From Acidobacteriota bacterium (GTDB taxonomy: Bacteria > Acidobacteriota > Blastocatellia > RBC074): a stretch of DNA of 35,119 nt. Position numbers and translations under genes: made by a program. Where the stretch lies: positions 1 to 35,119 of the forward strand of contig JACPYM010000098.1 in assembly GCA_016196035.1 (NCBI GenBank), read 5' to 3'. Positions 1-35,119 of this stretch are shown here, in pieces (the stretch's first letter is position 1; the number at the start of each line of letters is the position of its first letter). The notes beneath the pieces are model-generated. The model ran no database searches. It saw only the letters and a list, made by a program, of their open reading frames with translations, and was not told the origin of the DNA.

Positions 1-46
1 CCATTCCTGGGCAGTGGTAAACCTCAATCAAGACGGCCTCTGCAAG

Positions 47-74
47 AGAATGGAGAATATAGAATGGAGAATGA
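47..74. repeat. heptamer tandem array, AGAATGG family
   Basis: Four consecutive 7-bp units (AGAATGG, AGAATAT, AGAATGG, AGAATGA) lie about 140 bp upstream of the first gene. The array has the same 7-bp period as the other heptamer arrays in this window but a different unit sequence. No gene is visible in positions 1-216; the rest of that stretch shows no clear promoter or structure. Confidence 0.6.
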
Positions 75-216
75 TGGTCGCCCACTGGGTTTCAGTGTCC
101 CCGTCGCCAATTTGCTAAGTTGTTGTTTCCAAAGGTCGCAATAATTCTAATCGTTTGAAACAACGAAAGCCCTGGCGCGCTTTGAAAGCTCACAAAGTCA
201 GTAAAGGAAGATAAGC

Positions 217-1416
217 ATGCCTGGTTTTGTTCGGACAGCCGTACTGTTGGCGCCACAATTCATGGAGTACATCATCACGCTGGGCGGGTTGGCCTATTAC
301 TTGATTGCCCTGGTTTGCGCCTGGCGCCTCAGCCAGCGCCGTGCCAGCGCCGCGCCCTTGTCCGCCCGCGCCTTGCCGCCGCTCAGCATTCTCAAGCCTT
401 TGTGCGGCGCTGAACCTGAGTTGGAAGAATGCCTGCAAAGCTTCTTTGTGCAGGACTATCCCACCTACGAGCTATTATTCGCCGTGCGCACTGACATTGA
501 CCCTGCTGTGGATGTCGTCAACCGCCTGCGTCGCAAGTATCCAAACATTCCCGTGCGGCTGCTTTACACGGGCGAACCGCCGTATGCGAACGCCAAGGTC
601 TATAGCATGGAACTGATGGCGGCGGCGGCGCAGCACGATCTACTGGTGATCACGGATAGCGACACGGCGGTTGCGCCTGACTATTTACACTCTCTGGCAA
701 GCGCTTTCAACGATCCTCAGGTTGGCGCGGCGACCAATCTCTATCGCGGCGTAGGCCGGGGTGATTTTTGGGCGTGGCTCGAAGCCTTGGGTATGTCTAC
801 AGAATTTATGGCCGGCGTCGTGGTGGCCGAATGCTTGGAAGGCATGAAATTCACGCTGGGGCCTTCGATGGCCATCCGGCGCGCGTGTCTGAATGCAATC
901 GGCGGCTTTGCCAAGATGCGCGATTATCTGGCCGATGATTTTGTGCTAGGGCATTGGGCCGAAGCGGCGGGCTGGCGTGTGGCGCTCTCACCCCACGTAG
1001 TCAAACATCACGTTTCGACCACGGGATTTATGCGCACCTTCAAACACCGGTTGCGTTGGAATCGCAGCACACGCTTTTCGCGGCCGGCTGGTTACCTGGG
1101 ACAAGGCTTCACTTATGGCTTCATTTGGGCGCTCGGCTTTTTCCTGCTTTCGCCAACGTGGCTGACGGGGACGTTGCTGGCAGCCGCTTTCGTGTTGCGA
1201 CTCGCCTTGGCAACGGTTGTCGGTGCGAAGTTGCTGTCGGATCGAACTGTTTATGCCGGCTTGGCGTTTTTGCCCTGCCAGGATTTGCTCAGTTTTGCCA
1301 GTTGGCTGGGCGGCTTTGTCAGCCGCGAAATTGTCTGGCGCGACGAGCGGTTTCGATTGTTGGATGATGGCCGCTTCCAACTCGTAACCGCGCGACTCAG
1401 AAGAGTCAATTTTTGA
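217..1416 (+). CDS. hpnI: HpnI-like glycosyltransferase (ceramide glucosyltransferase-type GT2/GT21)
   Basis: This 399-aa membrane glycosyltransferase resembles HpnI, which adds N-acetylglucosamine to bacteriohopanetetrol, and ceramide glucosyltransferases. An N-terminal membrane helix (about residues 16-34) precedes a GT-A domain opening with LSILKPLCGAEPELE. The conserved aspartates are visible as D147-S-D149 and D240-D241. HRLRW at 277-281 stands in the place of the family (Q/R)xxRW motif. Hydrophobic segments at about 295-345 would anchor the C-terminal half. The start at 217 is supported by AGGAAG at 205-210; a second ATG at 262 lacks such a site. No other hopanoid gene is in the window, so the lipid acceptor is uncertain. 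The family assignment is firm; the hopanoid role is inference from resemblance to HpnI. Confidence 0.8.
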   Translation: MPGFVRTAVLLAPQFMEYIITLGGLAYYLIALVCAWRLSQRRASAAPLSARALPPLSILKPLCGAEPELEECLQSFFVQDYPTYELLFAVRTDIDPAVDVVNRLRRKYPNIPVRLLYTGEPPYANAKVYSMELMAAAAQHDLLVITDSDTAVAPDYLHSLASAFNDPQVGAATNLYRGVGRGDFWAWLEALGMSTEFMAGVVVAECLEGMKFTLGPSMAIRRACLNAIGGFAKMRDYLADDFVLGHWAEAAGWRVALSPHVVKHHVSTTGFMRTFKHRLRWNRSTRFSRPAGYLGQGFTYGFIWALGFFLLSPTWLTGTLLAAAFVLRLALATVVGAKLLSDRTVYAGLAFLPCQDLLSFASWLGGFVSREIVWRDERFRLLDDGRFQLVTARLRRVNF

Positions 1417-1610
1417 AGCTCAGCTTACTTTGAGGCGAAACAAGCGAAGGACATCACCTGTTTTAACCAGGCCGCCTTTTCCAGCGCTCTTTGTGGAACT
1501 CTTCTTGACAGCGTGCTGTATACGTTGGTGAAAGCAAGTTAAAGAGTGGGTTCGTGACTATGCAGCGAACCTTGGGCACCAGAAAAGTTCAACGACTGGA
1601 GAGTGGTTTT

Positions 1611-2228
1611 ATGACGATGCGAAGAAATCTTTTGGCACTGTTCCTCACGTGCGCCTGTTTGATCGCGGCGGGCGCAGCGCTGGCCGGGGGCCAGCAAGGG
1701 CCGCCGCAACAGCGCGATCCCCTGGGTTTTTTGAAACGGGCGATCACGGAAGCCAGCGCGCCAGTGCTCTCGACGCAAGAAGAGACGCAACTGACAGATT
1801 TGATCAAGGCGTTCCGCGAAGCCAACAAACCCACGCCCAATGAGGCGTTCAAAACGGCGCACGAGGCGCTTGATGCCGCCATCCTGGCGGGCAATCAAGC
1901 CGCCATTCAAACGCAAATTGACGCGCTGACGAATTTGCAAACCGCACAGGCCAAAACACGCCTCGCTGCTGACGCTAAATTCAAAGCGGACGTGCTGGCG
2001 GTTTTGCGCGCGGGCGGTCAACTGGAACCATTAAAGCAGAAATTGGGCGATGATCGTTTGGTCGCCTTGGCTGGCTCACTCGCGGGCGGCCCTGGGTTTG
2101 GTCCAGGCTTCGGGCGAGGCGGACCAGGCTTTGGCCCAGGCGGGCCAGGCGGGCCTGGCTTTGCGCCAAGAGGGCCGGGTGGCCCGGGCTTTCGCGGCGG
2201 TCGGTCTGATGGCGGCGGCAATAACTGA
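1611..2228 (+). CDS. exported protein with helical core and Gly/Pro-rich tail
   Basis: The 205-aa product begins with a clear signal peptide (MTMRRNLLALFLTCACLIAA, probable cleavage after ALA). A charged helical middle (about residues 35-145, containing LSTQEETQLTDLIKAF) recalls periplasmic Spy/CpxP-type or other two-helix stress proteins, but I cannot place it in a family. The last 50 residues are a low-complexity tail built from GGPGFGPG-like units with a few Arg residues. The start at 1611 is chosen because GGAGAG at 1598-1603 sits 7 nt upstream and the signal peptide follows directly; an in-frame ATG at 1554 would add 19 residues ahead of it. A hairpin terminator follows the gene, so it is probably transcribed alone. 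Confidence 0.65.
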   Translation: MTMRRNLLALFLTCACLIAAGAALAGGQQGPPQQRDPLGFLKRAITEASAPVLSTQEETQLTDLIKAFREANKPTPNEAFKTAHEALDAAILAGNQAAIQTQIDALTNLQTAQAKTRLAADAKFKADVLAVLRAGGQLEPLKQKLGDDRLVALAGSLAGGPGFGPGFGRGGPGFGPGGPGGPGFAPRGPGGPGFRGGRSDGGGNN

Positions 2229-2256
2229 TCGCCATAGGAGCAAGGAGAGAGAAGCC

Positions 2257-2302
2257 AAAGGCCAGTGCTGTGTAACGCGCAGCGCTGGCCTTTAGTGTTT
2301 TT
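2257..2302 (+). terminator. intrinsic terminator after the Gly/Pro-tailed gene
   Basis: AAAGGCCAGTGCTG (2257-2270) pairs with CAGCGCTGGCCTTT (2280-2293) with one mismatch, across a 9-nt loop. A run of five T follows at 2298-2302. It lies between the end of the + strand gene at 2228 and the convergent end of cpoB at 2326. Confidence 0.65.
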
Positions 2303-2325
2303 CCTTGCTTCAAGGCCGGGTTTGC

Positions 2326-3198
2326 TTACGGTTTCCGTTTCTTTGGCGGCGTCACGGGAGGCGCAATTGGCTCTGGTGGCGGCGCTAACGTTTCGGGCGC
2401 GAGTTGTTGCAATTGCTGCTTGGCCAAAGTTCCTTCAGGAGAGTTTGCGTACTCTTTGAATAACACCAGGAATTGCGCCACCGCCTCTTCCCTTTTGCCT
2501 AGCTCCAACAATATCAACCCGCGTTTATAGAGCGCTAAACTCGTCTTATCGCCTTTGGCGTTGACGGTGGCGACTTTTTCCAATTCGGTGACTGCTTCGG
2601 GGAGTTTCTTTTGCGCATACAGAATCTCACCGATCCAATACTGCGCATTGTCGGCCAGTTCGGAAGATGGATAAGTTTCGACGTATTGCTTGAATTCTGA
2701 CGAAGCGAGATCGAAATTGCCGCGCGAATAATCGCTGTAAGCCGCCGCAAACAACTGTTCGGCATTGCCCGGCGTAAGTTGGGTGAAGGTCGGCAATTTC
2801 GGAATGTCTTCGATCAACTTTTTGAGTTGGGCGAATTGCTCTGATAGCCGTTCCATCCTTGAGTTCGTCGCCGTGACCCGTTCGCCCATCGTCGAAATTT
2901 GCGTTGCCGTATCGCTGGCGCTGGTTGCGACGGTGGATTGGGCGCGCCGGATCGCGGCGATGTTGTCACCCATCTGCTCGATCAGCGTGCGCGTTTCGCC
3001 ATTGGTTTTGTTGAAGGTTTCCTGCATCGCCTGCATCGAGCGTTGCAACAGAATGAACTCGGTCTTCAACTCTTCCAACTGCACCGCCATTCGATCAATC
3101 TTGTCCCACTGCTCTTTCTTTTGGGCGATGGCGGGCGTGAACAGCAACGCCAACAAGACCGCACCACCAAGATAAAATCTCAATTGCCAAACTTTCAT
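2326..3198 (-). CDS. cpoB: Tol-Pal accessory protein CpoB/YbgF
   Basis: This 290-aa periplasmic protein is the last gene of the tol-pal operon. In known systems CpoB coordinates peptidoglycan synthesis with Tol-driven outer-membrane constriction. A signal peptide ending in TPAIAQ is followed by a coiled-coil region (about residues 30-130, rich in Gln, Glu and Leu) and a TPR domain (about 145-265, with FAAAYSDYSRGNFDLASSEF and similar repeats). A basic Pro-rich tail ends the protein. The start at 3198 is chosen because it puts the signal peptide first; an upstream in-frame ATG at 3258 would add 20 residues encoded mainly by an inverted heptamer repeat. The gene lies 66 bp after pal. Confidence 0.85.
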   Translation of the reverse strand: MKVWQLRFYLGGAVLLALLFTPAIAQKKEQWDKIDRMAVQLEELKTEFILLQRSMQAMQETFNKTNGETRTLIEQMGDNIAAIRRAQSTVATSASDTATQISTMGERVTATNSRMERLSEQFAQLKKLIEDIPKLPTFTQLTPGNAEQLFAAAYSDYSRGNFDLASSEFKQYVETYPSSELADNAQYWIGEILYAQKKLPEAVTELEKVATVNAKGDKTSLALYKRGLILLELGKREEAVAQFLVLFKEYANSPEGTLAKQQLQQLAPETLAPPPEPIAPPVTPPKKRKP

Positions 3199-3214
3199 AA
3201 CTTTGTTTTGTAAC

Positions 3215-3258
3215 GTTGGCAGTTGGCAGCCATGAAGCTGCCAACCGCCAACCGCCAA
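3215..3258. repeat. inverted heptamer array, GTTGGCA/CCGCCAA family
   Basis: GTTGGCAGTTGGCAGC (3215-3230) is followed after 6 nt by its near-perfect reverse complement GCTGCCAACCGCCAAC (3237-3252, one mismatch). Further CCGCCAA units continue to about 3258. The 7-bp period is clear on both arms. The hairpin fills the spacer between pal and cpoB and could modulate cpoB translation or mRNA stability, which is inference. Confidence 0.65.
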
Positions 3259-3264
3259 TTGTCA

Positions 3265-4272
3265 CTAGGGCCGCTCGCCGCCGCGCAAGTAGACAAATTC
3301 CGCGCGCCGGTCATTGGCCCACGAAGGCGCCACTTCAGGCGCGCCTTCTTCGGTGCCCTGGGCTTTTTCAAGCCCGTAACTCACCGTCTCAATGCGGCTT
3401 TCTTCCAGGCCTAAGCTAATCAGGAAGTTCTTGACCGCGCGTGCGCGCCGGTCGCCCAGACCCAGGTTGTATTCCGACGTGCCGCGCGGATCGCACATGC
3501 CTTCGATGCGGAAAACAATCGAGCGATTTTCCGGCTTCAACAGCCACTCGGCGGCCCGGCGCAATTTCTCCTGCTCGTTAGCCGATAAGTCGGATTTATC
3601 GAGCGCGAAGAAAACCGGTTTGACCATGGTCTTAAACACTTCGGCCACCGGCGGCGCGGTGGGCGTTGGTGGTGGCGGCTCGACGACGACGCGCTGGCGT
3701 TCAGCCGGCGGCGGCGGCGGCGGATCGTTGACTGTCACGCGCGTGCTGGCGGTCGCATTGCCGCCTTCGCCCAGCGCGGTCGCGGTGTAAGTCGTCGAGA
3801 CGCGCGGACTGATTTCACGTTCGCCACTGGCAGGGACTTCGCCCAACCCTGAAATCGTGACGATCTTGGCGTTCGCCGCCGACCAAATCAGTTTTGAATT
3901 CTGACCGCGTTCAACCGTGCCCGGATCAGAGCGCAGGTTGATGGTCGGTGCGACGGCCTTAATGACGTTGACGGTCACGGTCGCCTTGTCGCGGGCTTCT
4001 TTCTTGCCTTTGGAAGCGACGACTTCATACGTCGTGGTTTCTTTCGGGGTGACGGTCTTGGCGCCAATCTTTTCGACCTTTTCGCCGTTGAGCGCGACGG
4101 CCTTGGCGTCTTTGGTCTCCCAACTGACGGTGACAGGATCGCCCTGTTTGACCTCGGTGCGCGAGACCTTCAGTTTTGCCGTCGGGGGTTTGCAAGAGGC
4201 CAGCAAGCCGGTGAGTACGACCAACACGGCCAGCAGCGGCCAGCGGGGGAGGTTGCGGAAATTGCGAGTCAT
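3265..4272 (-). CDS. pal: peptidoglycan-associated lipoprotein Pal with Ig-like N-terminal region
   Basis: This 335-aa OmpA-family lipoprotein anchors the outer membrane to peptidoglycan and is the target of TolB. A lipoprotein signal peptide ends in the lipobox LLASC (Cys27). Two similar beta-rich segments follow (about 32-105 and 110-185), each with a pattern like KQGDPVTVSWETKDAKAV, resembling Ig-like folds. A Pro-rich linker (about 187-210) leads to the OmpA C-terminal domain (about 215-330) with PRGTSEYNLGLGDRRA. Typical Pal is about 160-200 aa, so the two extra domains are unusual. The usual GH(T/C)D is GMCD here. AAGGAG precedes the start by about 10 nt. The gene is separated from tolB by a toxin-antitoxin pair. 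Confidence 0.88.
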   Translation of the reverse strand: MTRNFRNLPRWPLLAVLVVLTGLLASCKPPTAKLKVSRTEVKQGDPVTVSWETKDAKAVALNGEKVEKIGAKTVTPKETTTYEVVASKGKKEARDKATVTVNVIKAVAPTINLRSDPGTVERGQNSKLIWSAANAKIVTISGLGEVPASGEREISPRVSTTYTATALGEGGNATASTRVTVNDPPPPPPAERQRVVVEPPPPTPTAPPVAEVFKTMVKPVFFALDKSDLSANEQEKLRRAAEWLLKPENRSIVFRIEGMCDPRGTSEYNLGLGDRRARAVKNFLISLGLEESRIETVSYGLEKAQGTEEGAPEVAPSWANDRRAEFVYLRGGERP

Positions 4273-4320
4273 TGTTGAGTGTTCTCCTTGTGAGTTTGGG
4301 AAACGCTTGTTAGTGCAAAG

Positions 4321-4581
4321 TTATTCGTAATGATTTTTGCAGGCGACGATGATAATGGCATCGTCAGTTACTTTGTAGACTAGCCGATGCGCATCATTGA
4401 TGCGCCGTGACCAGTAGCCTTTCAATTCGTATTTGAGCGGTTCCGGTTTGCCAATGCCCGAAAACGGATCCCGCAGCGTAGCGGTAATCAAGCCGATGAG
4501 CCGTTGATGCAGCTTTTTGTCCTGTGTGGCCCATTGCGCGAAATCCTGAAAGGCGCTTGCTTCAAACGTGAACTTCCTCAT
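4321..4581 (-). CDS. yoeB: YoeB-family toxin (ribosome-dependent mRNA interferase)
   Basis: The 86-aa product matches YoeB in length and motifs: MRKFTFEASAFQDFAQWATQ at the start, KPEPLKYELKGYWSRRIND in the middle and HRLVYKV near the C-terminus. It ends KNHYE, the family's usual H-Y tail. YoeB cleaves mRNA in the ribosomal A site when freed from its antitoxin. The ATG overlaps the stop codon of the upstream antitoxin gene by 4 nt (ATGA), the classic arrangement for coupled translation. It lies inside the tol-pal operon, between the antitoxin and pal. Catalytic residues typical of the family (Glu near the KPEPL segment, the Arg of HRL, the terminal His-Tyr) are present, so the toxin looks intact. 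Confidence 0.9.
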   Translation of the reverse strand: MRKFTFEASAFQDFAQWATQDKKLHQRLIGLITATLRDPFSGIGKPEPLKYELKGYWSRRINDAHRLVYKVTDDAIIIVACKNHYE

Positions 4582-4817
4582 TGCAATTCGTCGAGGCTGA
4601 CGGCTACGAGATTACGTCCTTGCGCCACGTTTTCAAGCGCTTTGAGCAATCGCTCCCGGTTAGCAGGCGAGCGCAGCAGGAAAGCGGTTTCGTCTTCCTC
4701 GCTTTGCGCGGTTTCACAGACCGAGATTTCGATCTCCTTGTTTTTGAACAAGGCTTTAAGAGCTTTGAGAAACCGGTTGTCGAGTTCGTCCGCATTGATC
4801 CGATAAACTGTATACAT
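4578..4817 (-). CDS. Phd/YefM-like antitoxin
   Basis: The 79-aa product is the expected partner of YoeB. Its C-terminal part (ETAFLLRSPANRERLLKALE) matches the toxin-binding part of YefM antitoxins. The N-terminal part (MYTVYRINADELDNRFLKAL) differs from classical YefM and belongs to a variant that keeps an Asp/Glu-rich DELD segment; it would be the dimerisation and DNA-binding region. The start at 4817 is preceded by AAGGAG, 5 nt away, which overlaps the tolB stop codon; a longer frame starting at 4859 would lie inside tolB. The 10-bp gap to tolB suggests co-transcription with it. Operator sites for autoregulation were not visible. Confidence 0.82.
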   Translation of the reverse strand: MYTVYRINADELDNRFLKALKALFKNKEIEISVCETAQSEEDETAFLLRSPANRERLLKALENVAQGRNLVAVSLDELQ

Positions 4818-4827
4818 CACTGCTCCT

Positions 4828-6114
4828 TTACTTCGCCCACGACGGCGACCGCCCGCCACTGCGCGTCAATTGCCGTTGCTCGCTGCCGTCAATGTGCATC
4901 GCCCAGATTTCCCAACGGCCTGTGCGATTGGATTGAAACGCCAGATGGCGGCTGTCGGGCGACCACGTAGGGTTCTCATTACGGCCATCGCCGGTCAAGC
5001 GCAGTACCTGTCCCGACGCCACATCCGCCACATAAATGTTGAACGCGCCACCGCCATTCCAGGTGAACGCAATGTAACGGCCATCCGGCGACCACGCGGG
5101 CGAATCCATCTGACCGCCCAGACTGAGCAGCGCTCTTTCATTCGTGCCGTCAGCGCCAATGACATAAATTTGCGGCGCGCCGCCCCGGTCGGAAATGAAA
5201 GCAATCTCGCGGCCTGTCTTCGGATTCCAGCGTGGCGAAATGTTCACCGCGTTTTTGGTGCGCGTCAAGCGCCGCGGGTTCGATCCGTCATCATTCGCCA
5301 CATAAAGTTCCATCGAATCGTTGTCTTTGCTCGAACTGAAAACAAGCTGCCCGCCGGGCGCGATGTTCGGCGAACTGGTCGTCGCTTTGAATTGCGTTGA
5401 GCCAATGATCAACCCGTCAATCCCACGCACCACGACGTTGGGATGGCCGCTGCGATACGACACATAGGCCAAGCGGTTGCCGTCCGGGGCCAGAGAAGGG
5501 AAGAGCGCAATCGAACCATCGTGCGAAAACTGGCGCGCGCCATAGCCGTCGTAATCCATCAGGAAGACTTCGCGGCTGTTGATGTAGGCGAGTTTGGAAG
5601 TCGCAATACCATCCTGCCCGGTCAGCAGCTTGACGATTTGATCGGCGAACTGATGCGCCAAGTCGCGCGCATCGCTGCCACTCAAGCTGGCGTTCAGCAG
5701 TTGCGAATTGGTTTTTACGTCGTACAGAAAACCTTGCGCCTGCGTGGCACTGGTCAAGCTGCCAAAGGCCACGTAATCGGCCTTGACCGGATCATTCGTC
5801 CATTCTTCGGGTTTGAGCGAAGCCGGATCAGGCAGTTTGGTTTTAGGGTACAAGCTCTTGCCGACCAGATTGGCGATGCCCGCGAACCGCAGATCGTTGA
5901 GCAGGACTTCGTTGAAAGTCGCGACGGCTTGGTCAACGCCCGCCGCGCGCGGCTGGAAATCGGCGACCGCCAACAGCGGGCCGTTGCCAGGCGTGACGAT
6001 GATGGTGCCGATCTGTTTTTTGAGATCGTCTTGGGATGTTTGTTGCGCAAATGTGTTAGGCGCAACAAACCACGCCGTCAGGATGAATGCGAGAATGGAA
6101 AAAGCTTTATTCAT
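4828..6114 (-). CDS. tolB: Tol-Pal translocation protein TolB
   Basis: This 428-aa periplasmic protein is the beta-propeller partner of Pal in the Tol-Pal machine. A signal peptide (MNKAFSILAFILTAWFVAPN, cleavage near FAQ) precedes the TolB N-terminal domain (about 30-165). A six-bladed WD40-like propeller follows (about 185-428) with repeated blade motifs such as SPAWSPDGRYIAFTWNGGG and NPTWSPDSRHLAFQSNRTG. The length is the family norm. It is downstream of tolA and a small unknown gene, and 10 bp upstream of the antitoxin. No strong ribosome-binding site is visible before the ATG; translation may be coupled to the preceding gene, 41 bp upstream. Confidence 0.93.
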   Translation of the reverse strand: MNKAFSILAFILTAWFVAPNTFAQQTSQDDLKKQIGTIIVTPGNGPLLAVADFQPRAAGVDQAVATFNEVLLNDLRFAGIANLVGKSLYPKTKLPDPASLKPEEWTNDPVKADYVAFGSLTSATQAQGFLYDVKTNSQLLNASLSGSDARDLAHQFADQIVKLLTGQDGIATSKLAYINSREVFLMDYDGYGARQFSHDGSIALFPSLAPDGNRLAYVSYRSGHPNVVVRGIDGLIIGSTQFKATTSSPNIAPGGQLVFSSSKDNDSMELYVANDDGSNPRRLTRTKNAVNISPRWNPKTGREIAFISDRGGAPQIYVIGADGTNERALLSLGGQMDSPAWSPDGRYIAFTWNGGGAFNIYVADVASGQVLRLTGDGRNENPTWSPDSRHLAFQSNRTGRWEIWAMHIDGSEQRQLTRSGGRSPSWAK

Positions 6115-6155
6115 GCAAGCTATGTTGTCTTCAGCCGCAGAGCGGCAGTTGAGTC

Positions 6156-6449
6156 TTAAAGATGAACAATGCGTCCCGGTTGACCAGTGCCTCGCGTGAT
6201 GTTCGACAGAACCTCTTCGACAATCTTATTTGCTCGGTCCTCTTCGATCTCACCTTCAAAGCAGACCTGGAGACCTGGGTCTTCATATGAAGATGAAACT
6301 TCTACCGTGCCGATTGCGATACGATGATCGCCGTATCCGTCAATTTGGATAGAAGACACGCTTTGCGGCCTTGACACAGCCGCGAATTGATCTTGCCGTA
6401 AATTAAACCATTCGTCATCGTTGGGACGAAGAAGAAATTGTCGCATCAT
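6156..6449 (-). CDS. small hypothetical protein between tolA and tolB
   Basis: This 97-aa frame is not one I recognise. It begins MMRQFLLRPNDDEWFNLRQ, has no signal peptide or membrane segment, and is predicted mixed alpha/beta with an acidic C-terminal helix (about residues 71-88). The chosen ATG overlaps the tolA/tonB stop codon as ATGA, strong evidence for coupled translation; a longer start at 6467 is possible. Its base composition looks more AT-rich than its neighbours, and such a gene is not part of the standard tol operon. It may be a recent insertion that has kept the operon polarity. A cytoplasmic location is inferred from the lack of a leader. Confidence 0.6.
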   Translation of the reverse strand: MMRQFLLRPNDDEWFNLRQDQFAAVSRPQSVSSIQIDGYGDHRIAIGTVEVSSSYEDPGLQVCFEGEIEEDRANKIVEEVLSNITRGTGQPGRIVHL

Positions 6450-7303
6450 TTCGGATATCGAAACCAAATTTCCGCCACTGCTTCCTCCGCACTCAACAAA
6501 AAGCCATTCGGAAATGGCGGCAACGGATTGGACGCAATGATTGCGCGTTCAGCGGCGAAATTGACCTGCTCAATGGGTGAGCGGCGCTTGATGTAACTGC
6601 CCGCGACGCGCCCGCCCGCCAGCGACAGAATGCGACCATCGCGCGCAATCCGCAACTGAATCACGACGAAATGCTGTCCCGCTGTATCGTAGCCGCCAGG
6701 CGGATTGTAATTGCGGCTCAAGATCATCTGAATGCGCCGCCCATACTCCGAACCGCCCGGCACGCCAGACGCGCCTGCGCCCACATTCGCAGTGGCGACA
6801 CCCACGCCGTTCGTCAGCGCTGGTGTTGGGATGCCAGCAGAACGACCGACCTCGACATTGGTATTGGCCGAACTGCCGCGCAACGGCTGTTTGGTCACAG
6901 GCTGTTCGTTCTGACTGGCTGTCGGGCGTTCAGTTTTTTCGACCTTCTCTTTAACCGGTTTGGGCGCCTTGGTCGTGGAGGGAAGCACCTCAGCATCCGG
7001 CGCGACTTTCGGTTTGGCCGTCTCGACCTCGACATTATTGGCGGGCGTATTCTCAGTGCCCGCGAATGAAACCGCTTTGGGTTTGGTGAGGCCGAATTGG
7101 CTTAGCTGTGCGGCATCCACGACGCCGACTTCAATGGCCGTGCCGCCATTTTCGCCCGCTCCTGCCGCGACAATCTGCGTTGTCAGCGGTTGGCGGAAGT
7201 ACCAGAAACAAAAGCCGAGCACGCACAGATGCAGCAAGCCTGAGAGCATCGCTCCCCATTGCACGCTTTGCTGATTTGTTTCGACTTTTGCTATCACACC
7301 CAT
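6446..7303 (-). CDS. tolA: TolA/TonB-like energy transducer
   Basis: The 285-aa protein has one N-terminal membrane helix (about residues 18-38) and a long Pro/Lys/Glu-rich periplasmic region (about 85-150). Its C-terminal domain (about 190-285) looks like TonB/TolA, with FVVIQLRIARDGRILSLAG and a final ISSLPPFP-like element (ASNPLPPFPNGF). It would transmit proton-motive force from TolQR to TolB and Pal. Its place after tolR in the operon argues for TolA, although the C-terminal domain is closer to TonB in appearance, so the symbol is by position. It overlaps the next small gene by 4 nt and starts 18 bp after tolR. Confidence 0.8.
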   Translation of the reverse strand: MGVIAKVETNQQSVQWGAMLSGLLHLCVLGFCFWYFRQPLTTQIVAAGAGENGGTAIEVGVVDAAQLSQFGLTKPKAVSFAGTENTPANNVEVETAKPKVAPDAEVLPSTTKAPKPVKEKVEKTERPTASQNEQPVTKQPLRGSSANTNVEVGRSAGIPTPALTNGVGVATANVGAGASGVPGGSEYGRRIQMILSRNYNPPGGYDTAGQHFVVIQLRIARDGRILSLAGGRVAGSYIKRRSPIEQVNFAAERAIIASNPLPPFPNGFLLSAEEAVAEIWFRYPK

Positions 7304-7321
7304 TACGTCGTGATTACTTCT

Positions 7322-7753
7322 TCACTTCTTCGCAGTCGGCTCCGTCACCAGACTCACATTCGCCTGCACGCGTTTGGCCTGATCCAGCACATAGGCGATC
7401 ACGCGATACGGCGTTTCGCCATCGCCGCGCAGATAGACGCGCCGTTCCTTCGATTGCGCCAACCGTTCGCCTAGTAGTTTTTGCAGATCGTTGACATTGA
7501 TCGCTTTCTGTTCGTCTTGCCCGCTCAAATAAATTGCGCCTTCTTTATCCACCGAAATGATGAGCACATCCGGCGTGGCTTCCTTGGCCTGGGCCTCGCG
7601 CGTCTTCGGCAAATTGACCTGAATGCCGGATTGCAGGATCGGCGCGGTGACCATGAAAATCACCAGCAGCACGAGCATGACGTCTACGAGCGGCGTGACG
7701 TTAATCTCGGCCAGCGCGGTTTGGGTGCGTCCGTTGCGTGTGGAAAATGCCAT
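7322..7753 (-). CDS. tolR: TolR/ExbD-family biopolymer transporter
   Basis: The 143-aa protein has the ExbD/TolR signature ALAEINVTPLVDVMLVLLVI, with the membrane Asp of PLVDVMLV that takes part in proton use. One membrane helix (about residues 18-38) is followed by a periplasmic domain ending in QAKRVQANVSLVTEPTAKK. The ATG at 7753 is chosen because it lies 1 nt after the tolQ stop codon; an upstream ATG at 7813 would add 20 residues encoded by the heptamer repeat. With TolQ it forms the inner-membrane motor. Confidence 0.92.
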   Translation of the reverse strand: MAFSTRNGRTQTALAEINVTPLVDVMLVLLVIFMVTAPILQSGIQVNLPKTREAQAKEATPDVLIISVDKEGAIYLSGQDEQKAINVNDLQKLLGERLAQSKERRVYLRGDGETPYRVIAYVLDQAKRVQANVSLVTEPTAKK

Positions 7754-7754
7754 A

Positions 7755-8489
7755 TCAATTGCGGATTGCAGATTGCGGATTGCGGATTGTCGTTTCAGCA
7801 GCCTCCCGCTCAATTAGATTGAGTAGGCGCAAACTGAAACTGTCCATCTCCGCCGCAAAAACCTTAATGCGATTGAGATAGTGATTGTAGGCCAGCACCG
7901 CCGGAACTGCTGCCGCGATGCCTGCCGCTGTAGCGATGAGGGCTTCGGCAATGCCGGGTGCGACGGCCTGAATCGAAGTCGTCGTGCTAGTGCTCAGCCC
8001 TTCAAACGCGATGATGATACCGACGACCGTTCCGAATAATCCGATAAAAGGCGCGGCACTCGCGGTTGAAGCCAGCCAGCCCAATGAACGTTCTAGCCGC
8101 GTCGTCTCGTCAATCGCCGTGCTTTGCAGAGCGCGCTGCACGGCCTCCAGGCTCAGCGTGGGTTGCCGGCGCAATTCTTCTTCTGCCGCGTTGCACATAG
8201 CAGTCAGGGGGCTGTCGGTCAACGCCGCCACGCTGGTGCGCAAGTCCGATAACCGCTGGCTCTGCCCAAAGACCTGTAAAAACGTGCGGGTTTGTTGCTG
8301 CGCCTTTCGCGTGGCGATCTCTTTGGCGATGATGATTGCCCAGGAAATCAGCGAAAACACGAGCAGCAACAACAAGACGAATTTGGCGATGGGACTGGAA
8401 CGGAAAAGCAGATCAACTAGGTTGCCGGTGCGGGGGACGATGGGTTCTTGTAAAAGTAGCAATAAAGGCCAAGCCGTATGCGCGCTCAA
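7755..8489 (-). CDS. tolQ: TolQ/ExbB-family motor protein
   Basis: This 244-aa inner-membrane protein is the first gene of the tol-pal operon. It shows three membrane segments: about residues 34-54, a second around APFIGLFGTVVGIIIAFEGL, and a third around EALIATAAGIAAAVPAVLAY. The last two carry the conserved proton-channel region of ExbB/TolQ. The start is TTG, preceded by AAGGA about 4 nt away; no ATG is available nearby. The last ten or so residues ([11 protein letters not shown]) are encoded by a GATTGCG heptamer array and differ from what the family needs, so the array seems to have run into the 3' end of the gene. Confidence 0.9.
   Translation of the reverse strand: MSAHTAWPLLLLLQEPIVPRTGNLVDLLFRSSPIAKFVLLLLLVFSLISWAIIIAKEIATRKAQQQTRTFLQVFGQSQRLSDLRTSVAALTDSPLTAMCNAAEEELRRQPTLSLEAVQRALQSTAIDETTRLERSLGWLASTASAAPFIGLFGTVVGIIIAFEGLSTSTTTSIQAVAPGIAEALIATAAGIAAAVPAVLAYNHYLNRIKVFAAEMDSFSLRLLNLIEREAAETTIRNPQSAIRN
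7761..7788. repeat. heptamer tandem array, GCGGATT family (inside tolQ 3' end)
   Basis: Four units (GCGGATT, GCAGATT, GCGGATT, GCGGATT) lie in the last codons of tolQ, just before tolR. The unit is a rotated reverse complement of the CCGCAAT array at 21550-21591, so both belong to one family. Confidence 0.7.
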
Positions 8490-8787
8490 TGATCCTTGCT
8501 CCCTTTTCGTGATGAAAAATTGGTGTTGGATTGCTTGTTGAATTGCGAACGTATGCTAGCATGTGCCCCGACCCGGTTCAAGAAAGTCATTCTGGCGTAA
8601 GGATTTCGAGTTCAGCTTTTTGGTTTGTGGCGCACGGCGCGGCAGACTTCGAGGCAGCTTCCGGGAATTCGCGCCATGCCTCGAAAGAAAATCCTGCCGC
8701 AAACATTACTCGCTCCGCTCAACCTGACGCCGCTGGGCTTTCTCACCAGACTATCCCTAACAATCTTTGACAAAGGAGCGTGTCTCT
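8490..8787. other. divergent intergenic region tolQ / exported protein gene
   Basis: These 298 bp separate the tol-pal operon from the divergent gene at 8788 and should hold both promoters. I could not pick a promoter pair with confidence. Short frames through the region have no ribosome-binding sites or recognisable content. Confidence 0.4.
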
Positions 8788-9228
8788 ATGAACAGAATCT
8801 GGAAGTTGGCAAGTGTGGCCGGTTTGATCGCAGGCTTGACGCTTTGTGCGCCAGACGTTGTGACTGCTGCGCAAGGCAAAGTCATGACCGAATATCGTGG
8901 CGTGCAACTTGGGATGAAACAGGCCGATGTGCGCGCCAAACTCGGCGCGCCAGCCAGCAGTGGTGAAGCCGCCGATGAATTCAAGCTGACCGGCGATGAT
9001 TTGATGACGGTGCGGTATGAAGACGGTAGCGTCACGGCCATTCAAGTCATGATTCTCGACGTGAAAAACGCGCCGCCATTTAACGAAGTGGTCGGTGATG
9101 CCGCCGTTGAACAATTGGAGAATGGCCGCAGAATCGCTAGAAAGGTGCTGGATGCACAGAAATTCTGGGTCTCGATGTCGCAAAGCAAAGACGCCAGTAT
9201 GACCAACATTACAATCAAGAAAATGTGA
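8788..9228 (+). CDS. small exported protein, possible BamE/SmpA-like fold
   Basis: The 146-aa product has a signal peptide (MNRIWKLASVAGLIAGLTLC, cleavage near VTAAQ). It then shows the pattern GVQLGMKQADVRAKLGAPAS followed by a beta strand VRYEDGSVTAIQVMI. Two helices that begin with a G-x-x-R/K-x-x-V-x-x-x-L-G-x-P motif and lead into strands are typical of the SmpA/OmlA (BamE)-like fold. There is no lipobox: the Cys20 context is not a clear one, so it is probably soluble periplasmic. AAGGAG at 8773-8778 supports the start at 8788 over one at 8767. It is monocistronic and convergent with atpC. Function unknown. Confidence 0.65.
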   Translation: MNRIWKLASVAGLIAGLTLCAPDVVTAAQGKVMTEYRGVQLGMKQADVRAKLGAPASSGEAADEFKLTGDDLMTVRYEDGSVTAIQVMILDVKNAPPFNEVVGDAAVEQLENGRRIARKVLDAQKFWVSMSQSKDASMTNITIKKM

Positions 9229-9231
9229 GGC

Positions 9232-9280
9232 AAAAAAAGAGCGAAAGCCGCGGAGTGTGTTAATCGCGTGCGGCTTTCGC
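9232..9280 (-). terminator. intrinsic terminator of the atpDC operon
   Basis: GCGAAAGCCGC (9241-9251) and GCGGCTTTCGC (9270-9280) form a perfect 11-bp stem. Read on the - strand it is followed by a run of seven T (complement of the A run at 9233-9239). This fits termination of atpC, which ends at 9307; the + strand side has no T run. Confidence 0.75.
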
Positions 9281-9306
9281 CATCCAGAGAGAAAGGAAAA
9301 ATAGGT

Positions 9307-9714
9307 TTAATTGCTGCCTTTGGCGAGTTGAATCCTAACCAAAGCCCGTTCTAATTTCAATTCGGCGCTTTGAAAATCCACCCCTTCGCCGCGCGCATTG
9401 ATGGTTTGCTCGGCGTGTTCACGAGCGCGTTGCGCGCGCGCCAGATCAATCTCTTCCGGTTTTTCGGCCACGTCAGCCAGCACCGAAACCTTGTCAGGCA
9501 GGACTTCGAGGAAGCCGCCGCTGACATGCAATTGTTTCTTGTCCGCGCCGCGCCGATAGGTCAACACGCCGGTCTTTAAGCGCGAAATCAATGGCGCATG
9601 GTCGGGCAAGATGCCCAGTTCACCATCGGCGCCCGGAACGACAATCTCATCCACGACCTCGCGCAAGGCCAGTTTTTCGGGCGTGATTACTTCGAGTGTG
9701 AGTTTATCTGCCAT
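9307..9714 (-). CDS. atpC: F1 ATP synthase epsilon subunit
   Basis: The 135-aa protein matches the F1 epsilon subunit. It has an N-terminal beta sandwich (about residues 4-86: LTLEVITPEKLALREVVDEI, GELGILPDHAPLIS, VSGGFLEVLPDKVSVLAD) and a C-terminal helical hairpin (about 90-133). Epsilon links gamma to the c-ring and can inhibit ATP hydrolysis through the C-terminal helices. It follows atpD on the same strand, with a 97-bp spacer filled by an inverted heptamer array that ends only a few bases before the ATG. No independent Shine-Dalgarno stands out, so the GAGG within the array may serve. Confidence 0.95.
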   Translation of the reverse strand: MADKLTLEVITPEKLALREVVDEIVVPGADGELGILPDHAPLISRLKTGVLTYRRGADKKQLHVSGGFLEVLPDKVSVLADVAEKPEEIDLARAQRAREHAEQTINARGEGVDFQSAELKLERALVRIQLAKGSN

Positions 9715-9719
9715 AGTCT

Positions 9720-9809
9720 CAGACCTCAGTCGTCAGACCTCAGTCGTCAGACTTCAAACAATAGCGTAATGCTCAAGTCTGAGGTCTGACGACTAAGGTC
9801 TGATGTCTG
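9720..9809. repeat. inverted pair of heptamer arrays, CAGACCT family
   Basis: Left array at 9720-9754: five units (CAGACCT, CAGTCGT, CAGACCT, CAGTCGT, CAGACTT). Right array at 9775-9809: five units in reverse orientation (AAGTCTG, AGGTCTG, ACGACTA, AGGTCTG, ATGTCTG). The two arms can pair over most of their length with a 20-nt loop. The structure fills the atpD-atpC spacer. The same unit recurs at 19343-19383 and 19869-19917. Confidence 0.75.
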
Positions 9810-9811
9810 AT

Positions 9812-11254
<1,443 letters not shown>

Positions 11255-11433
11255 TTAGTTCGCTCCTTACAGTTTGGGTATGAACCCAGATGAATTGCTG
11301 CCGGGCGCGGGCTGCGAATGAAAAATCTGTAAGTCGCGGCGGGCGCTCAGCCAAGATGTGCGAGAAAATTAGTCCTTGAAGAAGGTGCGGAGTCTAGCAC
11401 GCGGTCGCGCATTTTTGCCAGCGAGGGCAGGCG

Positions 11434-11466
11434 AAAAAAGCCAAGCAGCTTAAACAAACTGCTTGG
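11434..11466 (-). terminator. intrinsic terminator of the PqqD/HprK-like unit
   Basis: CCAAGCAG (11441-11448) pairs with CTGCTTGG (11459-11466) around a 10-nt loop. On the - strand the stem is followed by six T (complement of 11434-11439). It lies 43 bp past the end of the HPr-kinase-like gene and upstream of atpD, separating the two operons. Confidence 0.75.
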
Positions 11467-11508
11467 TTAGGGCTGTCATTCAACACAGTCCGGAATGTTT
11501 GCGGATTA

Positions 11509-12339
11509 CTAAAGGGTGGGCCAAGGGCGGTTCAGCAAGGCGTCAACGACTTCGCCCGTTTCGCCACGCACGCCTTTCAGAACGGGTGCTTTCAGGACGA
11601 CTTGCTGCAAGGTGGCGAGTGCTTTGGCGGGGTTGCGTTGCGCTGAGACAGTGTTGGCAAGAATGGAAAGTAACCCTTGTCCTGCCGGAATCTGTTTTGG
11701 CCGCCAACGGGTGCCTGCTTTGTATTCGGTGAGTAGGACTAGATCAACTGGCAACGGTTTTGTACCGACGATGCCGCCAAAGGTTTCAATCGGGTACTTT
11801 TCTTGTCGCGCTTGGGGATTGTTGCGGACGCCGATAGGGACCGGGTAAGGATGAACGCGCCCTTGCATATCCAACACTGCGTACTCGTCTGAGTAATAAG
11901 TTGCCCCCGCTTTTACCAACTCTCGGACTAAAGTGCTCTTGCCAGCATGTGTTCTACCAGGAATAACAATCGTTCGCCCCTTCCAATTAACAGCACCGGC
12001 ATGCACAAAGACCCGGTTAGAGGCGTATTCCGCGATGTGAAGGTTCAAGGTTGATTCAAAAATATCAAGCACCTCTTCTATGTCCAAGGAGCGTGCCAAC
12101 TGCACAATTCCTCCGTACAGCAGATGAAACTGACGCGTATTGAATTGTTTATTAGTGTTACCGATTTTCAGTGAAACCAAAGTCTCAACAAAATGGTTCC
12201 TGGCTTGTTTCCAACCATAAGGCAATCGTTTATTTAGTTCTTCAAGTATGTCAGGCTGATTAGTTCTAACGCCTACCCGCACGCCGTATGCGGTAAATGA
12301 AAATCCGGCCACCCAACCTAGGCGGTCAAGCTTTTTCAT
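11509..12339 (-). CDS. HPr kinase-like P-loop protein
   Basis: The 276-aa protein resembles the catalytic domain of HPr kinase/phosphorylase. It shows FVHAGAV (112-118), the P-loop GRTHAGKST (128-136), and YSDEYAVLD (149-157) in the place of the HprK acidic motif. It lacks the N-terminal HprK domain. Proteins of this type occur beside PqqD-like proteins and in lasso peptide clusters, where some phosphorylate the precursor peptide (established for paeninodin-type kinases). Here it follows the PqqD-knottin gene by 178 bp on the same strand and ends before a terminator, so the two are probably one operon. Its substrate is likely the PqqD-domain partner or its tail, by inference. No clear ribosome-binding site precedes the ATG. 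Base composition is more AT-rich than the flanking genes. Confidence 0.78.
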   Translation of the reverse strand: MKKLDRLGWVAGFSFTAYGVRVGVRTNQPDILEELNKRLPYGWKQARNHFVETLVSLKIGNTNKQFNTRQFHLLYGGIVQLARSLDIEEVLDIFESTLNLHIAEYASNRVFVHAGAVNWKGRTIVIPGRTHAGKSTLVRELVKAGATYYSDEYAVLDMQGRVHPYPVPIGVRNNPQARQEKYPIETFGGIVGTKPLPVDLVLLTEYKAGTRWRPKQIPAGQGLLSILANTVSAQRNPAKALATLQQVVLKAPVLKGVRGETGEVVDALLNRPWPTL

Positions 12340-12517
12340 TCAGGTGGAAGGAGCTTTCAGTAAAGGTAGTGTTGATCCCATTTGAGGCAAATGAAGAGAT
12401 CGTCATAAGTTGTTATGAAAATCATTCAGGCAGAAAGAATTTCATAAAACACCCGTCTGACGGCTACATGCAATCAAATTCTGGAATGATCTGATTACGG
12501 AGCAACTTCAAAATTGT

Positions 12518-13009
12518 TCAAGCATTACATTGATTAGTAACCAAATTGCAGCTATTTGAGCAACAATCTGAGTTAGCAAAACAAAGCGCGCCAGTGCCCC
12601 CGCAAAGACTACCTGCCGCAGCGGCTGGTGGAACTAACGCTGAAGCCACCAACGGCAACACAATCCCCGCCACCTTTCCAAACCGCTTTGCCGCCTCGCG
12701 TCGCGTAATCAAATTGCCTGGCGACTGCACGCGCCCCTCCAACAACCGATTCCGCTCCAATTGCTGCAACGCCAGCCAAACGACTTGCTCGTCAACCTCG
12801 GTATGCAATTCCTGCGCGATCAAGCCGCGCAATTGACTCACCGTGGTCTTGCCATCGCAATTCTTCCACACCAAAGTAGCGATGCGATTCAGGCTATGCG
12901 CCTTGTTCCGCTCTGTGTCATAGATGACCAACTCATCATTGAGCGGCGAAAAAAGTAATCCTTCCCGCCGGGCGCGCGGCAACTGTGACGTAAGGGTGGT
13001 CGTAGGCAT
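12518..13009 (-). CDS. PqqD-domain protein with Tat-like segment and knottin-like tail
   Basis: The 163-aa product has three parts. Residues about 15-95 form a PqqD-like (RRE) domain: FSPLNDELVIYDTE, AHSLNRIATLVW, then a winged-helix pattern ending NRLLEG. Residues 102-132 look like an internal twin-arginine signal: TRREAAKRFGKVAG, then a hydrophobic stretch and an Ala-rich AxA site. The last 30 residues hold six cysteines (136, 143, 149, 150, 154, 161) with spacing C-x6-C-x5-CC-x3-C-x6-C, the inhibitor-cystine-knot order. PqqD domains bind leader peptides in RiPP systems; here leader-binder and possible peptide are one chain. GGAGAG precedes the start by about 5 nt. No maturase or transporter gene is nearby. 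PqqD assignment is firm; the Tat and knottin readings are from motif. Confidence 0.8.
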   Translation of the reverse strand: MPTTTLTSQLPRARREGLLFSPLNDELVIYDTERNKAHSLNRIATLVWKNCDGKTTVSQLRGLIAQELHTEVDEQVVWLALQQLERNRLLEGRVQSPGNLITRREAAKRFGKVAGIVLPLVASALVPPAAAAGSLCGGTGALCFANSDCCSNSCNLVTNQCNA

Positions 13010-13181
13010 TGTTCTCTCCTGGTTAGGTAAATCAGGGACATCACTGCGGCGCTTAGCTCGGACGTAATTTCCTGATTTGGTTGCGCTCAGATTTTACACT
13101 TGCGCGGCTTAACAATAGCGGATGCTCGTTGTAGTCGTTTTGATGTTGTGGGAGGCACTCCAACAACTTGGGATGTCGTTC

Positions 13182-13220
13182 CGGTGGAAACTGCCGGTAG
13201 AAACTGTCGGTAGAAACTGG
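13182..13220. repeat. 13-bp tandem repeat, three units
   Basis: Three units follow directly: CGGTGGAAACTGC, CGGTAGAAACTGT, CGGTAGAAACTGG. They sit in the 722-bp gene-free stretch 13010-13731 between the PqqD-domain gene and mutM. A short reverse frame (13053-13313) crosses them but shows no sign of being a gene. Confidence 0.6.
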
Positions 13221-13434
13221 TTGATTGTTTATCGAGGTGGCGCCTACCACGCGCCTTATCAACTTGCCAGTTAAATCATTAATCAAACACGGGCAGTCTA
13301 TGCACAGAGGCAAAGCGTGTCAACCAAGAATTACAAGCGCTTGCCGCGACTGGTTCAGCCAGCTACTCTTTGGCGCAGTCTGTAAAACCATTTATCAATA
13401 CACGGGCAACCAAGTTCTTTGGCATTGTGTGCCT

Positions 13435-13680
13435 CACCTTGTAGTAACGAATTTATTCGTTACGCGTGCGGGTTTGAACGACTAGAGCGGTTTTCACATC
13501 GGTGTATGGGAAAAGTCGCGCAGCGGGACAGTACCGCGCGCGTGAGCAAGCGGCGCGTCAAGCTTACGCCATTGGCTGAGTCGCCCAGGTGCCGCTTGCT
13601 TACGCGCGCGGTACTGTCCCGGCACAACGCGCTCCCGTAAACGCAATTGCAAACCGCTCTAAAGTGGTTACTACAAGGTG
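13435..13680. repeat. nested palindromic element (MITE-like)
   Basis: Three pairs of arms share one centre. The outer pair CACCTTGTAGTAAC (13435-13448) and its exact complement (13667-13680) enclose TAGAGCGGTTT (13483-13493) with its complement (13651-13661). These enclose a 30-bp arm (13525-13554) matching 13591-13620 with one mismatch. A separate small palindrome GTAACGAATTTATTCGTTAC lies at 13444-13463. No open frame of note lies inside and no target-site duplication is evident. It occupies the end of the gene-free stretch 13010-13731 just before mutM, and looks like a non-autonomous mobile or dispersed repeat. Confidence 0.65.
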
Positions 13681-13731
13681 AAGCTGTAACTGCCAGGAAA
13701 CTCAGTTGCCGGTGTAATCAAGAGGAGCTTT

Positions 13732-14565
13732 ATGCCTGAACTGCCTGAAGTCGAAATGGTCGCGCGTCATCTGCGCGCCTTGGTCACTGGCCGCACAATT
13801 GCGCAGGCCAAGTTGCTCTGGCCGCGTACCGCGCCGGAGCTGTCCACACGGCAATTTGCGGCGGGACTAAAAGGCGCGCGGGTTGAGGCCGTGACGCGGC
13901 GGGGCAAATATATCTTGGTGAATTTGCACAACGGCCGCAGCTTATTGGTGCATTTGCGCATGACGGGACGGTTCTTTTATTTGGACAGCCGGGCTGAAGC
14001 GCCCCTGCATACGCGCGCGGTTTTTCATCTGGACAATCAGAAGAAATTGCTCTTTCACGATGTGCGCAAGTTCGGCAAATTGCACCTTGTGCCGACTCGG
14101 AAATTGCACGAGAGCGCCCAACTCGCGCCGCTTGCACCCGAACCCTTCAGTGATGAATTTAGCCTGGAATACTTATTCGAGACACTGCGGGACAGCAGTC
14201 AGCAAATCAAGCTGGCGCTGCTGGATCAGACGAAGGTGTTGGGCTTGGGCAATATCTACGCCGCCGAAGCCCTGCATCGGGCGGGCGTGAATCCGAAATT
14301 GCCGACGCGCAAACTCTCCAAACCGCGCGCGGCCTTGTTGCATCAAGAGATCGTGAATGTGTTGAATGAGGCGATTGCCAATGAAAGCACGCTCAATACC
14401 GATCCCGAAGCCTTGGATGCCAGTTATACCGGCGGGACGTATGAAGCGCTGACGCGTGTGTATGAACGCGAAGGTCTCCCTTGCAAAGCTTGCGGCACGC
14501 TGATTCGGCGCATCGTGCAAGGGCAGCGGTCAACTTATTTTTGTCCTCAATGTCAGCGACGCTGA
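13732..14565 (+). CDS. mutM: formamidopyrimidine-DNA glycosylase
   Basis: The 277-aa protein is MutM/Fpg, which removes 8-oxoguanine and nicks the abasic site. Visible features are the N-terminal catalytic Pro2-Glu3 (MPELPEVEMV), Lys59 in RRGKY, the helix-two-turn-helix segment LGLGNIYAAEALHRAGVNP, and a C-terminal zinc finger with cysteines 251, 254, 271 and 274. Arg266 of the finger is in place. The length is the family norm, and all key residues are intact. AGAGGAG lies just before the start. It is alone on its strand, with a palindromic repeat right after it. Confidence 0.96.
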   Translation: MPELPEVEMVARHLRALVTGRTIAQAKLLWPRTAPELSTRQFAAGLKGARVEAVTRRGKYILVNLHNGRSLLVHLRMTGRFFYLDSRAEAPLHTRAVFHLDNQKKLLFHDVRKFGKLHLVPTRKLHESAQLAPLAPEPFSDEFSLEYLFETLRDSSQQIKLALLDQTKVLGLGNIYAAEALHRAGVNPKLPTRKLSKPRAALLHQEIVNVLNEAIANESTLNTDPEALDASYTGGTYEALTRVYEREGLPCKACGTLIRRIVQGQRSTYFCPQCQRR

Positions 14566-14578
14566 TGATCTGCCGACT

Positions 14579-14713
14579 ATAGGACTTACACAGAAGCATT
14601 GCCACAGAGGCACAGAGTCACAGAGGTAAGACTTAAATTCCCAGAAAATCTTCTCTCTCGCTCTGTGTCTCGGTGCCTCTGTGGCAAGGTTTCCGGCTTT
14701 GCGTAAGTCCTAT
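14579..14713. repeat. palindromic dispersed repeat, copy 1
   Basis: Outer arms ATAGGACTTAC (14579-14589) and GTAAGTCCTAT (14703-14713) are exact complements. Inner arms of 26 bp (14600-14625, a CACAGAG-rich motif beginning TGCCACAGAGGCAC, and 14661-14686) match with two mismatches. A related copy lies at 17455-17586. It fills the space between the convergent ends of mutM and the five-haem cytochrome gene. Confidence 0.75.
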
Positions 14714-14714
14714 C

Positions 14715-15503
14715 CTATTTCACACGCGCCGCGAGTTTGTCTTTCAGTTTGGTCGCCTGCAAAAAAACCTGGTCGGCGTTGGCGCGCGAGGCTTTCAAAT
14801 CAAAGCCGTGCCACGCTAGCTTGGCTTGCCGCAAGGTCTTTTCAAACCGCGCGATTTCGGCCTCTTCCGGCGCAAAATTCAAGCGGCGCTTTCGGCCCTC
14901 GGTCACCAGATAGCGCGACCACGCCAAAACTTCATCGGCACGGCTGAAAGCGGCAATCGTATCGCCTGCTTGCTTGGGGACGTTGAGCCATTGCGCGGCT
15001 GGCCCTTTGGCTTGGTGGCAACTGGCGCACAGGTTCGCGGTATCGGGCGCACGATAGATAACGGACGTGGCCATGTGATGGTGGCAGGTTGTGCAACTCG
15101 GTCCGTCGCCCGAGGCGGGCAATTGCTGAAAATGGCGGCTTTGCGTGAACAGCGCCGCAATTTCCTGATGGCAGGCTTGGCAAGTGGCAGGCGCGTTTTT
15201 AGGCGCCAGGGTGCTGGTCGGAAAGCTGGCATTGAGCACGCCTTGATGTGCGGTTTTGAAAACGGTTGCGGCGGGGTCGCCACCGTGGCAACGTTCGCAA
15301 CCGACTTGCGCGCGTGCGTGGGCTGAACCGCGCCATTCGTAAAAATGCGCACTCACAAGCAACGGCTCCATCAGTTTGGCATGGCATACAACGCACTGGT
15401 TGTCGCGCAACGCCGCCAGTTGCGCGGCGGGTTTTCGCTGGGTCGCCATACTCAGCAGCGCTGCCGCCGTTGTCAGCAAAATACTCAGCAAGGCAAGTTT
15501 CAT
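14715..15503 (-). CDS. exported five-haem c-type cytochrome
   Basis: The 262-aa protein has a signal peptide (MKLALLSILLTTAAALL) and five CxxCH haem-binding motifs at residues 37-41, 69-73, 108-112, 137-141 and 159-163. They cluster in the first 165 residues; the C-terminal 95 are helical, charged and haem-free. The spacing recalls cytochrome c554/c3-like multihaem proteins, likely a periplasmic electron carrier; the partner is not apparent. The start at 15503 is set by GGAGGAG 6 nt upstream; a longer open frame to 15935 has no such site and no plausible leader. No other redox genes lie nearby. It is divergent from the UspA gene. Confidence 0.85.
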   Translation of the reverse strand: MKLALLSILLTTAAALLSMATQRKPAAQLAALRDNQCVVCHAKLMEPLLVSAHFYEWRGSAHARAQVGCERCHGGDPAATVFKTAHQGVLNASFPTSTLAPKNAPATCQACHQEIAALFTQSRHFQQLPASGDGPSCTTCHHHMATSVIYRAPDTANLCASCHQAKGPAAQWLNVPKQAGDTIAAFSRADEVLAWSRYLVTEGRKRRLNFAPEEAEIARFEKTLRQAKLAWHGFDLKASRANADQVFLQATKLKDKLAARVK

Positions 15504-15838
15504 AGGTGACTCCTCCGGATTGCTCCAACTGATTGCGCGGCAAGCGCAGTGCCGTGTCGAAAGCGTAAATGAAGGGGGAAGACCCACGCGGTTTTGGATT
15601 TGCTTGTTCAGGCTGTGCGGGATCTCGCGCAGCCGCTTAGCGAAATTACGCAACCCGCGTGTCATATGAACGCAGGCTGCGGCTTTGGCTGGGGAATGAC
15701 GCGCAGCGCGTTGCGGAATACGAATTGCGCTGAGGCAAAGAGCGAAGTTCAATTCAAGACGTACCTCAAAATAGGTGGCACAAGTTGATTGCATGAGTTC
15801 TAGCGGATTTGATTGCACGGCTAGGGAAGGCGGTTCAA
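15504..15838. other. divergent intergenic region cytochrome / uspA
   Basis: These 335 bp lie between the divergent starts of the cytochrome and UspA genes and should contain both promoters. I see no clear promoter, repeat or extra gene. Open frames that cross it are upstream extensions of the neighbours or shadows. Confidence 0.4.
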
Positions 15839-16750
15839 ATGACCAGCAACAATTCACACGCTCAAACCGAAATCGCCTTTGATCGCATTTTTCATCCGAC
15901 GGATTTTTCGGAGGCGAGCGACTTGGCTTTTGCACACGCGCTCAAGTTGGCGACGCATCGCAACGGGCGCTTAACGATGTTGCATACCGAGGAGAAAAAG
16001 CAGCGGCCGGATTGGACGGAATTTCCGCGCGTGCGGCAGACCTTGGAACGTTGGGGCTTTCTGGCGCCCGGCAGCACGCGTGAGGATGTGGCGGCGCTCG
16101 GATTGAATGTGGCGAAGATCGCTGCCTGGGAAGACGATCCGGTTAACAGCACGCTTGAATATCTGGGCAAACATCCGCACGATTTGATCGTGCTGGCGAC
16201 GCATCAGTACGACGGACTGGAACGCTGGCTGCATCGCACGGTGGCGGAACCCATTGCCCGGCGCGCCGGCGAAATGGCATTGTTCGTGCCGCAAGGGGTG
16301 GACGGTTTCATTGCCATCGAAAACGGCGCCGCGACGTTGCGCAACATTCTGATTCCGGTGGATCGCACGCCGCCGTCGCAAGCGGCGCTCGAAGCCGCTT
16401 CAGCCTTAGCCGCCTCGCTGCAATGTACCGGGGTAGTCTTCACGTTGTTGTATGTGGGCGCGGCGGCAGAGGCTCCGCAGGTGCGCCGCTCAGTGCGTGC
16501 CGGGCAGGAATGGCATTTGGTCGTCAAAGAAGGGGCCATTGAACAAGCCATTTTGCAAACAGCACATGAAACCCGGGCTGATCTGATCGTCATGGCCACG
16601 GCAGGCCGGCATGGCTTTCTGGATGCGCTGCGCGGCAGCACGACAGAGCGCATCGTGCGTACTGCCGAAGTGCCGGTATTGGCCGTGCCCGCACTTGTGA
16701 AAGAGTCTGAACAGGTAGCGGAAGCGTTCGTTTGGCAACCCACATTTTGA
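15839..16750 (+). CDS. tandem universal stress protein (two UspA domains)
   Basis: The 303-aa protein carries two UspA domains. The first (about residues 11-155) starts with FDRIFHPTDFSEASDLAFAH and ends around LFVPQG. The second (about 168-285) starts with LRNILIPVDRTPPSQAALEA and contains GRHGFLDALRGSTTERIV, which fits the nucleotide-binding loop with shorter spacing than the textbook G2xG9xG(S/T). Such proteins bind ATP or AMP and support stress survival. The ATG at 15839 has GGAAGG 8 nt upstream; a TTG at 15809 is a weaker choice. It is followed after 31 bp by a DksA/TraR gene, so a joint stress or stringent-response unit is likely. Confidence 0.85.
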   Translation: MTSNNSHAQTEIAFDRIFHPTDFSEASDLAFAHALKLATHRNGRLTMLHTEEKKQRPDWTEFPRVRQTLERWGFLAPGSTREDVAALGLNVAKIAAWEDDPVNSTLEYLGKHPHDLIVLATHQYDGLERWLHRTVAEPIARRAGEMALFVPQGVDGFIAIENGAATLRNILIPVDRTPPSQAALEAASALAASLQCTGVVFTLLYVGAAAEAPQVRRSVRAGQEWHLVVKEGAIEQAILQTAHETRADLIVMATAGRHGFLDALRGSTTERIVRTAEVPVLAVPALVKESEQVAEAFVWQPTF

Positions 16751-16781
16751 GAAAGGTTGTGAGAAAGGAAAGGGGCGAGGT

Positions 16782-17120
16782 ATGCGCAATCAAGAAAAAA
16801 TTCGGCAACAACTGCTGATCAGGTATCAGCAAATCGGTGGGCGCCTGGACAAAATTTCCCGTGATGTGCGCCGTGAAGATGAACCTTTGCTGGCGGATTT
16901 CGCCGAGCAAGCCGCCCAGCGCGAGAATGACGAGGTGCTGAGCGCGCTCGACGATTCCATTCGTGCCGAGATGCGCCAGATCGAACAGACTTTGCTGCGC
17001 TTGGAAGAGGGCGTTTATGGCATTTGCGAAATGTGTGAGCAGCCCATCGCCAAACCCCGGTTGGCCGCTGTGCCATACGCCGTCAGGTGCGTCAGTTGTG
17101 AAGAAAGTTTGGAGCGTTGA
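16782..17120 (+). CDS. DksA/TraR-family zinc-finger protein
   Basis: This 112-aa protein has an N-terminal helical hairpin and a C-terminal C4 zinc finger (C82, C85, C103, C106; ICEMCEQPIAKPRL and VRCVSCEESL). This is the DksA/TraR layout, which acts on RNA polymerase through the secondary channel in concert with ppGpp. The coiled-coil tip usually carries acidic residues; here ALDDSI (55-60) fits that pattern. It is shorter than E. coli DksA (151 aa) and nearer the short DksA-like group. GGCGAGG precedes the start. It lies downstream of the UspA gene and about 290 bp ahead of a strong terminator. Confidence 0.85.
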   Translation: MRNQEKIRQQLLIRYQQIGGRLDKISRDVRREDEPLLADFAEQAAQRENDEVLSALDDSIRAEMRQIEQTLLRLEEGVYGICEMCEQPIAKPRLAAVPYAVRCVSCEESLER

Positions 17121-17179
17121 GATATTGTTGCGTGCCAGCGCCGCTGGTGCGGTCGCAGTGAAACATACGCGCTTTGCAC

Positions 17180-17199
17180 CAATTGGCAATTGCCAATTG
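17180..17199. other. perfect 20-bp palindrome
   Basis: CAATTGGCAATTGCCAATTG reads the same on both strands. It lies 60 bp downstream of the DksA/TraR gene in the gene-free stretch 17121-17743, which also holds a terminator and a palindromic repeat copy. It could be a protein-binding site or part of a hairpin; its function is unknown. Confidence 0.5.
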
Positions 17200-17410
17200 A
17201 TTGAAGCGGACGAGTTGACCAGTCTCGCGCTGTTGCGCCTTATGACGAATGCCGGATGTTTGGAGCGGGCCGAAGTCTCGCTGCTGTCGCAAAAACATTT
17301 GGGTGCTTTGCTGATACCGATTTACCTCTACACCTCCTATCGCAAGGGAGTCCAAGCAGAAGAGAGAAGCTAGGTTTGGTCGGCACGCGCCGGTCAAACA
17401 GGGCTTTATG

Positions 17411-17449
17411 GGGAGTTCCGCTGGCAGAAAACGGGACTCCCATTTTTTT
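17411..17449 (+). terminator. strong intrinsic terminator
   Basis: GGGAGTTCCG (17411-17420) pairs with CGGGACTCCC (17432-17441), with one G-U pair and an 11-nt loop. Seven T follow at 17443-17449. It probably ends the UspA-DksA/TraR transcript, which leaves about 290 nt of 3' untranslated RNA or a small RNA that I cannot identify. Confidence 0.75.
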
Positions 17450-17454
17450 ACTCC

Positions 17455-17586
17455 AGGACTAATGCAAAAACCAAGCAAGATTGCCACAGAAGCACAGAGT
17501 CACAGAGTTTTTCTCGGTTGCCAGGAGAGTTTTGGGTCTTGCTCCGTGTCTCTGTGCCTCTGTGGCAAATTTCTGCCTAAGTCCTA
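17455..17586. repeat. palindromic dispersed repeat, copy 2
   Basis: Inner arms at 17482-17507 and 17542-17567 are complementary with three mismatches and carry the same CACAGAG-rich motif as copy 1 (14600-14625). The right end TAAGTCCTATCC (17578-17589) is identical to the right end of copy 1. The loop sequences differ between the copies. It follows the terminator at 17449 directly. Confidence 0.7.
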
Positions 17587-17743
17587 TCCTCGTTACTTCG
17601 CCCGCGCCGCACTTCAAAAAGTTTGCCCCGCCACGTATGATGCGCCCACCCTGGTAGTGGCAAGCGGAAACGTCCCTCAAGGCAAATGAAACACCTCTGA
17701 TGCCGCGCACGTATGAATGCGGCAAGCGGATCGTTGTGCGGGC

Positions 17744-19435
17744 ATGAAAAATCGTCCTTCATCACATTTATTGTTGTTGCTGTTGTTGTGGGCGCTCAAT
17801 GCGCTGGCCTATCTGGCCATTTATCGGGCGGGCGTGGCGCGCGGCTTTGCGCCATCGTTCTTATTGGCCCTGCGCGATCTGTTGCTTTTTCTGCCGCTGC
17901 TTTTCGCATTCTTGTGGCTCTCGCGCCGGCACAAATATGCGGGCGATTGGACGCTCTTCACCACGGCCTTGTTGCTGCTGAGCATCGGGCAGGTCGTGCA
18001 ATACCGCCTGTTCACCGATCCTGAATACAGCACGCGCCAAAAAACCGCCGTGCGCTTGGAAAAGATGAACACGCTGCGCATGCGGTTCGTCAACGACCAT
18101 TACGACGCGATTAAAAAACAAGCGTTGTTTGGCGATCCCAACTTTCGCCTCCCTGTTGGTGCCGCTGACCAACGCGAAGAACAGTACTGGACGTTTACGC
18201 GCATTTTTACTTCGCTCTCGACCTGGATTTTGCTGGCAGCTTTAGCGGGTTTTGCGGCTGCTTTCATCTTTACCAATCGCGATGATGTGTTGTTGTGGTT
18301 GCAACAGCACAGCTTTTTAATCGGCCTGGCCACGGCCATACCCTTCGTATTGATTGCCATCATCGGTTCCAGCGCGGGCAAGTTTCTAGGGAAGACGACG
18401 CCTTGGGAGCCGGTCAAAATTTCCTTTCTCGTCAGCTTCGCGGGCATCCTCGCCGCGCATTACCGCAACCTGTCGCGGACGTATTGGGGCATGCCGCCCG
18501 CGCGTTTCATGATTCCATTTCTCGTGATCGCCTTGTTGCCGGTCATTCCGTTTTTTGCTTTGTCGGACTTCGGTCAGATGCTGGTCTTTTTCGGCGCATA
18601 TTTGACGTTGTACGTCGTGGCGGTGCGGCGTTTGCCGCAAGTGACCATTGCGGTCGTGCTGATCTTTGTCGTCGTGACTGGTTCCATCCTGCTGGCGGGC
18701 GCCTACAATACGGTCGTGGATGTGTTCACCGATAACCAGACCGTGTCTGCCGTCGAGCGTGTCAAAGGCGTGGTGAGCAAAGGCATCCCACGGCGAATTC
18801 ATCAGCGCTTTTATCTGTGGTTGAATGCTGGAACGCCGCCTGACCCGGAGGAAAACTGGTGGTGGCAGCGCGAGGCCGAAAATGCCGAAGGGCGCGGCGT
18901 GTCGAATGAAGAAGCGTGGTACAATTCGTATGCGTTTCAACCCTCACAAGCACTCTTTGGAGTCAGCGATGGGCGATTGGTGGGAGCAGGCTTAGGCCGT
19001 GGCTATCCCGAAATCGTACCGATTGCCGATTCGGATTTTATCTATGCGGCGATTGCCGAAGAGTTGGGCCTAGCGGGTGGCGCGCTGGTGATCTTTGCGT
19101 TTATCTTGCTCGTAATCGCTGGCATGCGCGTCGCCATTGAGGCGCGCGATATGTTCACTAAGCTGATCGCCGCCGGGATCACGGCCTTTCTGGGTTTCCA
19201 AGCCGTCGTCAACATTGGCGGCGTGATTCGCATGCTGCCGATGACCGGCATCACGCTCCCCTTTGTGAGTCATGGCGGCTGGTCGTTATTGACGAGTTTC
19301 TTTATGCTCGGCGTGTTAATGGCAATCTCCCATCGGAATAACAAGACTTCAGACCTCAGACCTCAGACCTCAGACCTCAGACCAGAAGCTTTGAAGGCAC
19401 GAGGTTGGCGCGCAGGGGGAAAGGGGAAACAGTAA
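17744..19435 (+). CDS. FtsW/RodA/SpoVE-family peptidoglycan polymerase
   Basis: The 563-aa membrane protein belongs to the SEDS family, which polymerises glycan chains from lipid II. It has about ten membrane segments and a large extracytoplasmic loop (about residues 345-420). The typical C-terminal pattern is present: [26 protein letters not shown], then [20 protein letters not shown]. The start at 17744 is favoured over an in-frame ATG at 17717. The C-terminus is odd: after the last helix it reads [20 protein letters not shown], encoded by a CAGACCT heptamer array, so the natural end seems to have been overwritten. RodA versus FtsW cannot be settled here, but the neighbouring PP2C, kinase and FHA genes resemble the actinobacterial rodA operon. 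Confidence 0.85.
19343..19383. repeat. heptamer tandem array, CAGACCT family (inside ftsW/rodA 3' end)
   Basis: AAGACTT is followed by four perfect CAGACCT units and a fifth ending CAGACCA. The array encodes the TSDLRPQ repeats at the C-terminus of the SEDS protein: three heptamers make 21 nt, hence the seven-residue repeat. Its inverted partner lies at 19869-19917 on the other side of the four-helix-bundle gene. Confidence 0.75.
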
Positions 19436-19890
19436 TGGCCCGAGATTTTATGAAAATCAAAGCGTGGCAGTTGGCAGATGATTTGGTTGTTGCCGTTTAT
19501 GGAACAACGAAGACTTTCCCCCGCGAAGAATTATTTGGACTGACTTCTCAATTACGGCGTGCGGCTTATTCGGTGCCTGCCAATATCGCTGAAGGGGCAA
19601 ACCGGAGCAGCAAAAAAGACTATCTGCATTTTCTTTCAATCGCCGCTGGCTCGTTGGCCGAAACCAGATATTTTCTACACCTATCAAATCGCCTGGGATA
19701 TTTGGCAGATGCCAATTATCAGCAGTTTTGTGCACAAGCTGAAGAAACCAGCAAAACGCTTTCCGGTCTGGTGGCTGCCATTCAAAAAGAGTTGGTAATT
19801 CAAGCTACCAAGTTGATCCTACTGCTCCTCGGTCTTGCTGCATCGTTATTCACACTCTTTAGGGCAGTTGGTCTGAGGTCTGAAGTCTGA
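19435..19890 (+). CDS. four-helix-bundle protein (S23 / 23S rRNA IVS-type)
   Basis: This 151-aa product belongs to the four-helix-bundle family first seen in 23S rRNA intervening sequences. Hallmarks are KIKAWQLADDLVVAVY, FPREELFGLTSQLRRAAYSV, PANIAEGANRSSKKDYLHFL and GSLAETRYFL. The fold is shared with the Avd accessory protein of diversity-generating retroelements, but no reverse transcriptase is nearby; the function is unknown. Its ATG overlaps the stop of the SEDS gene by 1 nt, with a G-rich ribosome-binding region upstream. Family members normally stop near the fourth helix; this one continues with a hydrophobic stretch (LILLLLGLAASLFTLF) and ends inside an inverted heptamer array. The gene therefore looks like part of an inserted cassette. 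Confidence 0.85.
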   Translation: MARDFMKIKAWQLADDLVVAVYGTTKTFPREELFGLTSQLRRAAYSVPANIAEGANRSSKKDYLHFLSIAAGSLAETRYFLHLSNRLGYLADANYQQFCAQAEETSKTLSGLVAAIQKELVIQATKLILLLLGLAASLFTLFRAVGLRSEV

Positions 19891-19917
19891 GGTCTGAGGT
19901 CTGAAGTCTGAGGTCTG
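19869..19917. repeat. heptamer tandem array, AGGTCTG family (inverse of CAGACCT)
   Basis: Seven units follow from 19869 (GGTCTG, AGGTCTG, AAGTCTG, AGGTCTG, AGGTCTG, AAGTCTG, AGGTCTG), in the opposite orientation to the array at 19343-19383. They contain the stop codon of the four-helix-bundle gene and end 5 bp before the PP2C start. Confidence 0.75.
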
Positions 19918-19922
19918 CAAGA

Positions 19923-21512
19923 ATGCCGCTAAGAATCACAGTGGGGACCGTCACGGATCGCGGGTTAAACCCGAAACGCGCCACGAACGAAGACCGTTTG
20001 CTGGCCCTCCCACAGGCACGCCTGTTTCTCGTGGCAGATGGCGTGGGTGGGCGGCGCGGCGGCCAAGTCGCCAGCCAGACCGTGGTGGATGTGTTTAACC
20101 AGGCCTTCAACGCTCAGCCGCGCCAGGGCAATGATTTGCTGACGGCGCTCAAACAAACGATTCACCTTTCCAATCGCAGCATTTACGAAGCGGCTAACGA
20201 ATTGACTGAATTGCACGGCATGGCGACGACAGTAGCCTTGGTGGCGGCCTTGAATGACAACCGCGCGATCATCGGGCACGTCGGGGACAGCCGTGTCTAT
20301 CGCTTCGATGGCCGCGATTTGATCTGCGAAACCGAAGATCATAGCGAAGTGAATGACGCCGTGCGTTCAGGTGTGTTGAGCGCCGCCCAGGCTGCGCATC
20401 ATCCGCGCCGCAACGTCATCAACCGCGCCCTCGGCGCGGAAGCCGATGTCGAAGCTGATTTCAAAATCGTGCCGCTCAACGAACACACCAGTTTTCTGTT
20501 GTGCAGCGATGGCGTCACCCGCCATCTCAACGACGCCGAGTTGGCCGAACTGATGCGCGCGCATCTGCATCCACAAAAGTTTTGCGCCCAGGTCAAAGAG
20601 ATTTGTTTTGAACGCGGGGCCGAAGACAACCTGACCGCTGTGGTGGTGGATTTCGGCGACCGTCGTTACGCCGATGAACAAACGCGCCCGGCGATTGCGC
20701 GGTTGCGCGCGGCCTCAAAAGGCGCGGCCTCAAGCGGCGGTTCCCGTTTCCAGGTTGAGTTCGGCGACCCCAGCGGCCCGCTTTCGTCGCCGGTGATTGA
20801 CCGTTCCGGTAGTCGGCCCGCTGCCGGGAATGCTACCGAAACGGAGGCCGTGACGGATTCGGCGCGCTTGCGCCAGGCGGCGTCGCGTGAAAAAGAAACG
20901 CGCGATCTGGCTGCTCGCCCAACTGAGGATGGTTTGCACGCGGGCGCAAACGAGCGGCAAACCACTGCTAATGCCAAGTCCTGGATTCAACCGGCGGCAG
21001 AGCGCCCCCGGAACCATGCGCCACAGCCCAGCGCGCCACCGCCCAGCGTGCCCAACAGTTCGGGTGACAACAAAGGGCGTGACATGTTGTTGCTGGGGTT
21101 TTATCTGGTGTTGTTGATGTTGGCGTTTGGGGTGGGGCGTTATTACAACGAGTTGCTGGCCTGGGTGACCGGTGAGCCAGCCGCCGCCCTCAACCGGACG
21201 ACGATCAACCCAGGCAGGAGCGATCCCGAACTGGCGGCGGCGCGCGCCTTGTTTGAAGAGCGGCGCTATGACAAAGCGCGCGAACGGCTGGCCCAATTGG
21301 CGGCGGCCAAACCCGAAAATGCCGAGTTGCGCTATTGGCTGGGGCGCGCCGATTACGAAATGAAACAGTATCCAGACGCCGTCAAGCACCTGAACGAAGC
21401 GGCGCGCCTGGATGCCACTTTGCCGGATCTTTATGTGCACCTGGCGCTCGCTTATTCGGCGCTGAACGACAAAAAGAATATGGAAGAGAGCTTGAAGAAA
21501 GCTTTGCAATGA
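19923..21512 (+). CDS. PP2C-type Ser/Thr phosphatase with membrane helix and TPRs
   Basis: The 529-aa protein has a PP2C domain (about residues 5-240) with the metal-binding motifs NEDR (22-25), VADGVGG (38-44), GHVGDSRVYRF, CSDGVTRHL and GAEDNLTAVVVDF. A disordered linker leads to a membrane helix (about 388-405) and two to three TPR units (about 434-527). It would dephosphorylate targets of the kinase encoded next door, as PstP does for PknA and PknB. TPRs in the extracytoplasmic part are unusual for PstP. The start lies 5 nt after the heptamer array, and no clear Shine-Dalgarno precedes it. Confidence 0.88.
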   Translation: MPLRITVGTVTDRGLNPKRATNEDRLLALPQARLFLVADGVGGRRGGQVASQTVVDVFNQAFNAQPRQGNDLLTALKQTIHLSNRSIYEAANELTELHGMATTVALVAALNDNRAIIGHVGDSRVYRFDGRDLICETEDHSEVNDAVRSGVLSAAQAAHHPRRNVINRALGAEADVEADFKIVPLNEHTSFLLCSDGVTRHLNDAELAELMRAHLHPQKFCAQVKEICFERGAEDNLTAVVVDFGDRRYADEQTRPAIARLRAASKGAASSGGSRFQVEFGDPSGPLSSPVIDRSGSRPAAGNATETEAVTDSARLRQAASREKETRDLAARPTEDGLHAGANERQTTANAKSWIQPAAERPRNHAPQPSAPPPSVPNSSGDNKGRDMLLLGFYLVLLMLAFGVGRYYNELLAWVTGEPAAALNRTTINPGRSDPELAAARALFEERRYDKARERLAQLAAAKPENAELRYWLGRADYEMKQYPDAVKHLNEAARLDATLPDLYVHLALAYSALNDKKNMEESLKKALQ

Positions 21513-21591
21513 TTGCGGGTTGTAGATTGCGAATTGCAGCTTTGAAGTTCCGCAATCCGCAATCCGCAATCCGCAATCCGCAATCCGCAAT
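21511..21591. repeat. inverted heptamer arrays, GATTGCG/CCGCAAT family
   Basis: A degenerate array at 21511-21539 (GATTGCG, GGTTGTA, GATTGCG, AATTGCA) is followed by six perfect CCGCAAT units at 21550-21591 in the reverse orientation. They can pair as a hairpin. The array fills the PP2C-kinase spacer and ends 6 bp before the kinase ATG, replacing any Shine-Dalgarno. The same family is seen at 7761-7788. Confidence 0.75.
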
Positions 21592-21597
21592 CGAAAA

Positions 21598-23250
21598 ATG
21601 CCCGAACTGCGACTCGAAAACAGCTTGGTGGATGAACGCTACGAGGTGCACGAACGCCTGGGTCTCGGCAGCTATGCTGAAATCTGGGTGGCGCGCGATC
21701 ATCTGGCGGGTGGCCGCGAAGTCGTCTTGAAAGCCTTGAACACCAGTTTGCAAGGCACGCCCGACGCCGACCTCGAACGCACGCTAGTCGAGAACTTTCA
21801 GAACGAAGCCATTGCGCTCGACACGGTGCGCCATCCGCACGTGATCCTGCGACTGGGCCACGGCACGGCGGCGGATTTGCGTGGCGTGCCCTTTCACTAT
21901 CTGGTGCTCGAATACATGCCGGGCGGCGACCTGTTACGTTTATGCCGCTGCCAGCCCGGCAATCGTTTAGGCTTGGAGCGGGCGCTCTTCTTTTTCAAAC
22001 AGGCTTGCGAAGCGCTTGCTTACGCGCACAGTCAGGGCATCATTCACCGCGATTTGAAGCCGAATAACTTATTGCTGAGCGCCGAGCCGCAAACTTTGAA
22101 GGTCGCTGATTTTGGCGTCGCCAAACTCACCAGCGGCGAAGCCACCGAAATCACCCGTGTCGGGGCGGGCATTTACGCACCGCCCGAACATCATCCCGAT
22201 GAAGTCGAGCCGCATGGCCGGGTCGAACGTTTGACCGCCGCCGCCGACATTTATTCGCTCGCCAAAAGCGTTTACACCGTCGTCTGTGGCCGCGCGCCCA
22301 GCCAGTACGCCTGTCAAACGATCATCGCGCTGCCTGCCGAAATGCAAAACGAAAGCTGGGCCAGGGCCTTGCTCAATGTGTTGAAACGCGCGACGGCGTT
22401 GGAGCCGGAAGACCGTTACGCCTCCGTCATCGAATTCTGGAGTGACCTCGCCAATGTCGCCGTATTGGCCGGCCCTGCTGAAGAAGAAACCCAAGTCCGC
22501 CCGCGTCTGAGCGTCAGCAAATTCGACGTGCCGACCATGCCGCCACAACCGGAATTCAACCCCGTCTTGGCCAGCTCGGGCGCACAACCCAAAGACGTGA
22601 CCGTCGCGGAACCGCTCGCTGCTGTCGTTGAACCACTGGCGCAACAAATCGCGGTGCCGCCTGTCAGCGTTTCACCCGCGCCGCACCAGCCGCTGCAAAC
22701 GAACGGAGCTACGTCAAAACCCAAAATCGTCGTTGACCTGCATCCAAAGGCTCCGGCGACGCTGCCGCAATCCATTAACGCCGCGCCACAGAACGGCCAA
22801 CTCAGCGCCACCACCGCCCAGCCCCAAACGCCCGCGCAAAAGAACGAGCAACGCCGCGCGGCGCGCTTTGAGGTCAAAGATAAATTCACCGAAGGCCGCC
22901 GCAGCCTGGTATTCGGCGGTTTGCTGGCGATTGCTTTTCTTGGATTTCTGCTGACGCTTTATCATTACGTGCGCAACAACGGCTTGCCGGTGGGCTTCGG
23001 CACGGCTAGCCGCATTGAAATCGCGATTGAAAAACTGAACGTGCGCACTGGTCCCAGCATGAAATTCGCCGAGTTGGGCGTGGTCGCACAGGGCACTCGC
23101 CATCACGTGCTGGCCGAAAATGAACAAGGCTGGATGCAGATCGAAGTCACTCAATGGGATGAGTCCGAACCGCATAGCAACGATCAAAAGCAGGGCTGGG
23201 TGTATGGTACGCCGCGTAATGTAAAGGTGATCGGAAGACGGGCTTGGTAA
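21598..23250 (+). CDS. Ser/Thr protein kinase with membrane helix and SH3b-like domain
   Basis: The 550-aa protein is a Hanks-type kinase. Visible motifs are the Gly loop [13 protein letters not shown] (about 21-33), Lys45, the catalytic loop HRDLKPNN (150-157), DFG (171-173) and a PPE-type activation end (APPEHHPDE). The kinase domain spans about residues 15-285. A Pro/Ala-rich linker (about 290-425) joins a membrane helix (about 436-456). The extracytoplasmic part (about 472-548) resembles a bacterial SH3 domain ([18 protein letters not shown], then GWMQIE and GWVYG) rather than PASTA repeats. SH3b domains often bind the cell wall, which could let the kinase sense peptidoglycan. The ATG lies right after a heptamer array and has no ribosome-binding site. 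Confidence 0.9.
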
Positions 23251-23295
23251 GAGATTGTTTGAACTGTATGTTTTGAGAGATCGAATTAAGAGCTT

Positions 23296-24129
23296 ATGGG
23301 AATTGCAAATTTACTAAGTGATTTTCGGCGTTGGCTGGATGGCGAAGAGGCCGCGACGTATGTGCCCGAAGCGCCCAAGCCGCGCCGCGAGTTGGAAGAG
23401 TTTCTGGTTTCCATCGCGCGCGAGATTGAGGTCGTGATGCAGCGCGAGATGTTCACGCCGCCGGGCGGCCCCACTTATATCCCGCGCGAGTACCTGGTCT
23501 TTCTGAGCCGCGAAGACGACGCGCAGTGGCAGGGCGACAAGCGCGAGGGCTTGCAGCGCGGGCTGTTTCACGTGCTCTCAGAACGCGCCAAAGAACTGGT
23601 CGGCGACATGGACGTGCAAACCAAAACCTTCGCGGTTGAGTTGCGCGTGGACGGCACACTGGAAAAAGGGAAGTTTCGTGTCCAGCCCGTGTGGGACAGC
23701 TCTTCGCCCAAGACTGAGGTGCGGCCCCGCAAACGCATCGAAGCGCCGCCGATGCCTGCCACCGCTGAACCCGCCGAAACCATTGTTGACGATAACGAAG
23801 CTACGATTGTGCGGCCCCGCGCGCCGCTGTTCGCCATCGAATTTTCGCTGAGCGGCGCAGAGGCGCAGACCGCCAAGTTTTACACGCCCAAAATTTCCAT
23901 CGGGCGCGGCTCAAAAGATTTCCCTGTAGATTTGCGGCTGGACGGCGATTTGGAGATCAGCCGCAAGCAGGCGACCCTCGCGCGACAGGATGATGGTTCA
24001 TATACACTCGCCTGCGAAGGCCGCAATCCGCTGGAAATCGGAGGCCAGGAAGTGTTACAAGGCGAGAGTCAAACGCTGGTTGCCGGGCAAGCATTCAAGA
24101 TCGGCAACTACGATTTGAAGATTGTTTGA
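23296..24129 (+). CDS. FhaA-like protein (DUF3662-type N-terminus plus FHA domain)
   Basis: This 277-aa protein has an N-terminal domain (about residues 1-130, LEEFLVSIAREIEVVMQREM and YIPREYLVFLSRED) resembling the FhaA N-terminal domain (DUF3662). A linker holds two TIVxD/ATIVRP Thr sites. A C-terminal FHA domain (about 195-277) shows SIGRGSKDF and EISRKQATL. FHA domains bind phospho-Thr. In actinobacteria FhaA binds the phosphorylated pseudokinase domain of MviN and regulates peptidoglycan synthesis. The kinase gene is 45 bp upstream, so this protein is a likely reader of its output; the linker threonines (ETIVDD, EATIVRP) could be targets. No fhaB or pbpA is seen. Confidence 0.85.
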   Translation: MGIANLLSDFRRWLDGEEAATYVPEAPKPRRELEEFLVSIAREIEVVMQREMFTPPGGPTYIPREYLVFLSREDDAQWQGDKREGLQRGLFHVLSERAKELVGDMDVQTKTFAVELRVDGTLEKGKFRVQPVWDSSSPKTEVRPRKRIEAPPMPATAEPAETIVDDNEATIVRPRAPLFAIEFSLSGAEAQTAKFYTPKISIGRGSKDFPVDLRLDGDLEISRKQATLARQDDGSYTLACEGRNPLEIGGQEVLQGESQTLVAGQAFKIGNYDLKIV

Positions 24130-24137
24130 GTTGCATC

Positions 24138-24233
24138 GCAGGCTGCCAGCTTGCGGATGGACTTCGCATTTGATGCTTTGAGGTTTCGCGACGGATTGAT
24201 TGGCTGAGTCTTCAGCAGGCTGGCAGCCTGCTG
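24138..24233. repeat. inverted repeat with GCAGGCTG arms
   Basis: GCAGGCTGCCAGC (24138-24150) is the exact complement of GCTGGCAGCCTGC (24219-24231). The right arm also folds on itself as CAGCAGGC-TGGCA-GCCTGCTG (24213-24233). It sits between the FHA gene and the next gene in the 129-bp spacer, like a REP-type dispersed element. Confidence 0.6.
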
Positions 24234-24258
24234 TACCTTTCCTACGAGGAGTAACCGC

Positions 24259-25425
24259 ATGTTGTTTTTGCGCAAGTTTATTGTTCCCGCGCTGGTGATT
24301 TTGGCCTTTATCACCGCGCCCGCCGCCCATACGCAAGCCATCGTCGAGCCGCCGCAAAGCGCCAAGCCCACCGAAGCGCCGAAGCTGAGCGAGTTCGGCC
24401 AATTGATCCAGCGCCTATCAGAACGCGCGGGCTATTTCGGCTCCGATAATCTGGTGTCGAATGAACTTTCTTATTTGCACGTTTTGGGCAAGCTGCAAAC
24501 GATGGGTGTGACGGGGGGAGCTTATTTGGGGGTCGGCCCCGATCAGAATTTTTCCTACATTGCGCAGATCAAACCGAAACTGGCTTTGCTGGTTGACATT
24601 CGCCGCGACGCGATGATGCAGCACATGATGTTCAAGGCGCTGTTTATGATGTCGCGCAATCGCATTGAATATCTATGCAACCTCTTTGCCCGCCCACTGC
24701 CCAAGGATGTGAAGCGTTGGGAGAACAAAACGATTCGGGACCTGGTCGAATACTTTGACCGCACGCCGCTGGATGCCAAGATTGCTGAACGCCTAAAAGG
24801 CGAAGTTGCCAAGAAGGTTGCCACGTTTGGCGCCGATTTGTCGCCGCGCGATTATGAAACCATCGCCGACACGCATCGCGCCTTTTACGAAGATTGCCTG
24901 GAAGTCCGTTACACCATCCGCGACCGCAACACAGGCCGTTTCTTCCCCGCCTATCGCGACCTGCTCTTGGAAAAAGACCTCGAAGGCGCACAGCGCAACT
25001 ATCTGGCAACCGAAGCCGATTTTATGGTGATCAAGCAAATGCAGGATCGCAATCAGATCGTGATGCTGACGGCGGATTTGTCCGGGCCGAAAGGCGTGCG
25101 CGCTTGTGGCGATTATCTGAAAGAGATTGGCCTGAAGGTCTCGGCCTTTTACGTCTCTAACGTAGAGTTTTATCTCTGGCGGCAGAACAGCCTGGAGCGT
25201 TGGGTGGACAATTTGAAGGCGCTGCCGATTGACGACAAGAGCGTGATCATTCGCAGTTATTTCAACTATGCCTACTACACCAACCCGCACCCGCAAACGA
25301 TAGACAATTCGTTCAGCGTGCAATTGCTGCAAACGATTGACAGCCTCATCAAGGATCAAACGAGCGGCGGCTACGAGTCGTATTACGATATGACGACGCG
25401 CCACAGCCTGGAATACAAGCCGTAA
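24259..25425 (+). CDS. exported LIC_10091-like protein of unknown function
   Basis: The 388-aa product has a signal peptide ([20 protein letters not shown]). It then shows [60 protein letters not shown] and [13 protein letters not shown] recognise this as the family named LIC_10091 after a Leptospira protein, whose central part resembles a methyltransferase-like Rossmann domain (GVGPDQN loop, DIRR). The resemblance is from memory and the activity is unproven. AGGAG at 24246-24250 supports the start. It is convergent with the next gene and separated from it by a long hairpin. Confidence 0.7.
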
Positions 25426-25454
25426 CCCTGTTGCAGATGATTTCGACGCGCAGC

Positions 25455-25562
25455 GTCTTTGGAGTGCGTGCGGCACAGGCCGCCGCTTTGGTATGCCCTT
25501 CGCGGTTTGAATGATGAAGGGACTACCAAAGCGGCGGCCTGTGCCGCACGCACTCCAAAGAC
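25455..25562. repeat. long inverted repeat with 46-bp arms
   Basis: The left arm 25455-25500 and right arm 25517-25562 are complementary with only two mismatches, around a 16-nt loop. Outer ends are GTCTTTGGAGTG and CACTCCAAAGAC. It lies between the convergent stops of the genes at 25425 and 25576. It may stop transcription in both directions, but it has no T run, so a dispersed mobile repeat is more likely. Confidence 0.75.
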
Positions 25563-25575
25563 TTCGCCATTCCAG

Positions 25576-26637
25576 TTAACAAGTCGGCGGGAAGACCGGA
25601 ATCGTCAGGACGACGCTGTTCGTCAGACTCAGCGCGTGCAGGTTGTGGCCTTGTGAAAAGGAACCAGCTTGGAGGAAAGGGTTGAAATTGAACAACGCGC
25701 CAAGCAAAGCGACGTCTTGCGTCAAGTTGTAGAGCTTGAGCCAACCGCTACGGCCAGCGGGAATATATTGCGTAAGAAAGGGGCAACGTGCTGGAAACTG
25801 GCACCGGAAGTTGATGCGCAATTGCGCACTCTGCGACAAAGACGAAAAACTGAAGGGTGATTCTGCATCATCATAAACAACGCCGAAGAGCGTTCCTATG
25901 CTGACGGCTGAGCCTGTCAAATCTCCACCGATGCGATCCACCAGCACGAAAGTATCATTGCCATCCGCCCGGCTCGGGAAATTCGACACCGCCAGCACGC
26001 GCGGCAAGGCGCTGAACTTGACGCCATCAAAACGCAACGTCGCCGTCACTCCCACACATACCGCCGCGCCATCCAAGGCTGCAATTGCTACCGCCGCCAG
26101 ATTCGCCGCGTGCCCAGACGCAAATTTGACCGCTGCTTCGCCAGCCAGAAAATTGAAATGTAGCGGGCAGCCGCGCGCATCCGTCGCCACCGCCACAACG
26201 TAACCGTTCACGCCTGGATCAACATCCGATGCGAGCAGGCTGACGGTTTGCTGCGCTGTCAGGCAAATCCAGGCGTCAGCAGATCGGCCCGTGACGCCAT
26301 CCACAAAAAACAGATGCACATTGACTGCCGTCGTTTCAGCAACGTTGGTGAGACTGAAGCGGGTATTTTGTTGCTGCGGCGCGGCGCTGCTCGAGGTGTA
26401 AACCGGAAAGAGCAAGACCGAGCCTAAGTTTGCTGCGTTCACTTGTGCGGGTTGGTTTGATGCAGTGCCGAGCGTTGCGCGAAAGTCAGGCGGAGTTGCC
26501 TTCACGCCATCAGTTTGTGGCGCGACTTGCTGGCCGTCACCCAAACCGGCGGCGCGCACGGCAGCCGCACAGAAGAGGGGAGAAGCAAGCAATGCCCCAT
26601 AGAATAGAAATTGAGAGCAGCGCAACGAAACATTCAT
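25576..26637 (-). CDS. secreted protein of unknown function
   Basis: This 353-aa secreted protein (signal peptide near the start, cleavage around VRAAG) is beta-rich with repeated Ser/Thr/Asn stretches. It contains LFPVYTSSSAAPQQQNTRFS, VHLFFVDGVTGRSADAWICL and SLTNSVVLTIPVFPPTC. Paired cysteines and a closing FPPTC suggest disulfides. I recall similar proteins with LFFVDG, GYVVAVA and PAGRSGW elements from Acidobacteriota genomes, which supports the taxon, but no function is known to me. The start at 26637 has AGAGG upstream; a longer frame to 26766 has no leader. It is probably monocistronic. Confidence 0.7.
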   Translation of the reverse strand: MNVSLRCSQFLFYGALLASPLFCAAAVRAAGLGDGQQVAPQTDGVKATPPDFRATLGTASNQPAQVNAANLGSVLLFPVYTSSSAAPQQQNTRFSLTNVAETTAVNVHLFFVDGVTGRSADAWICLTAQQTVSLLASDVDPGVNGYVVAVATDARGCPLHFNFLAGEAAVKFASGHAANLAAVAIAALDGAAVCVGVTATLRFDGVKFSALPRVLAVSNFPSRADGNDTFVLVDRIGGDLTGSAVSIGTLFGVVYDDAESPFSFSSLSQSAQLRINFRCQFPARCPFLTQYIPAGRSGWLKLYNLTQDVALLGALFNFNPFLQAGSFSQGHNLHALSLTNSVVLTIPVFPPTC

Positions 26638-26775
26638 AGCGGGCCTCTTTGAGGGATTGGGAAACGGGGGCAGAGGTGCGGGGCGATAAGCGGAGTGTAA
26701 GGTGGTAAGGAGCGCGCGTCCAGTCTTGAACAATTTTTGCGTGAGGCTGCAACCACTGCGGGTCAAGAGTTGGCG

Positions 26776-27087
26776 CAGCCTGAGTAGCGCAACCCTGCCA
26801 AGGTTGCGCTACTCTCGTCTTTGCGTTACTGGCAACCCAAATTGGAGTAGCGAAAGCGGCGCAACCTCGGCAGGGTTGCGCTACCAGGGCTTTTGCAAAG
26901 TCGTCAGAAGAAACATTTGACCCGCTTGGCTGACTCCTGATCCCCGACTCCTGATTCCTGATCACTTGAAAATACTGGCTGAGTTTCAATTTGCCAGGAA
27001 TCAGGAGTCGGGAATCAGGAATCAGCATCGCATCGTTGTCGAATATTTGAGGACTTTGCAAAAGCCCTGGTTGCGCTACTCAGGCTG
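26776..27087. repeat. composite nested inverted repeat
   Basis: The outer arms CAGCCTGAGTAGCGCAACC (26776-26794) and their exact complement (27069-27087) are 19 bp. A second pair, CCAGGGCTTTTGCAAAGTC (26884-26902) and its exact complement (27052-27070), is also 19 bp. The left arm folds on itself (GAGTAGCGCAACC with GGTTGCGCTACTC, 26782-26814), and another GGTTGCGCTACC lies at 26874-26885. The middle holds inverted heptamer arrays. It occupies the 647-bp gene-free stretch 26638-27284, which shows no gene. Confidence 0.65.
26932..27023. repeat. inverted heptamer arrays, GACTCCT family
   Basis: Left array 26932-26966 (GACTCCT, GATCCCC, GACTCCT, GATTCCT, GATCACT) and right array 26996-27023 (AGGAATC, AGGAGTC, GGGAATC, AGGAATC) are in opposite orientation around a 29-nt loop. 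They form the core of the composite element 26776-27087. Confidence 0.7.
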
Positions 27088-27284
27088 CCACGCCGCTTTA
27101 CTGCTCTGGGCTTTTCTGATTTACTGTCCGCCAACTTACCCCGAAATCTTACGTATCACCAGATGCGTGTATAACGCGAAAAATCAGGCTCGTTGCGCCA
27201 GGGAAAGCTGCCGCGCTCGCCCGTGTCCGCAGAGCTACGGCAACTTGCCTGATGGCGCGCTGCCTGAGGGAGTCGTTCATCGCC

Positions 27285-30200
27285 ATGACCAGCAGAGTTT
27301 CTTTATGGTTGACGGTAGCGCAAGCGCGCCGTTTGGTGTTGTTGTTGGCCGGGTTCTGCGTCGCTGGCGGTATTGGGTGGACGTGGCACAACGTTGTAAC
27401 AGCCAAGACGCAAACGAGCGCGGAGTATTGGCAAGACCTCAATCCCACGCAGACCGCCCGGCCTTTGGCCCTCGCGCCGGGGCGCAGCTTTCGCGCACTG
27501 CGGTTGAATCGCGCGGCTTGGCAAGAAGCTTTGCGCAAAGCGCCGTATGAGCACAGCGCCCTGCTGCGCGACAGCCAGAGCCTCATCAGCCTGCCCATGC
27601 CGGATGGTTCGTTCACGCGCTTTCGCATCGAAGAATCGCCCGCACTGGAACCCGCGTTGGCGGCGCGTTTTCCCACCATCAAAAGTTATCGTGGCCAGGG
27701 CGTGGACGATCCCGCGATGGTCGTGCGTTTGGCCTGGTCGGCGCGCGGGTTGCACGCCTTGGTGTTGAGCAAAGATCAGGCCGTCAGTGTTGTGCCGACG
27801 GGCGCGACGAATGATCCCGGCGCTTATGTGAGTTACTACGGGCAGGATGCCGTGCAGCCGCGCGACGCGGAGTGCTTGGCCGAACAGTTGCCAGCGCTGG
27901 TTGAACAGAGTGCTCGAATCGCCGCGCCGCAGTTTGCGTTCGGCAATGTGCAGCGCCAGTTTCGCATCGCCATCGCGACGACGGTTGAATATACGAATGC
28001 GCCGAACCTGGGTGGCGGCACGGTCGAGAGTGCGCTGGCGTCGGTCAATGCCTGGCTGAACGCGGTCAACGTGATTTACGAACGCGACTTGGCCGTGCAT
28101 TTCAAACTCGCCGCCAACAACGACAAGGTCATCTTCACCGGCAGCGACAACTTCACGAACGGCAACCCGACAGCGATGCTCAGCGAAGTGCGCGGCGTGC
28201 TCAGTCAAACGCTGGGCGCGGCGAATTACGATCTGGGCCACGTGCTGGGCACCGGCAGCGGCGGCACCGCGAACAACAGCGTGGTTTGTGTGGAAGCCGG
28301 AGCCGCTGGCGCATTCAAAGGCGGCGGCGTGACGCTCTTCAACGACGCCGCGACGCTGGGCAATACGTTTTTCATCACGCGGCTGGCGCACGAGATCGCC
28401 CATCAATTCGGCGCGACGCACACCTATAACGACACCGATATGAATTCCGCCTGCGGCCCAGGGCGTAACAGTTTCAGCGCCTGGGAACCGGGCAGCGGCT
28501 TGACGATTATGTCGCTGGCGGGTTCGTGCAATGCGATTGCGACAATGCGGGCGCTGCATTTTCACGGTGGGACGCTGGCGCAAATGAGCGCGTTCTTGCA
28601 GACTACGGCGGTTTGCGGCGCGCGTCTCAATTCAAATAACGGCATCCCCACGGTGAATGGCGGGACCGACTTTCGCATTCCCCGCAACACGCCGTTTGTA
28701 CTGACGGCGACGGCGACTGATCCCGACATCTTTGACGTGCCGAATCTGACCTACGCCTGGGAGCAGATGGATGCCGGGAGCATTGTTTACAGCAACCCGC
28801 CATTTTCAGATGCTGATGACGGGCCGAATTCGACGCGCCCGCTCTTTCGGCCTTATGTGCCTTCGCTCAACCGCGCGCGCATCTTTCCTGATCTGCATTA
28901 CATTTTGAACAGCGGCAACGAAGCCCCGTTGCAGCACGACGAAAACGGCGTGGCGGTCTTCAGCGCGGAAAGCCTGCCGTATGTGGCGCGGCAGTTGAAC
29001 TTCAAAGTGACCGTGCGCGACGGACGCGGCGGCGTGGCGGATGACGACGTGCTGCTGACGGTGGATGATACGGCTGGCCCGTTTGCCGTCACCGCGCCCA
29101 ACACCAATGAACAGTGGGTGGGTGGCACGCTCGAAACCATCACCTGGAATGTCGCGAATACCAACGGCGCGGCGCTCAATGTCAGTCAGGTGCGCATCAC
29201 GCTTTCGACCGATGGCGGCAATACCTTTCCGATTACGCTGTTGACCGCGACGCCCAACGACGGCAGCGAGACGATCACGGTGCCGGGCGGCTTGGACAGT
29301 ACGACCGCGCGCGTGCGCATCGAAGCCATCGGCAACATCTTTTTTGATATTTCGGACATGGATTTCACGCTGCGGCCAGGCGCACCCGTGTGTCCCACGA
29401 TCAGCAGCGTGAATCCGCCGCGCGGCCAGGCCGGCGTCAACGTCACGCTCATCGGCAATCACTTCGCCGGTATCAGCGCCGTGCGTTTTAACAACAATCT
29501 CAACGCGGCGTTTACCATTCTCAGCGATACGCAACTCCGCGCGGTCGTGCCGGGCGGCGCGACGACGGGGCCGATTCGGTTGATACGCAGCGATTGCGCC
29601 GACGCGACGAGCGATCCGTTCACAGTGGCGGCGTGCAATTACACGCTCAATGCCACGGTGCGCGCCGTGACCGCCCCGGCCAGCACCAATAACGTAGCCG
29701 TGACGGCCAACGCCGGTTGCACCTGGACGGCGGTCAGCAATGTGAATTGGATCAGCATCACCAGCGGCGCGACGGGCACCAGCAATGGCACGGTGAATTT
29801 CTCAATCGCCACCAATACTGGCCCCGCGCGCACGGGCACGTTGATTGTCGCGGGCCAGACCGTGACAGTGAATCAGGCGGCGGGTTGCACCTTCCGGCTG
29901 AATGCCACGAACCGCAATTTCAGCGGCTCGGGCGAACAGTTCGGCGTCATCGTCAGCGCCGAAACCGGCTGTCCCTGGGTCGCCACGAGCAATGTGCCGT
30001 GGATCAAACTGACGGCCAACAATTACAGCGGCAACAGCACCGTCACGCTGACGGTTGCGCCGAATGACAGTTTGGAACGCACCGGCACGGTTTTGATTGC
30101 CGGGCAGACCTTCACGGCGACGCAGGATTCCAACTGCGGATTCAACATCTCACCCAACACGCGCAGCTTCAGCGCCGCGACAGGCACCGCCGTTATCAAT

Positions 30201-32393
30201 GTTGTCGCGGGCGGCGCTTGCACCTGGGTCGCGCAAAGTCATGTGCCGTGGATTACGATCAACGCGGGCGCGAATGGCACCGGCGTCAACACGGTTACCT
30301 TCACCGTGCAGGCCAACACCGGCCCCGCGCGCACCGGCGAAATGACCATCGCTGGGCGCGGCGTGACGATCACGCAAGCGGGTGGTTGCAGCTTCGCGTT
30401 GAATCGCACCAGCCAGGATTTCACGGGCGCGGGCGGCACCGGCCCCGTGAATGTGACGGCGGGCGCAGGCTGCACCTGGACGGCGAGCAGTCCGGTGGAT
30501 TGGGCGCGCATCACCAGCGGCGCTTCCGGCACGGGGAACGGCACGGTCAACATCACTGTCGCGGCCAACACCGGCCCCGCGCGCGTCGCGACGCTGAATC
30601 TGGCCGGGCAGAATTACACGATCTCGCAGGCATCGTCGTGCGCCGTCGCCATCAATGCCGTGACGCGCCAATTCACGCCCGCCGCCGCGACCAGCACGCT
30701 CAACGTCACAGCAGCGGCCAGTTGCGCGTGGACGGCGATCAGCAATGCGCCCTGGCTAACCATCACGGCGGGCGCGAGCGGCACCGGGAACGGCACGGTC
30801 GGTTATTCAGTCGCGGTGAATGCCGGCGGCGCGCGCATCGGCACGCTAACCATCGGCGGCGTGACGCACACCGTCACGCAAACGGCGGCCACCTGCGCTT
30901 ATGCATTGAATCCAACCGCGCAGAGCTTAAGCGCGGCGGGCGCGTCCGGCACGTTCAATGTCGTGACCGCCAGCCATTGCGCCTGGACGGCGGCCAGCAA
31001 TGTGGGTTGGCTTTCGATAGACGGTTTGGCGGCAGGCACGGGCGACGGCACGGTGAATTTCGTCGCTGCGCCGAATCAGGGTATCGCACGCACCGGCACA
31101 ATCACGGCGGGCGGGCAAAGCTTCAATGTGACGCAGGAAGCGGGTTGCCAATTCCAGTTGAGCGCCAAACAACTCAATGCAGTCTCAGCAGGCGAAAGTT
31201 ACGGCGTATCCGTCGCGACAGCGCCCGGCTGCGCCTGGATGGCCACCAGCGAGAGCGAATGGTTACGACTCAATCTGGGCGGCGCGCAAGGCGCGGGCGC
31301 GAGCATTTTGCGTTTTGAAGCCGCGCCAAACCCCGGCCCCGCGCGCACAGGCACGTTGCGTCTGGGCGGCAACACGCTGACCGTGACCCAAGCCGGGAAT
31401 GCCGTGAACACGGCGTTGCTGTTGGCGAACGCCAATCCGCCTTACGCGCTGGCGGGCGCGGCCAAATTCGTTTTGACGATCAACGGTCTGGGCTTCCGTC
31501 CCGATTCAATCGTGCGTTGGAATGATGTCGCGCGCTCGACGACGTTCGTCAGCGCCACGCAACTCAACGTCACCATCGAGGCCGCCGACGTTGCGAACAC
31601 CGGCGTCGCCAACCTCACCGTCTTTGACCCGCTTCAGAACGTCGTCACCAATCAATTGAGTTATTTGATCGCGGGCGCGGGCGCGACCGTGTCGGCGGCC
31701 AGTTATGCCGCAGGGCAGGGCGCACCGGAACAAATTGTCACGCTCTTTGGGCAGCGGCTGGCGGCGGCCACGGCCTCAGCCACGACGACGCCTTTGCCGA
31801 CGGCCTTGGCGGGCACGACCGTGCGCGTCAAAGACAGCGCGGGCGTTGAACGCCTGGCCCCGCTTTTCTTTGTCTCCGCCGGGCAGATCAACTACCAGAT
31901 TCCGCCGGGCACTGCCGTTGGTCTCGCGACGGCAACGATTGTCGCCAGTGACGGGCGCATCAGCATTTCGACCTTCGACATCAGCGCCGTGTCGCCCGGT
32001 TTGTTTAGCGTGGATGCGACCGGCAAGGGCTTGCCCGCCGGCTTGCTCTTGCGCGTGCGCGGCACGCAACAACTCTTCGAACCGCTCAGCCGCTTCGACA
32101 CCGCCACGCGCACGTTCGTCGCGGTGCCGATTGATTTGGGGCCTGTCACCGATCAGGTTTTTCTGGTGCTGTACGGCACCGGCATCCGGCAACGCAGCAA
32201 TCTGAACACGGTGAAGTGTGCGATTGGCGGGGAACTCATCATCGCGCAATTCGCGGGCGCACAGGGCGGCCTTGTCGGACTAGATCAGGTCAACGTGCCC
32301 TTGCCGCGTGTATTGGCCGGGCGTGGCGAGGTCGAAGTGGTCTTGACGCTGGACGGGAAAACGGCGAATGTGTTGAAAGTGCAGATGAAATAA
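27285..32393 (+). CDS. secreted metzincin protease with BACON repeats and TIGR03437-type C-terminus
   Basis: The 1702-aa protein starts with a membrane or signal segment (about residues 16-35). A propeptide-like region follows, then a reprolysin-type (M12B-like) catalytic domain with HEIAHQFGATH (369-379: His369, Glu370, His373, His379) and a Met-turn, TIMSLAGS. Next come two beta domains, an IPT/TIG domain (about 704-780), seven BACON repeats of about 84 residues (784-1372) and a second IPT/TIG. The C-terminal module (about 1465-1702, LFFVSAGQINYQIPPG and TDQVFLVLYGTGIR) matches TIGR03437. It is a large exported or cell-surface protease, with BACON domains presumably for binding sugars or mucin-like targets. 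ATG 27285 is chosen because GAGGGAG lies 12 nt upstream; ATG 27252 is the alternative. Confidence 0.85.
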   Translation: MTSRVSLWLTVAQARRLVLLLAGFCVAGGIGWTWHNVVTAKTQTSAEYWQDLNPTQTARPLALAPGRSFRALRLNRAAWQEALRKAPYEHSALLRDSQSLISLPMPDGSFTRFRIEESPALEPALAARFPTIKSYRGQGVDDPAMVVRLAWSARGLHALVLSKDQAVSVVPTGATNDPGAYVSYYGQDAVQPRDAECLAEQLPALVEQSARIAAPQFAFGNVQRQFRIAIATTVEYTNAPNLGGGTVESALASVNAWLNAVNVIYERDLAVHFKLAANNDKVIFTGSDNFTNGNPTAMLSEVRGVLSQTLGAANYDLGHVLGTGSGGTANNSVVCVEAGAAGAFKGGGVTLFNDAATLGNTFFITRLAHEIAHQFGATHTYNDTDMNSACGPGRNSFSAWEPGSGLTIMSLAGSCNAIATMRALHFHGGTLAQMSAFLQTTAVCGARLNSNNGIPTVNGGTDFRIPRNTPFVLTATATDPDIFDVPNLTYAWEQMDAGSIVYSNPPFSDADDGPNSTRPLFRPYVPSLNRARIFPDLHYILNSGNEAPLQHDENGVAVFSAESLPYVARQLNFKVTVRDGRGGVADDDVLLTVDDTAGPFAVTAPNTNEQWVGGTLETITWNVANTNGAALNVSQVRITLSTDGGNTFPITLLTATPNDGSETITVPGGLDSTTARVRIEAIGNIFFDISDMDFTLRPGAPVCPTISSVNPPRGQAGVNVTLIGNHFAGISAVRFNNNLNAAFTILSDTQLRAVVPGGATTGPIRLIRSDCADATSDPFTVAACNYTLNATVRAVTAPASTNNVAVTANAGCTWTAVSNVNWISITSGATGTSNGTVNFSIATNTGPARTGTLIVAGQTVTVNQAAGCTFRLNATNRNFSGSGEQFGVIVSAETGCPWVATSNVPWIKLTANNYSGNSTVTLTVAPNDSLERTGTVLIAGQTFTATQDSNCGFNISPNTRSFSAATGTAVINVVAGGACTWVAQSHVPWITINAGANGTGVNTVTFTVQANTGPARTGEMTIAGRGVTITQAGGCSFALNRTSQDFTGAGGTGPVNVTAGAGCTWTASSPVDWARITSGASGTGNGTVNITVAANTGPARVATLNLAGQNYTISQASSCAVAINAVTRQFTPAAATSTLNVTAAASCAWTAISNAPWLTITAGASGTGNGTVGYSVAVNAGGARIGTLTIGGVTHTVTQTAATCAYALNPTAQSLSAAGASGTFNVVTASHCAWTAASNVGWLSIDGLAAGTGDGTVNFVAAPNQGIARTGTITAGGQSFNVTQEAGCQFQLSAKQLNAVSAGESYGVSVATAPGCAWMATSESEWLRLNLGGAQGAGASILRFEAAPNPGPARTGTLRLGGNTLTVTQAGNAVNTALLLANANPPYALAGAAKFVLTINGLGFRPDSIVRWNDVARSTTFVSATQLNVTIEAADVANTGVANLTVFDPLQNVVTNQLSYLIAGAGATVSAASYAAGQGAPEQIVTLFGQRLAAATASATTTPLPTALAGTTVRVKDSAGVERLAPLFFVSAGQINYQIPPGTAVGLATATIVASDGRISISTFDISAVSPGLFSVDATGKGLPAGLLLRVRGTQQLFEPLSRFDTATRTFVAVPIDLGPVTDQVFLVLYGTGIRQRSNLNTVKCAIGGELIIAQFAGAQGGLVGLDQVNVPLPRVLAGRGEVEVVLTLDGKTANVLKVQMK
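29634..31398 (+). repeat. seven BACON-type coding repeats
   Basis: Seven units of about 252 bp (84 residues) follow in tandem. Each starts with Cys followed by a short strand, then an (A/T)(G/H)C-x-W element 20-25 residues later, N/S-x-x-W-(I/L), a GT-G motif with variable residues, an N-x-G-x-A-R-x-G-T stretch, and a final (V/I/T)-T-Q. The first and second Cys of each unit are conserved and could pair. Sequence divergence between units argues against very recent amplification. Confidence 0.75.
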
Positions 32394-32464
32394 ATGGGAG
32401 AGCGGTTCTCACCCAGCTTTCCTGTTTCCGAGGAACCAACCGGCGCGCATTCAAACCATTCGTC

Positions 32465-32545
32465 ACCCTTTCGGCGGAGGCCCCAACGTGGATTTTACCA
32501 ACCATACCCTTTCGGCGGAGGCCCCAACGTGGATTTTACCAACCA
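32465..32545 (+). repeat. 41-bp tandem duplication covering a ribosome-binding site and start codon
   Basis: A 40-bp stretch at 32465-32504 recurs exactly at 32506-32545, 41 bp apart. Each copy contains GGCGGAGG, then CCCCAAC and GTGGATTTTACCAACCA. The second copy provides the start of the oxidoreductase gene; the first has the same signals but its frame is shifted by 41 nt (not a multiple of three) and runs to a 78-codon non-homologous frame. Confidence 0.85.
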
Positions 32546-33296
32546 GGTCGTACTCATCACCGGCGCGGCGCAAGGCATCGGCAGCGCCACTGCCAGATTG
32601 TTTGCGCAACACGGCGCACAGGTCGCCCTCCATTACCGCAGCAATCAGGCTGCCGCACAGGCGACCCTGGCGACGCTGCCCGTCAACGCGGCAGGCCCGC
32701 ACGCGCTCTTTCAGGACGATTTGACCAATCCCGACGCGACCAAGGCGCTGGTGCAAGCCGTGGTCGAACGCTTCGGCAAACTGGATGTACTGGTCAACAA
32801 CGCCGCGATTTATGCCGATCACCCGCTGGCCGGAGTGAATTTCGAGCAATGGCAGCAGGCCTGGGCGGCGATTATTCAAACCAACCTGATCGCGGCGGCG
32901 AATCTGTGTTACTGGGCCGGTCGCCAGATGATCGAACAAGGCGGCGGCAAAATCGTCAACGTCTCTTCGCGCGGGGCTTTTCGCGGCGAACCGACCGCAC
33001 CTGCCTACGGCGCGAGCAAAGCCGCCTTGAATGCCATGAGCCAATCGCTGGCCCAGGCGTTGGCTCCGCACAATGTGTTCGTCTACGTCGTCGCGCCCGG
33101 CTTCGTGGACACCGAACGCGTCGCCTGGAAAGTCCACGGCGAAACCGGCGATGTCATCCGCCAGCAAAGCCCGCTCAACCGCGTGGCTCATCCCGATGAA
33201 GTCGCGCGCACGATTTTGTTTCTGGCTTCGGCGGGGACGGATTTTTTGACGGGCGGGATCGTGGATGTGAATGGCGCGTCTTACCTGCGGTCATAA
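32529..33296 (+). CDS. short-chain dehydrogenase/reductase
   Basis: The 255-aa protein is a classical SDR that uses NAD(P)H to reduce or oxidise a hydroxyl or carbonyl group. It has the Rossmann motif TGAAQGIG (11-18), NNAA (90-93), and catalytic Ser146/147, Tyr160 and Lys164 (YGASK). The closest family members are FabG-like reductases, but the substrate is unknown. The GTG start at 32529 is chosen because GGAGG lies 7 nt before it and the conserved N-terminal strand VVLITG starts a few residues in. A longer frame from 32394 would add 45 residues translated from the duplicated region in two frames. It starts 135 bp after the protease. Confidence 0.9.
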
Positions 33297-33559
33297 ACGG
33301 CTCAGGCTGGTGAGTTGCGGCGTTCGCCAGTCCGGGTCTGATCGAATTCTGGACCCGGCGCCACTGGCGCATCGCCGGATTGATCGTGTGCTTTGCTCGT
33401 TACCAAGCGCGGCAAAATCTTCCTGTGACAGCGCGAATCCCGGCGCTGCATGCTGATTAGCGAAAGCGGCGGGGATTCTGTCTCAGCCTGGCCCGCATTA
33501 TTTTGCAGGAAGATCAATTTTGGGTGGGGCAGTTGCTGTGAAGTGTTGCGGCAATGCAC

Positions 33560-35119
33560 TCAACGAACTTTGATAACGACAAACGTGCTGTCGTCATCTT
33601 GCGGACGACCCTCGCTCCACTCGTCGCCGAGGCGAATGAGTGCGGTGATGATTTGTTCGGCTGACTGGTGCGCCAGCGCCGGCAAGGCTGCGAAAATCCG
33701 CTCGTAATCCAGCATCTCGTCGCGCGGATTGAAGCGTTCGGGCAAGCCATCGCTCAACATCACGACGACATCATCCGCCGCCAGCGTCAATTACCGCTGC
33801 TGGTATTGATACTTTGTCATCCCGCCCAGCGGCAACGCCCGCATCACGACCTCTTCCACGAAACCAGTCTGCGCGCGATAGATCAACACAGACGGCATTC
33901 CGGCAATGCTCACGCTCATCTGATTGCCGTTCACTTTGACCATCGTCATCGCCATAAACAGTCCGCGCAATTTCATCTCTTTCAGCACCGCGCTGATGCG
34001 ATGGAAGATGTGCGAGATGTCGGGATGATAGGCCAGCGAAACGAACAGGCTCTTGACCGAAGACACCAGCGTACCCGCTTTCAACCCGTGTCCCGTCGCA
34101 TCGCCCACCGCAATCGTCAGCGTACCGTCTTCGCCCAGGTGAAAGTCGTAGTAATCGCCGCCCACTTCTGAAGCGGTTTTCATATACGCGGCGATGTCGA
34201 GGTGCGGCAGGCTCGGCAATTTCTTCGGCAGCATCGAAAGCTGCAATTGACGGACTTCTTCCAGTTCGGCAGCGCGGCGTTCGTTTTCGGCTTTGACTTT
34301 CTCGTGTCCCAGCGCGGCGGCGGAGAGTTGTTTGACCTGTACAAGCTGGGCTTCAAGGTTTTCGTTGGTGCGGGCGTATTCGCGCGCCAGATAGAGCGAA
34401 AGGGCGAGGATCATTCCGAAACTGCCAATGGCCCACACCAGCATGACAGGATTGACGATGCTCCCTTGTACCAGCGTCAAAGAGAAAAGCAGAACACCTA
34501 TGCCAACAATCCTTGCGCCCGGGAGTTGTCGCCGGATCGTGCCGACCATAATTCGGAACATCTCAAGCACAAGCACGACACTAAAGAGAGTCCCGGCAGT
34601 TGCCCAAAATTTCACCGGCCATACATTTTCCCACAACGTTACCAACAATCCTCCAGCCAGAAATAACCACATCCAGCGTGGCAGTCCCGGCTTGAAGGCG
34701 CTGTACAAAAAGGCTATGAGCGAGATTGGTGCCCCATACCCAGTGATCGCCAACCCCCACCCGAATAGGTAATACGCTGTCAACCCATAGTGTGCCGAAA
34801 GAAAAATGATGCTCAGGCAATCGTTTATCCCGACGCCCAACAGAAACAGACCGTAAAAGAGATTGCTCCCATGGCGTGCGAAGAATGCGAATAAGAGGAG
34901 GTGGAGGATGCCAAACGCGAGAAACGCCGTGGCTTCGGCAGCGATGTAGCCGAAAGGGAAAGGCGACACTCCATAGCCCACTGCCCAGACTTCCGATTCA
35001 CGTTCGCGCAGCAGGCGGGCGCGGCGCGTTTCGTGGGGCGGCGCGGCTTGTCGCACGCGCCCTTGCTGGTCGGCCAAGCCAATGATTTCGACCGCGGGGC
35101 GACGTCCCGGCGCTTCGGA
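33560..35119 (-). pseudogene. RsbU/SpoIIE-type phosphatase with in-frame stop (partial)
   Basis: The reading frame continues past the window edge at 35119 and includes a multi-helix membrane region of about seven segments (about residues 25-230 from a TTG at 35077), a coiled-coil linker and a SpoIIE/RsbU-type PP2C domain with EVGGDYYDFHL and VGDATGHGLKAG. It is interrupted by TAA at 33791-33793, after GGMTKYQYQQR. Immediately in frame, after a TTG codon, the domain continues (DDVVVMLSDGLPERFNPRDE, ending DDDSTFVVIKVR, to the TGA at 33560-33562). The last part holds the metal-binding SDG and DDxT motifs. One base change would restore it, so it is a recent pseudogene, a read-through case or a sequencing error. 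The first 260 bp downstream, 33297-33559, show no gene. Confidence 0.75.

Follow-up and report, generated by a model that had tools for sequence, protein, structure and literature searches.

A 163-amino-acid protein encoded in an Acidobacteriota contig belongs to a family that seems undescribed. In this family a PqqD/RRE domain, a Tat-type signal and a fast-evolving, usually Cys-rich tail form a single chain, and the gene usually lies next to that of an HprK-like kinase. The reading that we favor, at slightly better than even probability, is that these are RiPP-like precursors that carry their RRE in cis, with a passenger that would be phosphorylated near its start, exported by Tat and released. 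The window, that is, the whole stretch of DNA analyzed, spans 35,119 nucleotides and contains the following features of the locus:

12518..13009, minus strand: gene of the PqqD-Tat-Cys protein (P0001), an open reading frame of 163 aa with a Pfam PqqD match
12734..12985, minus strand: PqqD/RRE domain, residues 9-92, with bbb-aaa order in the AlphaFold2 model and lasso-peptide RREs as best solved matches
12614..12706, minus strand: Tat-type signal segment, residues 102-132 (TRR ... AxA), from family position counts and the RR columns
12521..12613, minus strand: predicted mature passenger, residues 133-163, with six Cys (C-C-CC-C-C) and Ser134 near its start, from the cleavage model
11509..12339, minus strand: gene of the HprK-fold kinase-like protein (P0002), 276 aa, from the open reading frame, invariant motifs and modelled fold
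11441..11466, minus strand: terminator-like hairpin 3' of the HprK-like gene, from a consensus scan

The 163-aa ORF is separated by 178 bases from the HprK-like ORF downstream, and the pair sits between atpD and fpg, both unrelated to it as judged by eye. An earlier reading made from the letters alone, the sequence-only reading, had proposed that the pair ends at a terminator. An 11-pair hairpin and a T tract do lie about 40 nt past the HprK stop (11466-11441, minus strand), but terminator-like consensus hits in the region were not above chance (2 found versus 4.3 expected from shuffles). Sequence homology excludes a chance reading of the 163-aa protein, because most of the relatives searched have homologues that match it over nearly its full length, including the tail.

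We analyzed the domain structure of the 163-aa protein, which had been described as an RRE domain followed by an RR signal with an AxA site and a six-Cys tail; Pfam, the structure model and the sequence bear this out. The Pfam PqqD match covered residues 26-75 (E 3.3e-9; 37.4 bits, cut-off 23.4). The AlphaFold2 model, built on an alignment of 31 sequences, had a pLDDT of 87 and showed three strands followed by three helices, the RRE order (bbb-aaa winged-helix fold), and then a helix at residues 103-113 of lower confidence (pLDDT 67-78). Among solved structures, the PqqD part was closest to two lasso-peptide RREs, TbiB1 (5v1v_A; Z 9.6, rmsd 2.4, 86 aligned) and then 6jx3_B (Z 9.2, rmsd 2.6, 83 aligned). 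This comparison barely covers residues past 98, and the lack of a knottin among its matches is therefore uninformative. A search of the PqqD profile against the sequences of solved structures returned no close relative, the best match being a PqqD at E 0.18. The N-terminal domain is thus a PqqD/RRE domain by modelled fold and by PF05402, with putative leader-peptide binding. The proposal that the tail is separate from this fold agrees with the model, which gives no inter-domain error and shows a complete PqqD domain and then the tail as a unit of its own, with a block pLDDT of 90-95 for residues 141-163. A structure search with the tail returned a single weak knottin match (6px7; E 1.5, prob 0.84, 29 columns).

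Tat signals follow the consensus S/T-R-R-x-hydrophobic-hydrophobic-K/R, with a hydrophobic segment and AxA. The family position table and the cleavage model revealed all of these elements. In the window protein, Thr precedes Arg 103-104, and the hydrophobic stretch behind them terminates in PPAAAA; the signal (TRREAAKRFG) carries Ala-Ala at the positions usually occupied by Phe-Leu. For family-wide counts, 125 of 132 proteins were parsed by a parser that demanded RR; five of the seven dropped were cut, masked or broken, and the other two (L111 and L123 at 6100) fell just outside the hydrophobicity rule. Among the 125, the residue before RR was S/T in 105 and the +5 residue K/R in 106, while +3 and +4 were mostly hydrophobic. 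Both Arg were invariant in all 30 members of a first alignment, together with P121, P129 and three tail Cys (L005 numbering); in a further alignment, of 31 members, the two columns were R in 30 and 31, and position 123 inside the signal was S/T in 29. In 117 of 125 proteins Ala occupied -1 and a small or aliphatic residue -3, as determined with a scoring biased toward such sites. Hits to the generic Tat model TIGR01409 were weak and occurred in 8 of 30 members at E <= 0.5; the model was absent from the hits of the window protein. The window's genome encodes TatC. A lipoprotein was rejected, as by eye the window junction has no [LVI]-[ASTVI]-[GAS]-C box. We judge it very probable that the family proteins are exported via this signal. 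To our knowledge, a folded domain ahead of a Tat signal is unusual, which counts against our preferred explanation.

The partner had been called HprK-like, and its modelled HprK/PEPCK fold and intact motifs confirm this. The nearest NCBIfam kinase model was HprK_rel_A (TIGR04352), which scored 66.1 bits against a cut-off of 200, and the Pfam model Hpr_kinase_C matched below its cut-off (E 0.16). The structure model had a pLDDT of 94.7 and superimposed on HprK/P (1kkl_C; Z 13.5, rmsd 2.9, 132 aligned), and on PEPCK entries at Z up to 13.7 with larger rmsd. With the kinase profile, the sequences of solved structures yielded no close relative (best E 0.066, unrelated; HprK/P 1ko7 at 0.67). H113, G133, K134, S150 and D151 were invariant in 33 of 33 kinases, with S/T at 135 and E/D at 152. 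These invariants resemble the H, G, K, S and D-D motif given for lasso kinases in the available part of PMC10368454. The window partner is therefore HprK-type by fold and motifs, and peptide-kinase activity is putative, by analogy with its lasso relatives.

To what extent the two genes occur together was analyzed in 147 genomes of the window's class. The 163-aa protein had matches in 99 genomes, its own included, at E <= 0.01, of which 89 remained once ten weak matches were removed. The kinase matched in 98 genomes, again including its own, and both were present in 91 (Fisher p 4e-21, with genomes treated as independent). Of 396 genomes drawn from the phylum, 42 matched at E <= 1e-15, and nine of these belong to classes other than that of the window. 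Scanning the contigs of named genomes with 11 relatives gave 77 loci, some on contigs shared with the 147-genome search (e.g., L037 and G020:C24). These were mostly from Acidobacteriota, many of them Pyrinomonadaceae (class Blastocatellia); other record titles named Gemmatimonadetes, Deltaproteobacteria, Armatimonadetes, Methylomirabilota, Rokuibacteriota, Fraserbacteria, Planctomycetaceae and Aquisphaera insulae JC669 (L105), a phylum spread that rests on titles which may be wrong for metagenome-assembled genomes.

Adjacency was scored in 76 of the 77 loci, L113 being without a PqqD ORF. The kinase gene was adjacent in 55: it lay immediately upstream in 51 and immediately downstream in 5, with one locus having both. 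It lay elsewhere in three loci, in one of which (L070) it overlaps the PqqD ORF as called, and was absent from the fetched flank in 18, four of them near a contig end; L109 and L111 had no kinase gene nearby. These counts uphold the earlier proposal that the HprK-like neighbor is conserved. That proposal had come with three findings that would speak against it, namely homologues lacking the Cys or RR, no conserved HprK-like neighbor, and a tail forming part of the PqqD fold; all three were examined, none refuted the reading, and overall it is partly supported.

Most loci contained NTP_transf_5 (PF14907 by representative) as a third gene; its cluster occurred in 57 of 77 loci and its ORF was found by profile in 60. 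With a threshold of E <= 1e-10, 94 of the 147 genomes had a match, which was weak and partial in five. The window's genome had no match of the usual type at this threshold; four general PF14907 matches elsewhere in it were considered and a usual-type gene was rejected. Because its genome lacks this usual match, the window represents a two-gene variant of the family cassette, in the rarer gene order. The sequence-only reading had stated that there is no maturase, which holds beside the window pair but not for the family, which usually has NTP_transf_5 and, beside some copies, a 2OG-Fe(II) oxygenase gene (PF13640 by one representative). Six copies in the genome G076 are followed by the latter at a distance of up to about 80 bases, and a relative lies close behind one copy in G131, of the same genus; an oxygenase match was present in 12 of 14 genomes, counted irrespective of adjacency. 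Neighbor clusters represented by Epimerase_2 (28 of 77 loci) and Glycos_transf_4 (33 of 77) marked Pyrinomonadaceae-type cassettes near polysaccharide genes.

Lasso cyclase and leader-peptidase families were not common among the larger neighbors of the 77 loci. The sole recurring asparagine-synthetase-like cluster occurred in three loci, judged by its start, and by eye neither a lasso cyclase nor a B2 peptidase lies beside the window pair. ORF families of 20-69 aa within 2 kb recurred in at most two of the 77 loci, and no fitting family of 70 aa or more was found, and the PqqD domain was rejected as a binder for a neighboring precursor.

Two genomes, G076 and G090, contained many copies of the precursor gene. 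Each had at least 25 matches (25 scored of 43 and 44 candidates, respectively), and one full-length kinase match each, with a second, partial one in G076 at E 8e-4. Part of the match sites was fetched, and 29 regions with scattered copies were read, containing 24 copies in G076 and 20 plus a fragment in G090. None of the copies fell within the 18 kb retrieved around each of the two kinase genes. NTP_transf_5 comes after the kinase gene in G090, and the NTP_transf_5 match of G076 is weak and partial. Beside the scattered copies, no other neighbor family occurred in more than 5 of 30 regions, and the families were mostly unnamed. As judged from their sequences, G076 and G090 have many predicted precursors per kinase.

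We further analyzed the composition and evolution of the tail. In the window protein it comprises 31 aa with the pattern C136-x6-C143-x5-C149-C150-x3-C154-x6-C161. Across the family the tails had a median length of 39 aa, and Cys made up 14.2% of tail residues versus 1.6% before the tail. The number of Cys was even in 115 of 125 tails, odd in five and zero in five under the second cleavage rule; this parity shifts with the rule, the first giving 110 even and 10 odd. Homologues largely kept RR and Cys, with RR in 30 of 30 aligned members and at least four Cys in 116 of 125 parsed tails. The knottin-like Cys order holds for the window tail, but 14 of 56 six-Cys tails had the C-C-CC-C-C order, 29 had their first two Cys nearly adjacent, 13 were otherwise arranged, and 5 of 125 tails were Cys-free. 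A strict knottin family was accordingly rejected, as the central CC occurs in only these 14. The Cys order of the window tail is shared with inhibitor-cystine-knot peptides such as conotoxins and omega-atracotoxin, from which the family differs in being bacterial and RRE-led and in having this order in a minority of six-Cys tails. The Pfam models Conotoxin_I2 and Omega-toxin matched 7 and 4 of 30 members, respectively, at E <= 1, weakly; the best toxin-model match was 4.9e-5, below the cut-off in the member shown. Some Cys-free tails consist of repeats, of Ser/Thr/Gly in L094 and of Pro/Arg in L110, and others, from a planctomycete record (L112), are short. L109 and L111 have large or unusual passengers, those of L109 in proteins of 460 and 407 aa. 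We consider it very probable that the tail in this family is disulfide-rich.

In 34 close pairs the PqqD domain had a mean identity of 0.82, the signal 0.86 and the tail 0.50; the pairs were picked by PqqD identity > 0.75 and are not independent. Across all pairs of G076 paralogues, identity was 0.45 for PqqD, 0.52 for the signal and 0.28 for the tail, versus 0.24 for shuffled tails. Pooled over 13 of the 34 close pairs, taken from near the top of the list, pN/pS was 0.13 in the leader and 0.38 in the tail. Because the tail ratio is below 1, the fast change could reflect relaxed constraint, and positive selection is not implied by the ratio alone. By these comparisons the tail evolves much faster than the leader, with an even Cys number kept. 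A conserved leader with a hypervariable core, a RiPP feature, was thus found.

Under a cleavage rule centered on the family's usual offset, 121 of 125 proteins had Ser or Thr at one of the first four positions of the passenger. As a control, 116 signal peptides of neighboring genes were scored with a rule that was not so centered, giving 56%; under this control rule, 105 of the 115 family proteins with a site (of 125) retained the residue. All five Cys-free tails had Ser/Thr in the first four. The alignment column of window Ser134, which needs no cleavage rule, was S/T in 27 of 31 members. At +2, Ser/Thr reached 66% under the family rule, 31% under the control's rule and 24% in the control. 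Directly before the first tail Cys it was found in 75% of proteins outside G076 and G090 and in 40% within them. The residue near the passenger start therefore appears to stand, while its exact position depends on where the cut is placed. Because the +2 figure falls under the control's rule, we lowered our confidence in the best explanation and in the reading with built-in recognition, and raised the first two rivals below slightly. Phosphorylation of a C-terminal Ser, known from paeninodin, was rejected as a general rule, as 7 of 125 proteins end in Ser.

The closest parallels are lasso clusters with K, N and B1 genes (paeninodin, pseudomycoidin and bsf), which, in the accessible parts of the reports, have the same trio of an RRE, an HprK-like kinase and a nucleotidyltransferase. 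In the bsf cluster of Bradymonas, the kinase BsfK phosphorylates core Ser3 and the RRE BsfB1 accelerates the reaction (PMC10368454, available part). Based on both observations, we propose the Ser/Thr at the passenger start as the kinase site. The nucleotidyltransferase of the pseudomycoidin system attaches one or two hexoses to its peptide after phosphorylation (PMC8498205, available part). The lasso clusters differ in having a cyclase and leader peptidase, which are not common beside the family genes, and in using a discrete RRE and an ABC transporter, whereas here the RRE is fused to the precursor and the signal is Tat-type. The core is also Cys-rich, unlike that of the lasso clusters, and seldom ends in Ser.

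Comparison among homologues shows the architecture, the family, its linkage to the kinase, tail hypervariability, the even Cys number, the Ser/Thr at the start and the kinase motifs. In the mechanism that we infer (docking on the RRE, phosphosite, Tat use, disulfides and biological role), the N-terminal PqqD/RRE domain would stay in the cytoplasm and dock the HprK-like kinase, and in most relatives NTP_transf_5 as well. The kinase would phosphorylate the passenger, most likely at the conserved Ser/Thr near its start (Ser134 in the window); to a phosphate on the passenger we give an even chance. NTP_transf_5, where present, would probably extend the phosphate with a sugar or nucleotide, and the 2OG oxygenase, where present, would hydroxylate the passenger. 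Tat export would be followed by a signal peptidase cut at AxA, releasing a small, usually disulfide-stapled peptide of fast-changing sequence, probably a secreted peptide acting in competition or at the cell surface.

The main rival to this mechanism is that the kinase acts on the leader (PqqD or signal) or serves as an ATP-binding switch, the RRE, kinase and nucleotidyltransferase forming an export or quality-control system and the passengers being plain secreted disulfide-rich proteins. Chaperones hold Tat signals back until the cargo is ready, and such a system would follow this model. We consider it unlikely, if clearly the most credible of the alternatives. It would fit the conservation of the PqqD domain and the signal, with a Ser/Thr kept within the signal itself at position 123, and the extreme diversity of passengers, which includes Cys-free ones and the large ones of L109. 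However, L109 has no kinase nearby, Ser/Thr is kept in the first four passenger residues above the signal-peptide background, and the oxygenase genes beside some copies suggest tailoring of the passenger. The nearest characterized kinase relatives, in the parts of the sources available, also act on peptides.

Another possibility, which we regard as quite improbable, is a display or anchor device, in which the hydrophobic segment is an uncleaved N-in anchor or a phospho-Ser/Thr is linked to exopolysaccharide, presenting the tail on the cell surface. NTP_transf_5 acting on a phosphate could form a phosphodiester link, and Pyrinomonadaceae-type cassettes do lie near polysaccharide genes. However, the scattered copies share no polysaccharide locus, the window pair lies between atpD and fpg, and the residues at -1 and -3 in most proteins point to cleavage, under the favoring scoring noted above. 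The least probable account, already disfavored and in our estimate very unlikely, is a degenerate lasso or HPr-rel-A cassette whose PqqD domain binds an unseen precursor elsewhere, the Cys tail being an unrelated accretion. The gene trio resembles that of lasso clusters with kinase and nucleotidyltransferase, as far as the available sources describe them, and the PqqD fold is closest to lasso RREs; yet even-Cys tails recur in contigs of several phyla, scattered copies bring their own tails, and neither a recurrent small ORF family within 2 kb nor a common lasso cyclase accompanies the genes.

The precursor reading has a broader form, which we hold tentatively, at a little short of even chance. 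Here the family would be a new class of secreted peptides with the recognition element inside the precursor, in which one kinase, with a nucleotidyltransferase in most genomes, would serve up to dozens of scattered precursors. A phosphate or phosphosugar would be placed on the Ser/Thr after the cleavage site, and the products would be Tat-exported, disulfide-stapled mini-proteins, forming a conotoxin-like library in soil bacteria of several phyla. If true, this would add a class of peptides that combines Tat export with many precursors for each kinase; it could supply disulfide-rich scaffolds, and its members could be found by a simple rule: an RRE, an RR signal, AxA and a nearby Ser/Thr. As the likely substrate and the recognition domain are in one chain, kinase function is directly testable with two or three genes.

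Other systems share single traits with the family. Nitrile-hydratase-like and Nif11 leaders are folded, conserved leaders with a variable core and many precursors per enzyme. They resemble the family in their globular leader and variable core, but are neither RREs nor followed by a Tat signal. The HPr-rel-A system (TIGR04352, and TIGR04353 or PqqD_rel_X) likewise pairs a kinase-like with a PqqD-like protein. Scores nevertheless stayed below its cut-offs (66 versus 200 bits for TIGR04352; 17.6 versus 35 for TIGR04353, in the relative L037). TIGR04353 gave no match to the window protein at E <= 1 and weak matches in 15 of 30 members, and its 74 positions are too short for a signal and passenger. 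The name is curated by NCBIfam, and we found no paper using it or the model numbers in the literature searched. DUF2063/DUF2282 systems are linked to bufferins. In the available part of PMC12710340, these systems pair a Sec-signal precursor with a separate RRE protein (for bufferins, see PMC12452194), whereas the present family has a single chain, a Tat-type signal and a kinase-like enzyme.

We found no description of an RRE-Tat-Cys-rich fusion family in the full-text literature searched, outside of which most subscription journals lie, so novelty is unproven; the systems that it did yield were related but distinct. The available parts of two RRE surveys (PMC7470986 and PMC12710340) do not mention such a fusion. 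According to the available part of the latter survey, from 2025, 21% of PF05402 proteins exceed the length expected of a discrete RRE and carry no other Pfam annotation, and members of the present family would belong to these long proteins.

The genome to which the window belongs contained, on contig C88 (locus L150), another PqqD-fusion/HprK-like pair besides the one in the window:

L150 8059-8484, (-) strand: PqqD-fusion gene with a 141-aa product
L150 6930-8090, (-) strand: HprK-like gene beside it

The 141-aa protein ends in ...LPPYEAPQLKLSNALTSVVLSGSAIVGPSAITGG, and inspection by eye revealed no Tat signal. Its tail, which was retained in seven further genomes of the family, contains a YxxP motif resembling RRE recognition sequences (PMC12710340). 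A profile search for the HprK-like neighbor of this gene type was positive in one of eight genomes, the window's own.

A palindromic interspersed repeat of ~160 bp had copies upstream of both pairs:

Window 13483-13661: repeat copy upstream of the pqqD gene
C88 28553-28712: further copy immediately upstream of the second pair

The repeat has 31-nt arms matching at 97%, and at least 80 matches were counted in the genome over both strands, based on scoring 40 of 417 candidates.

Within the PqqD domain of the PqqD-Tat-Cys family, alignment A1 revealed two near-invariant cysteines, C38 and C50 (numbered by member L005), located in the KAHCLN and CDG motifs. In alignment A5, the first was present in 27 of 31 sequences and the second in 30; the 163-aa protein of the window carries Ser in place of the first.

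The PqqD-Tat module was also found without the Cys-rich tail in two larger proteins at locus L109, where no kinase gene was found within 18.6 kb:

L109 7219-8601: 460-aa protein
L109 9965-11188: 407-aa protein

In a sub-branch of PqqD-Tat-Cys genes, 2OG-Fe(II) oxygenase genes follow immediately downstream:

L123, L124, L128 and L129 (all genome G076): oxygenase genes after PqqD-Tat-Cys copies
Genome G131, contig C172, 5358-5957: oxygenase gene after a PqqD-Tat-Cys copy

Near the PqqD gene, a Peptidase_C25 gene occurred in 7 of the 77 loci (L037, L038, L039, L045, L046, L087 and L096), the gingipain-type assignment being taken from the L037 representative of the gene cluster:

L037 11782-14847: Peptidase_C25 gene

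At many of a set of loci that includes L044, L048-L058 and L063-L086, polysaccharide genes (Epimerase_2, Glycos_transf_4) flanked the cassette on one side and other genes, among them a TsaD-family member, on the other.
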